Virus record (IMG/VR): IMGVR_UViG_3300032134_000003
Location: 1-58,320 of that record
Direction: 5' to 3' (one strand)
From: a virus
DNA: 58,320 nucleotides
A program made the position numbers and the translations under genes. The first letter of the stretch is position 1. Each line of letters opens with the position of its first letter. The notes under the pieces are model-generated. The model was not told where the DNA came from, did no database searches, and saw only the letters and a program-made list of their open reading frames with translations. Positions 1-58,320 of this stretch are shown here, piece by piece.

Positions 1-127
1 AACCTCCACCAAATACGGATCTCTCAAACTCGTCTGCGGTACGCGCAGATAGGTCCAAGGGATTCGCAAATGGAGCGTATGATTGGCTAGATGAGGAGTC
101 ACCGACAGAGAGAAACCTGAGACGACT
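1..127. repeat. Terminal overlap of a circular sequence, left copy
   Basis: These 127 bases are identical to the last 127 bases of the window. A single open frame crosses the join, so the ends belong together. The length equals a k-mer size widely used by de Bruijn assemblers, so the simplest inference is a circular or circularly permuted genome of 58,193 bp with the overlap left untrimmed. A true short terminal repeat is possible but less likely, because the join lies inside a long gene. Confidence 0.95.
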
Positions 128-2018
128 TCTGGATGATCGGAATAGAGAAATTGCCAGCGGAGAACTAACTGAAGATTTTCAGGACGAGTCGCTTCGAGAA
201 TTTATTGAGGACCTGAATCGACGCGAGCGCAGTCCGGGCTATGTTGCGCCTAGACAAGGTTACGCTGACCTACCCGAGATGGCTTCTGGGGGCTTTGCCG
301 GGATGGGATACAAAGACGGTGGGGACATCCCCTTGTCAGATGATGACACCCTGAACTGGCTGGAAAGGCGAGGGAAAAGAAGAGAACTAGAAAGGGCACT
401 AGAGGCCAAGGGAGAAACAGCGAGTGCGGCCATGCCGGAAGTCAGCCTACAAGATCTTGCGCTAATCGCTCCGACCCTAAACGAGGGGCTGAGACAGGGG
501 CGACCGTCGCTGGGCTCTAAATTGGTGGAAATGAACTGGGCAGGTATGCAGGACCCCACATCCCCAAACAGGCAGATATTGGAATCAAGGGACACCACCG
601 CCATCAACAGGCAACTGTTGGCACTCAAGGATGAGATTACTGGGGGCGACGAGATAGATCTTAGTATCTTGGATCAAGCGATTCCAGAGCATCAGGCGTT
701 GGCACCCCTTGTAGATACTTCCATGATAGATCGTGATATATCAATTCCTGACTATTTAGATGAACCAGAATGGAAGCGTACAGGACGAGCAGCAGATCGT
801 CGTGTGGAGGATGTGCTGGAAAACCTTAATTGGTCAAACGATCCAGAATGGAAGCGTACAGGACGAGCGGCAGATAGGCGTGTGGAGGATATACTGGGCA
901 AGATAGGCCAGGCTCCCTCTGTGCCTGATATGCAGGCGTTCGGCACCGGCTTCTTGCCAATAACTACGCCTGACCTACAGCAGAATAGTTCTAGCAGAAT
1001 GCCTGATGGACCTGGGGTTACTGAAACAAGTTCAAGTACGTCCGATTTTTTTTCCGAGGAGTTAAGTGGGGCTGGAGGAGATTGGAGTATAACAGATCAG
1101 CAGATACTTCAGGATCCGCAAACCGGACAGTATCAGGTAGAGATTACCTTCAGGATGCCTGATGGATCTGAGGTTACTGAAACAGGTTCAAGCACGAGCC
1201 TACGCCTTGCGCGTAGCATGGCCCGAAGCAAAGGATTCGCTGCCGCCGCCCGTTATAAGCGCGATCACCGTGATCAGCCTGACGCTTATGCATACGGTGG
1301 TATGGTTGGCCCAGCAGGGGACACCACCGCCATCAACAGGCGGCTATTGGCACTCAAGGATGAGATCGGCGGGGGTGAGGAGATAGACGAAGATGCGGAT
1401 GGCGCGATGAAGCGCAGGCCGAGAACCATTGAGGAACTAGAGGCTTTGTCGATGAAGAGAATATTCGACTTGGCTACAGCTAAGGAAGAAGAGCTTCGCC
1501 TACAAAACCCCGCAGAAAGAGCGCAGGAGGAGTACTGGGATACACGGCTTAGGCGGGAACAGGATAACCGCTTTAATATTTTGGCTGCGGATGTTGCTGA
1601 AACAATCGGTAGCAGGACAGGGACAGGCGATATTGCCCGAGGATTGGCTGGCGCTGCTCGTAATCAGGTAGAACAAGGGCGACTAATCACGGACCTTGAG
1701 GGACTTCCATTCGCAGAGGATGTTCGAAGATCCAGGGAGAGTACATATCGCGACCAGCTTGCGGCTCTTGGTGCGGCAGCCGATACGCTTGGATCCCGTG
1801 GGGAACTGGAAGCAACCCTCCAGCAACGAAGGGATGAAGTCGCAGATACTATCGCTGCCCAGTTAGCTAAAGATTATAGGATAACGAGTGATGACTATGC
1901 TATGACTATGCAGGTAATCGACAGGGCTCTGATGGAAGGGCCGACACCCCAGAGAACGAAAGAGCTAGAAGAGTGGAAAGCACTTTACGAAGATAAATGG
2001 CTTAACCAGGGATTCTAA
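1..2018 (+). CDS. 3' part of a ~1012-aa virion-associated protein (5' part at 57173)
   Basis: The frame is open from the first complete codon at position 3. It is the direct continuation, across the circular join, of the gene that starts at 57173, and together they make about 1012 residues. This part is acidic, rich in Arg/Glu/Asp and probably largely helical. It contains three internal duplications: an EWKRTGRAADRRVED block near 770-810 and again near 848-888, a DTTAINRxLLALKDEI block near 590-640 and 1320-1370, and an MPDGxxVTETxSSTS block near 1000-1045 and 1155-1200. It also carries GGFAGMGYKDGGDIP, one of the GY-GG motifs shared with the two genes before it. The gene sits between those proteins and the giant 2626-residue protein, so I infer an internal or ejected virion protein. 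No enzymatic domain is recognised. An ATG at 279 is internal to the frame and not the true start. Confidence 0.85.
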   Translation, partial: PPPNTDLSNSSAVRADRSKGFANGAYDWLDEESPTERNLRRLLDDRNREIASGELTEDFQDESLREFIEDLNRRERSPGYVAPRQGYADLPEMASGGFAGMGYKDGGDIPLSDDDTLNWLERRGKRRELERALEAKGETASAAMPEVSLQDLALIAPTLNEGLRQGRPSLGSKLVEMNWAGMQDPTSPNRQILESRDTTAINRQLLALKDEITGGDEIDLSILDQAIPEHQALAPLVDTSMIDRDISIPDYLDEPEWKRTGRAADRRVEDVLENLNWSNDPEWKRTGRAADRRVEDILGKIGQAPSVPDMQAFGTGFLPITTPDLQQNSSSRMPDGPGVTETSSSTSDFFSEELSGAGGDWSITDQQILQDPQTGQYQVEITFRMPDGSEVTETGSSTSLRLARSMARSKGFAAAARYKRDHRDQPDAYAYGGMVGPAGDTTAINRRLLALKDEIGGGEEIDEDADGAMKRRPRTIEELEALSMKRIFDLATAKEEELRLQNPAERAQEEYWDTRLRREQDNRFNILAADVAETIGSRTGTGDIARGLAGAARNQVEQGRLITDLEGLPFAEDVRRSRESTYRDQLAALGAAADTLGSRGELEATLQQRRDEVADTIAAQLAKDYRITSDDYAMTMQVIDRALMEGPTPQRTKELEEWKALYEDKWLNQGF

Positions 2019-2067
2019 CCCGCCGGAAGAGATAAAAATTATTTCTTAGACGACAAAAAGAACTTAA

Positions 2068-5000
2068 ATGCCCAGACGAATACAGCTACCTAATGGCAGA
2101 TGGGTCACCGTTCCCGACATGGATCCATATGTGCAGCAGATTATGGATCGTCGTCGCGGCCTTGAAGAGGAAGAAGAGGACGAAGGCACCTTAGCCGGAT
2201 CTGCATGGGAAGGCATTAAGTCCATACCGAGCGGTGTGGCAGATATATTTTACTCCGGCCTCCAAGCCTCTATCGGCGTAGCCACGCCATTTGCAGACCT
2301 GCCTGTAGAGAGGCGGTTGCGCGAGCAGGCTTCAAAAAGAGCGCGTGAGAGAGACCCCGCCTATCAGGATGCCTTCCTTCCCGCAGTTGGTACGGGTGTT
2401 GGTCAGGTCGCAGGGCTCAGTGCCATTAGCCGACTTCCATATGGATGGCACGCCGCTGTGGGCGCTGGTGTAGCTATGGGCATTAGTGATCAGACACGCC
2501 GCATAGCAGACTACGAGCAAAAAACTGGTACAGATGTGCCTTGGTACAATGAAAGCGCAGCACATCTGGCGGGTGCCCTCATCGGATTGTCAGAAGTGGT
2601 TCCCATCAAGTTCGGGATGTTTCCGGCTTCTGTGTCAAAAATGATGACCAGAATGAAGGGTGGCGTCACCCCTAATGCGGGTGGCCGTATGTCGCTACTG
2701 GAAAAGAAGTATGGACTTGGTGCCGCTGCGAGCATGGCCATGCAAGAGGCCACGCAAGAAGCATCTGCCCAATGGCTCCAGTCTGTTACTGCCCGTGGCC
2801 TGTATGATCCTGACGCTATGCAAGACTTAGCTCACTCCATGGCGGAGGATTTCAAGGTTGGTGGCGCTGTCGGAGGGCTGGTGAAATTGGTTCAGCATCA
2901 AATGCTTAATCCCAGGCTTAGGACGGCTGACCGGGATTTGGCGGCAGAAGGATCATTAAGAAGCAGCAGGGGACGAAATTATGCACTAGCAAGGGAACTC
3001 GACGACAACATTACCGGAATAACTAGAGAGTTGCCGGAGCTATTAACAAACGTTGGCGTAAATCCAATACTTGCTCGTGACATCAGTGAACAGTTCGGGG
3101 GCATAACGGCTGCTATACCCCGTGGCATGGACACAATACTAAAATCTGGCAGCATCACGCAATCAGACGTTCGGCAATTGGTGGTAGAACTCCAAACCAG
3201 AACTGACCGCGCCAAGAGCGAGCTAGACAGGTTGATCCAACATCGTCCGGCCTCAAGACAGGAATATGAAAAAGCAAAGGCCGCCTTAGATGTAATGACT
3301 GCCGATAGAATTAAAAACTTGAGCAGAACTACAACCGAATTGCGCGGTGGGCTTGGCGATATGGGCGGCCTTACTGGGAATGAACAGTATCAAGAGGCTA
3401 GACAGGCGGACCTAGAGTCCGATACTGGTGCCACAAGAGAAACTGTGATGGGCGTCTACGAGACGAGGAGGCAGGCAAGGCTGAATCCAGACGATCCCAA
3501 GACAAAGGGCGTATGGGCCTCGTTTAAGTCAGCGATACGATCTCTAATGGGTGGCTCATTTGGGATAGGTGGGTTCTATCAGATGGCCGAAGACCTGGGG
3601 GTTCGCAGGGGGCCAGGCTCAGAGAAAATAAATTTAGGTGTCGATCCGAATCTAGCATTGTCGGACATGGGGCTCGCTTCTTCCGATAGGAGCAGCTTCG
3701 ACGCCGCAGAACTTGGGGGTGTAATATTTGGTGGCCGTGGCGACCATAGCTCATCTACCCCTCAACGAAAAGTTGATAACAGTGATGTCATGGACAACCT
3801 TGTGTTTCCAGACATTATGCTGGAGGCAACGAGGGGTCCCACGGGCGTACAGTTGGTGGGGGTCAGGGCACAACTGAAGGCGTTGGAAGAGAGGAAAGCA
3901 AAGTTAGAGAAGCAGATTGACAACCTTTACGAAAAACATCCGTTCACCCGTGAGATGGATGAGATAGCAGAGGAAAGAAAGCACGCCGATGACGAAAGTT
4001 GGGTGCAGTACAGAGACTTGAGTCAGGAATTCCTCCTTAAGCAGACTCAAATGGTTAAGGCAAATATATCACAACTAAATCGCGAAAGAAACGATATTTA
4101 CTTGCGCCTACTTAACCAGAGGCTTCAACAAGCTCAAGATTATTTTGCGATTAAGGGTAACCTTGGATACAAGCAGTCAGCCGCCAAGCGAGTCCTTGGT
4201 AAGGCAGATGTAAGGGCTTTTGATACATGGCTTAATGGAACTATCGCTTCTGTGAACCAGAGCCAGATCAATGGCCAGAATATGGCCCAGCTTGCCGCAG
4301 ATCAGCGTGCAAAATTTGAAGCAGGGTTGGCCGCAGAGACAGACATCTCAAAGGACGCCAAGGCTGCGCTAACGGTCAAGTTTCTTTCTCAAAATGCACA
4401 GGAGTTTGGCACTCAACCCCGTGATATCTCCGCACGGCAATTTATGCAAGTTGCCAATCTTTTCGGTGCCGACTCTAAGGTTGTGAAGGCCCGTGCCCAG
4501 GGCGCATTCGCCCTGAAGGCGCTAAGTGACATCGCTAGGTGGCAGGTAGATGACAGACTGTATGATGTGACCGTGGACGGGCTGCCAGACATAAACGAAA
4601 GTGCGCCTGTAGTAAAACAATTTTTAAGCAAGCTGGAGGGGCTAGTTACCGACAAGAAAACTGGAAAGGTTTCCTTGGAAGAGGGCAAGCCAGGGTATAT
4701 TTCTGATGGGGACATTGTAGAGCTTCTTAGGTCTAAAAATATTTACCTCAGGGACGAAACAAGGATCGGTGAATCGTTAGCAAAAAAGACGAAGACCGGG
4801 GTAAAGAGCAAGCCGTTTGAGAAGTTGCTTCTTGATATGACCGGGGCATTAAGCTGGGAAAAAGCGACATACTCTCAAAGGCTGCTGATGTACTCGCGCT
4901 TGTTGCAGCTTCCCGCACATTACACTGCTCGGGGCAACCCCGAAGAACAACGCTTCCTAGAGGGGAAGGGGGAGCTAGACTACAGACCTCTTTTCCTGCC

Positions 5001-8000
5001 TGACTTTTATAACGACCCAAGCATTGATAGTCATACAGACTTTATGATCGACGAGGTTGCGAATATAACAGATCAGGGGCACCACAAATGGCCATCCCGA
5101 GCAATCGGTACACTGAAGAACAGAACCCAAACGGCGTTGGGTAAAGAGTTTGACAGTGAGTCGTTTTATGAGGCATTGGCGCGGCTAATAGAAACTGGGG
5201 TTTTCAACCCCACGGACTCAGCCGCCCCTGACGTTATCATATCTCCAGACTCATGGCTTTATGCCGCTCCGACAGACGAAAGCCAGCTTGAATTAGGACA
5301 AGACGCCGGAGGCCTGGGAGACCCCATAGCAGAGGTGCCGACAAGAGCTGCCCAGAAAAAGGAGTACGAGAGCAGGGAAGGCGAAAGGCAAGCAAGTGCG
5401 GTCAGCAATTCCAGGGTGCGCCTTAATGTGGAATACAAGGCGCTGGAGGATCCATGGGCTCCGACAAGCGAGGGTATGACGCAGCCTGGGGACACGAGGG
5501 CGCAAGACGAAGCATTCTGGGTCAGGGAATCAAAGCCACAACTTGTCAATAGACTCTTGACGGACCCCGATGCGATGTGGGCTGGTCAAGTTGACGAACT
5601 ATGGGCGAGATATAATGAAAAAAATACAGGCAAGCCGATAAGCAGGGAGGACTTTGTAAAACGGTTTACTGCGCTCATCACATCTACTTCTATGTTACAA
5701 GAACTTAGTGACATGGAGGTCCTAGATACCGTCCGGGGCGTGGTGGCACGCGGCAAGACAGCACCTACCGAGGACCTGCTTGAGCTAGGAACTGCCGAGG
5801 GTCGGAGTCTGGTCCAAAGCCTGATAAAGGCTGGCGCACTCCCTTCTTCTTTGCAGGATGACATCCATGCCAGGAGAAGGCGGTACGTCGATACGATGAC
5901 GAAGCGATTTGAAATATTGGATGCAAAGGTTGAAGAGGTTTTCAAATCAACACGGCTCCCAGACAACATACAGCGTCAATATGTAGATGATCTCGACGGG
6001 TTATACCAATTTCACCGCGATGTGGCAATTGGCGGTAAGCGGATGGAGGGCGTTCGTGCCCTGTACGACGCTCCCGGCAACAGGATCATCATCAACCTTG
6101 CCTTGGTTGATCCCAACGACATGGCCAGCGCACAAGAGGTTGTAAAAGATGCAGCCTTCCACGAAGGGCTACACGCGCTAATAATGCGAGATCATTTGTT
6201 GGACGAAGAATTAAAAACACTACGCAACTTCGTCAGAAACCAACAAAACATAGTGCCAAAGGAGGTGGACCCGGACGCGCATGATGCGAAAGTAACGTGG
6301 TTTGAACGCGCCATTGCACAGCACAAGGATAGCCAGCTAACCGAAGGAGATATTGAAAATGAAGCTATTATCTCCTTGCTACAAAACATGGTACGCAACC
6401 CCGATGCGTATGTAGCGGGCAAGAAAACCCGCAAGATCGGTGACGATCTCAGGGGGTTCCTTGAGAAGTTTGTGGGTGCAGCCAAGGATGCTGACATCGT
6501 TGACGTTATGAGAATACTTGGACGAATAGAGCGTGGCGAAGTTGGTGAGCGTGGGTCTGGGTTTGGATTCATAGATGGCGAAGAATACACAGACGATTCT
6601 ATAATTAGATCCAATATGCTGCTCCGTTATGCAAACCCAGCAGACATAAAAGAACTAAGAAAAGCTATTGTTCTGCGCGATGCTGCACCGTCTGATGGGA
6701 TGAGGCAAAGCGAACAGGCAAAGGTAGATGCCATTGCTGACAGGATCACCAATAGGCGTGAAATTATTCAGGGATCGGCAGGGCCGCCCCCCAGTGCGGT
6801 GACGAGCGTAGAGGATGAGCGCATCTTGCACGAGCACATTAATGCCACAGCTAGGGGGTCCCAGCCATTGCTGGCCCTAAGGTATGGCAAAAAGGACCCC
6901 GAGGCGTACAAGCTAGCCCTAAATACGTTCATAGAAACGCGCAACAAGGATCCCGAATACGCCTACAGGATGCCCGCTGAATACCAAACGCTCTTTGATA
7001 ACAAAGGGGATCTTGATCAGCCGGGAGATGATACCAGAAAAAGGTGGATAGACGCGGGGTGGGTTACGCCAATAGACGCGGACGCTACAAGAAAAAGTGT
7101 TAAGAAGTTATCGGATCTTGATAACAAAACTGGAGATACCGTTGAAGAGACAGAGAGCAACTTCGATAAAACTGTTGAAAACTTACGCTATCTATACTTG
7201 GATCGTCGCCAGTGGGTCGTGAAGCAGACCGACAGACTCCTAGCTGCACAGAACAGGGCAGAGTTAGATGCCGAGACATCTGCCTTGGTTATGTGGCGCA
7301 ATTCTGACAATGCACTTAACTGGCTACCGGGGCTGATGCTTAGGGGGCCATTGTCCTATTTGGGCACATCAGTTGGATCCGGGAGATTTGAAAATGCACC
7401 CGTTTATGACAATGATCTAGCGGAAAAATTCGGAGGCGATGGCCGGATCGGAGGGCTCAATGAAATATTTGCCCCGATTATAGATTCCAAGGACCAAGAG
7501 CTTGCAACCATCTACGGTGCGGCCAAGAGGATACTATGGACGAAGAAGCGCCGTGACGCACTCAGGTCTGCGACTGGGCAGTACGGCCCACTTGGAGATC
7601 GTACTTACGACAGGAGTGATCTCGACCCCTCAACAAGACTCAAGCTGGAAAAATTTGAGGCCGCATATGTGGCCATCAATGAGAACGACAGAATCAGCGA
7701 AGATGAATTAAATCAAACCATCAGAGATGTAGAGGAAGGCAACCCACATATCGTAGAGTTCTGGGATCGTTATAACGCATACGACAATCACATGATTAAG
7801 ATGTCGTACAACACTGGCATGATCACCAGGGAGGTTCGTGACGAGTGGATGGCTATGCCATATGCGCCGTTCTATCGTGACGTAGCTACGGAAGAAGATT
7901 TTCCGGTAGGCTCACGGCAAGAGATAGCCAAGCGTGGAAAGAATCTGGTAGAGAAGGCCCTGAAGGGTAGTACGGGACCGATAAAAACATCCTTGGCGGA

Positions 8001-9948
8001 TGGGATTATCCAGAACACGCAGGCATTGGTTCGCGATGCCATGATGAACGCGGCAGTGTCACGAACAGTTAGGGACGCCGTGTCCCTGGGTGAAGCAAGA
8101 AAAATAAAGATCAGTGCCCTGGAGGGCGTTCTTGATAACCGTGTTGTGCGAGTCATGGAAGAGGGCGTCCCGGTTTTTTATGAACTTGATGATGTCCGAC
8201 TTGCTATGTCCACAATGCTACTGGGATACAATCCCAAAAAGCAGTTGCAAGAATTATTTGGAGAACACAAGGCTGGCGAACTCACGCAGAAACTCCTTAC
8301 GGGCTCTTCGGAGTTGTTAAGAGAAGCTGTCACAAGGACCCCACCCTTTGCTTTAAAGAATGTTTTCAGGGATTCTTGGAATGCCATGAGCCTTACTGGC
8401 GGGGGACCAAAGCTTGTTCTTCAGGCGTTTAAGAATGCTTTCGATGTAGACATATTGCGTAGAGCGGACGAGGCCGGACTATCAATAGGGGTCGATTTTG
8501 TTGCGGAGCCTGGCAGGTTCGGTGAGAAAATGAAGAAGGAACTTGATAAGGCCAATCTAGATTGGAAGAATCCGCGCTCCCCCTTCGCCGCACTTTGGAA
8601 TTTCACAGGGCGTATCGCCAAGCAGTCTGAAGTCTCGACTAGGCTTGCTGTATATGATCGCGTACTGGCCATGACGGGGAACAAGTCGCTTGCACAGTAT
8701 TACGCCATAGAAATTATGAACTATGGCCGCAGAGGTTCAAGCGCAACGCTCAGTACATGGATGTCTACTGTGCCGTTTATGAACGGCAGGATGCAGGGCC
8801 TTGATGTTACCTATAGGGGCCTTCGTGGCAAGAAGGGTTCCTCTGATATTCCAGGGATTGCTGGGTACGGGCTAACTGCCGATCAGTATGAAGATCTTCC
8901 CGCATGGCAGAAGAGTACAGGGTCGGTCCTGGGGCGTGGCCTTATTTTGACCGCCGCAACCGGAGCCCTCTACCTCTTGATGCGAGATGATGAGGAGTGG
9001 CAGGACCTGAGGGATGAGACCAAATCTGATAACTGGGTGCTTCCCCTGTCAGATCATGCGTGGCTAAAGATCCCCATACCATTTGAAATCGGCGTTATTT
9101 TCAAGGTCATTCCGGAGAAGATACTTGAAGCGATTTTTGAAAAAGACGTAGGCGCGGTCGATGTGGGGGAGGAAGCTTATCGACAATTACGCACCTCACT
9201 AAGCATAGGGGGACCACAACTGTTTGCCCCAGTAGTTAATGCGATGCGTAATTACGATACGTTCAGAAAGGATGACATAGTTGATCATTGGATGGAAGAA
9301 ACCCTGTCCCCCAACGAGCAACGTAATTCGTATACAAGCAATGTCGCTCGGGGTATGGCAGACCTAGCCAACAGTATACCATTGGTTAAAAACCTAGACT
9401 TTCTAACATCTCCCATGAAGGTCGAATACATGATGCGTCAGTACGGCGGCACGATGGGGGGTTATGTGATAACGGTCGCGGACAGGATAGCCCGTACTGG
9501 GCCGCTCGCGGATGAAAGCGTGGTCGGCACCAACAAAGATTTTGACTTTAGGTCCATGGTCGGTGGCGAAGGTGTCGCCAATGTCCCCATCCTTGGCGAC
9601 CTATTAACTGACCCCAGAGGGCGCGGGGGCAGGCAGCAAGAGTTCTATGAGGCCCTGGAGGAACTTGATCTCGTCGTCGCTACGCTAAGAAGTATTACCG
9701 AAAGGGATCACCAAAGGGGCTTTACTTACGCAGAGAAGCACGCAGGTCTGCTGGAGAATCAAAGTCAGTTGAGGTCTATTGGCAGACAGTTGAAAGAGTG
9801 GCGCGAAGACAGGGATTATCTGGCAGAGATACCTCGCTCATCAATGTCTGATGACAGGAAGCGAGAGAGTTACAAGAGGTTACTTGAAGATCGTCAATAT
9901 ATTTTAAGAGACATTGATGCCCTGATGGAATCTATAAACCGGAGATGA
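2068..9948 (+). CDS. Giant polyvalent virion protein with zincin motif and LPD38-like region (2626 aa)
   Basis: This is the largest gene, encoding 2626 residues. After a short charged N-terminus come Gly/Ala-rich hydrophobic helices (roughly residues 50-230) and then long helical charged stretches. A zinc-metallopeptidase signature HEGLH lies at residues 1365-1369 (bases 6160-6174). A candidate third ligand, Glu1432 in IENEAI, follows 63 residues later, which would suit a gluzincin-like fold. Around residues 2060-2290 the sequence (RTPPFALKNVFRD, then an IMNYGRRG...VPFMNGRMQGLD stretch) resembles the large polyvalent protein-associated domain 38 of phage and mobile-element polyproteins. The C-terminus is coiled-coil-like. 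Giant proteins of this type are thought to travel in the capsid and enter the host with the DNA. That role, and protease activity, are inferences here. The gene lies between the low-complexity virion proteins and the lysis genes. Confidence 0.85.
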   Translation: MPRRIQLPNGRWVTVPDMDPYVQQIMDRRRGLEEEEEDEGTLAGSAWEGIKSIPSGVADIFYSGLQASIGVATPFADLPVERRLREQASKRARERDPAYQDAFLPAVGTGVGQVAGLSAISRLPYGWHAAVGAGVAMGISDQTRRIADYEQKTGTDVPWYNESAAHLAGALIGLSEVVPIKFGMFPASVSKMMTRMKGGVTPNAGGRMSLLEKKYGLGAAASMAMQEATQEASAQWLQSVTARGLYDPDAMQDLAHSMAEDFKVGGAVGGLVKLVQHQMLNPRLRTADRDLAAEGSLRSSRGRNYALARELDDNITGITRELPELLTNVGVNPILARDISEQFGGITAAIPRGMDTILKSGSITQSDVRQLVVELQTRTDRAKSELDRLIQHRPASRQEYEKAKAALDVMTADRIKNLSRTTTELRGGLGDMGGLTGNEQYQEARQADLESDTGATRETVMGVYETRRQARLNPDDPKTKGVWASFKSAIRSLMGGSFGIGGFYQMAEDLGVRRGPGSEKINLGVDPNLALSDMGLASSDRSSFDAAELGGVIFGGRGDHSSSTPQRKVDNSDVMDNLVFPDIMLEATRGPTGVQLVGVRAQLKALEERKAKLEKQIDNLYEKHPFTREMDEIAEERKHADDESWVQYRDLSQEFLLKQTQMVKANISQLNRERNDIYLRLLNQRLQQAQDYFAIKGNLGYKQSAAKRVLGKADVRAFDTWLNGTIASVNQSQINGQNMAQLAADQRAKFEAGLAAETDISKDAKAALTVKFLSQNAQEFGTQPRDISARQFMQVANLFGADSKVVKARAQGAFALKALSDIARWQVDDRLYDVTVDGLPDINESAPVVKQFLSKLEGLVTDKKTGKVSLEEGKPGYISDGDIVELLRSKNIYLRDETRIGESLAKKTKTGVKSKPFEKLLLDMTGALSWEKATYSQRLLMYSRLLQLPAHYTARGNPEEQRFLEGKGELDYRPLFLPDFYNDPSIDSHTDFMIDEVANITDQGHHKWPSRAIGTLKNRTQTALGKEFDSESFYEALARLIETGVFNPTDSAAPDVIISPDSWLYAAPTDESQLELGQDAGGLGDPIAEVPTRAAQKKEYESREGERQASAVSNSRVRLNVEYKALEDPWAPTSEGMTQPGDTRAQDEAFWVRESKPQLVNRLLTDPDAMWAGQVDELWARYNEKNTGKPISREDFVKRFTALITSTSMLQELSDMEVLDTVRGVVARGKTAPTEDLLELGTAEGRSLVQSLIKAGALPSSLQDDIHARRRRYVDTMTKRFEILDAKVEEVFKSTRLPDNIQRQYVDDLDGLYQFHRDVAIGGKRMEGVRALYDAPGNRIIINLALVDPNDMASAQEVVKDAAFHEGLHALIMRDHLLDEELKTLRNFVRNQQNIVPKEVDPDAHDAKVTWFERAIAQHKDSQLTEGDIENEAIISLLQNMVRNPDAYVAGKKTRKIGDDLRGFLEKFVGAAKDADIVDVMRILGRIERGEVGERGSGFGFIDGEEYTDDSIIRSNMLLRYANPADIKELRKAIVLRDAAPSDGMRQSEQAKVDAIADRITNRREIIQGSAGPPPSAVTSVEDERILHEHINATARGSQPLLALRYGKKDPEAYKLALNTFIETRNKDPEYAYRMPAEYQTLFDNKGDLDQPGDDTRKRWIDAGWVTPIDADATRKSVKKLSDLDNKTGDTVEETESNFDKTVENLRYLYLDRRQWVVKQTDRLLAAQNRAELDAETSALVMWRNSDNALNWLPGLMLRGPLSYLGTSVGSGRFENAPVYDNDLAEKFGGDGRIGGLNEIFAPIIDSKDQELATIYGAAKRILWTKKRRDALRSATGQYGPLGDRTYDRSDLDPSTRLKLEKFEAAYVAINENDRISEDELNQTIRDVEEGNPHIVEFWDRYNAYDNHMIKMSYNTGMITREVRDEWMAMPYAPFYRDVATEEDFPVGSRQEIAKRGKNLVEKALKGSTGPIKTSLADGIIQNTQALVRDAMMNAAVSRTVRDAVSLGEARKIKISALEGVLDNRVVRVMEEGVPVFYELDDVRLAMSTMLLGYNPKKQLQELFGEHKAGELTQKLLTGSSELLREAVTRTPPFALKNVFRDSWNAMSLTGGGPKLVLQAFKNAFDVDILRRADEAGLSIGVDFVAEPGRFGEKMKKELDKANLDWKNPRSPFAALWNFTGRIAKQSEVSTRLAVYDRVLAMTGNKSLAQYYAIEIMNYGRRGSSATLSTWMSTVPFMNGRMQGLDVTYRGLRGKKGSSDIPGIAGYGLTADQYEDLPAWQKSTGSVLGRGLILTAATGALYLLMRDDEEWQDLRDETKSDNWVLPLSDHAWLKIPIPFEIGVIFKVIPEKILEAIFEKDVGAVDVGEEAYRQLRTSLSIGGPQLFAPVVNAMRNYDTFRKDDIVDHWMEETLSPNEQRNSYTSNVARGMADLANSIPLVKNLDFLTSPMKVEYMMRQYGGTMGGYVITVADRIARTGPLADESVVGTNKDFDFRSMVGGEGVANVPILGDLLTDPRGRGGRQQEFYEALEELDLVVATLRSITERDHQRGFTYAEKHAGLLENQSQLRSIGRQLKEWREDRDYLAEIPRSSMSDDRKRESYKRLLEDRQYILRDIDALMESINRR

Positions 9949-9953
9949 TGTGC

Positions 9954-10274
9954 ATGAATATTATCAGTGAAATACTTAAGGATGAGCGCGGTTCCTTTAG
10001 TGCTGCCAGAACATTCCTTTTCGGAGCGTTGGTTTTTACGGGCGTCATCATAGTGCTGGATTCGATGGTGCTGGCGGTGCCAGAGATTGCGTACACCCTC
10101 CTGGGTAGCCTTGGCGTGGGGCTGGTTGCATGGGCTGGCGGCCCACGGGTGGCTCAGTATCTAGCCCCTCAGGTGGGGGCAGTGGCGTCTGGGATTGCCA
10201 GGGCCGTGAGGGATCCTGAGCGTCCCAAGCTGTTGGACAATTCCCCGGACTTTAGAGAACATGACGAAAGATGA
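9954..10274 (+). CDS. Small membrane protein, holin candidate (106 aa)
   Basis: The protein has an N-terminal charged segment ending in DERGSFSAART, then two hydrophobic segments (about residues 18-38 and 42-62) and a polar C-terminal tail. I chose ATG 9954 because a GGAG at 9941-9944 lies nine bases upstream; ATG 9945 in the same frame is possible. The start overlaps the end of the giant gene region and the stop overlaps the M15 peptidase gene, so these are translationally coupled. Two membrane segments directly before an endolysin fit a class II holin, but the sequence family is not recognised, and a virion membrane protein is an alternative. Confidence 0.6.
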   Translation: MNIISEILKDERGSFSAARTFLFGALVFTGVIIVLDSMVLAVPEIAYTLLGSLGVGLVAWAGGPRVAQYLAPQVGAVASGIARAVRDPERPKLLDNSPDFREHDER

Positions 10275-10731
10275 TTGGCTAGAAGTCTGCGGCAAACACC
10301 TGTCGGATCACGGCACTACAAACTTCTCTGCCCTAGAGATATGTGATGTTGGGCGCAGGAGCGGCGGTGCTATACTGTCCGCCCCCCCAGCGGGGAGCTT
10401 GGTTCCAATGTGGGAGAATGCGTACAAGCTGATCGACGTTCTTGAGTGGCTGCGAATGGAGGGTGGCACAGCTAGTGTGCTCGTCAACAGTTGGTATCGG
10501 TCCCCGCTATATAATGCAGCGATAGGAGGCGTCCCTCATTCGATGCACCTGACCTTGGGTGCTGCGGATGTGGTGAAGGCGGGACGCACCCCGTCCGAAG
10601 TTGCGGATATACTTGAGGGCCACCCAGACGCCAAGCTTCTGGGCATAGGCCGTTACAGAACCTTTACCCATCTAGACGTAAGGGGCATGATTGGCCGTCG
10701 ATCACCTGCACGGTGGGGCAGTAATGTCTAA
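10261..10731 (+). CDS. M15 family peptidase, probable endolysin (156 aa)
   Basis: The protein resembles the Peptidase_M15_3 group (D-Ala-D-Ala carboxypeptidase or L-Ala-D-Glu endopeptidase fold) common among phage endolysins. The core motifs are SWYRSPLYNAAIGG (residues 80-93), SMHLTLGAAD with putative zinc ligands His96 and Asp103, and FTHLDVRG with His137 as the third ligand. There is no signal peptide, so it would need the upstream holin candidate to reach peptidoglycan. The length suits a catalytic domain alone without a cell-wall-binding module. It overlaps both neighbours by a few codons. It is inferred to cut the peptide cross-bridges of the cell wall at lysis. Confidence 0.87.
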   Translation: MTKDDWLEVCGKHLSDHGTTNFSALEICDVGRRSGGAILSAPPAGSLVPMWENAYKLIDVLEWLRMEGGTASVLVNSWYRSPLYNAAIGGVPHSMHLTLGAADVVKAGRTPSEVADILEGHPDAKLLGIGRYRTFTHLDVRGMIGRRSPARWGSNV

Positions 10732-12106
10732 CGGCATAAGATCATTACCCCGGTATCGACACGGTGGGCCACACCCTGAGATCCCACGGGGTAATTATCC
10801 GAGCATCGGGCCAACGCCATCATGGGTGGAACGTGTTGCTGCTCAAATTAAATCTGTTCCACGCAGGATAAATAGAGCCTTGCAACCAGAGACAGCCGAG
10901 GAAACTGCTGCTTTGGTCGGTGCATCTATGATCCCCGGCGTTGGTGAGGGTATCGACATAGCTGACATCGTAGCTGGAGCGCGGACATCTGACCTTTCCA
11001 GAGTAGGATGGGGTCTGGCGGGGCTCGCTCTTCCTTTTGTCGCTGGCTCGGCTTTGCGAAAAATAAAAAAAGGCGCACCAAGCTCGTATGGATCTGCTGG
11101 TTGGTCAGGCTTTCGCAAAAATAGTCTCGTTTCTCCTGAGGTATATTCAGACCATTCTGAGTTGTTCAAAGCTGTTACGCAGGATCAGGAACACGCAGAC
11201 GCCTTGGAAGCTATTATGAAAAATAACAATATAGATCCATCGTCTTTAGGTGATTATGATTGGGACAATTTGATGGACGGAGAACTGTTTGATTGGTGGC
11301 CTCCAGAGGCCCACATGGGCCGTGAGGTCCAGAGGACCTTGGCCGAGCATATTGCTGATAATGCACCAAGTATTAGTAAAGACCTACCGCTAGGGATTAC
11401 TGCTCTTGGGCGTGAAGCAAGAAAATTATCAAGCAGGATTGCCCGTAAGTGGGACGACATTCGCCTTCCGATGGACGAAGCATCTGTTGCAAGGCGTTTA
11501 GATGAACAAGAATATTTGCAACTTTTTCATGGGACAGGTCGCAGGGGAAGAAAGTTAGAAATAACTGATGACGCTCCCTTGGATAGAGGTAGAGTGTTTT
11601 ATCAAACAGCAAACCCCGCCACAGCTAAAGATTACGGCGAGGTCATCAAAACTTATTCACGGGCACCCAACCAGCTTCGTTTTGATGCAGAAGGCGCACC
11701 TTGGAATGACATACCACTAGAAAACGTTCGTCGGCATATGGATCTTGATGACCTTGTGGCGTTTGATCGGCTGGTAGGGAGGTACGCTCCGAAGGGAAGC
11801 GTCAGTATTGACACTGATAATCTTTCTCATATTGCGCGAATAATGGGCTATAGTGGCTTTGATGCAGATAGACTAAGGGACGCTCCCTTTTCAAGTGCCG
11901 TACAGTGGGAGGGGGAGTTATCAGATGTTCCGTCTTTTGTGAGAGCTATTTTAGATCCTGGGCTTATTAGGTTTGAGGGTGCTAGGCTTGATCCACGCGA
12001 TTTGGGAAAAAATCTACCATTATCTGGTATAGTGGGACTGTTAGGTGTTGGAGCCGCTGGGGCTGCTCGCAGAAATTATGTTGAGAGAGAGCGCCGCGAT
12101 GAATAA
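10724..12106 (+). CDS. ADP-ribosyltransferase-like effector with hydrophobic N-terminus (460 aa)
   Basis: ATG 10724 is preceded by GGTGGGG and overlaps the end of the peptidase gene; an earlier in-frame start at 10691 looks wrong. The N-terminus carries a YRHGG motif reminiscent of the giant virion proteins. A Gly/Ala-rich amphipathic or membrane-like region (about residues 58-115) containing GEGIDIADIVAG follows and resembles pre-toxin segments. Near the middle LFHGT (His269) and then VFYQTANPATAKDYG (about 291-305) match the conserved HGT and Y/F strand motifs of ADP-ribosyltransferases found in phage polyvalent proteins. A hydrophobic segment near residues 435-450 ends the protein. I infer NAD-dependent modification of a host protein after injection or late in infection. 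The catalytic glutamate is not securely placed. Confidence 0.6.
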   Translation: MSNGIRSLPRYRHGGPHPEIPRGNYPSIGPTPSWVERVAAQIKSVPRRINRALQPETAEETAALVGASMIPGVGEGIDIADIVAGARTSDLSRVGWGLAGLALPFVAGSALRKIKKGAPSSYGSAGWSGFRKNSLVSPEVYSDHSELFKAVTQDQEHADALEAIMKNNNIDPSSLGDYDWDNLMDGELFDWWPPEAHMGREVQRTLAEHIADNAPSISKDLPLGITALGREARKLSSRIARKWDDIRLPMDEASVARRLDEQEYLQLFHGTGRRGRKLEITDDAPLDRGRVFYQTANPATAKDYGEVIKTYSRAPNQLRFDAEGAPWNDIPLENVRRHMDLDDLVAFDRLVGRYAPKGSVSIDTDNLSHIARIMGYSGFDADRLRDAPFSSAVQWEGELSDVPSFVRAILDPGLIRFEGARLDPRDLGKNLPLSGIVGLLGVGAAGAARRNYVERERRDE

Positions 12107-12305
12107 CGGCATAGACTGTCCGCGCTGCGCTTCAGAGAATGACGATGATGAAGAGTTTTGCTGGATGTGTAGATGGGACTTCAGCAAGGAATTCTCTACC
12201 TGTGATCAGTGTCACAATGAGCTAGAACAGGGCGAGGATTGTTTCGTTTGCAAGGAAGATCCTACTGCGGGATCAGCAGTCTGGAGATCGGAGAATTATA
12301 AATGA
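12099..12305 (+). CDS. Double zinc-ribbon small protein (68 aa)
   Basis: ATG 12099 overlaps the end of the ART-like gene, and the stop overlaps the next gene as ATGA. The protein has four CxxC pairs (CPRC, CWMC, CDQC, CFVC), enough for two zinc sites as in double zinc ribbons. The rest is acidic. Such proteins usually act as adaptors binding proteins or nucleic acids, but no specific role can be read here. A longer in-frame ORF begins at 12045, inside the previous gene, and has no support. Confidence 0.7.
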   Translation: MNNGIDCPRCASENDDDEEFCWMCRWDFSKEFSTCDQCHNELEQGEDCFVCKEDPTAGSAVWRSENYK

Positions 12306-13141
12306 AGCATATAGTGGTGTGCGTGGGGGACACACACTGCGGCTCGACAGTCGGGCTGTGTCCTCCCGAAGGATTGGAGTTGGATGACGGGGGGATGTAT
12401 GAACCCAACAAATCTCAACATTGGTTGTGGGATAACTGGGAAAAAGCATGGGCCGCAGTCAGGTCAGTTAAGCGCAAGAATAGAAAAGCAAAACTGCACT
12501 TGGTTCTTAATGGTGACCTCATTGATGGAGACCATCATCGCACTACTCAGATTGCGAGTGGGCTGACGGGCGTTCATGTAAGGTGTGCGCTGGAATCACT
12601 CAGGGTTCCCTTGGCACTCAAGCCCGATACGGTACACATCCTAAGAGGTACACCTAGCCATGTCGGCAGGGCAGGTGGGTCTGAAGAGGGGATAGCGCAG
12701 GCACTAAGCGCAGAAGGCTGGAATGTTATAAAAGATCCAGACACCGGAAAAAGATCATCGTATTCAAGGTTGATTCAGATCGGTCCAGTTCTGTTTGACA
12801 TTAAGCACCATGGGCGTATGGGCAGGCGGGCACATACCAAGGGTCCATACATCAGATGGTTCGCTCAAGACATCTTCTTCAACTACATGATGGACCATGA
12901 GCAGCCGCCCGACGTAGCTGTCCGGTCCCACTTCCATCAGTTCGCTGACAGCGGAAGGATTCACAAGGTGAAGACCAGGGCCGTGGCACTCCCCGCTTGG
13001 CAACTCGCTACAGAGTATGTACATAGGGTGGCTGAGTCCTTGGCTGACATTGGGCTTGTATGGTTTGAGATTGATGACGATGATTATGACATGAAGACCG
13101 TACTTTATAAGCCCGACAGGCCAACAACTGTGGAGGTATAG
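12302..13141 (+). CDS. Calcineurin-like metallophosphoesterase (279 aa)
   Basis: The metallophosphoesterase motifs appear in order: GDTH (residues 9-12), NGDLIDGDHH (about 70-79), RGTPSH (about 115-120, in place of the usual GNHE/D), KHHG (about 163-166) and SHFHQF (about 204-209). Together these give the two-metal site. The length is normal for the family. Substrates range from cyclic nucleotides and nucleic-acid ends to phosphoproteins, and the sequence does not settle which applies. It is translationally coupled to the zinc-ribbon gene before it, and a small winged-helix gene follows immediately. Confidence 0.85.
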   Translation: MKHIVVCVGDTHCGSTVGLCPPEGLELDDGGMYEPNKSQHWLWDNWEKAWAAVRSVKRKNRKAKLHLVLNGDLIDGDHHRTTQIASGLTGVHVRCALESLRVPLALKPDTVHILRGTPSHVGRAGGSEEGIAQALSAEGWNVIKDPDTGKRSSYSRLIQIGPVLFDIKHHGRMGRRAHTKGPYIRWFAQDIFFNYMMDHEQPPDVAVRSHFHQFADSGRIHKVKTRAVALPAWQLATEYVHRVAESLADIGLVWFEIDDDDYDMKTVLYKPDRPTTVEV

Positions 13142-13402
13142 GTGGGACAGGTTACTGAATCGGAACTCCTTCAGCAGGTTAGGGATGCCCTAGATTTTTC
13201 CGAGACACAAGACGGCGCAATGTCTGTGTTGGAACTAGCAGCATCTCTCAACATAAGCCCCTACGCTGTACGAAACAGACTAAGAAAGCTTATTGCGTCT
13301 GGATCGGTGGGGCTCGCTCGCGTAAGACGCGCAGGGCTAGACGGAGTTGTTCAAAATAGGGTGGCCTATCAAGCCGTCAAGCAACAAGTAGACAAGGACT
13401 GA
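13142..13402 (+). CDS. Small winged-helix DNA-binding protein (86 aa)
   Basis: The GTG start has GGAGG five bases upstream, inside the end of the phosphoesterase gene. Residues 25-65 (MSVLELAASLNISPYAVRNR followed by LRKLIASGSV) read as a helix-turn-helix with a following wing, like MarR/LexA-type folds. It may regulate the end of the late unit or modify host transcription. The following 128 bases (13403-13530) carry no gene but are AT-rich, with a T tract near 13435 and A/T runs near 13470-13490 that could hold a weak terminator or promoter. Confidence 0.6.
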   Translation: MGQVTESELLQQVRDALDFSETQDGAMSVLELAASLNISPYAVRNRLRKLIASGSVGLARVRRAGLDGVVQNRVAYQAVKQQVDKD

Positions 13403-13530
13403 GGCACGCCAGGAAAACCTCCGCCTAAGGATTATTTTTTGCTGCATCAGCCCTGCCCTTGCTGCTATATTTTTAAAAAATTGTTTTTAGTGTACCGAAT
13501 GAACCGTATCAAGGCGTAACACCCGTAACG

Positions 13531-14160
13531 ATGAGCATAGAATCAAAAGAAATCGCCGTGCTGGCGGGCGTTCTCATTATACTAATCCTTGGCCTTAGGG
13601 GTTTTAGCAATGCGAAGGTCGATGCTCTAGTGACAGAAGAGCGAGTGCGGATACTAGAGGGACAGCGCATAGGGCTTGAGCGTCAGATGGAAGAAGCCGC
13701 TGAAGGCTACGAGGTCCTGCGCGATAGCCTGGATAGAGCCCATGATTCCATAGCTGGGGTACGAGAAGATGCCGTCGCAAGGGCCTCCCGTGCCTCTGTA
13801 AGCCTTGCCACCGACATGGAGGCACTCAGGGATAGTATCAGTGTCGTTCAGCCCGACAGTGGCCTAGGAGAGATCGTTGACAGAATACAAGCGGGCCATG
13901 AAGCTCAGGTCCAAGCGTATGAGGCCCAGGTCAAGACACTTGAGGCAGACAATCTCTTACTGTGGCGGCGGGTGGCGGTGTTGGACTCACTGTGGATCCA
14001 AGAGCAGGACCTAAACGCATCCCTTAGAATTGAGATAGCCGCCCTCAACCAAGAGTCTGACGCTTGGCGGAGAGCGGCTAATCCCAACATCTTTAAGAAA
14101 CTAGGTGGGAGTATTCCCTATGTCCTGGCTGGTGCCGGGGCCGTGATCCTTATGAATTAA
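13531..14160 (+). CDS. Membrane-anchored coiled-coil protein, spanin candidate (209 aa)
   Basis: An N-terminal transmembrane segment (about residues 8-23) is followed by a long heptad-rich coiled coil (about 30-185), with a second short hydrophobic segment at the extreme C-terminus (IPYVLAGAGAVILMN). This layout, at the end of a lysis region, resembles Rz-type inner-membrane spanins. A C-terminal membrane segment would instead suggest a one-protein (u-spanin-like) or viroporin arrangement. No clear ribosome-binding site precedes ATG 13531. It is the last gene of the rightward unit and overlaps the end of the leftward gene at 14150 by 11 bp, tail to tail. Confidence 0.5.
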   Translation: MSIESKEIAVLAGVLIILILGLRGFSNAKVDALVTEERVRILEGQRIGLERQMEEAAEGYEVLRDSLDRAHDSIAGVREDAVARASRASVSLATDMEALRDSISVVQPDSGLGEIVDRIQAGHEAQVQAYEAQVKTLEADNLLLWRRVAVLDSLWIQEQDLNASLRIEIAALNQESDAWRRAANPNIFKKLGGSIPYVLAGAGAVILMN

Positions 14161-14725
14161 TACTGAGCCACGAATAAAAGGCGCTGGACTCATAGCCAGA
14201 CATGAGGTCTTGGTAGTCGAAGTGCCTACCAAGGGCGTCCACGATACTTACTCGTTCTGATTCAAACCCCAGTACCTCACCGGGAGGGTGGCTGTAGTAG
14301 CAAACGCCGCTGACGGTGGTCCTGTTGAGTGCAAAGTCCCGGCCTTTTCCCGTCAGCTTCCATAAGCCGCTTGACCTCTTTGTTGGGTCTGGATTCTTTG
14401 GGCTTTTTTTGATGAGCCCCCAGTACCGAAGTTTCGCATAATCACCGCCGCCATTTATGGCCCCTGATGTGGGTATGTGAAGGTACTCTCCCTCCTTGCC
14501 ATGGAATGCCATCCATATCAGTACCCGAGCGTATGACCCGATCTTATAGGCGTACACTTTCGAGTTGGCACCACAATGATTACACCTAGATATCGGCTCG
14601 CTAGACAGTTTTCGTAAGCGATCTATGTCAGAAAAATATTCAGTTTCTTTATTATCTGGGTTAAACATAGATAACTGGCTTGGACATTTTTCAGCTTGGG
14701 CGATCCATTCTGTTTCCTTGTTCAT
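14150..14725 (-). CDS. Unknown protein with zinc knuckle (191 aa)
   Basis: The start is ATG at 14725, preceded by AGGAGG; an upstream in-frame extension reads through hairpin DNA and was rejected. The protein has a single CNHCG pair near residues 48-52 and a central segment (INGGGDYAKLRYWGLIKK, then LWKLTGKGRDFA) that reads like a winged-helix domain in which a strand and recognition helix follow. It is the last gene of the leftward recombination unit and is separated from the upstream gene by a strong hairpin. DNA or RNA binding is likely, but the function is unknown. Confidence 0.6.
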   Translation of the reverse strand: MNKETEWIAQAEKCPSQLSMFNPDNKETEYFSDIDRLRKLSSEPISRCNHCGANSKVYAYKIGSYARVLIWMAFHGKEGEYLHIPTSGAINGGGDYAKLRYWGLIKKSPKNPDPTKRSSGLWKLTGKGRDFALNRTTVSGVCYYSHPPGEVLGFESERVSIVDALGRHFDYQDLMSGYESSAFYSWLSINS

Positions 14726-14753
14726 CACTCCTCCTCTCAATAAAGAATCCCAA

Positions 14754-14792
14754 GGGGGGCAGGGCGACCTACACTTCGTCGCCACCCCCCCC
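14754..14792 (-). promoter_or_regulatory. G/C-rich hairpin between two leftward genes
   Basis: A run of six G (14754-14759) and GGCGA (14763-14767) can pair with TCGCC (14779-14783) and the following C run. The hairpin lies between the ribbon-helix-helix gene and the last gene of the leftward unit. No T tract follows in either direction, so I see it as an attenuator or mRNA-stability element and not a full terminator. Confidence 0.4.
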
Positions 14793-14808
14793 AGGTCCAC
14801 TACTTAGG

Positions 14809-15015
14809 TTACATATACCATTTCACATCTGCCTGCGCTGCATACGACTTGGTATCAGTTGGTGTCGCATCGGTGGCATCTGTGTACGCCGCTATCGCCT
14901 TGGTCATGTACGCCGTGATACTGATACCGTCTTTGTCGGCACATGAACGGGCTTCCTCAAACAGGCTGTGCGGAAGCCTGAGTAAGAACTGTTTCCTACC
15001 AGGGGAGTCCGTCAC
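14809..15015 (-). CDS. Ribbon-helix-helix DNA-binding protein (about 68 aa)
   Basis: The core RKQFLLRLPHSLFEEARS followed by SITAYMTKAIAAY is a typical Arc/MetJ/ParD-like ribbon-helix-helix: a basic beta strand and then two helices. I place the start at GTG 15015 (GAGGG five bases upstream); GTG 15027 and GTG 15084 are in frame and also possible. The 5' end overlaps the SSB-like gene. It probably acts as a dimeric repressor, perhaps of its own unit. A C-terminal Ala/Thr/Asp-rich tail follows the domain. Confidence 0.7.
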   Translation of the reverse strand: MTDSPGRKQFLLRLPHSLFEEARSCADKDGISITAYMTKAIAAYTDATDATPTDTKSYAAQADVKWYM

Positions 15016-15316
15016 TGTCGCCCTCACTCTCTCCCTCGCTCTCGGTGTCTGTGTTGTTGGTCGGTTCGTCCATGGGCTTGACACGCTCCAGTTCCAACCG
15101 GAAGAACTTATAATCCAACCCAGCCTTACTTGTGCGATTCCACATGGCGGCTCTCAGGACGGGCATTGTACCTGTCTTAGCTCTGTCTACCATCGCCTTT
15201 AGGAATTCCCTAGTGAACTCTATCTTGCCTACCTCCGAAGGGTGGCGGTCGGTCTTAGCGTACTTGTTTGCGAAGACCGCAAAGTCCAACTTTGGGTCGT
15301 TGTCGTAGTCACTCAT
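14996..15316 (-). CDS. Small protein with SSB-like acidic C-terminal tip (106 aa)
   Basis: ATG 15316 has GGAAAG upstream; earlier in-frame codons are inside the annealing-protein gene. The N-terminal ~80 residues include a basic, mixed alpha/beta region (KIEFTREFLKAMVDRAKTG, then YKFFRLELERVK). The C-terminus is a disordered acidic tail ending in GDSDGLPW. Bacterial SSBs and several phage ssDNA-binding proteins end in an acidic tip with a hydrophobic/aromatic last residue that recruits partners. The location directly after the annealing protein supports a single-strand-binding or recombination-accessory role. I do not recognise an OB fold, so this is an inference. Confidence 0.55.
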   Translation of the reverse strand: MSDYDNDPKLDFAVFANKYAKTDRHPSEVGKIEFTREFLKAMVDRAKTGTMPVLRAAMWNRTSKAGLDYKFFRLELERVKPMDEPTNNTDTESEGESEGDSDGLPW

Positions 15317-16016
15317 CGTTCTTTCCATCCTCGTTATCGTGAAGTTGTAATGCACTCTCTGCGAGTGTCAGGATATCCTTCCTTAGATTGACCAAGGTGT
15401 CCATGTCACGGCCCTTGATCGCACTGGTGATCTGCTTCTTGGCGGCAGCGTCGGCGGGTGTCCACCCTCGCTTGTGCAGGTCGGTTATTGTCGCCTTGAG
15501 ATTCGTGATCGCCCAGTCCACCTCCTCGTTGGTTGGTGTTGGTTCGGCTTGCGACTTGATCGGACGTTCGCTAGAAAGACTGGGCGTAGCGTCCACTGGG
15601 GCATCCTCACCAGCATATACATATGCACCTAATCCCAGGACCCCAAGGCACTTCGTGAGACAGCGTTGTTTCGCGTCAGAGATGGCGCGGCTGTCGGGAT
15701 TAGTTATTGCCCTGTTCCTGTGGTCCATTACGGGCAACCACATCTCTCTCTGTACATCACTCCCAATGGATATGGAGCAGCAGACAGATGCGGTGCCACC
15801 AGGGTAGGTCGTGATATCCCTGGTTACGCCCTTCTCGTCCGTCATTCCATGCCACTTGATAGTAAGCTGTGGGTAGTGGGCCATCATAATCGACCACGCC
15901 CAAGCCCAACTCAAGTAGGTTAGCCCTCCCTTCTCTTGGGTATGCTCGCTGACGTTGATAGCGTACAGCGTGTCCCAAACTTCCTTAGCTGTTGGATTCT
16001 TTTTTACTGTTGCCAT
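15309..16016 (-). CDS. DUF1071-type single-strand annealing protein (235 aa)
   Basis: ATG 16016 follows GGAGGAAG. The N-terminal half carries the signatures of the DUF1071/Sak3-like annealing proteins: YLSWAWAWS near residue 33, then YPGGTASVCCSISIG and the conserved SRAISDAKQRCLTKCLGVLG (about 107-126) followed by GAYVYAGED. The C-terminal ~80 residues are a helical, less conserved tail. These proteins pair complementary single strands during phage recombination, usually with an exonuclease, which here is the upstream gene. The stop overlaps the SSB-like gene. The three together make a compact homologous-recombination module. Confidence 0.85.
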   Translation of the reverse strand: MATVKKNPTAKEVWDTLYAINVSEHTQEKGGLTYLSWAWAWSIMMAHYPQLTIKWHGMTDEKGVTRDITTYPGGTASVCCSISIGSDVQREMWLPVMDHRNRAITNPDSRAISDAKQRCLTKCLGVLGLGAYVYAGEDAPVDATPSLSSERPIKSQAEPTPTNEEVDWAITNLKATITDLHKRGWTPADAAAKKQITSAIKGRDMDTLVNLRKDILTLAESALQLHDNEDGKNDE

Positions 16017-16719
16017 TACTACTTCCTCCCCATTGTGGACAAAACTCACTTACAGAACACCACCCTTCACACCTAATGAACTTTGTTCCAGCGGCGTTCA
16101 TCCAACGTTCCTCATCCGTACAAGGAGTAGTCTCGTCCTTGGTGTGGATGGCTATCCGTTGGGATACAAACCTCTCTTGTCTCTCCGGCGACCAAAGCGG
16201 AACTGGAATCGAAACAATTGGACTCTCTGGATAATTATTTTGCCAGCGACGACTCTTTGTCCAATCCCTGCATATCGCAACGATGGTCAAGCTATTTGTT
16301 TCAGTTCCATTTTTTCCTAGAAGCCACGCATACAGATTGAGTTGTGACTCCCAGTCAGACTTGAGGGACTTGGTTGCGGTGTAGACAGACGTAACCTTGT
16401 AGTCGGTAACGTGCCCATCTTTCACCAAGTCCACTGCACCGGAGATCTTTACGCCATCATGCTCAGAGAACAACCTCTGCTCCACAGTACCGTCACCGTG
16501 GCCCTCTAGTACAGCATGGACGCCAGACCCCAAGAGCTTCCAAAGCTCGTCACTAACGTCGGAGGTGATGAGGTCTTCATTCTCCTCCCACAGGCGGGTG
16601 ATTTGCGGAGGCTGGAGCAGCCCCGTTACGCTGAAGTCGGCTTCTCCCTTGTCATAGGGGTCAGCTTCAATGGCCCTTATGAAAACATCCGGTGCCCCGT
16701 AACGGTTTGTAAGCTTCAC
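15985..16719 (-). CDS. PD-(D/E)XK exonuclease, Cas4/RecB-like, with four-cysteine cluster (244 aa)
   Basis: The start is GTG 16719 with GGAGG five bases upstream, overlapping the previous stop as GTGA. The nuclease core is visible as GSGVHAVLE (about residues 65-73), AVDLV (Asp97), DYK (Asp106/Lys108) and QLNLYAW (Gln126). Near the C-terminus Cys200, Cys217, Cys221 and Cys227 could hold an iron-sulfur cluster, as in Cas4 and AddB nucleases. The expected role is resecting DNA ends to give single strands for the annealing protein encoded just downstream. Confidence 0.85.
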   Translation of the reverse strand: MKLTNRYGAPDVFIRAIEADPYDKGEADFSVTGLLQPPQITRLWEENEDLITSDVSDELWKLLGSGVHAVLEGHGDGTVEQRLFSEHDGVKISGAVDLVKDGHVTDYKVTSVYTATKSLKSDWESQLNLYAWLLGKNGTETNSLTIVAICRDWTKSRRWQNNYPESPIVSIPVPLWSPERQERFVSQRIAIHTKDETTPCTDEERWMNAAGTKFIRCEGWCSVSEFCPQWGGSSNGNSKKESNS

Positions 16720-16988
16720 TCCGTCCTCCAGACACCGATCTTCCTGTCATCGCTCACGAAGCGGCAGGTAAATTTCTTATTGAGCTTCTTGCCATAACGA
16801 AAGGCCGCTGACCGTAGCCGATTCTCTACCGTCCTGCGCCCATCACTGTCCCCATCGGCCTCTGCGTCTACCACAAAAGACTCCCCAACTTCTAGGTCAT
16901 CAAAGGGATAATCCAAGGACCCAAGGCTCATCTTGCTGGGCATCGGTCGATCATTACGAATGTCAAAATTACTCAAGCCACCCTCCAT
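16716..16988 (-). CDS. Small protein, paralogue of its upstream neighbour (90 aa)
   Basis: The protein has a DYPFDDLEVGESFVV strand-like start to its domain, an acidic insert, then a basic helix (NRLRSAAFRYGKKLNKKF) and a terminal GVWRTE. The same order of elements occurs in the gene just upstream, so the two look like a tandem duplication of one fold. Phages often carry this small basic domain of unknown function near replication genes. It overlaps both neighbours and lies first before the exonuclease. Confidence 0.65.
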   Translation of the reverse strand: MEGGLSNFDIRNDRPMPSKMSLGSLDYPFDDLEVGESFVVDAEADGDSDGRRTVENRLRSAAFRYGKKLNKKFTCRFVSDDRKIGVWRTE

Positions 16989-17248
16989 ATTCCAATTCCA
17001 TAACCAGTCTTGCGAACAGTAAATTTCCTGCTCGTTCTGCGAGATACACGATACACATAACTTCTGATTGAACTGATCAGCGCATCTACTCCCTCCTTAT
17101 CCATGGGCATTTCGATGAGGTCCCCTACTGCCACGCTCTCTAGCGGCAGGTCGCCCCACTTGCGTCTTGGCCCAGGATTCACGGGCGGCGGTACGCCTAC
17201 TCCCTCGTAAACCCTGTACCGTGTGTGAACCTTGGCTTCTTCTTGCAC
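16973..17248 (-). CDS. Small protein, paralogue of its downstream neighbour (91 aa)
   Basis: I chose GTG 17248 because GGAGG lies six bases upstream; the longer frame to TTG 17284 has no ribosome-binding site. The domain reads LPLESVAVGDLIEMP, then a basic helix (ALISSIRSYVYRVSRRTS) and a terminal GIWRVA, parallel to the downstream paralogue. It is the first gene of the leftward recombination unit. With this start, 47 bases separate it from the divergent RusA gene, so promoters for both units must be packed into or around those bases. Confidence 0.6.
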   Translation of the reverse strand: MQEEAKVHTRYRVYEGVGVPPPVNPGPRRKWGDLPLESVAVGDLIEMPMDKEGVDALISSIRSYVYRVSRRTSRKFTVRKTGYGIGIWRVA

Positions 17249-17295
17249 CTTCAGCCTCCGGGTGTTATCGTCTGTGGCGCTCAACGTCGAGGGGA

Positions 17296-17754
17296 ATGAT
17301 AATCAACCGCTTAAAGAAACGCAATGGTATTGACAGCGATCCGTGTATCATTACTATACTTGGCGAGCCAGCCTCTAAGGCAAACTCCCGTCGCTTGGTT
17401 TACATGGGCGGTAGACCGAGGTTTATTAAATCAAAAAAAGCTCTTTTGTATTCAAGAGATTTCGATTTACAGTGCCCAGTTAGAAAGACTTTGTTTGAAG
17501 AAGATCTTAGTATAGCTATAAAGATTTACTATAAAACTAGAAGACCCGATCTAGATGAATCTTTAATACTAGATCTTTTAGAAGGTAAGGTGTTTAAGAA
17601 TGACCGAAGTATAAAATCCAAGTATGTTATACATGGATTAGATAAAGAACATTCTCGTTCAGTTATTGTTGTTAGTAGTTTAGGTAATGAATGTTTAGTT
17701 AGAGATACTTTATTAGCCCTAGTAAAAGAAGAGGAGGTTACCCAGTGCAAGTAG
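17296..17754 (+). CDS. rusA: RusA-type Holliday-junction resolvase (152 aa)
   Basis: ATG 17296 follows GAGGGGA. The protein has a basic N-terminus (PASKANSRRLVYMGGRPRF) and the RusA core RRPDLDESLILDLLEGKVF followed by NDRS, in which the aspartates bind metal. The product would cut branched recombination or replication intermediates and resolve them before packaging. Base composition is strikingly different from its neighbours: bases 17581-17700 contain 36 G/C of 120 (30%), against about half in the primase gene that follows. Codon choice is correspondingly A/T-ending (many TTA, AGA, ATA). This suggests recent acquisition from an AT-rich phage. The stop overlaps the primase start. Confidence 0.85.
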   Translation: MIINRLKKRNGIDSDPCIITILGEPASKANSRRLVYMGGRPRFIKSKKALLYSRDFDLQCPVRKTLFEEDLSIAIKIYYKTRRPDLDESLILDLLEGKVFKNDRSIKSKYVIHGLDKEHSRSVIVVSSLGNECLVRDTLLALVKEEEVTQCK

Positions 17755-19523
17755 TACAGCAGTTTCGCAGTGTAGTTTCTGGGCTTAGTAGTGGGCAACA
17801 CAAGAAGCAATGTCCAGAGTGTCAGGGCGATAGGTCTAGCAAGAACCGAAGTGACCGACCCCTCTCCATCAAGGTGGACCTTACGGGGGTTAAGTACAGG
17901 TGCCATCACTGCGGAGTGGAGGGTGGGTGGGATCACAACGACGATCTTAACTTCGACTCACCCAACTCTACGGCGGCTAATAACTACGTCCCCCCGAAGA
18001 GGGAAAACTTCCCCATTAAAACCAATCGCGAAGCCACCAATGGGGAGGCACTTAACTACCTGAAGTCCAGGCACATAACCGATGAGGTTATTAAGAGCCA
18101 TGCGATACTTGGCACCTATCGGTTCAATGGCAAGGTGACCCCAGCAGTCGGGTTTCCCTACAGAGAGGGCAGTGCTGTTAGCGCCGTGAAGTGGAGATCC
18201 GCTAACAAAGAGAAGCGGTTTAGCCAAGAAAATGTATGCGAAGATTTTTTTAATCTGGACCTCCATGTCGAGGGCAATGACGTTCTGATCTGTGAAGGAG
18301 AGATGGACGCGCTCGCTTGGATGAGTGCCAGCATCCCGAAGAATGTGACCATTCTTTCTATACCCAATGGCGCTCCCGCCACGGTGCGGGACGGCAAGAT
18401 TGATCCGAAAGATGACAACAAGTTTCGGTATATCTGGCGGGCGAAGAAGCAGTTGGATTCTGCACCAAGGATCATCCTGAACACCGACCACGACGCTCCC
18501 GGAAGAGCCCTCCAAGAAGAGATCATCCGCAGGGTGGGCAGTGCAAAGATCTGGACGATAGACCTTGGTGACCACAAAGATGCTTCGGAAGCCTTGGGTG
18601 TCGAGGGTGCCGCATATCTTGAGCAACAGTTGGAGTACTGCGAAAGGATTCCAACCATTGGGTTACATGGCGCAGAAGAATTTGTCGATTCATTCGTAGA
18701 TTTATACGACAATGGCCAGATGAAAGGGGCCTCTACTGGCTTGGCCTCACTGGATAGGTACATACAAATTCCCTTGGGTATGCTTACGGTGGTCACGGGC
18801 TTCCCCGGTAGTGGGAAGTCAGACTTGGTTGACCAGATTTGCATCAACTTGGCAAAATCACATAACTGGAAAACGGTTTACTGTTCTTTTGAAAAGCCGC
18901 CTGAGTTACACATGGCCCAGTTAGCGCAGAAGATCTGTGACCGCCCATTTTTCGAGGGTCCGTCCGCTCGTATGAGTGCCGAGGAACGTGACTTTTCCGC
19001 TGACTGGATTAAAGAAAACTTCATGTTCATGGACAGTCGGCGTGACAGTCCGAATGACATTGAGGGAATCCTAAAGACTGCTAGTGCGGCAGTAATGAGG
19101 ATGGGTTGCAGGATCTTGGTGATAGATCCTTACAACCACATAAAGCTCAACTACGGCCAGCGTGAAACGGATGCTATTTCGGAGATGCTAACCTCCGTGC
19201 AACAATTCGCTCGTGATCATGCGTGTCATGTATTCTTTGTGGCCCACCCGACCAAGCTCCCGCCTGACCGTCGTGGAGGTGCCAAGGTGGTAGTGACTGG
19301 CCACGATGTGGCGGGTTCAGCGGCTTGGTTTGCGAAGGCCGACATCGGCATGACTGTGTGGCGTCACCCAAGAGATGAGGATCCCCCAGAAGCTCACATC
19401 TGGAAAACCAGATGGTCTTGGATGGGCAAGAATGGTGTCTGCCCCCTGCACTTCAACCCCATCACTGGACGTTGGCAGGACTTTAGCCCTGCGCTTGACG
19501 ATTATGATTGGGAGTTTGAGTAA
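17745..19523 (+). CDS. Primase-helicase, T7 gp4-like (592 aa)
   Basis: The GTG start follows GAGGAGG inside the end of rusA. A zinc-binding module opens the protein (Cys23/Cys26, Cys53/Cys56). A TOPRIM region follows, with ICEGEMDALAW (catalytic Glu) and NTDHDAPG (DxD). The C-terminal RecA-like helicase has Walker A GFPGSGKS at residues 352-359, Walker B in ILVIDPYN and a HVFFVAHPTK strand. Size and order match T7 gp4-type bifunctional primase-helicases. It would unwind the fork and prime the lagging strand. No phage DNA polymerase was found, so a host polymerase is presumably used. An AGGGAAAACTTCCCC sequence inside the gene (18000-18014) nearly matches the palindrome family at 24.8-28.9 kb. 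Confidence 0.92.
   Translation: MQVVQQFRSVVSGLSSGQHKKQCPECQGDRSSKNRSDRPLSIKVDLTGVKYRCHHCGVEGGWDHNDDLNFDSPNSTAANNYVPPKRENFPIKTNREATNGEALNYLKSRHITDEVIKSHAILGTYRFNGKVTPAVGFPYREGSAVSAVKWRSANKEKRFSQENVCEDFFNLDLHVEGNDVLICEGEMDALAWMSASIPKNVTILSIPNGAPATVRDGKIDPKDDNKFRYIWRAKKQLDSAPRIILNTDHDAPGRALQEEIIRRVGSAKIWTIDLGDHKDASEALGVEGAAYLEQQLEYCERIPTIGLHGAEEFVDSFVDLYDNGQMKGASTGLASLDRYIQIPLGMLTVVTGFPGSGKSDLVDQICINLAKSHNWKTVYCSFEKPPELHMAQLAQKICDRPFFEGPSARMSAEERDFSADWIKENFMFMDSRRDSPNDIEGILKTASAAVMRMGCRILVIDPYNHIKLNYGQRETDAISEMLTSVQQFARDHACHVFFVAHPTKLPPDRRGGAKVVVTGHDVAGSAAWFAKADIGMTVWRHPRDEDPPEAHIWKTRWSWMGKNGVCPLHFNPITGRWQDFSPALDDYDWEFE
18000..18014. repeat. Palindrome-family copy, one mismatch, inside the primase gene
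   Basis: AGGGAAAACTTCCCC differs at one position from the GGGGAAAACTTCCCC variant found at 26010. It lies far from the other copies and in coding sequence, so chance is possible. Confidence 0.4.
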
Positions 19524-19544
19524 GGACTAATAGGGGCTATCAAA

Positions 19545-19602
19545 ACCTGTGACACGCTGACTGTTAATCAGCGGGTCACAGGTCAGAGTCCTGTCGCCGG
19601 AG
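19545..19602 (+). other. 3' half of a tRNA-Asn(GTT)-like gene within a long hairpin, putative attP
   Basis: Bases 19556-19602 match the 3' part of a tRNA in order: anticodon stem GCTGA/TCAGC with loop CTGTTAA (anticodon GTT, 19563-19565), five-base variable loop, T stem ACAGG/CCTGT with seven-base loop TCAGAGT, acceptor strand CGCCGGA and discriminator G. No matching 5' half (D arm, TCCGGCG acceptor strand) precedes it, there is no CCA, and the T loop lacks the usual TTC. It therefore cannot be a working tRNA. Phage attachment sites often carry exactly such a 3' tRNA segment. The 5' flank ACCTGTGAC (19545-19553) is complementary to GTCACAGGT (19575-19583), making a 15-bp hairpin with one A/G mismatch. 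On the minus strand this hairpin is followed by TTTT, so it could also end leftward transcripts. Confidence 0.7.
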
Positions 19603-19617
19603 CTTGAGAAAACCAAG

Positions 19618-19649
19618 GCCCTGCAACCTTTTCTGGGTTGTGGGGCTTT
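19618..19649 (+). terminator. Hairpin with short T tract, weak terminator
   Basis: GCCCTGCAACC (19618-19628) pairs with GGTTGTGGGGC (19636-19646), 11 bp with two G/T pairs, around a seven-base loop and followed by TTT. It is one of four hairpins in the 385-bp gene-free junction after the primase gene. Confidence 0.45.
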
Positions 19650-19686
19650 GTGTTGTCCAGCGACTAGGCAGTGCTGGGACTCACTC

Positions 19687-19718
19687 CACCTAAAATTATT
19701 CTTAGGTGAGACATTTTT
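19687..19718 (+). terminator. Hairpin CACCTAA/TTAGGTG followed by a T run, possible terminator
   Basis: CACCTAA (19687-19693) pairs with TTAGGTG (19702-19708), and a five-T run follows eight bases later. The spacing to the T run is loose, so this is a weak candidate. From about 19720 to 19850 I see nothing else recognisable. Confidence 0.35.
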
Positions 19719-19851
19719 CCACAGTGTGTGTCCTGTGTGTCCCGTGCCCCCGGTCAGGGCCGCTTGACGGGGGGCGACCGCTGGAATACATTGTGTCCAT
19801 ACTACATGACCTCCTCCTTGTAGTATTAGATGTGGATTGGGTCTACGTCTC

Positions 19852-19887
19852 CCGCCGTCAGCGTGCTTCGCGCTGGCGGCGGTTTTT
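19852..19887 (+). terminator. Strong rho-independent terminator for the primase unit
   Basis: The stem CCGCCGTCAGCG (19852-19863) and CGCTGGCGGCGG (19871-19882) is 12 bp with one T/G pair, with loop TGCTTCG and then TTTTT. It ends rightward transcription from rusA and the primase gene just before the converging leftward unit, whose last gene stops at 19909. Confidence 0.88.
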
Positions 19888-19908
19888 GTGAGGGTGTATC
19901 GCATTGTA

Positions 19909-20376
19909 TCACTCATTAGTGTCTTCCTTTTCCCATGCCCTCACCTTCCTAGAGTAGACGCTTTGGGGATGGGTGAACAGCTTGCGGGCGTCTCCGGTCA
20001 CGACGAACACCGTGTTCCGACGAGCGACTTCTTGGTCGATAAACTTAGGCAGATACTTGCCGTCTAGTGGGTGACGCTTGGCGTTTGGATCGACGTAGGC
20101 TACCCACGCCACGCCCCTATCTTTATCTGACTCAGCGTGAAGCACCGCCCCGGTCCTATCGGGCCTGTGCTCTACGCCACGGCCAATCCCTCTGCGCCAC
20201 CCGCACAAGAACTCCCGGCACGACTCAGGGCGATCCTCGTAGATGCCGCACCCACTGGGCGTCAGGTGGACGCAAGGCACCCCGTTGGGTTTGTCCAACT
20301 CAGGCACCGCCATCGCCGTGCAACACAGAGTGCAAGCTCCGCACTTCCTGTCATTACCCATTAAGTCATTACCCAT
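19909..20376 (-). CDS. CxxCxxCC (YkgJ-like) metal-chelating protein (155 aa)
   Basis: The sequence CGACTLCC at the N-terminus is the CxxCxxCC signature of the zinc/iron-chelating YkgJ family. Further cysteines follow in CGIYEDRPESCREFLCGW, as is typical of the family. The C-terminal 90 residues are without recognisable motifs. The role in phage is unknown; metal binding is the only safe statement. A 15-base tandem duplication at the 5' end gives two possible ATG starts (20376 and 20361), so the protein begins with a repeated MGND. It is the last gene of the leftward accessory unit. Confidence 0.75.
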   Translation of the reverse strand: MGNDLMGNDRKCGACTLCCTAMAVPELDKPNGVPCVHLTPSGCGIYEDRPESCREFLCGWRRGIGRGVEHRPDRTGAVLHAESDKDRGVAWVAYVDPNAKRHPLDGKYLPKFIDQEVARRNTVFVVTGDARKLFTHPQSVYSRKVRAWEKEDTNE

Positions 20377-20665
20377 TAAGAAAGTTTAGCATTTGGTGAT
20401 AAAAATACTTTGCTGTCCTCCTGGCCAAGATGGCGATTGCCATCCAAGGGGATGGCGATTGCCTACCATCGGGACATTCCACTTCGGCCATTGATCCGTT
20501 GACTATGGCGGGTGAGTCCCAGATGTCCATGACAGCATCGCAGTCATTGAGGCATCCATATAGCTCGACCGCCCCCGACTTAGAGATAAGGGCTACGTCA
20601 TGGCCGTGCTTCCGTGCACCCTTTAGCGCCCTTGCCCTCGTGCGCCTCGCTTCCTTGGTTCTCAT
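20369..20665 (-). CDS. Unknown small basic protein (98 aa)
   Basis: The N-terminus is strongly basic (RTKEARRTRARALKGARKHG) and could bind nucleic acid. The centre (DVALISKSGAVELYGCLNDC, then AVMDIWDSP) is mixed. Inside the gene a 13-base unit, GATGGCGATTGCC, occurs twice in direct order near 20429-20463 and encodes a repeated AIA stretch. The start overlaps the upstream stop and the end overlaps the next gene, so it belongs to the leftward unit. No family is recognised. Confidence 0.5.
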   Translation of the reverse strand: MRTKEARRTRARALKGARKHGHDVALISKSGAVELYGCLNDCDAVMDIWDSPAIVNGSMAEVECPDGRQSPSPWMAIAILARRTAKYFYHQMLNFLNG

Positions 20666-21021
20666 TAGTTTGCCCGTTGGGCGTAAGTGTCTTCTTCTTC
20701 CACTCGCTCTGATAAATGGGTAGCGATCTCCAAATAATTAACGTCACGCAAGGCCCCATTCATTAGGTCCCGGTACAGGCCTTCTACGTCGGGTGCCCAT
20801 TCATCGAATTGCTCACGGAGAATACCTGAGAGATTGATGGCAGATAGTTTCTTGTTTAAGGGGTGGATGGACCCATCAGCCAGGGCCGTCTTTGCAGAAA
20901 TTTCTTCGCGGGCCAGCATCAGGCAGTGTTCATAAAGGCCTTGGTCGTTATCAATCCACAGATTAACCAACCAAGTTTCCCAATTGGTCCATCCGTTGTA
21001 GGTGTCGTCGCTAGAATTCAT
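20665..21021 (-). CDS. Uncharacterised GWTNWETW-family protein (118 aa)
   Basis: The motif YNGWTNWETWLVNLWIDND near the N-terminus is a signature I know from many small phage and plasmid proteins without a known function. The remainder is helical, with an acidic C-terminus. Its ribosome-binding site GAGGAGG is supplied by the Glu codons that end the upstream gene, so translation of the two is coupled. Confidence 0.7.
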   Translation of the reverse strand: MNSSDDTYNGWTNWETWLVNLWIDNDQGLYEHCLMLAREEISAKTALADGSIHPLNKKLSAINLSGILREQFDEWAPDVEGLYRDLMNGALRDVNYLEIATHLSERVEEEDTYAQRAN

Positions 21022-21023
21022 TT

Positions 21024-21203
21024 TTATTCCTCCTCGTCGTCGTCGTTGGTGGTGTAGCTGGGGTAATCGTGATCCGGTTCCTCGTCGAAGTGACTGGAAT
21101 ATTCCTCACTTCCGCACCTCGGGCACGGCCACTGCTCTGGTCCAGGCTTGTTATTCATCTCTGCCCTGCCGCAGCCCAAACACACATGATCCATGCAAGC
21201 CAC
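21024..21203 (-). CDS. Small zinc-ribbon protein with acidic tail (59 aa)
   Basis: A CLGC pair and a CPRC pair form one zinc ribbon, followed by an acidic tail ending DDDEEE. I chose GTG 21203 because AAGGAG lies seven bases upstream; ATG 21194 in the same frame has no suitably placed site. It lies between the VWA protein and the GWTNWETW protein in the leftward unit. The role is unknown; a protein-binding adaptor is plausible. Confidence 0.65.
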   Translation of the reverse strand: MACMDHVCLGCGRAEMNNKPGPEQWPCPRCGSEEYSSHFDEEPDHDYPSYTTNDDDEEE

Positions 21204-21218
21204 TGTTGAACTCCTTGT

Positions 21219-22532
21219 TTAAATGTGAACCACTTTACCAAATAGTTTGCGCCCGCCTGGCGAGCGGAGGCTGGGCGCTCGGCCAGTTGTAATCCATAGG
21301 ACCGGGAAGTTGGGGTTCCTGTCCCCGACAGACCCGTAACCATCAGTGAAGTACACGAGCCCTCCGACATCTTCATTGGTCTTATCTATGTAATCGAATA
21401 TAGGATCGAACGATGTCCCGCCGCCCCCGAAGATGTTTAGCTCCATGGCGTCTGCTCCAGTTCCGTTCTTCAGGTCTATGTCGTACCACGGCTCATCGGT
21501 ATCAGCATTCTTGTGTATCACACGGTCCACATAGGCTACTCGGATTTTACTTAACCCTAGTTCCTTCGACCACTTCACTAGATTGCTCCGACATTTTTCA
21601 AAATCATCTCGGCCCATGGAAGCTGAAGAATCAATGCAAGCATAGAGTGTGTGAGGAGTTTTTATCTTGCTTGGTAAATATATCTTTTTGTGCAAGAACC
21701 GCCTGTTCGGGCGCTTGTAGCTGCGGACATGGGAGAAGTGTTTTTTTAAGAAGTGTCGGATGTGGTCTGACGATGCAGTCTTTCCAGTCGATGTAAAGAT
21801 CTTGTCAACCATGGAGCCCGTGCCCCCACCCACCTGTCTCTCAAGCATTGCCGCCTCTGCCACACGACGGTTGATATTCTGCTCCTCTTTGGCTATCGCG
21901 TCCTTGGCCTCCTGAGAATCCCCCTTGCATTCTTGAGGGACTAGGATCTCCCCACATCCATTGTCTGAGGGACCATTGGCGTTGCCTTGGCCACCTGTGG
22001 CCTTACCTTGGCCACTTCCATTCTTAGGCTTGGGCTTCCATCCCTTGTCTAGAAGGTCGTTGCATATCTTCTCGACGGGCCATCCGCAGGTAGAGTAATG
22101 GTCATCCCATAAAACATTATCTGGTAATGTAAAGTCCACGCCGTAGTTCGGACTATGCATTATGGCACCGTTGATAGAATAGTCAGCACCTATATTCCAC
22201 AACTCGCTGGCGTCCTCTGTGGAGAGAATGCAACGTTTCATCCATAGCGCGAGTCGTAGGTGGTGCTTGTTCCCGATGTGTAGGGATTCGTGAATCATAA
22301 TCCCACGAGTGTCGAGATCGTTTATGGATTCCGCGTAAGATCTGTTGACCAGAATTACTTTTCCATCGGTAGCAAACGTCCGCACCTGATCACTTACCTC
22401 AATGGGCAAGAAACCCATCAGTTGGTGCGAGCCCGGCGCACACCCAAATAACTTGGAGCGTTGTTTCTTTACGCGCCTTACTATTAGCTCGTCATCCGTC
22501 AATATCGAACGCTTCGATTGACCTGCGTACAT
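21219..22532 (-). CDS. VWA-domain protein with metallopeptidase-like N-terminus (437 aa)
   Basis: Residues 81-85 are HESLH, a zincin HExxH motif, followed by ELWNIGADYSIN (about 110-121), as in the DUF2201-type putative metallopeptidases. A low-complexity Gly/Asn/Gln linker (about 165-195) follows. The C-terminal VWA-like domain has an intact metal-ion site: DSSAS at 301-305, a GGGGTSF threonine (about 375-381) and FTDGYG. Proteins of this architecture pair with MoxR ATPases, and a MoxR gene lies two genes upstream. They are thought to act together as chaperones that insert metals or remodel complexes. Targets in the phage cycle are unknown. The ribosome-binding site AAAGGGGGAGG lies very close to the ATG. 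Confidence 0.85.
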   Translation of the reverse strand: MYAGQSKRSILTDDELIVRRVKKQRSKLFGCAPGSHQLMGFLPIEVSDQVRTFATDGKVILVNRSYAESINDLDTRGIMIHESLHIGNKHHLRLALWMKRCILSTEDASELWNIGADYSINGAIMHSPNYGVDFTLPDNVLWDDHYSTCGWPVEKICNDLLDKGWKPKPKNGSGQGKATGGQGNANGPSDNGCGEILVPQECKGDSQEAKDAIAKEEQNINRRVAEAAMLERQVGGGTGSMVDKIFTSTGKTASSDHIRHFLKKHFSHVRSYKRPNRRFLHKKIYLPSKIKTPHTLYACIDSSASMGRDDFEKCRSNLVKWSKELGLSKIRVAYVDRVIHKNADTDEPWYDIDLKNGTGADAMELNIFGGGGTSFDPIFDYIDKTNEDVGGLVYFTDGYGSVGDRNPNFPVLWITTGRAPSLRSPGGRKLFGKVVHI

Positions 22533-22633
22533 ACCTCCCCCTTTCTCAGTTTTCTGAGGTTATTACCTGGTTAAAATCTCTGGCTAAATTTATTTTTTTA
22601 TGTAGCAGTAGATCGTCAGGGCTGTCTTTCCAA

Positions 22634-23617
22634 TCAGTTGCCCATGAACTTGTCAAACCTATCTGTCGCGGGCGCTACTGCTGTGCTGATCTCAGCTAAC
22701 TTGTCGCGAACGCTCTTCCTGTCGGTGCCATCCTCGCCGGATAGGGCGGAGCGGGCAGAGCGGAGATCGCCACCTCCTATATCTTTTATACTTACCATCA
22801 GGTCTCGGATCTTGTCAGCGGCGTCGGTCAAGTCCTCGTCATCCAGTGCTTGACGCCACACATCAATTTTATCAGCCAAGTCTTCTAATTTCTTCCAACC
22901 CTTTTCGTATGGAAGGGTGTTCTTCCTGTTGTCATCCGCAACGTGGACGTACTCGTCAATACGTTTCACGATAGCGTTCGCCTCAGCCATAACGCTGTCC
23001 GCAATACCTCCCACGACATTTGCTATCTTCTGGGCTTGCTCGCGCCTCGCTCCCTCTACGCATCTATCCAAAACTTCTGACGGAGCCTTGAGCCTGATGT
23101 CATTACCGATGTTAGCTTCATCTACGAGCGGCTTGATCCGGACATCCCACTTGTATCTCTTTCGTAGGTCCTCAACGGGTATGAAATATTCTTGGAACCT
23201 ACCATTCAACTGGGTCATTGCCTCGGCCCTAAACAAATCCCACTGGGAAAATAAATTACTTTCCAGCACGCGCTCCCATTCCGTCCTATAGCCAGCCATC
23301 GTTTCTTCGTATTCGACCAGTCTGTCCGGCGCAAGTAGGTATTCGTTGCCACTGACACGACCGCCGTTGTCATTGTTTCGTGACGTACTCCATGGGTCGG
23401 TCACGCTCTTCATGTACTGCCTAGCTTTGTTCACTGGGCCTTTGATCGCTCGCACTATCGCCTCATCGACGATAGCTACCTGCCCCTTGGCCCTGCGCTT
23501 GTCTATTCCCGTGGCATCTGCCCCGGCATCAGACAATTCACTGCACCTCTTTAGGTGGCCGTACTGATCGACGTTGAAGGTAGTGAGCATGAAGTGTTCA
23601 AAAAGTTTCTTATTCAT
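22634..23617 (-). CDS. Helical middle protein of the MoxR/VWA module (327 aa)
   Basis: This mostly alpha-helical, charged protein lies between the MoxR ATPase and the VWA-metallopeptidase genes. Similar helical proteins, for example those grouped as DUF3150, occur between MoxR and VWA genes elsewhere; I suspect but cannot confirm that family. The start of the protein (KKLFEHFMLTTFNVDQYG) and a KWDVRIKPLVDE segment near residue 170 are the most distinctive parts. It probably bridges or regulates the ATPase and VWA protein. A 101-base gap with a small CTCAG/CTGAG hairpin separates it from the VWA gene. Confidence 0.7.
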   Translation of the reverse strand: MNKKLFEHFMLTTFNVDQYGHLKRCSELSDAGADATGIDKRRAKGQVAIVDEAIVRAIKGPVNKARQYMKSVTDPWSTSRNNDNGGRVSGNEYLLAPDRLVEYEETMAGYRTEWERVLESNLFSQWDLFRAEAMTQLNGRFQEYFIPVEDLRKRYKWDVRIKPLVDEANIGNDIRLKAPSEVLDRCVEGARREQAQKIANVVGGIADSVMAEANAIVKRIDEYVHVADDNRKNTLPYEKGWKKLEDLADKIDVWRQALDDEDLTDAADKIRDLMVSIKDIGGGDLRSARSALSGEDGTDRKSVRDKLAEISTAVAPATDRFDKFMGN

Positions 23618-23626
23618 GTGTGTTCC

Positions 23627-24814
23627 CTAGAAGTAAAAGTCTTGATTTCTGGTGTAGTGTCTTACGAATTCCTCTTCTGTTTGAATGTCCTTGTTTAGTG
23701 CAAGCGCCGCACTCACACAGGCGACGGACGCTTCTTGGTCGATTCTGTTTACAAACTTAATTATATTATTAATCTGGCTGGCTCCTCCAAGTGCATTGTA
23801 AGTACTACGTTTTTTATCCAAGCGAGACACGAGCATACAAATAACACTGCATAGCAGCGCCCTCCCGTTGCGGCTTGTGTCTCTCTTGAGCTTATCTATC
23901 TCAGGGCCGTAGCTGTCGGGGTCCGCGAGCATCATGTCTAGGTCCCCAAAATCTTTTCCCGCCTTGTATGTCGAGAACAATTCTGCCGTGCCTCGGAAGC
24001 CAATAAGCCCTAGCACTATGGCCTCAGAGACGGGGGACTCCATGTCCAGTCCATCCCTTAACAAATTACTGGTCTGGAAAACTGTGCTAGGCGTACAGAA
24101 AGGTTGCCCACTCGCCTCATCGTTCTGGGTGAATAAGAACTGGTCGCCTTGGTACTTGAGGATGGTTGACACCAGGGGGTGCAATTCGTCCTTGTGATAT
24201 TTCAAGAAGCCCTTGACGGTGGCTCGTACCTGTAGGATGCACGCCCTCCTGATCAAGTCACTGTGCATAGCGAACGCCCCCGCTCCATCGTCCGCACCGT
24301 TGGTTGTGCCGATGAAGTATGTGTGGGGCGGCACTTGGTAGTTGGTGCCCAGAGTTCTCTCGTTAAAAAGCTCTGACCAGATCTTAAAGTTCTCTGGCTT
24401 CTTCCCCATCTCTTCGGCAATGACAGTACAGCGGATGTCTTCCCGCTCCACACCCTTCGTCCAACTTGCATCTGCTCCCGGCAACGCAGTCGTGACGTAC
24501 CTGTCGTAGGTACTATCTCCGATAGCGGGCATTGCGAAATCTTCTGGATCGTATCCGGTAGCATTAAAGACCTGCATACCGTACTCGCCTGCTCCTGGCC
24601 TACTACCAGAATTGCAGTTCACAATTGACATGGGCTCACCGTCATTGTGGCGGCGAGAGATCTCTATAACCGCCTGCTTGGCGGCAGCAGTCTTACCATG
24701 CCCCGGTGGTCCAGACAGAATCACTGGATAGCCTTCCCTCTCTAGCTGGGCGGCGGCTTCGGGCACCTCGCTCGGCTCCACGAACTGTCTAAGGTGATAC
24801 TCTGAATCGTGCAT
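23627..24814 (-). CDS. MoxR-family AAA+ ATPase (395 aa)
   Basis: Walker A is GPPGHGKT at residues 35-42. The Walker B strand reads TVIAEEMGK (about 130-138), where the usual Asp-Glu is Glu-Glu. Sensor-1 is FIGTTNG. The arrangement and the neighbouring VWA gene place it in the MoxR/CbbQ/NorQ group of AAA+ remodelling ATPases. With the middle protein and VWA-metallopeptidase it forms a three-gene module transcribed leftward. A GGGGAATTTTTCCCC palindrome lies just upstream of its ribosome-binding site (GAGGAGG), suggesting that the module has its own control point inside the unit. Confidence 0.87.
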   Translation of the reverse strand: MHDSEYHLRQFVEPSEVPEAAAQLEREGYPVILSGPPGHGKTAAAKQAVIEISRRHNDGEPMSIVNCNSGSRPGAGEYGMQVFNATGYDPEDFAMPAIGDSTYDRYVTTALPGADASWTKGVEREDIRCTVIAEEMGKKPENFKIWSELFNERTLGTNYQVPPHTYFIGTTNGADDGAGAFAMHSDLIRRACILQVRATVKGFLKYHKDELHPLVSTILKYQGDQFLFTQNDEASGQPFCTPSTVFQTSNLLRDGLDMESPVSEAIVLGLIGFRGTAELFSTYKAGKDFGDLDMMLADPDSYGPEIDKLKRDTSRNGRALLCSVICMLVSRLDKKRSTYNALGGASQINNIIKFVNRIDQEASVACVSAALALNKDIQTEEEFVRHYTRNQDFYF

Positions 24815-24839
24815 ACCTACCTCCTCTTTCTAGAACTGA

Positions 24840-24854
24840 GGGGAATTTTTCCCC
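24840..24854. repeat. Palindrome-family copy (GGGGAATTTTTCCCC) before the MoxR gene
   Basis: This 15-base member of the GGGGAAANTTTCCCC family lies 25 bases before the MoxR start on the leftward strand. It sits in the 74-base gap after the 24889 gene, just upstream of the Shine-Dalgarno sequence. Confidence 0.75.
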
Positions 24855-24888
24855 TACCTTGTTTCGATCCTACGGGTACAACTATTCA

Positions 24889-25188
24889 CTACACACCCCC
24901 TCCTTTGGTAATTTCTTGCAAGCGGTTATAGAGTGATTCTGTCTGGGCCTCTGTGGCGCTCATGCGTCCCCCCGCCACCTTATGATATTCACTAAGTATG
25001 GATTCGATTTTTGCCACCACTGCGACCACGCGCTTGTGTAGTCGGCCTTCTTCTTGGTCGTGCCACACCAAAAATGTTGCCTTGTCCTGACAGCATGGTC
25101 CCCTTGCAGAGTTAAGATTCTCTGCTACTTCAGTCATGTCATCAATACAAGCCTCTAAGTTCTCTGCCATCCAAGATGATAGCGCCAT
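24889..25188 (-). CDS. Unknown helical protein (99 aa)
   Basis: ATG 25188 follows GAGGATT. The protein is helical throughout and acidic at the N-terminus, with adjacent cysteines (PCCQDK) near residue 33 and a Ser/Thr-rich helical end. No family is recognised. It lies directly upstream of the MoxR/VWA module and could be part of it, though the palindrome between them suggests separate control. Confidence 0.55.
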   Translation of the reverse strand: MALSSWMAENLEACIDDMTEVAENLNSARGPCCQDKATFLVWHDQEEGRLHKRVVAVVAKIESILSEYHKVAGGRMSATEAQTESLYNRLQEITKGGGV

Positions 25189-25210
25189 AATAATCCTCTA
25201 AGTTTTATTT

Positions 25211-25432
25211 TTAATAAGTTCTGGTTTCACGCAAACTGTAGCCACTACTGAAACCCACATCTATCAACTCGTATACCATGTACTCGACCTCTCTCACTCT
25301 GGCGTCGGATTCTGTCCTCAGTGTTCGCCGTGTGTAAGCTCCTTGGGATAGCTCGGACTCCACCCTTAGGCTGATAGCTTCCCGTATCTGCGCCATTAAT
25401 TTGTCTACGTCATCCCTGCTCGGATGCAGCAT
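25211..25432 (-). CDS. Unknown small helical protein (73 aa)
   Basis: The start has GGAGGAG three to seven bases upstream. The product is a short, predominantly helical, charged protein (VDKLMAQIREAISLRVESEL) with a Tyr-rich end. No motif is recognised. It is one of a run of small leftward genes of the kind that often encode host-takeover factors. Confidence 0.5.
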   Translation of the reverse strand: MLHPSRDDVDKLMAQIREAISLRVESELSQGAYTRRTLRTESDARVREVEYMVYELIDVGFSSGYSLRETRTY

Positions 25433-25476
25433 AATCTCCTCCCTGGTCTATAAATTTATTCACGGACATCCCCTTG

Positions 25477-25602
25477 CTATCTGCTCTCGCCCCTGTAATA
25501 GGCACTGATATCAGCTATGACCCACGCGGATATCACACCTGCGGCGTACCCGATTACAAATATTAAAACAAAGTCGTAGAATACTTCGCTGAGAATATTC
25601 AT
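25477..25602 (-). CDS. Small single-pass membrane protein (41 aa)
   Basis: ATG 25602 is preceded by GGAGG eleven bases upstream. A central hydrophobic stretch (FVLIFVIGYAAGVISAWVIA) spans the membrane, with a short polar N-terminus and a YYRGESR tail. It fits exactly in the otherwise empty gap between the 25211 and 25606 genes. The function is unknown. Confidence 0.5.
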   Translation of the reverse strand: MNILSEVFYDFVLIFVIGYAAGVISAWVIADISAYYRGESR

Positions 25603-25605
25603 AGC

Positions 25606-25794
25606 TTAGTAATCCTCCGGTTCGATGGGCTCGTCCGCCCAATAGCCTGAGTCGGTGAGAACGTCCTGTCGATACTTGGACAGCTTCTCGTCCACACAGT
25701 CATCGCATACCTTGCACAAGGGGATGCCCCGTGCGTCTACTTCCCACCATGTGAAGGGCTGTGTGTGGCTGTGCCCACATGTCACGCCCTTCAT
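25606..25794 (-). CDS. Small zinc-binding protein (62 aa)
   Basis: Cys6, His8, His10 and a CKVCDDC cluster near residues 27-33 suggest a zinc site. An acidic tail follows. The start overlaps the upstream stop as ATGA with GGGAG in front. The role is unknown. Confidence 0.55.
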   Translation of the reverse strand: MKGVTCGHSHTQPFTWWEVDARGIPLCKVCDDCVDEKLSKYRQDVLTDSGYWADEPIEPEDY

Positions 25795-25985
25795 TCTCCC
25801 GTCATCCTGAAGAGTAGCGATATCTCGTGGTTGGTGGCACGGTGTAGCCTGTCGATCTGCTCAAAGAGGAAGGGGGAGCTATCTAGGTCCTGATCTGACT
25901 TAGCCTCCCACCATGCATTGATGGTGGCTTCCCGTATCTTTCGCAGTCTCATGCGCTGGCGCTCTAGTCCATTGTTCTTGCTCAT
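25791..25985 (-). CDS. Unknown small basic helical protein (64 aa)
   Basis: The N-terminus is basic and helical (LERQRMRLRKIREATINAWW) and the C-terminus is mixed. GGAG lies nine bases or so before ATG 25985. The 64-base gap upstream contains one full copy of the linker-plus-palindrome repeat (26010-26045). No family is recognised. Confidence 0.5.
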   Translation of the reverse strand: MSKNNGLERQRMRLRKIREATINAWWEAKSDQDLDSSPFLFEQIDRLHRATNHEISLLFRMTGE

Positions 25986-26009
25986 CGCTTGACGTTCTCC
26001 TGTATTAAT

Positions 26010-26045
26010 GGGGAAAACTTCCCCGGTTATGGTATTACTTCCTCG
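26010..26045 (-). repeat. Palindrome plus conserved 19-base linker, copy 1
   Basis: GGGGAAAACTTCCCC (26010-26024) is followed on the plus strand by GGTTATGGTATTACTTCCT, identical in the copies at 26568 and 27585. Read leftward, the linker comes just after the HAD gene and the palindrome just before the next ribosome-binding site. Confidence 0.85.
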
Positions 26046-26049
26046 TCCC

Positions 26050-26553
26050 CTAGAAATTTCCCTCGGCTACTTGAAATACCGTGAGCCCTAGTTCCCGATA
26101 GGCTTTTACCACCGTGGCCCTGTCATCAAAGATGATGTCGGGCGGGTGATCCCAGTCGATGAACTCCATCTTGGCAACGTGATCGCGACGGCGGTCGCCA
26201 TCCTTTCTCATCTTCAAGCGCCACGATGAATCGACCAACCGGCTTAACTTCACAAGATACAGAGGGTAACCCCATCCCTTCGCGCATACCTCACGGGTCA
26301 GAACGTATTTGTTCAACCATTCAACTGTCGTGTCCCGCTCGGCTTCCCTCCTGCCCGTCCAGAACTCCACGGTATGACCCGCAAGCATTAGATCTTGGCA
26401 AAGTTTCACGGTCTGAGGTATCGGAGCGTCCCGCTCGCACGCTGCAAAGAATCCATCCCAATCTTTTTTCTCGCCCACCGACTCGGGTTGGATGAAGTGC
26501 AGACGATGGTCTAAATTCGACAGTGTATTGTCGATATCGAATACAATTTTCAT
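26050..26553 (-). CDS. HAD-superfamily phosphatase, PNKP-phosphatase-like (167 aa)
   Basis: Motif I is FDIDNTL (Asp6 nucleophile, Asp8 general acid), motif II is FWTGRR and motif IV is IIFDDR, all in the expected order. The layout resembles the 3'-phosphatase domain of T4 polynucleotide kinase and similar stand-alone phage HAD proteins, without a kinase domain. It could remove 3'-phosphates from nucleic acid or act on nucleotides. Its start has GGGAGGAG upstream, just after a palindrome copy. Confidence 0.8.
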   Translation of the reverse strand: MKIVFDIDNTLSNLDHRLHFIQPESVGEKKDWDGFFAACERDAPIPQTVKLCQDLMLAGHTVEFWTGRREAERDTTVEWLNKYVLTREVCAKGWGYPLYLVKLSRLVDSSWRLKMRKDGDRRRDHVAKMEFIDWDHPPDIIFDDRATVVKAYRELGLTVFQVAEGNF

Positions 26554-26567
26554 AGTTCTCCTCCCTA

Positions 26568-26601
26568 GGGGAAAATTTCCCCGGTTATGGTATTACTTCC
26601 T
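26568..26601 (-). repeat. Palindrome plus conserved 19-base linker, copy 2
   Basis: GGGGAAAATTTCCCC (26568-26582) is followed by the same 19-base linker as at 26010. The linker includes the stop codon of the 26593 gene, and the palindrome lies 14 bases before the HAD start. Confidence 0.85.
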
Positions 26602-26769
26602 TGCCGCATCCCACAGTTCGTGGGCGTACCACCACGCCAACAGCAACACGGCCAGCCCTCGCACAGCCCACAGCGGCGGGTCGTGTCTGGCCTCCCCGAG
26701 CGCGTCGTCCCAGTCTTTGCGGGTGATCTCCCAGCGCATTCCCATCACTAGGCCCTCTGTTGTACTCAT
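26593..26769 (-). CDS. Small protein with a membrane-like segment (58 aa)
   Basis: ATG 26769 has AAGGAG upstream. A polar N-terminus (MRWEITRKDWDDALGEA) is followed by a hydrophobic, Trp-rich stretch (LAVLLLAWWYAHELW). The last two codons and stop lie inside the repeated linker that follows two other genes of this unit. The function is unknown. Confidence 0.5.
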   Translation of the reverse strand: MSTTEGLVMGMRWEITRKDWDDALGEARHDPPLWAVRGLAVLLLAWWYAHELWDAARK

Positions 26770-26793
26770 GATCGGTCTCCTTCGGTTACTGGT

Positions 26794-27564
26794 TTACTTC
26801 CGCTCATCCGGCAAGCCGCAGTAGAGGCATTCATCCATTGCGGGATCTTTGTAGCTGTCGTAGACGCAGAGCATGACCGGCGACTCCTCGCAGCCCCAAG
26901 TACAATGACCCAGCCTAGGGGAGACAGCGAACTCGTGACCATCCGTTTCATCTGAATGGTAGGTTCCAACAGTGTAGGAGACTGCTTCATCTAGGATGCC
27001 AGCGATTGTAACGCCCGCGTCCCTCTGCATGCTCACCATTAACTCTAGGATGGAACGTATATCCCACTTGCTCATGGTCATGGTGCTTTTACACCCACGG
27101 TCGGGTGGCTCCAACAATCCCTTCGGGAGTTTACCCTTCAGTCCAGAACCATCCTCCGGTGCTTCTGCTACCTCGTAAAGATCGCTGCAATCTTTCAACA
27201 CATCATCCCACCCTATGTCTTCGGCTTTCCCACCCATTCTCTCCTTGGCTGCCTCAAGGGACTCCACACACTCGGGTTTTGTGCAGGGTCCGTGGCCTCC
27301 ACAGTAGAGACACACCCATGGGGAAAATTTCCCCGGCTTATCTACCTCTGGATTCGGATTCCCATACCATTTGGGCTGATCCTTAATGGTCTTTAGCCGC
27401 TTTATTCTGGAGGGGATCACGACCATATCATTACACACAGTGCAACATCGACCATCATTTACTGGTTCTGCATTATGTCCTCCGGTCCAGTAAACTTCCC
27501 CTATTTCGGGGTGCCTAGTACCATGCATGTCATCAACCGGCCCACTGCAAATGGAACATTGCAT
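26794..27564 (-). CDS. Cysteine-rich putative zinc protein (256 aa)
   Basis: The N-terminus carries CSICSG, then CCTVCND, CLYCGG and CTKPEC, and the C-terminus has CTWGC and CLYCG. At least two or three zinc sites are likely. The central ~90 residues are acidic and helical. A palindrome copy (27320-27334) is embedded in the coding sequence and read as PGKFS. GGAGG lies before ATG 27564. No enzymatic motif is seen; a nucleic-acid or protein-binding role is inferred. Confidence 0.6.
   Translation of the reverse strand: MQCSICSGPVDDMHGTRHPEIGEVYWTGGHNAEPVNDGRCCTVCNDMVVIPSRIKRLKTIKDQPKWYGNPNPEVDKPGKFSPWVCLYCGGHGPCTKPECVESLEAAKERMGGKAEDIGWDDVLKDCSDLYEVAEAPEDGSGLKGKLPKGLLEPPDRGCKSTMTMSKWDIRSILELMVSMQRDAGVTIAGILDEAVSYTVGTYHSDETDGHEFAVSPRLGHCTWGCEESPVMLCVYDSYKDPAMDECLYCGLPDERK
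27320..27334. repeat. Palindrome-family copy (GGGGAAAATTTCCCC) inside a coding region
   Basis: This exact 15-base copy lies within the cysteine-rich gene. It is followed by CCGGC and lacks the 19-base linker. Confidence 0.75.
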
Positions 27565-27584
27565 ACTGCTATCCTCCTGTGCTT

Positions 27585-27618
27585 GGGGAAAATTTCCCCG
27601 GTTATGGTATTACTTCCT
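27585..27618 (-). repeat. Palindrome plus conserved 19-base linker, copy 3
   Basis: GGGGAAAATTTCCCC (27585-27599) is followed by the identical 19-base linker. As in copy 2, the linker supplies the last Lys codon and stop of the upstream (27610) gene, and the palindrome precedes the next ribosome-binding site. Confidence 0.85.
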
Positions 27619-28137
27619 CTTGGCCATTCCGGCCTTGCGTCCAATCACGGACGTATCCACGGCCTGCTTCATGCACTTGCTGTGGTCCGTGACCAAGCGC
27701 ATGGTGTTGCCAGCGGCCATCCACGCCCGCCGCATATCCCTGCCACACCCATGGCACGCATGCTCCTTGGGTATTCTCCGGATGCCGCTCGCTAGTGGGG
27801 AAGTTTTCCCCATAGTTGGGCTGGCCTTGACTGCGCCCGCGCTGAACCCCTCAACGGATCGCGTCTGCTCCGTCGCACGATGGCTGTAATCAGCAGGGTC
27901 GGTTCTTCCCTGCGAGTATTGGCCTGTCGTGTTAGGAACCCATTGCTGGTGCTTCCCTTCCCGCTTCCATGGCTTGACTAACGGTATCGGCAAGAGGTGT
28001 TCGATCTTGCGTAGCCACTTGTCATAAGCCTCCTCATACGACTGGCATCTAACTGCCATGAAGTAGACGGATGGACTTATCGCCTTGGCGCAGGTGGGAA
28101 CGTTCGCGGCCACAGCCGCGTTGATCCCGTACGGCAT
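27610..28137 (-). CDS. Unknown protein, first gene of the leftward unit (175 aa)
   Basis: ATG 28137 has GGAGG nine bases upstream. The protein has an Ala-rich N-terminus with a possible helix, a central Tyr/Trp-containing segment (YEEAYDKWLRKIEHL) and a C-terminal HACHGCG cluster followed by basic residues. A palindrome copy at 27797-27811 is translated as GKTSP. As promoter-proximal gene of the early/accessory unit it is a candidate host-takeover protein, but no family is recognised. Confidence 0.55.
   Translation of the reverse strand: MPYGINAAVAANVPTCAKAISPSVYFMAVRCQSYEEAYDKWLRKIEHLLPIPLVKPWKREGKHQQWVPNTTGQYSQGRTDPADYSHRATEQTRSVEGFSAGAVKASPTMGKTSPLASGIRRIPKEHACHGCGRDMRRAWMAAGNTMRLVTDHSKCMKQAVDTSVIGRKAGMAKRK
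27797..27811. repeat. Palindrome-family copy (GGGGAAGTTTTCCCC) inside a coding region
   Basis: This is the exact reverse complement of the variant at 26010. It lies in the coding sequence of the 27610 gene, without the linker. Confidence 0.75.
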
Positions 28138-28172
28138 CTGCTAGTGCCTCCTCTTGGGTCGTGCCTTCGGTT

Positions 28173-28187
28173 GGGGAAATTTTCCCC
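28173..28187. repeat. Palindrome-family copy in the leader of the leftward unit
   Basis: GGGGAAATTTTCCCC lies between the predicted leftward promoter (28235-28263) and the first start codon (28137), so it would be in the 5' leader, 35 bases before the ATG. Confidence 0.8.
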
Positions 28188-28234
28188 ATATGGGTGGCGG
28201 GTACACCTCTCCTGTAAGGCCCCGCGCCTTCTTT

Positions 28235-28263
28235 ATCCTACCAATAAATATAACCAATTTCAA
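28235..28263 (-). promoter_or_regulatory. Predicted sigma70-type promoter for the leftward accessory unit
   Basis: On the minus strand TTGAAA (28258-28263) and TAGGAT (28235-28240) are separated by exactly 17 bases of AT-rich sequence. Transcription would begin near 28228 and give a leader of about 90 nt carrying the 28173 palindrome. This is consistent with use of host RNA polymerase by an early unit. Confidence 0.6.
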
Positions 28264-28311
28264 GATTTGTGTAAATCCCTATCTAACCCAAGGCTGGGCT
28301 GACCTGATGGA

Positions 28312-28326
28312 GGGGAAAGTTTCCCC
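28312..28326. repeat. Palindrome-family copy next to the small-terminase promoter
   Basis: GGGGAAAGTTTCCCC ends three bases before the predicted -35 box at 28330, a typical place for an activator or repressor to act. It and the 28173 copy lie nearly symmetrically in the 227-base divergent region. Confidence 0.8.
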
Positions 28327-28329
28327 CTG

Positions 28330-28358
28330 TTGACGGGGTGAGGGGCTAATGGTAAAGT
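28330..28358 (+). promoter_or_regulatory. Predicted sigma70-type promoter for the small-terminase gene
   Basis: TTGACG (28330-28335) and TAAAGT (28353-28358) are separated by 17 bases. The start point would fall at or next to ATG 28365, so the message may be leaderless or nearly so. Confidence 0.6.
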
Positions 28359-28364
28359 AGGATT

Positions 28365-28802
28365 ATGACTAATCCCAATGGTGTTAGCCCGAAACAGTCG
28401 GCGTTCGCGGCCTTTGTGGCTGAAGGCGATAGCTACACGGACGCCTATCGCAAGGCGTATGATGCGTCGAACATGAAGGATCAGGTGGTGTGGAACGCAT
28501 CGTCTCGACTGGCGAAGAACAAGAAGGTGCAACTGCATATCGACGCACTAAAGAAGCGTGACGCCACGGCGGTCAAGGCGCAGGAGAAACTAAGCAAAGA
28601 CTGGGTGGTTCAGCGATTGCAGGACGAAGCGCAGAACAGTAAGAACCCTGCCGCGACCCGCGTGCGGGCACTTGAGTTGCTTGGCAAGACAAGCGGATTG
28701 TTTGAGGAGTCTACTCACATCACGTTTGAGAATCGTACCCCTGAAGATGTCGAGAAAGAACTGCTAGAGAAGCTGGCTGTCTTGTTCCCAGCGAAGGCCT
28801 GA
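28365..28802 (+). CDS. terS: Terminase small subunit-like protein (145 aa)
   Basis: The N-terminus reads SPKQSAFAAFVAEGDSYTDA followed by YRKAYDASN, the helix-turn-helix opening typical of terminase small subunits (Terminase_2-like). A helical central part and a C-terminal acidic/hydrophobic segment (ENRTPEDVEKELLEKLAVLF), likely to contact TerL, follow. It should recognise the packaging site and start DNA packaging. It stands alone, 2.6 kb before the TerL gene, with a leftward two-gene cassette between them, and has its own promoter with a palindrome copy next to it. Confidence 0.75.
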   Translation: MTNPNGVSPKQSAFAAFVAEGDSYTDAYRKAYDASNMKDQVVWNASSRLAKNKKVQLHIDALKKRDATAVKAQEKLSKDWVVQRLQDEAQNSKNPAATRVRALELLGKTSGLFEESTHITFENRTPEDVEKELLEKLAVLFPAKA

Positions 28803-28847
28803 TAGCAGGGGTAGTATAGTAGGGGTTGGGTATGTTAAAAATCAGAT

Positions 28848-28862
28848 GGGGAAGTTTTCCCC
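28848..28862. repeat. Palindrome-family copy (GGGGAAGTTTTCCCC) after the small-terminase gene
   Basis: This exact 15-base member lies 46 bases after the small-terminase stop, in gene-free DNA. Confidence 0.8.
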
Positions 28863-28925
28863 CACATGATTTGGACTAACCCAAGCTAGGCACCCGTACC
28901 TCGTGCTGGGGTCGGCTGGACTGAT

Positions 28926-28940
28926 GGGGAAATTTTCCCC
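28926..28940. repeat. Palindrome-family copy (GGGGAAATTTTCCCC) after the small-terminase gene
   Basis: An exact copy 78 bases after the previous one. Each is followed at a short distance by GGCACCCGTACC, so palindrome and direct repeat form a two-part unit present twice. Confidence 0.8.
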
Positions 28941-29151
28941 AAGGGGTCGAGGCACCCGTACCGCGCGGCTGGCGCAGGGGTGGGGCGGGGTGGGCGGGGC
29001 GGGTGGCGGGGTGGCTGGGCGGGGTGGGCGGTTCGCAGTTAAAAACAAGTCGCGAGCACATTAACATCACCTTCCTTACTAGCTCGCGTCCTCGCTGTTA
29101 AAGCCGCGAGCGACACTAGCTCGCGTCCTTTCGCTCTGGCCCTCGTGGAAC

Positions 29152-29191
29152 AAAAAAAAGGGGACAGTCAAGCCGAAGCCTGACTGTCCCC
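29152..29191 (-). terminator. Strong rho-independent terminator of the leftward cassette
   Basis: Read leftward, GGGGACAGTCA pairs with TGACTGTCCCC (11 bp) around a loop that includes a C(TTCG)G tetraloop, and a run of eight T follows. It ends transcription of the 29204 gene. Its hairpin is nearly identical to the one at 29441-29472 on the other side of that gene. Confidence 0.92.
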
Positions 29192-29203
29192 TGGTACTGG
29201 TTG

Positions 29204-29425
29204 TTAGTCCTCTAGGTTGAGGACGATCTGGTCGATATCCACGAACGGTTCGCGGTCCTTGCTGTAGTGCAGATCCAACTCGTGGACACTCTCGTCGAGT
29301 GCCCGATGCTTCCATGCGTAGTACTCGTAGTAGGCTTCCTCGTAGCTTTCGCGGGTTCTAAGGTTACCCAAGAGGAGGTAGTCCCGGTAGTCGTTCATAA
29401 ACCGGAGGAATGCGTCGTCGTTCAT
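29204..29425 (-). CDS. Small acidic Tyr-rich protein bracketed by twin hairpins (73 aa)
   Basis: ATG 29425 has AAGGGG upstream; a longer TTG-started frame runs into the upstream hairpin and is unlikely. The protein is short, acidic and rich in aromatic residues (NDYRDYLLLGN, then YEEAYYEYYAWKHRALDESV), with an acidic C-terminus. Small acidic proteins of this kind can act as DNA mimics or inhibitors, but no family is recognised. Near-identical 32-base hairpins flank it, the downstream one being a terminator, so it looks like a self-contained cassette (moron-like). Confidence 0.6.
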   Translation of the reverse strand: MNDDAFLRFMNDYRDYLLLGNLRTRESYEEAYYEYYAWKHRALDESVHELDLHYSKDREPFVDIDQIVLNLED

Positions 29426-29440
29426 GCTACGATACCCCTT

Positions 29441-29472
29441 GGGGACAGCCAAGCCGAAGCCTGACTGTCCCC
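29441..29472 (-). promoter_or_regulatory. Twin hairpin in the leader of the 29204 gene
   Basis: This is the same hairpin as the 29160-29191 terminator with one base changed (GGGGACAGCCA against GGGGACAGTCA), but no T run follows. It lies between the 29487 and 29204 genes and could limit read-through or protect the processed message. Confidence 0.7.
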
Positions 29473-29486
29473 GGTAGTGAGGGAGA

Positions 29487-30350
29487 TTAGCGGTCCGTGA
29501 GCTTGGGACGCGCTTCGCGGATGGAGAATTCCGAATCTCTAGCTTCGTCTAAGAACTTCCGGATGATCGTATTGTCACTGGCGAGGCGGGACTTACAGAT
29601 CTCTACGGCCCCCTGAGCGGCTAAGAAAACCTCGCCGCTAGGTAGGAGGTGTATAACGACCTCGACATCCTCGGTCTTTCCCTTGGGGCCGAAGGTGGTG
29701 GTGGTGTATTCTTCCTTCTTGCCATCCACCTCACGAGTCTCGACTAGATGGGTCGATGCATAGTCCTCGCCCATCAGCCGACGCCGCCCATCCTCCGCGA
29801 TGCCTACGGCGACTTTCATGGTGCTCTGCGCCGCTCGCGTACGCAACGGATTGGACAGTATGTGACAGAGTTCTGTCCAGTTGAGTCCGTCGGCTCCCTT
29901 GACCTTGGCTCTGGCGTAGGCATCACGGGCCAGTGCCGGATCCAGCTTGATGCACTCGACGGTATTTTCAAGGACGCTCCTTCTCATCCGGATACCTTTC
30001 GTCGAGTTCTTCTTGGCGTCACTCAGGCTCAGTGACGGAGCCCTACCGACGCCTTCGGCCGCCGCCGCCGTCTGCTCTGAGTGGAGGGCTACGACCTTGC
30101 GCTCGGCACCATCCTTGGCCGCCTCAAAGTCGAACTCAATGTCATCACGCATCCGTTTCGTGTCCTTGAGGACGCTGGGCGGGGCGTTGGTCCAGGCGAT
30201 GCCCAGATCCACGAAGTACTCCGCGCTCTTGCGGTCGGCTTCATTCTTCTCGCCGGTTCGCATGGTGGCTTCGGCTACGCCTGTGACGTAGGCCTGGACC
30301 GCCTTCGCTCGGGCCGCGACGTACTCAGCGACTGTTGCTCGTCCTGACAT
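29487..30350 (-). CDS. Unknown protein beside the structured non-coding region (287 aa)
   Basis: ATG 30350 has GGAGA seven bases upstream. An in-frame extension back to 30596 runs through hairpin-rich DNA and was rejected. The protein begins with an Ala-rich helical region (VAEYVAARAKAVQAYVTGVA), has a central basic helical stretch (KKNSTKGIRMRRSVLEN) and a C-terminal beta-rich part (VEVVIHLLPSGEVFLAAQGA). No family is recognised. If transcription starts upstream of 30.9 kb on the minus strand, the structured region would be its 5' leader. It and the 29204 gene are the only leftward genes between terS and TerL. Confidence 0.65.
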   Translation of the reverse strand: MSGRATVAEYVAARAKAVQAYVTGVAEATMRTGEKNEADRKSAEYFVDLGIAWTNAPPSVLKDTKRMRDDIEFDFEAAKDGAERKVVALHSEQTAAAAEGVGRAPSLSLSDAKKNSTKGIRMRRSVLENTVECIKLDPALARDAYARAKVKGADGLNWTELCHILSNPLRTRAAQSTMKVAVGIAEDGRRRLMGEDYASTHLVETREVDGKKEEYTTTTFGPKGKTEDVEVVIHLLPSGEVFLAAQGAVEICKSRLASDNTIIRKFLDEARDSEFSIREARPKLTDR

Positions 30351-30369
30351 GATACGTTCTCCTGGTAAT

Positions 30370-30912
30370 GAGCAGACATTGCTGCTCGGGTTCAGCACGT
30401 TTCGTAGGTGTGCTGTTGTATCCCCCTTCCTTTTGTCTGGGTGGCGCTCACAAGCAGAGTCCTGGCGGCCACTGAAATCTGTATGACCAACGGGAAAGAT
30501 TTCAGGGGGCGTCAGGCGACACTTGTGTTCATTTCTGGCTTGCCAGGAAATGACAGCGCCGGGTCCCCAGACAAATACATTCTGGGATACACACACTCAG
30601 AACCCACGCAGACACTAGCGTGCGTGGGTTCTGACGCTCAGTCCTGGGCAGCTTGTTTCCTCTGGAAGCCAACTGGGTGGGCTGTTTGGGTCAGTTGCGG
30701 GAAATGCGGGAATCCCGATCTTGATCGGTTGACCGCATTTGGCTGACAGTAGGCTCGGATTCGGGAATCCCAATCGGTTCCGTGACCGATTGGTTGACCG
30801 TATCCGGGCCTTAGGGAGCAAACAAGCTGTTGATTCGCAATTTAAAGGCGCGGAGCTACAACCGCGCCTGTGGATTCGCGGAGCTACAACCGCGAATCCG
30901 TCCTGCGAATCA
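30370..30912 (+). ncRNA. Candidate large structured non-coding RNA
   Basis: About 540 bases contain a dense series of hairpins and no credible gene. They are at 30370-30387, 30393-30415, 30472-30505 (CTGAAATCT/AGATTTCAG), 30518-30529, 30530-30552 (loop CTTG), 30566-30586, 30599-30632 (11 bp), 30702-30740, 30757-30805 and a three-way junction at 30831-30912. The 30702 and 30757 hairpins keep the internal loop GAATC/TTGA while stems differ. The two arms of the junction keep the loop AGCTACAA on different stems. That is the covariation expected of a functional RNA. The strand is uncertain; I favour plus because CTTG tetraloops recur in that sense. Phages are known to encode large ornate RNAs (GOLLD, ROOL), but I cannot match this to either. 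Confidence 0.55.
30599..30632. promoter_or_regulatory. Strong 11-bp hairpin AGAACCCACGC/GCGTGGGTTCT
   Basis: A perfect 11-bp inverted repeat around a 12-base loop, with no T run on either side. It is the longest uninterrupted stem in the structured region. Confidence 0.75.
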
Positions 30913-31107
30913 TGTCCCAGGAGGCGTCGAAAAGAGCCCTTGCACCATTCGTTCCGCGACGAGAGGGGGGTGAGGGGGACCCCCCCTGCTGGAGGTTTGA
31001 GGTTGTCTACACTATAAACAGTGTTTTGCTCAAACGGTGGCCCAATTTTAAACTCTACCACTTCTTCCCACGAGCCATTGCGCTTCAGAACTGATTCTTC
31101 GTGGCAG

Positions 31108-31230
31108 TCTAATATCTAGATTGAATACCTAGCTAGATTATTATTTTAGGTTACTAGGCTAGATTATCTAGACTAGATTATTTAGTCTAGATTACCTAGT
31201 CTATATTATCTATATAGATAATTAGGATAG
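31108..31230. repeat. AT-rich tract with CTAGATTA repeats before TerL
   Basis: CTAGATT starts at 31116, 31133, 31159, 31173 and 31187, the last three 14 bases apart, with further CTAG at 31129, 31154, 31168 and 31196. CTAG is usually rare in bacterial and phage DNA, so the density is notable. The tract is strongly AT-rich in a genome of roughly half G+C. It lies between the structured region and the late genes, so it may be an origin with iterons, a late-promoter region or a terminase-binding site. The 195 bases before it (30913-31107) contain a G6/C6 hairpin near 30964-30987 and a small ACACT/AGTGT hairpin near 31010 but no gene. Confidence 0.75.
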
Positions 31231-31241
31231 AAAGCTTCTAG

Positions 31242-31415
31242 ATGCTTGGGGGGACGGCGGTGCCAAAGGGGATGAGTTTGGCCAAGGCGAGTGCGTTAAC
31301 GTTGCTACTGGGTGCATCGACCCTGGTGGCTCTGCGCTATGCGGCCAAGTATGGTTGGCTGGCAGGCACAACGCACTGGATGACGTACAAACACAGAGGG
31401 CGTGGATGGCCGTAG
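31242..31415 (+). CDS. Possible small membrane protein overlapping the TerL start (57 aa)
   Basis: The open frame from ATG 31242 has one hydrophobic segment (SALTLLLGASTLVALRYAAK) followed by a basic tail, and its stop falls ten bases into the likely TerL gene. The ribosome-binding site is weak. It would be the first gene of the late unit. Coupled translation is plausible, but I cannot exclude a chance ORF. Confidence 0.35.
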   Translation: MLGGTAVPKGMSLAKASALTLLLGASTLVALRYAAKYGWLAGTTHWMTYKHRGRGWP

Positions 31416-32899
31416 ACATCGCAGAGATCACGAAACAACTAAACTCCATTTCGCCACACAGCCGAAAAGAGATCTTAGTTCTTCTGAACGAGTTGTCGGA
31501 AGCCAAGCAAAGGATTGACGCTCAGAACGACTTCCTGACGTTCGTTAGAAAAATGTGGCCCGCATTCATTGAGGGCAGTCATCACAAAGTCATGGCCGAT
31601 GCTTTCAATCGCATAGCGGATGGCAGCTTGAAGCGACTGATAGTGAATATGCCTCCCCGCCACACAAAATCAGAATTCGCATCTAACTTATTCCCAGCCT
31701 GGTATCTCGGTAGGTATCCGGACAAAAAGGTTATCCAGACTGCCCACACAGCAGAGTTGGCAGTTGGATTTGGGCGGAAGGTTCGTAATCTCGTGGGGTC
31801 CCATGGTTATAAGAAAATATTCACCGACGTATCTCTAAGTTCGGACTCTAAGGCGGCAGGTCGTTGGGACACCAATAAGCGTGGAGAATACTTCGCTATT
31901 GGCGTAGGCGGTGCCGTCACGGGTAAGGGTGCTGATATTCTTATCGTGGATGATCCGCATTCTGAGCAGGAAGCTGCGCTCAAGGACCCCTCAGTGTATG
32001 ATCGAACGTATGAATGGTATACGTCCGGTCCCCGGCAGAGGCTCCAGCCCGGAGGTGCGATCTGCTTGGTGATGACTCGGTGGTCAAAACGGGATCTGAC
32101 TGGCAGTATTATTAAAGCATCCATAGAGAGAGGTGGCGCAGACGAGTGGGAGGTTATTGAGTTTCCCGCAATCCTGCCCAGCGGGAAGTCGCTGTGGCCT
32201 GGGTTCTGGCCGATAGAGCAGCTTGAGTCGTTGAAAGCAGAACTGCCCATATCCAAGTGGAGTGCCCAGTACCAGCAGGATCCGACTTCTGAGGAAGGCG
32301 CGATCATTAAGCGTGAGTGGTGGAATGAGTGGACGGAAAAAGATCCACCTCAGTGTGATTTCGTGATTCAATCGTGGGACACCGCGTTTCTTGCAAAAGA
32401 AACCGCCGACTACAGCGCGTGTACGACCTGGGGTGTATTCACGAACAGCAAGGACGAGCCAAACATTATCCTACTAGATGCGATACAGGAGCGTCTGGAG
32501 TTTCCTGACCTGAAGGCCCGCGCCTATGAAGTCTGGAAAGAGTACAAGCCGGATGCGTTTATCGTGGAAGCAAAAGCTGCTGGCACCCCATTAATATTTG
32601 AACTCAGGAGAATGGGAATCCCGGTTGCGGAGTACACCCCCAGCCGTGGCAAGGATAAGATTGCTAGGACAAATGCGATTTCTGATATATTTTCTTCCGG
32701 GCTCGTGTGGGCACCCAAGAAAAGATGGGCCGAGGCGGTCATCGAAGAATTCGCCTCATTCCCAAATGGTGATCATGACGATCTCGTAGACTCATCTACA
32801 CAAGCACTGTTGCGGTTTCGGCAGGGTGGCTTTATTTCGATCAAGAGTGATGAGCCGATGGAAGAGTTTTTCCCAGCCCGCAAAGCAGACTATTATTGA
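31406..32899 (+). CDS. terL: Terminase large subunit (497 aa)
   Basis: I chose ATG 31406 (AGAGGG upstream); an in-frame start at 31355 is possible. The ATPase domain has a Walker A-like PPRHTKSE, then VIQTAHTAELA and Walker B ILIVDDPHSEQEA. The C-terminal RNase H-like nuclease shows SWDTAF, IVEAKAAG and GDHDDLVDSSTQALL, carrying the acidic metal ligands. This motor cuts and pumps DNA into the prohead. The family with PPRHTKSE-type Walker A is widespread in marine podoviruses and siphoviruses. It begins the structural unit, with the portal gene 22 bases downstream. Confidence 0.95.
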   Translation: MAVDIAEITKQLNSISPHSRKEILVLLNELSEAKQRIDAQNDFLTFVRKMWPAFIEGSHHKVMADAFNRIADGSLKRLIVNMPPRHTKSEFASNLFPAWYLGRYPDKKVIQTAHTAELAVGFGRKVRNLVGSHGYKKIFTDVSLSSDSKAAGRWDTNKRGEYFAIGVGGAVTGKGADILIVDDPHSEQEAALKDPSVYDRTYEWYTSGPRQRLQPGGAICLVMTRWSKRDLTGSIIKASIERGGADEWEVIEFPAILPSGKSLWPGFWPIEQLESLKAELPISKWSAQYQQDPTSEEGAIIKREWWNEWTEKDPPQCDFVIQSWDTAFLAKETADYSACTTWGVFTNSKDEPNIILLDAIQERLEFPDLKARAYEVWKEYKPDAFIVEAKAAGTPLIFELRRMGIPVAEYTPSRGKDKIARTNAISDIFSSGLVWAPKKRWAEAVIEEFASFPNGDHDDLVDSSTQALLRFRQGGFISIKSDEPMEEFFPARKADYY

Positions 32900-32921
32900 T
32901 GCCCATCATGGGAGCTGAAAA

Positions 32922-35444
32922 ATGCCGATAGAAAAACCAATGGATCCTTTCTTTAATCAAGATGATTTTGAGATGGGACCGACAGGATTCTTGGTAGATG
33001 AGGGGGATACGCCTTCGGGTGAGCCCACACTCACGGAAACGGAAGACGGTGGGATACTCGTTGACTTCGATCCCGAAGGTATTTCCGTAAGTGGAGACGA
33101 TGTGCCGTTTGAGTCGAATCTTGCAGAACATATTGAAGACGGAGAACTAGAGGCTCTTGCATCGGATCTTATTTCTAAGTTCAACGCCGACAAGAGTAGT
33201 AGGGGCGACTGGGAACAGAAATATGAAGAAGGATTAGATTACCTAGGACTGGGGATTGAAGATCGCACGACTCCGTGGGCTGGAGCCTGTGGAGTCTTCC
33301 ACCCCATGCTATCAGAGGCCGTGGTTCGATTTCAAAGCCAGACCATTCAAGAGGTCATGCCCGCACAGGGTCCAGTCAAAACTAAGATCTGGGGCAAGTT
33401 TAGTCCCGAAAGAGATAAGCAGGCTAAGAGGGTTCAGCAGTATCTCAATTACCAGCTTTTAGAGGTGATGACAGAATATCGCTCCGAAACGGAGAAGCTA
33501 CTGTTCAGCCTTCCGCTTGCAGGTTCAGCCTTCCGTAAGATTTACTTTGACCCGTCGCTTGGTAGGCCGACTTCCATGTTTGTGCCCGCCGAGGACTTTG
33601 TAGTCGCTTTCAATGAAGCGGACCTAGAACAGGCGGAACGTTATACCCATGTGATGAATCGCAGCACAAATCAGATAAAAAAGCTTCAGGTTAGTAAATT
33701 TTATCGCGAATGCGAACTCACCTCATCAAATATCGAAAGCAACCCCATCGCAGATAAGTACATAGAGATTGGGGGCGTGAAGCCGTCCTGGGATAAAGAC
33801 GAGAGGCATCAGCTTCTGGAGATGCACGTTGATCTGGACGTACCAGGCTTTGAGAGCCCCGATGGGATTGCGCTTCCATATGTAGTTACAATCGACAAAG
33901 GCAACAGCAAGGTTCTGTCGATCTACAGGAATTGGTCCGAAGACGATATCCACAGAACCAAAAAGCAGCATTTCGTGCATTATGGATATGTGCCTGGGAT
34001 TGGATTCTACAATCTCGGCTTGATCCATATGATCGGAGGACTTGCGAAGTCAGCGACTAGCTTACTGCGCCAACTTGTCGATGCAGGAACTTTGTCCAAT
34101 TTGCCCGGAGGACTGAAGACCCGTGGGCTAAGAATCAAGGGTGATGACACGCCGATCATGCCAGGGGAGTTTCGGGATGTTGATGTCCCCGGTGGTGTAA
34201 TCAGGGATAACATCGCCTTCCTTCCATACAAAGAACCATCTGGGGTTCTTTATCAGTTGTTTGGGAATATCGTGGAGGAAGGCCGAAGATTTGCTTCGAT
34301 GGCTGATATCAAAGTAGGAGACATGAATTCGGAGGCTCCCGTAGGGACTACTCTTGCGATCATGGAGCGGGCAATGAAGGTGCAGTCCGCGATCCAAGCG
34401 CGTATTCATGCAAGTCTTAAGCAAGAATATAAAATTCTAGCCACGATTGTTCGCGATTATACAGATCCTTCATACCCATACGAGACGGATGAGGGGGAGG
34501 GTATCAAGGCAGAAGACTTCGATGATCGTATTGATATCGTCCCCGTGTCGGATCCCAATGCGTCTAGCATGGCACAACGGATCATGCAGTACCAAGCTGC
34601 GCTGCAATTGGCAGCCCAGTCCCCTGATCTATATGATATGCCGCTTCTGCACAGGCAGATGATGGAGCTTATCGGTATTCCGAATGCCGACAAGGTTGTC
34701 CCAGAAAAGGAAGACATACTTCCTACGGATCCTGTCAGCGAAAACCAGGATATGTTGATACTCCGCCCCGTTAAAGCATTTGAATATCAGGACCATGACG
34801 CGCATATGCGTGTTCACATGGCAATAAAAAATGACCCAGACGTTGCACAGATAGTGCAAAATAGTCCAAATGGACAAGCGGTCAGTGGTGCTATGGACGC
34901 CCACGTTCGTGAACACCTGGCATTTATCTTCCGTAGGCAGATCGAAGAAGAACTTGGTGCTCCGCTACCGCCGACCAATGAAACATTGCCTCCAAATCTG
35001 GAGAAACGACTGAGTGTCATGGTTGCTGACGCTGCTGATCAGATGACGGGCAAGAAAGAGCAGAAGGCTCAAGCGGAACAGCAAGCGAAGCAGCAGGAGG
35101 ATCCAATCATTAAACAGCGCGAACGCGAACTCGCTATACAGGAACAAGACGCCCAAAGAAAACAGCAGACCGACCAAGCCAAGCAGGAACTTGAGCAGCA
35201 AAAGCTCGCGGCGAATCAGGGGCGGGATGCGGCGAAGCTTGAACTGGAGCGCGACAAGCTGGAAAGCAAAGAGCGCATAGAAGCCGCCGGATTGACGCTG
35301 GAAGAGCAGGCATTGATTGCGAAGACTAAATCCGATCAGCAAAGGATAGATATGGAGACGCAGCTAGAAGGATTCAAGCTTGGTCGTGAGTTAGGCAAAG
35401 ACGCGGACGAGGGCACGAGAAGGGATGGGGGAGAGAATGCCTGA
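32922..35444 (+). CDS. Portal protein (840 aa)
   Basis: Position after TerL and the sequence (GACGVFHPMLSEAVVRFQSQ near residue 125, and a long beta/alpha core) fit the large portal family of podovirus-like aquatic phages. The C-terminal ~150 residues (about 690-830) are an uninterrupted Gln/Lys/Glu-rich coiled coil, as expected of a long barrel reaching into the capsid. The N-terminal ~75 residues are acidic and probably disordered. Twelve copies should form the DNA channel at one vertex. GGAG precedes ATG 32922. Confidence 0.88.
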   Translation: MPIEKPMDPFFNQDDFEMGPTGFLVDEGDTPSGEPTLTETEDGGILVDFDPEGISVSGDDVPFESNLAEHIEDGELEALASDLISKFNADKSSRGDWEQKYEEGLDYLGLGIEDRTTPWAGACGVFHPMLSEAVVRFQSQTIQEVMPAQGPVKTKIWGKFSPERDKQAKRVQQYLNYQLLEVMTEYRSETEKLLFSLPLAGSAFRKIYFDPSLGRPTSMFVPAEDFVVAFNEADLEQAERYTHVMNRSTNQIKKLQVSKFYRECELTSSNIESNPIADKYIEIGGVKPSWDKDERHQLLEMHVDLDVPGFESPDGIALPYVVTIDKGNSKVLSIYRNWSEDDIHRTKKQHFVHYGYVPGIGFYNLGLIHMIGGLAKSATSLLRQLVDAGTLSNLPGGLKTRGLRIKGDDTPIMPGEFRDVDVPGGVIRDNIAFLPYKEPSGVLYQLFGNIVEEGRRFASMADIKVGDMNSEAPVGTTLAIMERAMKVQSAIQARIHASLKQEYKILATIVRDYTDPSYPYETDEGEGIKAEDFDDRIDIVPVSDPNASSMAQRIMQYQAALQLAAQSPDLYDMPLLHRQMMELIGIPNADKVVPEKEDILPTDPVSENQDMLILRPVKAFEYQDHDAHMRVHMAIKNDPDVAQIVQNSPNGQAVSGAMDAHVREHLAFIFRRQIEEELGAPLPPTNETLPPNLEKRLSVMVADAADQMTGKKEQKAQAEQQAKQQEDPIIKQRERELAIQEQDAQRKQQTDQAKQELEQQKLAANQGRDAAKLELERDKLESKERIEAAGLTLEEQALIAKTKSDQQRIDMETQLEGFKLGRELGKDADEGTRRDGGENA

Positions 35445-35625
35445 CGATGTTCTGACATTGCTTAAAAAGAAAATTAGAGTTCAGATGAACGAACTTGCTG
35501 ATCACTTGGCAATGGGCTCCGCGAAGGATATGGAGGAATATCGAAAAGTATGCGGCTGTATTGAAGGTCTGGCATGGGCGGAGCGCGAAATTATAGACCT
35601 AGATGAGCAAATGAGAAACCTGTAA
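35437..35625 (+). CDS. Small conserved head-region protein (62 aa)
   Basis: ATG 35437 overlaps the end of the portal gene and has GGGGGAGAG upstream. The protein is a single helical unit (LLKKKIRVQMNELADHLAMG, then CGCIEGLAWAEREIIDLDEQ). Small proteins of this sequence type commonly follow the portal gene in aquatic phages. A role in head assembly is inferred from position only. Confidence 0.7.
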   Translation: MPDDVLTLLKKKIRVQMNELADHLAMGSAKDMEEYRKVCGCIEGLAWAEREIIDLDEQMRNL

Positions 35626-35683
35626 GAGGGACTTGTAACCTGAGGTACGCCATCCTGGCGCAACAATTCAACGAGAGGTCTTA

Positions 35684-36133
35684 GTGGCTATGCTCGCAAA
35701 AGAAGTTACCACGAAGGAAGCTGATGATCAGCTTGGCAGGTTGACGAAAACCGAGGAAGACGATACGTCGGCACCTTCCAAGGACGGTAAGAACAGGTAT
35801 GCATCACAGTTACCGAAGCCCCAGGGCTATAAACTACTAATTGCACTCCCCGAAATTGATGAAATGACCGAGGGAGGCATCATAAAGTCAGAAGGTTCGC
35901 GGCATGAAGAGTCCATTGCGACCGTTGTGGGCTGGGTAATGAGCATGGGGCCGGATGCTTACGCAAATTATGGCCGATTTCCCGGTGGTCCGTACTGCCA
36001 GGTGGGTGATTGGGTCGTTTTTCGAGCATTTAGCGGCACTAGGCTTAAAATTCATGGCAAGGAATTTCGTTTAATCAATGACGATACCGTCGAAGCGGTT
36101 GTAGAAGATCCCAGGGGGGTTGAAAGAGCATAA
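35684..36133 (+). CDS. GroES-like co-chaperonin (149 aa)
   Basis: After a ~40-residue charged lead, the chain follows the Cpn10 pattern: PKPQGYKLLIALP, a mobile-loop-like segment MTEGGIIKSEGSRHEES, then ATVVGWVMSMGPDAY, the VGDWVVFRAFSGT strand and FRLINDDTVEAVV. Phage co-chaperonins such as T4 gp31 replace host GroES so that GroEL can fold the major capsid protein. Its place between portal and scaffold, five genes before the capsid gene, supports this. The start is GTG 35684 (GAGAGG five bases upstream) or ATG 35690. Confidence 0.82.
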   Translation: MAMLAKEVTTKEADDQLGRLTKTEEDDTSAPSKDGKNRYASQLPKPQGYKLLIALPEIDEMTEGGIIKSEGSRHEESIATVVGWVMSMGPDAYANYGRFPGGPYCQVGDWVVFRAFSGTRLKIHGKEFRLINDDTVEAVVEDPRGVERA

Positions 36134-37140
36134 TGGACGACGAAATCAGTAGGACGAGCGAAGAAGACAAGTTTTTAGGCATTAAGCACACCGTTGACAC
36201 GACGAAGCCAGAAGAATTGAGCGTCGAAGTCGTGGATGACCGCCCAGAAGAGGACCAAAGGTCTCCCGCAGTCAGAACATCGGACGATGAAGGCTCTGCG
36301 AACGAAGAAGAACTGGAACAATTGGGAAGTCGCGCCCAAAAACGCATCAAAAAGCTAAAATGGGAGTTTCACGAAGAGCGCAGGGCCAAAGAGTCCTCCA
36401 CTAAGCTTGCAAATGAGGCTATTAGCTATACGCAGGGGCTACAAACCGAAAATCAGCGCCTTGTACAGCTTGTTCAGGACTCTCAAGAGGCATTGTCACA
36501 CCAGGCGAAGCAACGTGCCAGTACTGCGCTCGCCATGGCCGAACAAGCCTTCAAAAACGCACACGATACCGGCGATTCGGGGGAAATTGCGAGAACGCAG
36601 CAAGACTTGACCAATGCACAGCTTGCTCAGGCCTATGCGCCGTCTGTTTCGCAGAAAATCATTGACAATTGGAAGCGTAATGTTCTTGCCCAGGACCAGG
36701 CGCTGGCAAATGAGGCTTCGGAGCAATATGTACCTGAAGTTCTGCCAGAACCCACTCAAAGCGCTGTGGACTGGCAAGAAAAGAACGATTGGTTCGGCCA
36801 AGACAGAGAGATGACAAGCTTTGCATACGGAGTACATGAACGATTGGTAGGAGAGGAGGGTATTGACCCAGACTCTGATGAGTACTATAGATTGATAGAT
36901 AATCGTATGAAAGAAGTCTTTCCTACGCACTTCAGTACTGGTTCGACGCATTCAAGTAATGCTGTCGTAGTTGATACTGCACCTCGACGTAAAGCGAGTC
37001 CCGTGGTTGCACCGGCATCTAGAAATAGTGGTGCGCCATCGCAAAGAATCACGCTGACACAGACCCAGGTTAAGCTCGCGGAACGCCTGGGTATCACGCC
37101 ACAACAGTATGCGGCACAGCTAATTAAGGAGATGTCCTAA
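36133..37140 (+). CDS. Capsid scaffolding-type protein (335 aa)
   Basis: The protein has an acidic disordered N-terminus (about residues 1-65), long helical coiled coils (about 68-200) rich in Gln, Ala and Glu, and a short C-terminal helix-turn segment (TQTQVKLAERLGITPQQYAA) that could bind the capsid protein. The composition, position just before head proteins and absence of other domains fit a scaffold. It overlaps the co-chaperonin stop as TAATG. I saw no separate prohead protease gene. Confidence 0.75.
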   Translation: MDDEISRTSEEDKFLGIKHTVDTTKPEELSVEVVDDRPEEDQRSPAVRTSDDEGSANEEELEQLGSRAQKRIKKLKWEFHEERRAKESSTKLANEAISYTQGLQTENQRLVQLVQDSQEALSHQAKQRASTALAMAEQAFKNAHDTGDSGEIARTQQDLTNAQLAQAYAPSVSQKIIDNWKRNVLAQDQALANEASEQYVPEVLPEPTQSAVDWQEKNDWFGQDREMTSFAYGVHERLVGEEGIDPDSDEYYRLIDNRMKEVFPTHFSTGSTHSSNAVVVDTAPRRKASPVVAPASRNSGAPSQRITLTQTQVKLAERLGITPQQYAAQLIKEMS

Positions 37141-37613
37141 TGGACAACGAACGCGCCCCCAGGCAGCCCAGGAAGACAGAGACTCGTGAAAGCGAGGCTC
37201 GCAGTATGTCGTGGGAGCCTGCATCGGTTCTTCCAGATCCCGATCCCCAGGACGGTTGGGTGTTCAGGTGGATACGAACATCTATGGTAGGTAGCGCAGA
37301 CAACACGAATGTTTCCAGAAAATTTCGTGAAGGCTGGGAGCCTGTTAAAGCCGAAGACCATCCAGAACTCCGGATTATGAGCGATCATAAATCGGAATGG
37401 AAAGAGAAGGGAGCGATCGAACTCGGTGGGCTATTGCTCTGCAAGCAGTCTGCGGAAAGCGTAGGCAAGAGGCGCGATTACTACGAAAGACACGCCGCCT
37501 CACAGATGCAAGCCGTCGATAACAGTTATATGCGGGAAAGCGATCCTCGGATGCCCGTTCTCCCGCCTGATCGTAAAACTCGTGTAACCTTTGGTGGTGG
37601 CGGTAAACGCTAA
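37140..37613 (+). CDS. Conserved head-region protein of unknown role (157 aa)
   Basis: Distinctive elements are DGWVFRWIRTSMVGSADNTN near the centre and a GGLLLCKQSAE segment, with a basic helix (RRDYYERHAASQMQAVDNSY) and a glycine/basic C-terminus. Proteins of this kind usually sit between scaffold and capsid genes in aquatic phages. It may be a minor capsid or assembly factor. The start overlaps the scaffold stop. Confidence 0.65.
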   Translation: MDNERAPRQPRKTETRESEARSMSWEPASVLPDPDPQDGWVFRWIRTSMVGSADNTNVSRKFREGWEPVKAEDHPELRIMSDHKSEWKEKGAIELGGLLLCKQSAESVGKRRDYYERHAASQMQAVDNSYMRESDPRMPVLPPDRKTRVTFGGGGKR

Positions 37614-37657
37614 GGTTATCTAACCAGTAATATCTGAAGTAAATTAGGAAAAATAAT

Positions 37658-38275
37658 ATGGCTACTACAGCGTCCCCATACGGGGCTAGGCCTATAGGCA
37701 CTCTTAGTGCTTCCGGGTCGTTTACTAGCAAGACGAGACACTTGCCGATTATCACTACTTACGGCACACAGATCTCCAATGGTGATTTTTGTAAGGTGGC
37801 AGCGGATGGTACTATCCAGAAGGATGCTGGCACCACTGCGCTTACCTCAGTTGGAATCTTTTTGGGTTGCTCTTACACGGACCCCACGACCAGCCAGAAG
37901 ACGTTTTCAAATTATTGGCCTGCATCGAATGCGGCCACTGACGCGATGGCGTATGTGCTGGACGATCCTTCTGTTGTTTTCCAGATGCAAGCCGACGAGG
38001 CATTGAACACTACGGATCGCGGTCTTAACGCATCTGTGGTTGTCACGGCGGGCAGTACTACTTTCGGTAAATCTAAAAACGCACTTGATGGCAGCACGCC
38101 AGCAACAACGAACACGCTGCCTCTCCGTATCATCGACTTTGTTGACGGGCCTACCAGTCTGCCTCCGAAGGGAACGACGGCAAGTGATGCTTATCCGGAT
38201 GTAATCGTGAAGTTTAACGCTGCGTCTAGCGGGTCAGCTTCTAATCATTCCTATTTGAACGCCACTGGCGTCTAA
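37658..38275 (+). CDS. Head decoration-like protein (205 aa)
   Basis: This Ser/Thr/Gly-rich, beta-type protein (PYGARPIGTLSASGSFTSKT, then GDFCKVAADGTIQKDAGT) is encoded immediately before the major capsid protein. Aquatic phages commonly have such a gene in this place, and it is often annotated as a structural or decoration protein. It probably binds the outside of the head or stabilises it. The role is inferred from context and composition. Confidence 0.65.
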   Translation: MATTASPYGARPIGTLSASGSFTSKTRHLPIITTYGTQISNGDFCKVAADGTIQKDAGTTALTSVGIFLGCSYTDPTTSQKTFSNYWPASNAATDAMAYVLDDPSVVFQMQADEALNTTDRGLNASVVVTAGSTTFGKSKNALDGSTPATTNTLPLRIIDFVDGPTSLPPKGTTASDAYPDVIVKFNAASSGSASNHSYLNATGV

Positions 38276-38288
38276 GGGGGGTTGACTA

Positions 38289-39224
38289 ATGGCTATTTCA
38301 CGCGCACAACTTCTCAAGGAACTACTTCCGGGCCTGAACGCGCTCTTCGGAATGGAGTATGCAAATTATGATGACGAGCATACCGAAATCTACGAGACAG
38401 AAAGTTCGGATCGTTCCTTTGAAGAAGAAGTGAAGCTTTCGGGCTTCGACGCAGCACCCGTAAAGAGTGAGGGTGATGCGATTTCGTATGACGCTGCACA
38501 AGAGTCGTTCGTGGCGCGGTACAACCACGAAACTATTGCCATGGGCTTTGCCATTACGGAAGAGGCCATGGAGGACAATCTTTACGACTCACTGTCGGCT
38601 CGTTACACCAAGGCACTGGCTCGCGCCATGGCCCACACCAAGCAGGTAAAGGCTGTATTCCCGCTTAACAACGGGTTTACCGCTGCCTATCAGGGCGGCG
38701 ATGGCGTGAATCTGTTCACAGCAGATGGTGATGGCGTAACTGGTGGTGACGGTCACCCGCTCGTTTCGGGTGGCAAGAACTCCAATCGTCCGGTTACCGC
38801 TGCTGACCTCAACGAGACTTCTCTTGAGGCCGCAGTGATTCAGATTGGTAAATGGACGGACGAACGCGGTCTATTGATCGCTGCTCGCCCGAAGACTCTC
38901 GTCATCCCGCCCGACTTGCAGTTTGTGGCGACACGGGTGATGAAGACTGAGCTTCGTCCTGGGACTGCCGATAATGACATCAACGCATTGCGTTCGATGA
39001 ATATTATTTCGGGAGGTACGGTTGTGAATCACTATCTAACGGACACGGATGCGTGGTTCCTTCTGACGGATATCCCAGACGGAATGAAGCACTTTAGGCG
39101 CGTGGCCCTGGAAACGAGCATGGACGGTGACTTTGATACCGGAAATGTTCGCTACAAGGCTCGCGAGCGTTACAGCTTTGGCGTCTCTGATCCCCTTGGG
39201 ATCTGGGGTTCGCCCGGAGCGTAG
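38289..39224 (+). CDS. Major capsid protein (311 aa)
   Basis: The sequence resembles the Mu gpT-like / HK97-fold capsid family seen in many marine phages. Clues are an N-terminal helix (AISRAQLLKELLPGLNALFG), YDAAQESFVARYNHETIAMG, a segment with ALARAMAHTKQ and a C-terminal RYSFGVSDPLGIWGSPGA. The length of about 311 residues fits an HK97 fold with a short N-terminal arm. A stem-loop terminator follows at once, as often seen behind highly expressed capsid genes. The phage co-chaperonin probably assists its folding. Confidence 0.9.
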   Translation: MAISRAQLLKELLPGLNALFGMEYANYDDEHTEIYETESSDRSFEEEVKLSGFDAAPVKSEGDAISYDAAQESFVARYNHETIAMGFAITEEAMEDNLYDSLSARYTKALARAMAHTKQVKAVFPLNNGFTAAYQGGDGVNLFTADGDGVTGGDGHPLVSGGKNSNRPVTAADLNETSLEAAVIQIGKWTDERGLLIAARPKTLVIPPDLQFVATRVMKTELRPGTADNDINALRSMNIISGGTVVNHYLTDTDAWFLLTDIPDGMKHFRRVALETSMDGDFDTGNVRYKARERYSFGVSDPLGIWGSPGA

Positions 39225-39237
39225 TAAGTGGGGGGTG

Positions 39238-39280
39238 GGGACGGTCCCGTATTGGGGCCGTTCCTGCCTCTTCTTTTCCC
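39238..39280 (+). terminator. Terminator behind the capsid gene
   Basis: GGGACGGTCCC (39238-39248) and GGGGCCGTTCC (39254-39264) pair over 11 bp with two G/T pairs around a five-base loop, followed by a pyrimidine tract rich in T. A second small hairpin (CTATCAAT/ATTGATAG) ends at 39302. It probably gives partial termination, raising capsid mRNA over downstream genes. Confidence 0.75.
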
Positions 39281-39326
39281 TGACTATCAATTTATTGATA
39301 GACACTAGCCACGACAGGAGAAACTA

Positions 39327-39854
39327 ATGGCTAACACAACTTTTTCAGGTCCAGTACGGTCGGAAAACGGATTCCAATCCGTTGATAGGAGCGGCACAAC
39401 TGGTGCCATTACTACTAGGGTGGTTCTAGGTAAGGGTGTCGGACACGCTTCAGGCGTTACGGTTAATACCACAGCAGGCGATAGCTCCGCTATCGGTGAG
39501 TTTACCCAGCCAGCCAACACTGTCATCACCGCAATCAAAATTGTGTGTATCACCGCTCCGGTTATCGGAACGGGAGACATTGGGCTTGAGGTTGGAACAT
39601 CAAGTTCCGGTGCCCAGATTGTTGCGGCGATCACCGATCATATCCTAGACGGCGGCACGACTGTCGTTGTTGGCAATGTCGTAGATTGCACACTGGTAGG
39701 CACAACGCATAGTGGTACTACGGCTCCGGTATCGCCTCAGTACACTGGTTCCGAGCGGACGGTTTACTGCAATATTACAAACACTGTAGATGCTACCACT
39801 GCGGGATCGTTCACATTCATTATCGAATATGTTACGACTGCGTCGCTGTCCTAA
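39327..39854 (+). CDS. Beta-rich structural protein (175 aa)
   Basis: This Ser/Thr/Val/Gly-rich protein without Cys clusters has strands such as NTVITAIKIVCITAPVIGTG and a C-terminal FTFIIEYVTTASLS. ATG 39327 has GGAG upstream. The location between capsid and adaptor genes suggests a head-associated or head-completion protein. The family is not recognised with certainty. Confidence 0.6.
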   Translation: MANTTFSGPVRSENGFQSVDRSGTTGAITTRVVLGKGVGHASGVTVNTTAGDSSAIGEFTQPANTVITAIKIVCITAPVIGTGDIGLEVGTSSSGAQIVAAITDHILDGGTTVVVGNVVDCTLVGTTHSGTTAPVSPQYTGSERTVYCNITNTVDATTAGSFTFIIEYVTTASLS

Positions 39855-39873
39855 CATGACAAACTGAGATAGG

Positions 39874-39905
39874 CCGCCCATCTAAATGGGTGGGCGGTTC
39901 TTATC
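39874..39905 (+). terminator. Hairpin between structural genes, possible weak terminator
   Basis: CCGCCCA (39874-39880) pairs with TGGGCGG (39891-39897) and is followed by TTCTTAT; outer GAGATA/TATCTC bases can extend it. A further hairpin (GCAAG...CTTGC) lies before the next start codon. Confidence 0.5.
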
Positions 39906-39952
39906 TCCTATTGCAAGCGGGGCAGGAGTCCTGTCCTTGCGGGGAGAATTAG

Positions 39953-40348
39953 ATGGCTGATGCAGTAACGTCCCAAACGATCCAAGACGGCGACCGTATT
40001 GCTGTTTTGAAGTTCACCAACATTTCTGATGGTTCTGGTGAAGCCGCAGTTAAAAAGATTGACGTATCCGCACTCCAAGCGGAGTCTGGTACAGGCAAAG
40101 CCTGCGCCAAGGTAGCCATTGAGCAGATGTGGTACGACTGCTCTGGCATGACTGTTGACATTCTGTGGGACGCCAGCACCGATGTGATTTGCTGGACACT
40201 GAGTGGCTATGGTTTCTATGACTGGCGACAGGCTGGTCCCCTCGTGAATAACGCCTCTAGTCCTACTGGGGATGTTATGTTCACCACTACCGGCCACTCA
40301 AGCGGTGATCGCTATACCGTGATGGTGGCCGTAAGGAAGAGTTACTAA
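39953..40348 (+). CDS. Conserved structural protein (131 aa)
   Basis: This beta-rich protein has DGDRIAVLKFTNISDGSGEA and a characteristic VDILWDASTDVICWTLSGYG segment that I associate with virion proteins of marine phages. It may bind at the head-tail region. GGGGAGA precedes the start. Confidence 0.65.
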   Translation: MADAVTSQTIQDGDRIAVLKFTNISDGSGEAAVKKIDVSALQAESGTGKACAKVAIEQMWYDCSGMTVDILWDASTDVICWTLSGYGFYDWRQAGPLVNNASSPTGDVMFTTTGHSSGDRYTVMVAVRKSY

Positions 40349-40591
40349 ATGTCTTCTAATGCGGAGAGGGAGCGGGCTAAGGCCATCGCCGCGAGCTACG
40401 CCTCTGGCGGATTAATTAGTGGCGATATGCTAAAAAAAATATTAATCAAGAATACGAACCTTGCTGACCTATCTCACATGAGGTCCCAGGGGATGGTTGG
40501 CAATGGGTCCAAGCTGGCCAAGGGTGGCGTTGTTCCCTACAAGGAGTCTGTACGCAAGAAGTTCGGGTATTCTGATCTGGACTCAGACTGA
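40349..40591 (+). CDS. Small basic structural-region protein (80 aa)
   Basis: The protein begins NAERERAKAIAASYASGGLI and carries a glycine-rich middle and a C-terminal KEVVP-like segment (GGVVPYKESVRKKFGYSDLD), which places it with short aquatic-phage proteins containing the SGG/KGG pattern. Function unknown; inferred minor virion or assembly protein. It overlaps the next gene as TGATG. Confidence 0.55.
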   Translation: MSSNAERERAKAIAASYASGGLISGDMLKKILIKNTNLADLSHMRSQGMVGNGSKLAKGGVVPYKESVRKKFGYSDLDSD

Positions 40592-41268
40592 TGGCTACAT
40601 CTGGAACTTCTGCGTTCAACCTTGATGTTTCAGAGGTCGTAGAAGAGGCATTTGAGCGGTGCGGGCTTCAGTCAAAGACGGGCTATGATATGGATACGGC
40701 CCGTAGATCACTGAACCTCCTGTCCCTTGAGTGGACGAATCGTGGCTTAAACTTCTGGACCGTGGAGCAAGGAACCGCTACCGCATCAGACGGTGTTTCC
40801 ACGATTACGCTACCAGCAGATACTATAGACTTGATCCAGTACTGGATTCGTGATGGGTCTGGCACCACGCAGAGCGACCTGCCTATATCGCGATTTAGTG
40901 TGTCGCAGTACTCCACGATCCCGAATAAGCTTACTGAGGGGAGACCCGTAAACCTGTATATCGACAAGCAGCGTGACGCCCCAGTTGTCTACCTGTGGCC
41001 CACACCCAACAAAGACTATACGTTCGTTTATCAGCGCATTAGGCGTATTGAGGATACGGGCATTGCAGGGTCAAACAACGCTGACATTCCCGCCCGCTTC
41101 CTACCTGCGCTTGTGTCCGGCCTGGCGTATCTCATATCACAGAAGTACCCAGAAGCATTTGCGCGATCTGCCGAACTCAAAGCTGAATACGAATTCCAAT
41201 GGCAATTAGCAGAGCAAGAAGATCGTGACCGCGCCTCAGTGCATTTTGTGCCTGGAGGGTATAGCTGA
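40591..41268 (+). CDS. Head-tail adaptor / DNA stabilisation protein, gp4-like (225 aa)
   Basis: The sequence opens with VSEVVEEAFERCGLQSKTGY and ARRSLNLLSLEWTNRGLNFW, with a VYLWPTPNKDYTFVYQRIRR segment. It matches the pattern of P22 gp4-type tail accessory proteins that plug the portal ring after packaging. Twelve copies would form the first connector ring. The downstream 41600 gene looks like a second adaptor. Confidence 0.75.
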   Translation: MATSGTSAFNLDVSEVVEEAFERCGLQSKTGYDMDTARRSLNLLSLEWTNRGLNFWTVEQGTATASDGVSTITLPADTIDLIQYWIRDGSGTTQSDLPISRFSVSQYSTIPNKLTEGRPVNLYIDKQRDAPVVYLWPTPNKDYTFVYQRIRRIEDTGIAGSNNADIPARFLPALVSGLAYLISQKYPEAFARSAELKAEYEFQWQLAEQEDRDRASVHFVPGGYS

Positions 41269-41603
41269 TGGCCAAGTATGCTGCTGGCAAGTACGCCTTT
41301 GGGTTCTGCGACCGCACTGGGTTTCGTTATAAGCTCAAGGATCTGGTCCCGCAGGTTAAGGCTGGCCGCATGACGGGCCTGATGGTTGGTAAGGATATGC
41401 TAGACCAAGATCAGCCCCAGAACTTTCTCGGCAGGCTGGGTGATTATGCTGACCCACAGGCCCTTAAGGACCCACGCCCTGATTTGTCACAGGACACTAG
41501 CAGGCGATTGTCTGCGTTTGATCCCGTAGGGAATGGAAACGCAGGCGGAGCGGGAAACATCTTGGCACATGGACAGGCGGGAAGGGTGACGGTGACTACA
41601 TGA
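41268..41603 (+). CDS. Unknown small structural-region protein (111 aa)
   Basis: The protein is short, basic and glycine-rich (AKYAAGKYAFGFCDRTGFRY at the start and a GNGNAGGAGN stretch near the C-terminus). It is coupled to both neighbours by overlapping start/stop codons. The KYA-GFCDRTGFRY pattern recurs between adaptor genes in aquatic phages. A connector role is possible but not shown. Confidence 0.6.
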   Translation: MAKYAAGKYAFGFCDRTGFRYKLKDLVPQVKAGRMTGLMVGKDMLDQDQPQNFLGRLGDYADPQALKDPRPDLSQDTSRRLSAFDPVGNGNAGGAGNILAHGQAGRVTVTT

Positions 41604-42232
41604 CCTATGCTGAATTGACTGCGGCCATTAAGGATTATTGCCAGAATACGGAAACAAGTTTCGTGGCTGCGATTGATACTTTTATCAAGCAGGCTGAAGG
41701 ACGCATCTATCGTTCGGTTAACTTGCCGGTTAATCGGAAAAATGTTGCTGGCACGATCACTGACGGAAACCAATACCTGTCGATGCCTACGGACTTTCTT
41801 TTTCCGTTGTCGTTATCCCTAACAAGCTCCAGTAATCAAATCTTTTTGTTGAACAAGGATGCAAATTTTATTCGGGCTACCTACCCCAATGCGTCTACCG
41901 AAGGGGTGCCGAAGTATTACGGTGTATTTGACAGCGATACGTTTATTGTTGGCCCTACGCCGAATGCCGATTTTGTCACAGAGCTTCATTATTATTATCA
42001 GCCAGCCTCAATTGTTGACACAAGCCCTTCGTGGCTAGGCACCAATGCGGATACTGTGCTGCTTTATGGCTCCCTGATAGAGGCATACACCTACATGAAG
42101 GGTGATGCGGACATAATGCAGTTGTATCAGCAGAGGTATCAGGAGGCATTGGATCTTCTCAAGATGCAGGCAGAAGGACGTATGACTGTTGATGAATACA
42201 GGAATGGGACCATCAGGGTGCCAGTCAACTAA
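41600..42232 (+). CDS. Phage adaptor protein, SU10-adaptor-like (210 aa)
   Basis: The N-terminus MTYAELTAAIKDYCQNTETS followed by VAAIDTFIKQAEGRIYRSVN and LPVNRKNVAGTITDGNQYLS is the familiar opening of adaptor proteins in SU10-type podoviruses and related marine phages. They bind below the portal and link it to the nozzle. A YGSLIEAYTYMKGD helix and a YQQRYQEALDLLKMQAEGR helix close the fold. ATGA overlap couples it to the preceding gene. Confidence 0.8.
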   Translation: MTYAELTAAIKDYCQNTETSFVAAIDTFIKQAEGRIYRSVNLPVNRKNVAGTITDGNQYLSMPTDFLFPLSLSLTSSSNQIFLLNKDANFIRATYPNASTEGVPKYYGVFDSDTFIVGPTPNADFVTELHYYYQPASIVDTSPSWLGTNADTVLLYGSLIEAYTYMKGDADIMQLYQQRYQEALDLLKMQAEGRMTVDEYRNGTIRVPVN

Positions 42233-42510
42233 TGTTTATCGCGGAAGTAGGAAGCGTCAGCGTCGTGACAAGCAACGACACAACCCTTGGCCCAGATCAT
42301 TGGGCGAGGCGGGCGTCTGATCAGGTCATGTCTGTTGGCAAGGACGCGCACCCCTTGATAGCAGAGCAGGCGTTGGAGTTTAAGGGGTTTATTGAGAAGG
42401 CGGTAAGGTATTATATGTACGAAGCAATCAAGGAAGATCGTTCTAGGATCGTTACCCTGCTGCGTTCAGCAGGCCATAACGACCTGGCTAACTCCGTGGA
42501 GAAGTTGTAA
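42232..42510 (+). CDS. Unknown small protein between adaptor and tail genes (92 aa)
   Basis: Short protein with a helical C-terminal half (AVRYYMYEAIKEDRSRIVTL, then LLRSAGHNDLANSVEKL). It overlaps both neighbours. Similar small proteins follow the adaptor in related gene orders. The role is unknown. Confidence 0.6.
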   Translation: MFIAEVGSVSVVTSNDTTLGPDHWARRASDQVMSVGKDAHPLIAEQALEFKGFIEKAVRYYMYEAIKEDRSRIVTLLRSAGHNDLANSVEKL

Positions 42511-42941
42511 TGGCTATTACACAGGCAATGTGTACGTCTTTCAAGAAGGAACTAATGGAGGCGAAACATAATTTCCTTAATTCGGGTGGCAATACGTTTA
42601 AGATTGCGCTTTATACGAGTAGCGCGACCATGAGCGCAGCCACTACAGCGTATTCCTCAACTAATGAAATCAGTGGCACGAACTACACTGCTAAAGGAAA
42701 TACGCTAACGCGGGTAGACCCCTCCAGTAGCGGCACTACCGCTCTTACGGACTTTGCCGATACCTCGTGGTCTACCGCAACATTTACTGCTAGAGGGGCT
42801 TTGATTTTTAACGAAGATACCAGTGGTGATACGTCTGTTCTTGTCTTGGACTTTGGTGCGGACAAGACTGCGACTGCTGGTACGTTTACTATCGCTTTCC
42901 CTGCGGCAGATGCGAGTAACGCAATTATTCGCATAGCGTAG
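42510..42941 (+). CDS. Tail-region structural protein (143 aa)
   Basis: The chain reads MCTSFKKELMEAKHNFLNSG, FKIALYTSSATM, GNTLTRVDPSS, then WSTATFTARGALIFNEDTSG and a C-terminal AADASNAIIRIA. This is a recurrent beta-sandwich structural protein of aquatic phages, possibly a tail or fibre component. TAATG overlap with the previous stop. Confidence 0.75.
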   Translation: MAITQAMCTSFKKELMEAKHNFLNSGGNTFKIALYTSSATMSAATTAYSSTNEISGTNYTAKGNTLTRVDPSSSGTTALTDFADTSWSTATFTARGALIFNEDTSGDTSVLVLDFGADKTATAGTFTIAFPAADASNAIIRIA

Positions 42942-42942
42942 T

Positions 42943-43707
42943 ATGGCAAACGTAACTGGCTGGGGTCGTTCTACTTGGGGCTCTGAGACTTGGGGCCAGC
43001 CTGTACCCATTGAGGTAACAGGTATAGCGGCAACTGGTGGTGTTGGAAGCGTTACGGTAACGGGTGCATCAAATGTTACGGTGACGGGAGTAGCTGCAAC
43101 GGGTGCCGTGACTTCGGTATCTGTTTCAGCAGACGCCAACCTTGCAGTCACGGGGGTGTTGGCAACGGGGTCAGTAGGAAGTGTTACCGTAACAGGTACG
43201 GCAAATGTTGCGCTAACGGGAATAGCAGGAACGGGCGCGGTTAGCTCAGTAGCAGTAACAGGTGATGCAAATCTCACGGTCACAGGAGTGGCAGGGACAA
43301 GCGCACTTGGTTCGGTGGCAGTAACGGTTGATGCGAATATTGCCCTGACTGGAATTGCTGCGACTGGCGGGTTGAGTTCGGTGACGGTGACAGGGGATGG
43401 GAGTGTCACTGTTACTGGGCTGGCAGGAACGAGTACGGCAGGAAGCGTTACGACGAGCGTGAGTCAAGATATCGACGTAACGGGCGTAGTAGGGACCATG
43501 GGGATAACTGGAGTCAATATATGGAGTATTATAGATGACTCGCAGACACCTAATTGGTCGGAAGTATCTGACTCACAGACACCTAATTGGGCGGCAATAG
43601 ATGACTCACAGACACCAAGTTGGTCGGAAGTATCTGACTCACAGGCACCAAGTTGGTCAGAGGTATCTGACTCGCAGACACCTGACTGGGTGCCCGTGCC
43701 CTCGTAA
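42943..43707 (+). CDS. Tandem-repeat fibre-type protein (254 aa)
   Basis: After an N-terminal WGRSTWGSETWGQP, the protein has about seven imperfect repeats of roughly 20-27 residues with the pattern TGVAxTGxxxSVTVTG, alternating strands that should stack into a beta fold. The C-terminal ~60 residues are five repeats of an 11-residue unit (SEVSDSQTPNW and variants), visible in the DNA as 33-base units between about 43540 and 43690. A virion fibre, knob or receptor-contact protein is inferred. Tandem repeats of this sort can gain or lose units by recombination. Confidence 0.75.
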   Translation: MANVTGWGRSTWGSETWGQPVPIEVTGIAATGGVGSVTVTGASNVTVTGVAATGAVTSVSVSADANLAVTGVLATGSVGSVTVTGTANVALTGIAGTGAVSSVAVTGDANLTVTGVAGTSALGSVAVTVDANIALTGIAATGGLSSVTVTGDGSVTVTGLAGTSTAGSVTTSVSQDIDVTGVVGTMGITGVNIWSIIDDSQTPNWSEVSDSQTPNWAAIDDSQTPSWSEVSDSQAPSWSEVSDSQTPDWVPVPS

Positions 43708-43734
43708 TGATTCTGCCAGAGATAGGAAAGAAAC

Positions 43735-45867
43735 ATGGCAACATATGTAAATAATTTGCGGCTAAAGGAAATTGCTACAGGTGCCGAATCGGGTACTTGG
43801 GGCACCTCCACCAATACGAACCTAGAGCTTATAGCAGATGCTCTTGGTTCTGGTACGGAGGCAATTACGACTAACGCCGATACTCATACTACGACTATTG
43901 CAGATGGTGCTGCTGACGAAGGCCGTGCCCTATTTCTGAAATACACAGGAACACTGGACTCTGCTTGCACCATTACGCTGGCACCGAATACCGTCAATAA
44001 GATGTGGTTCATTGAGAATGCTACAAGCGGATCTCAGAACATCATCATCAGCCAAGGCTCTGGTGCTAATATTACAATAGCCAGCGGCAAAATTGCTGTG
44101 ATATACACCGATGGCGCGGGATCAGGCGCTGCTGTTCTTGATGCGCTTGCAGACCTAGAACTAAGCAGCACCCTGAGTGTGGCGGGTGCGACCACGCTTA
44201 CAGGCGTTACCACGCACGGCGGCAATGTAGTATCTGACACCGATAGCACGGATGATTTAGGTACTACGGGGGTCCGCTGGGCAAATCTTTATGTAGACGA
44301 TGTTGTGGCAACGACAACCGTCAAACCCGGAACCCTAGTTCTAGCGGCTGGCTCAATTACCGATACATCAGGTGCCATCACGTTCGGTAACGAGAATCTA
44401 GTTACCACGGGTACACTAGGGAGCGGAGCCCTAACTGCTAGTACGATTGCCGGTACAGATATCACGGCCTCTGGCGATGTCATCATCGGAACCAATCCAG
44501 CATCTTCTGGCGACATCAGGCTCAACAAAGACTTTCAAGTATATACCCGTAACAACGCCAACGATGCGAACAAAGTGGTGATGGGTGAAAATGTCGTAAC
44601 AGGCAATGACACTTTGGATATCGGGGACAACACCAAATGGGCCGCTATTCGTTTCCATGTATCAGTTGCCAACGTGATGGAGCTTACGCAGACAGCCATC
44701 AACCTCAACAAGGCGGTCACAGCCTCTTCCACTCTGGCAGTCACGGGCGACGCGACCGTCACAGCCGATGTGATCCTTGGCACCAACAATACGTCGAAAC
44801 TTATAGGGATCAACACTTCGGGCGCTGAGACAGATTTAGTTTATCTGGACAATGCGAACGATGTTTCCCTTGGTGGTGGAGGCAACAGTGTAACTATGGC
44901 GGGCGACCTCAAGCTGGCCGCCACCAAGAAGCTCTACCTCGACGGCGGCGGCGACACCTACATCATAGAAACTGGCACTAATGCGGTTGATGTGTTTACC
45001 GGAGGCACCGCCAGATTGAGAATAGAGAACGGGCACATCGCCATTCCGGCTACCAACAAGTTTTACCTCGACGGCGGCGGGAACACCTACATCGTAGAAG
45101 AGTCGGCTGATGATCTGCATTTTGTCACTGGCGGAACTGCGCGTCTGACCATCGCGGCAGATGGTAAAACACACGTTAACGGAGGCACGGCTGCTGCGTA
45201 TCCTGCGGCGGGCTTCGCGACGTTCTGGACTACCGCAGACCAATATGCGGCCAACTTCCGACATGACGGAAACGCCACTACAAGTGTGGGTATCAGTATT
45301 ATTTGTGGTGCAGATGACGCCGCTGGCACCAACACTGCCGTTTCCATCTTATCGGGTAATGGCACTACGCAGGGAACCATCACCTTCACTTCTGGAACCG
45401 TTAGTTACAACGCCTTCACTGCTGGTCACGACGCATCACTCCCAGTTGGCGAAACAGCTTACGCCTACGGGACGCTGGTGGAGATTGTTGAGATTTATTA
45501 CAAGCAAGAAGACGGACAGGACATGGAGCGCGGCATCCTCTACAAGGTGCAGAAATCTCAGTCGGCTTACGCCAAGAACGTCTTGGGTGCCTACTCCGGT
45601 CAGTACACAGAATCAGTAGTAGATGACGAAAACCTCCACCAAATCTATTGCTTGGGTGACGGACATATTATTTGTAACGGTGAGAACGGCGACATCGAAG
45701 TGGGTGATGGGATTTGCACCTCATCAACGGAAGGCGAAGGCATGAAGGCCGATCAGCTTTCCATGATTATCGGGATGGCCCAAGAGGATACGAGCTTCAG
45801 CAGTGCCTCAGAAACTAAGCTTGTTCCAGTCCAATACGGCCTGAAACAATTCCAGCCTTGGAGCTAA
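43735..45867 (+). CDS. Tail fibre / host-recognition protein (710 aa)
   Basis: The N-terminal ~140 residues (NNLRLKEIATGAESGTWGTS, then the ITLAPNTVNKMWFIENATSG segment) are the shared attachment part of many marine phage fibres. The middle is a string of beta repeats (LTTTGTLGSG- and GDVIIGTN-type). It includes two copies of a block with KLYLDGGGDTYIIE and KFYLDGGGNTYIVE about 40 residues apart, then VTGGTARLTIAADGKTHVNG. The C-terminal ~130 residues form a distinct Gly/Asp-rich domain (HIICNGENGDIEVGDGICTS) likely to trimerise or bind receptor. AGGAAAG precedes ATG. Confidence 0.82.
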   Translation: MATYVNNLRLKEIATGAESGTWGTSTNTNLELIADALGSGTEAITTNADTHTTTIADGAADEGRALFLKYTGTLDSACTITLAPNTVNKMWFIENATSGSQNIIISQGSGANITIASGKIAVIYTDGAGSGAAVLDALADLELSSTLSVAGATTLTGVTTHGGNVVSDTDSTDDLGTTGVRWANLYVDDVVATTTVKPGTLVLAAGSITDTSGAITFGNENLVTTGTLGSGALTASTIAGTDITASGDVIIGTNPASSGDIRLNKDFQVYTRNNANDANKVVMGENVVTGNDTLDIGDNTKWAAIRFHVSVANVMELTQTAINLNKAVTASSTLAVTGDATVTADVILGTNNTSKLIGINTSGAETDLVYLDNANDVSLGGGGNSVTMAGDLKLAATKKLYLDGGGDTYIIETGTNAVDVFTGGTARLRIENGHIAIPATNKFYLDGGGNTYIVEESADDLHFVTGGTARLTIAADGKTHVNGGTAAAYPAAGFATFWTTADQYAANFRHDGNATTSVGISIICGADDAAGTNTAVSILSGNGTTQGTITFTSGTVSYNAFTAGHDASLPVGETAYAYGTLVEIVEIYYKQEDGQDMERGILYKVQKSQSAYAKNVLGAYSGQYTESVVDDENLHQIYCLGDGHIICNGENGDIEVGDGICTSSTEGEGMKADQLSMIIGMAQEDTSFSSASETKLVPVQYGLKQFQPWS

Positions 45868-45935
45868 CAGCGACTGACCACTAGGGTCATTGAGCTAGAA
45901 TCCACAGTTCAGTAACTATAAGAAGGACGAAGCAA

Positions 45936-46268
45936 ATGAGGATCTTCAAGCTAGACACAGCAGTTGATGGGTACACCCACGGCGAGGTTTACGATGAGAG
46001 GCGAGAACACTCTGCCGGGATGCTGGTGGTCGCATTTCACTACGGCACGATGGACGGGAAGGACTTCATCCCCTCATCTCTCGGGAATCGTGGGTCGCTG
46101 ACGATGAGCGTAGAGGACATGACAGATCTGCGAGATGCCACGACGGGTCGCCCAGCGGATCTCCCGGCCTATGAGTACAGGACGGAGGATGTTATTGAGT
46201 TTCTCCCAACGCTGAAGGTTGCGAGAGAAGCTCGGGCAGCCGCAGCAGAAGCAGCAGAAGAGGGGTAG
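45936..46268 (+). CDS. Unknown small protein after the fibre gene (110 aa)
   Basis: The product is a mixed protein (VYDERREHSAGMLVVAFHYG) ending in an Ala/Glu-rich helix (REARAAAAEAAEEG). AAGGACGA lies before ATG 45936. Its place right after the fibre gene suggests a fibre chaperone or a small virion protein, but nothing in the sequence settles this. Confidence 0.55.
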   Translation: MRIFKLDTAVDGYTHGEVYDERREHSAGMLVVAFHYGTMDGKDFIPSSLGNRGSLTMSVEDMTDLRDATTGRPADLPAYEYRTEDVIEFLPTLKVAREARAAAAEAAEEG

Positions 46269-46289
46269 TATGATTGAGATTCCGACCTG

Positions 46290-46631
46290 ATGACGCCGGA
46301 AGCAATTAAGGAGTCAGCTAACGTCAGCTTCTCTTTGAGCTTTTTGCTGCAACTTGTTGGGATACTGATGGCGGGGGTATGGGGATACTCACAACTTGAC
46401 GCCCGCATATCAACGATAGCCAACGCCTCTGTGCAACACACTGAGGGAATTGAAAGAATTGAGACTTCGATGGAAAAAAATCAGGATGCCCCAATTAGCT
46501 CAGACCACATCCAGAACACAAAGCTGAACTGGTTAGAATCTGTTAATATTGATATGCTGACGCGGTTGGATAGAATGGAGGTGAGGATGTATGAAATGAG
46601 GGGCGAGATAAGGGGTGGCAATGGATCCTGA
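46290..46631 (+). CDS. Single-pass membrane protein with coiled coil (113 aa)
   Basis: A transmembrane segment at about residues 13-31 (SFLLQLVGILMAGVWGYSQL) is followed by a long coiled-coil helix to the C-terminus. Size and layout fit an inner-membrane spanin or holin-associated protein. No clear ribosome-binding site precedes ATG 46290. An upstream ATG at 46270 opens a six-codon peptide (MIEIPT) whose stop overlaps this start, so re-initiation is possible. Confidence 0.5.
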   Translation: MTPEAIKESANVSFSLSFLLQLVGILMAGVWGYSQLDARISTIANASVQHTEGIERIETSMEKNQDAPISSDHIQNTKLNWLESVNIDMLTRLDRMEVRMYEMRGEIRGGNGS

Positions 46632-46848
46632 CATGACTGCCTTGATTACACTGCTCTCTGGCCCCCTAGTGCCTATCCTAGCGGCTGGCGCTGCCTATGG
46701 AGGGGTCAAGGTGGGCCTAAACGGGCTAAGGGCTACAGCAAAAGAACTGGAGAGATTGTGCCAGAAACTTGATGACCGTCTGGATCTTCATTCAGAGCGA
46801 ATTACAAAGCTTGAAGTACAGACGGAAGAGCGTACTGGGCGAAAATAA
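46621..46848 (+). CDS. Small membrane protein, holin candidate (75 aa)
   Basis: ATG 46621 has AAGGGG five bases upstream, within the previous gene. One glycine-rich hydrophobic segment (LLSGPLVPILAAGAAYGGVK) is followed by a charged coiled-coil tail (ELERLCQKLDDRLDLHSERI). With the previous gene this makes a tandem of small membrane proteins between fibre and nozzle genes; a holin/antiholin pair is one option. The 125 bases after it hold an out-of-frame open stretch discussed in the findings. Confidence 0.5.
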   Translation: MDPDMTALITLLSGPLVPILAAGAAYGGVKVGLNGLRATAKELERLCQKLDDRLDLHSERITKLEVQTEERTGRK

Positions 46849-46973
46849 GCAGGGCGTTGCCCAAGTTGAATTGATCGTCAACAGATCCAACGACACGATG
46901 AGTCTACATGGAGAGTGTTTTGCGTCGATTGAAACGGAAATCAAAAACCTTAAATACAAAAAAAGGGTTACCA

Positions 46974-47276
46974 ATGCCGAATAACGAAGAAAATAAAAGT
47001 ACTTCTGAAAGTGAGCCCGTGGATGCAAAGGCGAATGGCCAACTTACCAGAGATATTTGTTTTTCTTTAGAGCAGGCCAATTTAGCTAAAAGCTTGCTTC
47101 AGGCCGTAAACGAGTCTCGTGATGTACACGTTAATGCTCAGTCCAGATGGGAAGCCTTTCTCGTAGGTGTAGGTATGCGTCCCGGCGATGAGATTGTCGG
47201 TGGTGACCTAGACAGTAATGATCGGAATAAGCGTTGCTTGACGATTAAGATGAGCAACGGTATCGCTAAGGAATAA
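46974..47276 (+). CDS. Unknown small protein (100 aa)
   Basis: The likely start is ATG 46974 (AAAGGG upstream); an in-frame start at 46908 is less likely. Acidic, polar N-terminus, a helix (ICFSLEQANLAKSLLQAVNE) and a C-terminal region with GMRPGDEIVGGDLDSND. No family is recognised. It directly precedes the nozzle gene. Confidence 0.55.
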   Translation: MPNNEENKSTSESEPVDAKANGQLTRDICFSLEQANLAKSLLQAVNESRDVHVNAQSRWEAFLVGVGMRPGDEIVGGDLDSNDRNKRCLTIKMSNGIAKE

Positions 47277-47281
47277 CGGCT

Positions 47282-49663
47282 ATGCCCTTTACAAAAATCG
47301 CACCCAAAGCTGGGCTTTTCACGGATGGTACTAGGTACTCCGCGCAGGGTACTTGGTATGATTCTGATAAGGTGCGGTTTCGTAAAGGGTTTGCCGAAAA
47401 GATCGGTGGCTGGGTTAAGTATGTTGCCGCAACTTACTTAGGAACTGCCCGAAAACTCCATGACTGGGCTACCGATTCCGGCAATAAGTATGTCGGACTT
47501 GGAACCAATCTCAAGTTGTATGTAAACCTTGGCGACAACTACTACGATATTACGCCTATCCGCACCACACTCACGCTTGGCACGGATAAGATCACGGCTG
47601 TCGATGGCACTGCTGTTGTCACCATCGAAACAGCTACAAACCACGGGGCAGTTGTAGGTGATTATGTAACTATTGCGGGCGCAACGGCTACGGCAGGTAT
47701 CGGCACGGGCGCACTCAATACAGAACATCGTATTGTAGCACTTGGCGATCCTAGTGATGCCAACCCCGACACGAAATTCCGGGTTGTGTGCTCTACGAAA
47801 GCAACGTCCAGCGCGAGCGGTGGTGGAAGCAGTGTAACTGCTGCATTCCAGATCAATACTGGACTCAATACTTATGTATCGGCATCTGGCTATGGCGCAG
47901 ATCCTTGGGGATCTGATGGTTGGGGATCTGGAGCCGGAATAGGTCAAGCCAATCAGTTACGCTTGTGGTCCGTAGTCAATTTTGGCGATGACATGATCGC
48001 CAATGTTCGGCAAGGGAATATTTATTACTGGGATGAGAGCGTGGGTACGGGAACTGCTGCTGTAGCACTCAGCGGTATAACACGCCGTACCCTGACTCTT
48101 TCAAGTGATCCGGTAACAACCGCTAGTGGTTCTACTGTTATTACGATCATTGACAAAGCCGGTCATGGGGCAACCGCTGGAGATACGGTTACGGTTTCGG
48201 GGGTAAGCGGGGCCATAGGCGGCATAAGTGCGGCAAGACTAAACGTGGAGATGACCGTAGCCTCTGTTACAAATAAGGCCACGTTCACGGCAGATGTTGG
48301 TGGTTCAAATGCTACTGGCACGGCCACGGGTGGCGGATCCGCCGTAGTTGCAACATACGAGGCCGGAACCTACTACACGCCTGTCGCCGCTCATCAGGTG
48401 ATGATGTCGGATGTCGCCCGTCATGTGATCGCATTTGGTTGTAATAACATTGGCGAAACTACGATTAATCCGCTGCTTGTCAGATGGTCTAGCTCAGAAG
48501 CTGCTGGGGTATGGCAACCGCTATCGACCAATAGTGCTGGTGGCCAGGAATTACCGGCTTGTTCGGAAATTGTCGGTGCAATGATGACACGCCAGGAAAT
48601 ATTGATATGGACCGATTGTGGCATCGTCAGTATGAGATATATAGGTAGTCCCTTTTACTTCTCGTTCACGGAGACGGCCAAGGGGATGTCGATGGTGTCG
48701 CCCAATGCGGCGATAAACGCAGGTGGTGCAGTCTACTTCATGGATCGCGGTGCATTTTACACTTATACCGGAACAGCGCAGAGACTTGTCTGCCCTGTAC
48801 TGGGCACTGTCTTTGATGATTTCGATGATAGCCAATCCCATAAGGTTGTTACTGGGTCAAACACAGACTTTTCCGAAGTCATGTGGTTCTACCCATCTGA
48901 ATCTGGTGATGGGGAAATCGACAAGTATGTCGTTTTTAACTATGCCGAAAACATTTGGTATACCGGAACGATGGTGCGTGGCGCATGGAACCATGCGGGC
49001 ACTAAGCCTTATCCGCTTGCTTCTTCGATACGAGACAGGGACCTAAGCAGTGATGCGATAGCGACAAGTAGTGGCTCTGGCACAGTCACGATTACAGACG
49101 CGGACCACGGGCTTATCGTAAGTGACAATGTTATTCTGGATAGCGTAGCGGCAGTCGGTGGCCTATCAGCCTTGGTGCTCAACGACCAGCATATTGTTGC
49201 ATCTATTACGGATGCAGACACCTATACGATTACCTTGGGGGACCTCGCTACATCTTCTGCCACAGGGGGCGGGGCCACGGCAAAAGGTATTTATCCGAAC
49301 TTGTTGTACAGCCACGAAAGCGGCCATGACGATGATGGATCAGCGATGACGGCCTATATCGAAACGGGCGACGTAGAGCTTGGTGATGGCTATCAGTTTT
49401 GGTCACTGAATAGGATTATCCCAGACATCCAATTTAGAGATGGTGATCCTGGCAATGAGGTGACAGTGAGCCTGAACGGACACAACTATCCCGCACAAGC
49501 GCAATCTGAGATAGCCAGTGCCACGATAACACCCACTACAGACCAATCGTTTATCCGTGGCAGGGCCAGGCAGGTGTCGATGAAGGTAGAGAGCACGGGT
49601 TCTGGGTACGGCTGGCGCGTAGGTCAGGTAAGATTAGACGGCAGAACGGACGGCAGACGATGA
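47282..49663 (+). CDS. Tail nozzle / stopper-type protein (793 aa)
   Basis: The start FTKIAPKAGLFTDGTRYSAQ followed by GTWYDSDKVRFRKGFAEKIG, and the YLGTARKLHDWATDSGNKYV stretch, are familiar from large tail proteins of marine podoviruses that play the part of P22 gp10 or T7 gp12 (beta-propeller nozzle). Two copies of a beta domain with SGSTVITI-type and GSGTVTITDADHGL-type strands are inserted near residues 100-180 and 260-360 and again near 575-660. They resemble phage surface Ig-like or SGNH-free beta modules. The C-terminus ends in a beta strand with GWRVGQVRLDGR. It should form the tail end that closes the DNA channel. Confidence 0.78.
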   Translation: MPFTKIAPKAGLFTDGTRYSAQGTWYDSDKVRFRKGFAEKIGGWVKYVAATYLGTARKLHDWATDSGNKYVGLGTNLKLYVNLGDNYYDITPIRTTLTLGTDKITAVDGTAVVTIETATNHGAVVGDYVTIAGATATAGIGTGALNTEHRIVALGDPSDANPDTKFRVVCSTKATSSASGGGSSVTAAFQINTGLNTYVSASGYGADPWGSDGWGSGAGIGQANQLRLWSVVNFGDDMIANVRQGNIYYWDESVGTGTAAVALSGITRRTLTLSSDPVTTASGSTVITIIDKAGHGATAGDTVTVSGVSGAIGGISAARLNVEMTVASVTNKATFTADVGGSNATGTATGGGSAVVATYEAGTYYTPVAAHQVMMSDVARHVIAFGCNNIGETTINPLLVRWSSSEAAGVWQPLSTNSAGGQELPACSEIVGAMMTRQEILIWTDCGIVSMRYIGSPFYFSFTETAKGMSMVSPNAAINAGGAVYFMDRGAFYTYTGTAQRLVCPVLGTVFDDFDDSQSHKVVTGSNTDFSEVMWFYPSESGDGEIDKYVVFNYAENIWYTGTMVRGAWNHAGTKPYPLASSIRDRDLSSDAIATSSGSGTVTITDADHGLIVSDNVILDSVAAVGGLSALVLNDQHIVASITDADTYTITLGDLATSSATGGGATAKGIYPNLLYSHESGHDDDGSAMTAYIETGDVELGDGYQFWSLNRIIPDIQFRDGDPGNEVTVSLNGHNYPAQAQSEIASATITPTTDQSFIRGRARQVSMKVESTGSGYGWRVGQVRLDGRTDGRR

Positions 49664-49672
49664 GAATAAATA

Positions 49673-49957
49673 ATGGCTAAAGATTCTATATTAAAACGAA
49701 TCGGCGTAGCTGGTTACAATAAACCAAAGCGAACGCCTAAACACCCTAAGAAGTCCCATGTGGTCGTTGCCAAGGAAGGGTCTAAGGTAAAGACGATACG
49801 CTTCGGAGAGCAGGGTGCGAGTACTGCTGGCAAGCCAAAGGCTGGTGAATCTGATCGCATGAAAAAGAAACGTTCCAGCTTCAAGGCGCGTCACGGCAAG
49901 AACATAAAGAAAGGCAAAATGTCCGCAGCCTACTGGGCTGACAAGGTGAAGTGGTGA
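49673..49957 (+). CDS. Conserved basic protein, KPKR/AYWADKVKW family (94 aa)
   Basis: The pattern KRIGVAGYNKPKRTPKHPKK, then VVAKEGSKVKTIRFGEQGAS and a terminal KMSAAYWADKVKW is a well-conserved small basic protein of aquatic phages with no established function. Strong positive charge suggests nucleic-acid contact inside the head or during ejection. It sits directly after the nozzle gene. Confidence 0.8.
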   Translation: MAKDSILKRIGVAGYNKPKRTPKHPKKSHVVVAKEGSKVKTIRFGEQGASTAGKPKAGESDRMKKKRSSFKARHGKNIKKGKMSAAYWADKVKW

Positions 49958-49961
49958 TGAT

Positions 49962-50141
49962 ATGAAAGGGGTAAAGCACTACAGAAAAGACGGGTCAGCG
50001 CATACTGGCAAGAATCACAAAATGAAAGATGGCACATTGCATAGTGGCGTTACGCATACTGCGTCTAGTGTAAAGCTATTTCATTATGGTGAATTGAATC
50101 AAAAGGCAAAAACGAAAGCCAAGAAGGGTTGGCGCAAGTAA
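49962..50141 (+). CDS. Conserved tiny basic protein, MKGVKHY family (59 aa)
   Basis: The frame from ATG 49962 encodes a protein starting MKGVKHYRKDG, with paired AHTGKNHKMKDGTLHSG halves and a KLFHYGELNQKAKTKAKKG end. This is a recurrent tiny protein found next to the preceding family in marine phages. Its stop abuts the next ATG. The function is unknown; basic charge suggests nucleic-acid binding. Confidence 0.72.
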   Translation: MKGVKHYRKDGSAHTGKNHKMKDGTLHSGVTHTASSVKLFHYGELNQKAKTKAKKGWRK

Positions 50142-50345
50142 ATGCCAATTAAAACCTATCGGGCATTGAACTCTGCGCCACCAGAATATAAGGAAGTAGA
50201 CGAAAGTCTATCTCGTAGAACCATCGAACAAAACTTCCAAGATGTCAGCAGCGACATACATTCTGTAAAGGTGCAAGCTGACAAGGACAGTTCTCTGTCA
50301 CTCCGCAAATATCAATTCTTGTTGCTTGGTGCTAGCAATGGCTGA
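50142..50345 (+). CDS. Unknown small virion-region protein (67 aa)
   Basis: Short protein with PIKTYRALNSAPPEYKEVDE, a helical centre (LSRRTIEQNFQDVSSDIHSV) and a hydrophobic C-terminus. Its start follows the previous stop with no gap and it overlaps the next gene by 8 bases. Function unknown; possibly a fibre or tail connector. Confidence 0.6.
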   Translation: MPIKTYRALNSAPPEYKEVDESLSRRTIEQNFQDVSSDIHSVKVQADKDSSLSLRKYQFLLLGASNG

Positions 50346-50667
50346 TACATTAAAGGTACTGGGGCAATCAGCACCGTTAGCTACAACTAATACCGATCTG
50401 TACACGGTACCAGATGCTACTGTAACGACGGTCAGTTCTATTGCCGCCTGCAATCGTTCCGGTGGGGCACTCACCTTCAGGGTGGCTGTCCGTCCATCGG
50501 GCGCAACCGTAGCAAACGAGCACTACATCTACTACGGGAAATCGGTTGCCGCCAACGACACTGTATTCATCATTGTTGGCATAACCCTAAGCGACAACGA
50601 TGTGATTACAGTTTATGCAAGTTCAGCAGATATGTCGTTCAGTATCTTCGGCGTAGAGACGAGTTAG
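50338..50667 (+). CDS. Small beta-rich structural protein (109 aa)
   Basis: ATG 50338 begins ADTLKVLGQSAPLATTNTDL, a strand pattern seen in aquatic-phage structural proteins (LGQSAPAATTNT.LY.VP). The rest is beta-rich with FRVAVRPSGA and DVITVYASSADMSFSIFG. It is probably a virion head or tail component. A longer frame from 50326 uses an unlikely start. Confidence 0.7.
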   Translation: MADTLKVLGQSAPLATTNTDLYTVPDATVTTVSSIAACNRSGGALTFRVAVRPSGATVANEHYIYYGKSVAANDTVFIIVGITLSDNDVITVYASSADMSFSIFGVETS

Positions 50668-50670
50668 GCT

Positions 50671-53600
50671 ATGTCCAGTATGAACGAGCCAAGAACGGAT
50701 GCACAGGGCCTTCCAGTCCTCTTTAGCGGAGGGCTAGGCCCCAATGGACCAACAGGGAGCTATAAATACGCACAGGGCCATCCAAAGTTTGGGCAGCAAT
50801 TTGACCCAGCGGACGATCCAAGAAACAGGCCTCCTTCTCCGATGGGAAATAGAATGCAAATTATGAGTAGCGGCCCGTTGATGAACTATAGCCCTGGCAG
50901 AGGTATCGGTGGGTTGCGTGGTCAATTCCAGCAGCTACAGCAGAGGCGGCAGCCACAGCAGATTGAGCAGCCACTATTTGGCCCGAACGAGCGATTTAGG
51001 CCTGCGGTTCTCAAACATGATAATGCGCTGCGACAGCAGCAGATGCAACGCCCTCTTCCATATGGCGGTGGACCAGGCTACGCCATACCACAATCGCCTC
51101 CACCCTCCGCTCCTAATAATCCTAGTAGCGCAGGTGGAGCCCCAACGAGTTGGAAAATGAGTATTGAACCCATGGCTGGTGGCGGCATGATTCAGGGCTA
51201 TCAGAATGGTGGCATGATTCCGGGCTATCAGAATGGTGGCCAAGCCCTAGTGCCCTACGAGGCGAATACTGCTGGCCACACGCCGATGGTCTATTCCAAT
51301 GGTGGTTGGGTTCCTGCCTACGCCAACGGTGGTGAAATTCCCGGTTATTTCTTGGGCGGCAAATGGGGCACCAAATTTAAAAATCTTGTTAAAAAAGCTG
51401 CACCCGTCGTACTTGGAGCAATTAATCCTGCGCTTGGTGCGGGTATTGGCGCGTTAATAAGTGGTATTGAAAATAAAAGCTTGAAGTCTGCCCTAGCGGG
51501 TGGCATGAAGGGCTACTTAGGAGGAAAGGCCTTGAGTGCGGGGCTGAAGGGTGCTGGCCTAGCTGGCGGAAAGGGCGAGAGCCTGATGGGCGGAATTAGA
51601 TCCATAGTCAGGGGTAAGGGGTTATCTCAAGGCGCTGGTAAGGCGTATGATTATTTGTCAGACCCCAGAAAAATAGCATCGGTATATCCGCTTCTGGCCG
51701 AACTTGAGGCACAGCAGGCACAGGAGAATCCGGATCCAGAGACTCAGATGCCGAGTGCCTATACCGCCCAAAGCCAAGCTATCATGCCGCAATCCTCTAC
51801 TCCTGGCTATGTCGCACCAGCACAGGGCTATGCTAGTCTGCCAGGAGGGGGCACTCCTTCTCAGCAAACGGGGGCACTAGGCCCTCTTCCGCGAGCAGAA
51901 GGTGGATTGATGTCACTTCCGCTTCCGGGATACCAATCGGGTGGGTCGTTCCAAGAGAGACACCCAGGCTTGACATACAGTCAGAGTGGGGGATGGTGGA
52001 AGGATGGCAAGCAAGTGGAACATTCAAAGCTTCCTAAAGAAGTTCTGTCTCTTTACCAGGATCCCAACCAAGGTAAAGGCTGGGGGACTGAACGACCGGG
52101 GGGTAGGGGGGCATATTCGAAAAAAAAGCCTGCTGCTAAGTTTCTTAAAGGATACGAACAGCATAAACAACGAGCTATTGTCAACGCCAGGAACTATCAG
52201 CGAGAGCAGGCCAATTATAAGCGTACAGGAGAGTGGAAACGCGACCACATGGGCAAAGTAAAGGAGGGTGGCTTTTACCCTTCCCCTGAAGTCTTCGATG
52301 CTAGGTTCAGAAAGGGTCTAAGCCAGGAACAGATTGATGACAGGCTAAAAACCGCTCAGTTCGCAGTAGCGGACGAAAGAACTAAGGTAGCGATGACGAG
52401 AGAGTGGGAGGACAATAAGGACCTTACGGGAACAACTCAGGGCAGGATTGATAGCTTCTTGTCTGAAAATTTTGGAACTCCTATTCCCGATAGAGCGCCG
52501 AACAAGGAACAGGTGGCTCGGGCTCGGCAGAGAGAGGACGAGGACTTTGATCGTATGGCCGTTCCCTACTCTGAACGAAACACGGGTCCTGAACCATCCG
52601 CTGAACAGATAAGAGCTAACGTCCAAGGAGCATATCGCTCAGATCGGTCCTACCAAGAGGCCCTTAACAGCGCACGAGGCCGAATTAAACAAGTTTTAGA
52701 CCCTGGATTTGCCAGAAAGCACAGGGAGAACATCCGTGGAGGAGTAGCGGGACCAGGCTATAAAAATGCAGCAGAGCAACGAGAGGCCCTGGAGGCGCAA
52801 TATGGCGACTTAGACAAGTTTCTCGCGAACACCACGACCGAAGCCACCGTAACTGGCCCTGGTGGGGTTGACTTACATGACGGGCGAGGCCCGATACCCA
52901 TACGCGAGGCCTACCCCCATTTGTTTACCCCTGACGGGAGACGCATAGCGGGCCTAACAAAAGAAGAGCAGGCCAAGTATACGAAGACTGGGGAGCCGGT
53001 TAGTCCAACAGATGCGCCGGGGCCGTTCGATCCGACAGATGTGCCGGGGCCGAATGTTTATCCACCGTCACCGTTTGATCCAATTGATGGGGATCCTGGG
53101 AGCGGCAGGGCACCGGCTACCGGGATTGATGCAGGAGGCCCAGGGGGCCATTGGAAGCCTAAGGCAAGGCCGAGGGTGATGCCGAAGTCGCAGACCAGAT
53201 TCAATACGAAGACTAACGCAAGCCCGACTCCCGCATTTTCTTCGGACCCCACCTATCGTGCTGGGCTGATGGCTGAAACCGCATCGGAAACCGGGAACGC
53301 TCCAATGGTTGGGCACAATCCGTTTAATATGCCCACAGCCGGTCAAGCTTCTCAATTTGGTCCTGCTTATGGTGGGTTGATGGGCAGACTTGGTGGACAG
53401 GAGGAACTAGGCGCAGGTCCGGCACCGCAGATGCAACCGCAGATGCAACCGCAGATGCAACCGCAGATGCAACCGCCGATGCCGTCAGGCACTCCAATGA
53501 GGGCGGACGGTGGTCCGATTGACCCCTCTATGATGCAACCGGGGGGCGAGGAAATGCCTCCAGAGATAGAGCAGGTTGCCATAATGGCCCTGAAGGGTCA

Positions 53601-54054
53601 GATGCCTCCCGCTCAAGCGGCAGAGCTTCTTGATGAGATTAGAAAATTATTTCCTGCACAAATTGACGAACTAACCAATCAAATACGAGTCATGGCAGCG
53701 AGTGAAGGTGGAGCGGCTGGGCTAGTAAGTGAGGGATACCTGCCTCCTTATCCAGATAATGGATTGCAGGGCAATGGCGAAGTAGACGATATGGTTGCCA
53801 TTGGCCCGATGCCGACCTCTGGCTATCAGGCTGGTGGCTCGACAAAAGATTTTGAGAAAGCCTTTCAGGAGCGTGTGGCTGGCGGAGGTCCGCTTCCCGT
53901 AAGGGCGCTGCTCGCTGGAGGGGAATACATTGTAAACGCAGGTGATGCAGAAGCAGGACGACAAGAATTAATAGATGCAGCCACTGGAATTGATCCCAGG
54001 TTGTCTCCCGGTGCGGCGGTATGGGATGACTTTGTTGGCAATATCAACGGATAA
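50671..54054 (+). CDS. Giant low-complexity virion protein with GYQxGG motifs (1127 aa)
   Basis: The first ~230 residues are Pro/Gly/Gln-rich and contain several copies of the short motif GGMIxGYQNGG, with related VPAYANGGEIPGYFLGG, LPGYQSGGS (near residue 415) and SGYQAGGS (near 1050). A Gly/Ala-rich hydrophobic helix pair (about 245-330) follows, then a charged, helical section (about 420-760), a Pro-rich stretch, and a four-fold 12-base repeat giving QMQP units (53425-53472). The C-terminus (PVRALLAGGEYIVNAGDAEA, then GRQELIDAATG) is the GEYIVNA-type ending I know from marine phage virion proteins. I infer an internal or ejected protein. Confidence 0.7.
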   Translation: MSSMNEPRTDAQGLPVLFSGGLGPNGPTGSYKYAQGHPKFGQQFDPADDPRNRPPSPMGNRMQIMSSGPLMNYSPGRGIGGLRGQFQQLQQRRQPQQIEQPLFGPNERFRPAVLKHDNALRQQQMQRPLPYGGGPGYAIPQSPPPSAPNNPSSAGGAPTSWKMSIEPMAGGGMIQGYQNGGMIPGYQNGGQALVPYEANTAGHTPMVYSNGGWVPAYANGGEIPGYFLGGKWGTKFKNLVKKAAPVVLGAINPALGAGIGALISGIENKSLKSALAGGMKGYLGGKALSAGLKGAGLAGGKGESLMGGIRSIVRGKGLSQGAGKAYDYLSDPRKIASVYPLLAELEAQQAQENPDPETQMPSAYTAQSQAIMPQSSTPGYVAPAQGYASLPGGGTPSQQTGALGPLPRAEGGLMSLPLPGYQSGGSFQERHPGLTYSQSGGWWKDGKQVEHSKLPKEVLSLYQDPNQGKGWGTERPGGRGAYSKKKPAAKFLKGYEQHKQRAIVNARNYQREQANYKRTGEWKRDHMGKVKEGGFYPSPEVFDARFRKGLSQEQIDDRLKTAQFAVADERTKVAMTREWEDNKDLTGTTQGRIDSFLSENFGTPIPDRAPNKEQVARARQREDEDFDRMAVPYSERNTGPEPSAEQIRANVQGAYRSDRSYQEALNSARGRIKQVLDPGFARKHRENIRGGVAGPGYKNAAEQREALEAQYGDLDKFLANTTTEATVTGPGGVDLHDGRGPIPIREAYPHLFTPDGRRIAGLTKEEQAKYTKTGEPVSPTDAPGPFDPTDVPGPNVYPPSPFDPIDGDPGSGRAPATGIDAGGPGGHWKPKARPRVMPKSQTRFNTKTNASPTPAFSSDPTYRAGLMAETASETGNAPMVGHNPFNMPTAGQASQFGPAYGGLMGRLGGQEELGAGPAPQMQPQMQPQMQPQMQPPMPSGTPMRADGGPIDPSMMQPGGEEMPPEIEQVAIMALKGQMPPAQAAELLDEIRKLFPAQIDELTNQIRVMAASEGGAAGLVSEGYLPPYPDNGLQGNGEVDDMVAIGPMPTSGYQAGGSTKDFEKAFQERVAGGGPLPVRALLAGGEYIVNAGDAEAGRQELIDAATGIDPRLSPGAAVWDDFVGNING
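53425..53472 (+). repeat. Four tandem copies of CCGCAGATGCAA
   Basis: Four exact 12-base copies in phase with the reading frame of the 1127-residue protein, encoding PQMQ units. A slippage-prone microsatellite within a structural gene. Confidence 0.9.
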
Positions 54055-54058
54055 AGCT

Positions 54059-57000
54059 ATGCCTAGAAAAATTAATTATCCTGGTTATCAGGTTGGTGGA
54101 TCGACATCCAACTCTGACGCCAAGCGCGATAAGGCGAGGTACTATGACGAACTAATGGGTCAGGAAAAAGATCCAGAAGATAGAAAAAGTATATTTCAAC
54201 GGCTTTTTGGTGGATGGGATAACCGCCTTCGCGGGGAAGAAGAAGCTCGTGAGCAGCACGAGGCTAGGGAAATACGGAGGGAAGATGAAACCGAACATAG
54301 AAGACAGATACTGTGGGAGCTGATGCGGAAGGCAAGGGAAAGAAGGCGCACACCGAGAAGAGCTTCTGGCGGCATAATTGGGCTACAAACTGGTGGTCCC
54401 TCACCTCAGATGTCCGAGGTTACCTCCTATGGAGTGCCGCAGCAGACCGAGCACCAGTGGGCCAATCTTACTGATCGTATCGTAAACGAAGGAAGTCGCG
54501 GCTATCAGCAGTATGGTGGGCAAAGGTTTGCTGGGTTTACAAATCCTGAAGCTGCTGCAATGGCTGGCCAAGTTGCGTATGGCCAGGGCATGGGGCCGAT
54601 GGGGACTCGTCAGGCGGCTCAAACGCTTGGTCAGGCTGGCCAAATGATCGGTGGTGCCCAGCAAGGACTAATGGGCCTACAGCCACAGTACGCTCAAATG
54701 GCCGGTCAGTTTGGATCTGCCGCAGCACAGGCACAGCAACAGGCACAACAGGCCGCTCTGGGTATGGGCCGACTTGGTGCCCGCTCCGAACTGCAAGGCC
54801 GTCTTGCTGGTGCGGGGATGAGGCAGACAGGGGCGGCGGGACAAGCAGAGCAACGACTATTGGGCATAGGGCAAGCGGCACAGGCCCAGCAATCCCAAAT
54901 TGAGCAACAGCGGCTAGGTGCTGGACAGGCACAGGCCGGTATGGCAGGCCAACAGCAAATGTCTGGTCTAGGTGCAGGAATGGCGGGGGCAGGCCAGGCT
55001 GCATTAACGGCACAGCAACGATATGCTACTGGAATCCAGGGGCTTGGAGCCGGTGCGGCAGGACAGGCCCAGTCCCGTGAGGCGCAGGCGGCAGGACTAG
55101 GACAGCAGGCACAACAAGCTGGTGCCGCTGGACAGGCCCAAATGTCTGGCCTGGGCACCCAAGCTCAACAGCTTGGCCAAACCGCTATGGGCCAGATGGG
55201 CGCTACTGGGCAGCAAGCTCTTGGAATGGGCCAACAAGCCATGGCGCAAATGGGTGGCTTGGGTGGTCAGGCAGGAGCGTTAGGTCAGGACATTAGAGGT
55301 CAATTGGGTGGAACCGGATTACAGGCACAGCAAGCTGGCCAGATAGGTGCCGCCGATATACGGGCGGCTGGCCTTGAGGGTCAGCAATCAGCACTGGCGG
55401 GCCAAGAGGCCATAACTGGCGTAGGTGGTCGAGCAGGGGCTGCTGGAGCACAAGCCGCTCAACGTATGCGTGACATAGGCGGGCAGGCCCCTCAGTTGCA
55501 GAGTGGCGCAGATTTGTCTGGCTATATGTCTCAGTACACTGCTGGTGTCACTGATCCTCAGTTACAGCAGTTGATGGAATTCCAGAGGATGCAGGGTCAG
55601 GAACTGAAGTCGAAAGCAGCCCAGGCTGGCGCATTCGGTGGTCTTCGCCAAGGTGTCGAAGCTGCAACACAGGCGCGGGACGCCTCACAGCAAGCCGCCG
55701 ATATTATCGGCAAGTCACAACAAGAAGCATTTCAATCCGCACAGGCGGCATTTCAAGGCGACAGGGCGGCACAGCAACAGGCCCAGCAGGCCGGACTTAG
55801 CGCGGAGCAGCAGGCGGCACAAGCCCAACAGTCTGGCCTTGGCCAAGAACAACAGGCTCAAATTGCAGGAATGGGCGTTGCCCAGGCTGGACAAGCAGGC
55901 CGTCAAGCGGCTGCACAACAAGCTGTGCAGGCACAGCAACAGGGTATTGCTGCCTTACAGCAAGCCCAACAGTCTGGCGGCAGTGCTGCACAACAAGGCA
56001 TGAGCCAGCAAGCGCAGTTGGCACAGCAAGCTGCTGCCGCTGGCCAACAGGGTGTCGCTGCTCAATTACGGGCACAACAGGCTGGTGTTGGGGCTGCACA
56101 AGCAGGTGGAGCACAGCAATTACAGGCTGCACAGCAGGGTATGGCCGCAGGTCAGCAGGGCAGAAACGCACAAATGCAGGCTATGCAAACAGGTATTGCT
56201 GCTGGCCAGTATGGCAGTGATGCCCAGATGAGGGCGCAGCAGCAAGCTGCGGCTATGGGACAGGCTGGCGCAGGAACGTATCAGCAAGCTCTCGCGGGAC
56301 AGGGCGCTCTTGCAGGACAGGGTATCGGCATGGGTATGCAGGGACTCGACGCACAGCAACGGGCCGCACAGGTGGGCGCACAGCAATATGCACAAGGGCT
56401 GGTACAGCAACGAGACGCCGCTCAAGCAGGCGTTGGAATGTCCCAGGCGGGCCAACAGCAGGGCTCCCAGGCAGCGCAAGCTGGTACGCAGCTTGGGCTA
56501 GGTGCCTTACAGGCCGCCCAGGGTGCCCAGCAGCAAGGTTGGGGCACCTATGGCCAAATGCTCGGACAACAGCAAGGCGCGGTAGGGGCGCAGGGCCAAT
56601 TGTATAACCAGACGGGAGCGATGGGTAGTCAACTAGCCGGTGTCGGTGGACAACAGATGCAGCTAGGTGGCCAGCAACAGCAACAGCAGCTTGAAAGATT
56701 GCGAGCGATGCAATCAGCGGGCGAAAACCAGCGTAGAATGCAGAATCAATCGCTCTCTATGGGTTATCAGGACTGGCAGAACCAGCAAGATCAAGAAAGA
56801 GCAAACATTGGGTGGCAACAGGCCGCTATGTCTGGACTTCCCTACCAGGGATCCGTTACACAAAGCAGGTATACGCCGCAACCGAGCAACACCTCTAGTC
56901 TTATGGGCGCTGGTATTGCTGGCATGAGCGCCTGGAACAGCTACAACCAGGGCAACCAGGGCAAACAGGGCAAACAGGGCCAGAACAGATACAACAACAG

Positions 57001-57157
57001 CTACAATCAGGACCCAAATGTCTTTGCCGGTTCAAACATGGGTATGCAAAACCAAACGAACGGCAACTCAGAGCCAGGCAGTATCTGGAGCCAAAACGAT
57101 GCTCTAACTACGAGCGGCAAATGGGATAAAAACAACCAAAGCAACTCAACTTGGTGA
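54059..57157 (+). CDS. Giant Gln/Ala/Gly-rich virion protein (1032 aa)
   Basis: I take ATG 54059 as start (PRKINYPGYQVGGS); the frame extends upstream to 53975 inside the previous gene without support. Residues 1-110 are charged and helical. About 120-480 and 600-920 consist almost wholly of Gln, Ala, Gly and Met in degenerate heptad-like units (GQAGQAQMSGLG, AQQAGAAGQAQ and so on). They are broken by a conserved block (PQLQQLMEFQRMQGQELKSK, then AAQAGAFGGLRQGVEAA, about 510-550) that I recognise as common to such proteins in marine phages. The C-terminal ~130 residues are Asn/Gln-rich. Length and repetition suggest a long helical rod. The function is unknown. Confidence 0.72.
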   Translation: MPRKINYPGYQVGGSTSNSDAKRDKARYYDELMGQEKDPEDRKSIFQRLFGGWDNRLRGEEEAREQHEAREIRREDETEHRRQILWELMRKARERRRTPRRASGGIIGLQTGGPSPQMSEVTSYGVPQQTEHQWANLTDRIVNEGSRGYQQYGGQRFAGFTNPEAAAMAGQVAYGQGMGPMGTRQAAQTLGQAGQMIGGAQQGLMGLQPQYAQMAGQFGSAAAQAQQQAQQAALGMGRLGARSELQGRLAGAGMRQTGAAGQAEQRLLGIGQAAQAQQSQIEQQRLGAGQAQAGMAGQQQMSGLGAGMAGAGQAALTAQQRYATGIQGLGAGAAGQAQSREAQAAGLGQQAQQAGAAGQAQMSGLGTQAQQLGQTAMGQMGATGQQALGMGQQAMAQMGGLGGQAGALGQDIRGQLGGTGLQAQQAGQIGAADIRAAGLEGQQSALAGQEAITGVGGRAGAAGAQAAQRMRDIGGQAPQLQSGADLSGYMSQYTAGVTDPQLQQLMEFQRMQGQELKSKAAQAGAFGGLRQGVEAATQARDASQQAADIIGKSQQEAFQSAQAAFQGDRAAQQQAQQAGLSAEQQAAQAQQSGLGQEQQAQIAGMGVAQAGQAGRQAAAQQAVQAQQQGIAALQQAQQSGGSAAQQGMSQQAQLAQQAAAAGQQGVAAQLRAQQAGVGAAQAGGAQQLQAAQQGMAAGQQGRNAQMQAMQTGIAAGQYGSDAQMRAQQQAAAMGQAGAGTYQQALAGQGALAGQGIGMGMQGLDAQQRAAQVGAQQYAQGLVQQRDAAQAGVGMSQAGQQQGSQAAQAGTQLGLGALQAAQGAQQQGWGTYGQMLGQQQGAVGAQGQLYNQTGAMGSQLAGVGGQQMQLGGQQQQQQLERLRAMQSAGENQRRMQNQSLSMGYQDWQNQQDQERANIGWQQAAMSGLPYQGSVTQSRYTPQPSNTSSLMGAGIAGMSAWNSYNQGNQGKQGKQGQNRYNNSYNQDPNVFAGSNMGMQNQTNGNSEPGSIWSQNDALTTSGKWDKNNQSNSTW

Positions 57158-57172
57158 TGACGGGAAATAATA

Positions 57173-58320
57173 ATGGCTATTAGTTTTGTACAATGGGAAA
57201 AATATGTACAGAGTTTCCCTGATGACCGCCTTGGGCAGGAGTTTCAGAATCCGGGAAGCACCGTTGCTGGCGAAGAAAAACCACCACAGGCCGTAATTAT
57301 AGCCGAGATGGGGACCCGTAACGCAGCAAGAAAGGCCGATAAGGCCATGCAAGCTAGTCAGGGGGAGCCATCAGGAACCATCGGTGAACAAACCTATGAT
57401 GAGTTTGCTGGAGAAAGCCGTCCTGCGGGTGGTCCCGGTGGCGGTCCTTCTCCTGGGGCCATGAAAGCTAGTAAGGGGCAGCCTGGCGGTCCTCCAATGG
57501 GTCCCGGTGGCCCTCCTCCTGTCGGTCCTCCCATGGGTGGTCCCCCGATGATGGCCTACGGTGGTTCTGTTCCCGGATATCAATACGGTGGTTCTGTTCC
57601 CGGATATCAAGACGGTGGAGATACCGAAGATCCTGGGTGGATGCGTAGGCTTGTGGGCATGGCTACTGGTGCGGACTCATGGGAAGATGCAGCAGAAAAT
57701 CCTTTTAGGACTGCTGGGCACACAGCACTTACGGCTGCGATGATGCATCCCGGTGCGAGGATTGCCGGTGGGATAGGACGGCTTGGGTCGGGGCTGATGG
57801 GACTAGGAAGCGGTTCGGGTATTTTGTCAGCCATTGGCAGAGGGACGGTTGGCATGGCCGGGAAGGGTGGGATGGGCAGTCGCCTAGCTAGACTTTTGGC
57901 GGGCAATAAAAGAATTAGTAGTACGGGTGCTGCTAGGCGAATACCTGGTAGTGTTAAGGAGGGGAGAGAAGCTTTGAAGCAGGCGACTTTTGGCCCAGGT
58001 GGACGATTAAGGCCTGGATCCAATTTACAGACATATAGTGCGCGCAGGGCTGCTATCCGTGCCCAAAGGGTAAGTGACGCTGCTATTGGTAGGGCGGTAG
58101 CATTAAGGGGGGGAGGATTGGGGGTAGCAGGATTACTCGCTCTGGATCCCTTTGATGGGCCAGAACCAATGTCAAGTGACGGCACCCCGCCCGAACCTCC
58201 ACCAAATACGGATCTCTCAAACTCGTCTGCGGTACGCGCAGATAGGTCCAAGGGATTCGCAAATGGAGCGTATGATTGGCTAGATGAGGAGTCACCGACA
58301 GAGAGAAACCTGAGACGACT
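57173..58320 (+). CDS. 5' part of a ~1012-aa virion-associated protein (continues at 1-2018)
   Basis: ATG 57173 opens a frame that runs off the window end and resumes, in the same frame, at the window start, ending at 2018. The first ~110 residues are polar, followed by a Pro/Gly-rich linker (repeats of GGPPPxGPPMGG type, residues about 85-125). Two adjacent copies of GGSVPGYQxGG (near 57555-57615) link it to the motif family of the two preceding proteins. Residues about 180-250 and 300-325 are Gly/Ala-rich and hydrophobic and could cross or enter membranes. The acidic remainder is described at position 1. Inferred internal or ejected virion protein. Confidence 0.85.
   Translation, partial: MAISFVQWEKYVQSFPDDRLGQEFQNPGSTVAGEEKPPQAVIIAEMGTRNAARKADKAMQASQGEPSGTIGEQTYDEFAGESRPAGGPGGGPSPGAMKASKGQPGGPPMGPGGPPPVGPPMGGPPMMAYGGSVPGYQYGGSVPGYQDGGDTEDPGWMRRLVGMATGADSWEDAAENPFRTAGHTALTAAMMHPGARIAGGIGRLGSGLMGLGSGSGILSAIGRGTVGMAGKGGMGSRLARLLAGNKRISSTGAARRIPGSVKEGREALKQATFGPGGRLRPGSNLQTYSARRAAIRAQRVSDAAIGRAVALRGGGLGVAGLLALDPFDGPEPMSSDGTPPEPPPNTDLSNSSAVRADRSKGFANGAYDWLDEESPTERNLRR
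58194..58320. repeat. Terminal overlap of a circular sequence, right copy
   Basis: Identical to bases 1-127. Removing one copy joins the two halves of the 57173-2018 gene in frame and leaves a 58,193-bp circle. Confidence 0.95.

Follow-up and report, generated by a model that had tools for sequence, protein, structure and literature searches.

A candidate hypervariable locus for large structured RNAs upstream of the terminase gene in related phages

The gap upstream of the gene for the terminase large subunit (TerL) in the window (the whole stretch of viral DNA that was analysed, 58,320 nt, IMGVR_UViG_3300032134_000003, positions 1 to 58,320, to which all coordinates refer unless a relative is named) folds far beyond chance, and among related phages the contents of this gap have been exchanged and hairpin modules within them swapped and duplicated; these observations are well supported. 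We propose that this gap holds one of the alleles of a hypervariable locus, which would encode a large modular structured non-coding RNA. The part of this proposal that concerns a structured RNA at an exchanged locus very probably holds. The complete proposal, an exchanged modular RNA that is likely transcribed rightward and serves as a decoy or sponge, is put forward tentatively and could well prove wrong.

The preliminary description of this DNA had reported a hairpin-dense interval, positions 30370-30912, with no credible coding frame, and both points were borne out. On the plus strand, the sequence 30360-30940 has a folding energy of -284.7 kcal/mol, against -210.6 +/- 6.6 for shuffled sequences (z -11.2), and on the minus strand one of -262.9 kcal/mol (z -11.1); none of 100 shuffles on either strand was as stable as the native sequence, and more than ten helices lie in 30370-30912. 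When the whole window was scanned by 300-nt folds, two strong outliers only were observed, this interval and 19.4-20.1 kb. The ORFs inside the interval (30408-30746 on the plus and 30615-31061 on the minus strand) have no PHROG match and were considered chance ORFs. One part of the interval is shared with the relative L018, and the two lengths, 152 and 159, are 7 nt apart; therefore, no reading frame is preserved.

The predicted plus-strand fold opens with a 5' hairpin, which is followed by domain A, hairpin B and domains C and D (Table 1). In the energy fold, hairpin C1 takes a different form in the full-length context than alone. Recurrent CTTG tetraloops, earlier taken to favour a rightward reading, were found in two clear cases (30539-30542, and in C1 near 30717), which by themselves are weak evidence for a strand. 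The borders of the cassette and the examples given were picked by eye.

Table 1 Coordinates of the predicted cassette, its parts and its flanks in the window
Feature	Position	Strand	Basis
Leftward gene, 287 aa, left flank of the cassette	29487..30350	-	
Putative hypervariable structured-RNA cassette (whole allele)	about 30361..30990	+	unrelated to the cassette of L005; fold z -11
Domain A, three-way junction closed by the stem GTATCCC/GGGATAC	30418..30590	+	fold
Domain A, P1	30432-30441/30566-30575	+	fold
Domain A, P2, long arm with swappable tip	30449..30527	+	
P2 tip motif AATCTGTATGACC-N3-GGGAAAGAT	30476-30499	+	
Domain A, P3, hairpin with CTTG loop	30529..30553	+	
Hairpin B, 14 perfect pairs	30597..30634	+	
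Domain C, outer stem and paralogous hairpins C1 and C2	30649..30829	+	
Hairpins C1 / C2, common internal loop GAATC/TTGA	30702-30740 / 30751-30811	+	
Domain D, outer stem and tandem hairpins D1 and D2	30832..30911	+	
Hairpins D1 / D2, identical loop AGCTACAA	30846-30869 / 30872-30899	+	
G/C-rich stem (GGGGG..CCCCC), right edge in most alleles	30963..30990	+	sequence
Conserved right flank, AAACAGTGTTTTGCTC block and AT-rich TAGATTATCTAG repeats	31016..31235	.	
57-aa ORF overlapping the TerL start, next rightward start after the cassette	31242..31415	+	no family match
TerL, right-hand anchor of the locus	31406..32899	+	phrog_38, E 2.8e-104

The leftward gene starts with an ATG at 30350 beside a purine-rich ribosome-binding site. 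Its fast-evolving product has no family match, and the confident AlphaFold model (mean pLDDT 89.8) found no confident match in Foldseek / VIA-align comparison, which does not in itself imply a new fold. The G/C-rich stem at the right edge is also present in L005, L019, L025, L023 and L028. A promoter search gave no candidate that stands out. The TAGATTATCTAG-like AT-rich array (31110-31235) is kept upstream of TerL in relatives and may serve as an origin, for packaging or as a set of regulatory sites.

For comparison we used TerL relatives of the window, which provide few alleles, several of them on contig fragments. The right block is present in many of these relatives and the window's cassette is absent from them. 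The closest relative, L005, is 95.3% identical to the window in the left gene, 97.3% in the right block and 98.9% in terL, and the cassettes of the two are unrelated; that of L005 is mainly a single rod-like hairpin of about 420 nt (z about -20). Conversely, L007 and L005 are 96.5% identical in the cassette, 87.4% in terL and 77.1% in the right block, and L009 and L047 are 97.0% identical in the common part of the cassette and 58.8% in the left genes. Further, mostly unrelated cassettes occur in L013, L018, L019, L021 and L028, with fold z of -6 to -13; folding is weaker in L047 (z -4.4) and L009 (z -2.5). L025-L027 retain TerL and the right block, and their gap is short and has little or no structure, its folding having been tested for L025 and L026. 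The gaps upstream of more distant TerL relatives mostly fold unremarkably, with scattered moderate values. This pattern of flanks and cassettes points to a fixed slot whose contents are traded between backbones and are lacking in some phages. L018 alone has an intact gene for tRNA-Asn (GTT) in the stretch from the cassette to TerL (3759-3831 of L018, minus strand). No similar DNA was found in phage and plasmid collections, and no such locus in the open-access literature.

Exchange and duplication were also observed at the level of single hairpins. The chassis of domain A recurs in L018 at 88-93% identity with the tip of P2 replaced, and in P3 of this relative one G-C pair has become A-U by a double change, with the CTTG loop retained. 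The tip motif of the window is also found at the end of the L005/L007 rod, which is otherwise unrelated, and there the stem shows two compensatory differences. Compared with L009, the L047 cassette lacks one arm and has in its place a duplicate of the adjoining hairpin type, GGCGACTATC...GAAGGAG. The cassette of L028 (1855-2385) holds five hairpins that are related to one another, of the type GGTCTCTAGTTAGAGACC and with the core CTAGTTAG, some of them with compensatory stem changes, and this core is also found in the cassettes of L019 and L021.

Pattern scans of the viral collection with the tip motif and two parts of domain A gave credible matches at the cassette locus only. Three of the six tip-motif matches (L085, L086 and L088) were set aside as chance, because ORFs cover the sites in L085 and L086 and none of the three forms a comparable hairpin. 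A 16-mer scan with the end of domain A gave 31 matches, and the rest of the element was found only in L090, the contig of L018; a scan with the C hairpin pattern gave two matches, L145 and L146. No further copies of the cassette were found elsewhere in the window. The absence of dispersed copies, in the window and of the scanned modules in the viral collection, argues against a dispersed mobile element, and REP/MITE-like mobile palindromes were rejected on these grounds.

To judge pairing, we compared the rods of L005 and L007, which differ by 15 substitutions: one compensatory change, four tolerated single changes and four broken pairs were counted. Since 8.8 broken pairs were expected (P 0.0016), the pairing in these two alleles is under selection. 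Between D1 and D2 of the window there are two compensatory pairs, at outer positions, and no broken one, against 3.3 expected from random placement of the same changes (P 0.006). The comparison of C1 with C2, one compensatory and one broken pair, is not significant.

The strand was addressed by several measures. A raw excess of G-U pairs on the plus strand at first seemed decisive and was dropped, for dinucleotide shuffles show an equal excess because the plus strand is rich in G+T. It was replaced by a strand-neutral search for stems, in which G.T and A.C oppositions were counted. The ratios G.T:A.C were 20:3 in L005, 10:2 in L021, 10:4 in L019, 4:1 in the window and, reversed, 2:5 in L018. 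Summed over nine cassettes, leaving out L007 as allelic to L005, they reached 64:26, where composition would predict about 51.5 (z about 2.7), an excess that owes much to L005. The energy difference of the plus over the minus strand exceeded that of shuffles in L005 (z -4.5) and L007 (z -5.0) and equalled it in the window allele alone. The pooled bias of G.U over A.C and the energy difference of L005/L007 favour an RNA in the sense of TerL, a reading that is moderately supported. The rightward reading advanced earlier gains from the pooled cassettes and from L005/L007 rather than from the window allele alone.

It had also been suggested that the element is related to GOLLD or ROOL. This was not supported, as Rfam gave no match for the interval even at E<=10 and the GOLLD and ROOL models gave none at gathering score in the window or in 11 relatives. 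The Rfam model of the phi29-type packaging RNA did not match either. Because no Rfam family matches, we did not file the element under GOLLD, ROOL or pRNA; weak Rfam matches to miRNA precursors merely mirror a long hairpin. The alleles are unrelated to one another in both sequence and fold, whereas GOLLD and ROOL conserve both across their members. The putative cassette RNA resembles GOLLD, a large structured phage RNA of unknown function. In GOLLD, however, the 5' region is less conserved and the 3' region universally conserved (PMC12286853), and the latter has no counterpart in the cassettes, whose overall folds differ. It shares with ROOL a size of about 600 nt, a phage origin and many helices, but ROOL has a conserved fold and is usually found close to tRNA islands (PMC12286853). 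The cabRNA of staphylococcal phages, a structured RNA that comes from the terminase region, measures about 400 nt and is sensed by CBASS, likewise has forms in different phages that are non-homologous in sequence (PMC10686824). It derives from the terS/terL coding sequence and is a CBASS trigger, whereas the cassette is intergenic, TerL starting at 31406, and far more structured.

Other known systems were compared too. A CsrA sponge of the CsrB/RsmY type was rejected, the ANGGA count for the window being 1 against 2.2 in shuffles and the other cassettes showing no clear enrichment. An antisense RNA of the P4 CI / P1 c4 type was rejected as well, for 12-mer antisense matches to the own genome were no commoner than in shuffles and there were none of 13, a scale at which short or imperfect pairing would escape. 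No reverse transcriptase domain, as would adjoin a retron ncRNA, was found among the larger window ORFs scanned.

The preliminary description had left the choice between a non-coding RNA and an elaborate leader. What stands of this is a large structured element beyond chance, by the z-scores, the selection on pairing in L005/L007 and the compensation in D1/D2. That it is transcribed, and whether as a free RNA or as a leader, we infer; most likely transcription would run rightward and yield either a free RNA or a late-operon leader that is processed. Recombination within the conserved flanks would move alleles from phage to phage, and inside the alleles hairpin arms that bear recurrent loop motifs are swapped and duplicated. 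The repeated hairpin and loop motifs may capture, or imitate, the ligands of host proteins that bind or sense RNA, and hosts may drive the turnover of alleles. Such a function as decoy or sponge for host factors is conceivable, and we hold it a little more loosely than the proposal at large. The weak structure of L009, the reversed ratio of L018 and the outcome of the promoter search count against the proposal as a whole.

The main rival is a cis-acting leader of the late operon with TerL, where the RNA, while being made, would govern elongation, antitermination or the stability of the mRNA; only bulk structure would matter, so that sequence drifts and swaps freely. The cassette lies just upstream of TerL in the same sense, and there is a precedent in the putRNA of HK022, a structured phage transcript in the sense of the downstream operon that is able to act on RNA polymerase (PMC9378689). 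The put element belongs to early transcripts (PMC9378689), whereas the cassette comprises hundreds of hypervariable nucleotides upstream of late genes. L025-L027 do with a short, little-structured gap before the same TerL and right block, and recurring, duplicated loop modules would not be expected if bulk structure alone mattered. We regard this leader as unlikely, if by no means negligible. Exchange of alleles, swaps of tips and duplication of loops would fit a changing partner better than a simple leader.

The remaining explanations are less likely still. A 5' leader regulating the leftward gene, transcribed from the conserved right block, could draw on the good folding of the minus strand (z -11) and on the fact that the cassettes adjoining this gene family are all structured except the weak one of L009. 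The stem oppositions favour the plus strand, though, and L028 has a structured cassette without the leftward gene family; the gene and the cassette are not co-inherited, which weakens the gene as a specific partner. We consider this reading improbable, and slightly more so a site acting as DNA, with hairpins or cruciforms for replication, initiation of packaging or recombination. Such a site would agree with folding of both strands and with the adjoining terminase and AT-rich repeats, which resemble an origin or packaging site. Conserved machinery, however, predicts a conserved site, whereas the cassette is replaced between flanks 97% identical and nearly absent in L025-L027, and a bias of G.T over A.C in stems is unexpected for DNA. 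Functionless, decaying inverted duplications from replication slippage are the least probable, as the duplicated hairpins and greatly differing allele lengths that suggest them are outweighed by the purifying selection on L005/L007 pairing and the lack of dispersed copies in the window and of the scanned modules elsewhere in the viral collection.

The discovery of GOLLD and ROOL rested on conserved sequence and fold, visible to covariance searches. The present locus suggests that strongly structured RNAs can hold their place while sequence and architecture turn over, and such RNAs would therefore escape family searches. A large structured phage RNA is of a known kind; an exchanged locus for such RNAs has a real chance of being a separate kind. 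With the same reserve as for our whole proposal, we suggest that this may be a dedicated hypervariable phage RNA locus, a fixed slot where large structured RNAs without kinship in sequence or overall fold, assembled from exchangeable and duplicated hairpin modules, replace one another by recombination. If so, it would be to RNA what the variable tail-fibre or anti-defence loci are to protein, and, should the RNA serve as a shield or decoy, the arms race between phage and host would reach exchangeable RNA modules. The set of alleles offers a direct route to tests of function by cassette swapping.

The window has further candidate RNA features. The second hairpin-dense gap, 19524-19930, folds at -196 on the plus and -154 on the minus strand, a difference beyond that of shuffles (z -3.8); it ends in a strong terminator-like stem, and its sequence varies among relatives as well. 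A tRNA search of the window found none, and this gap contains a stretch like a decayed tRNA-Asn, with the anticodon-arm-like CTGACTGTTAATCAG. A Mu-gpT-DE RNA motif (RF03012, 55.2 bits) was found at 39278-39329, immediately downstream of the gene for the major head protein.
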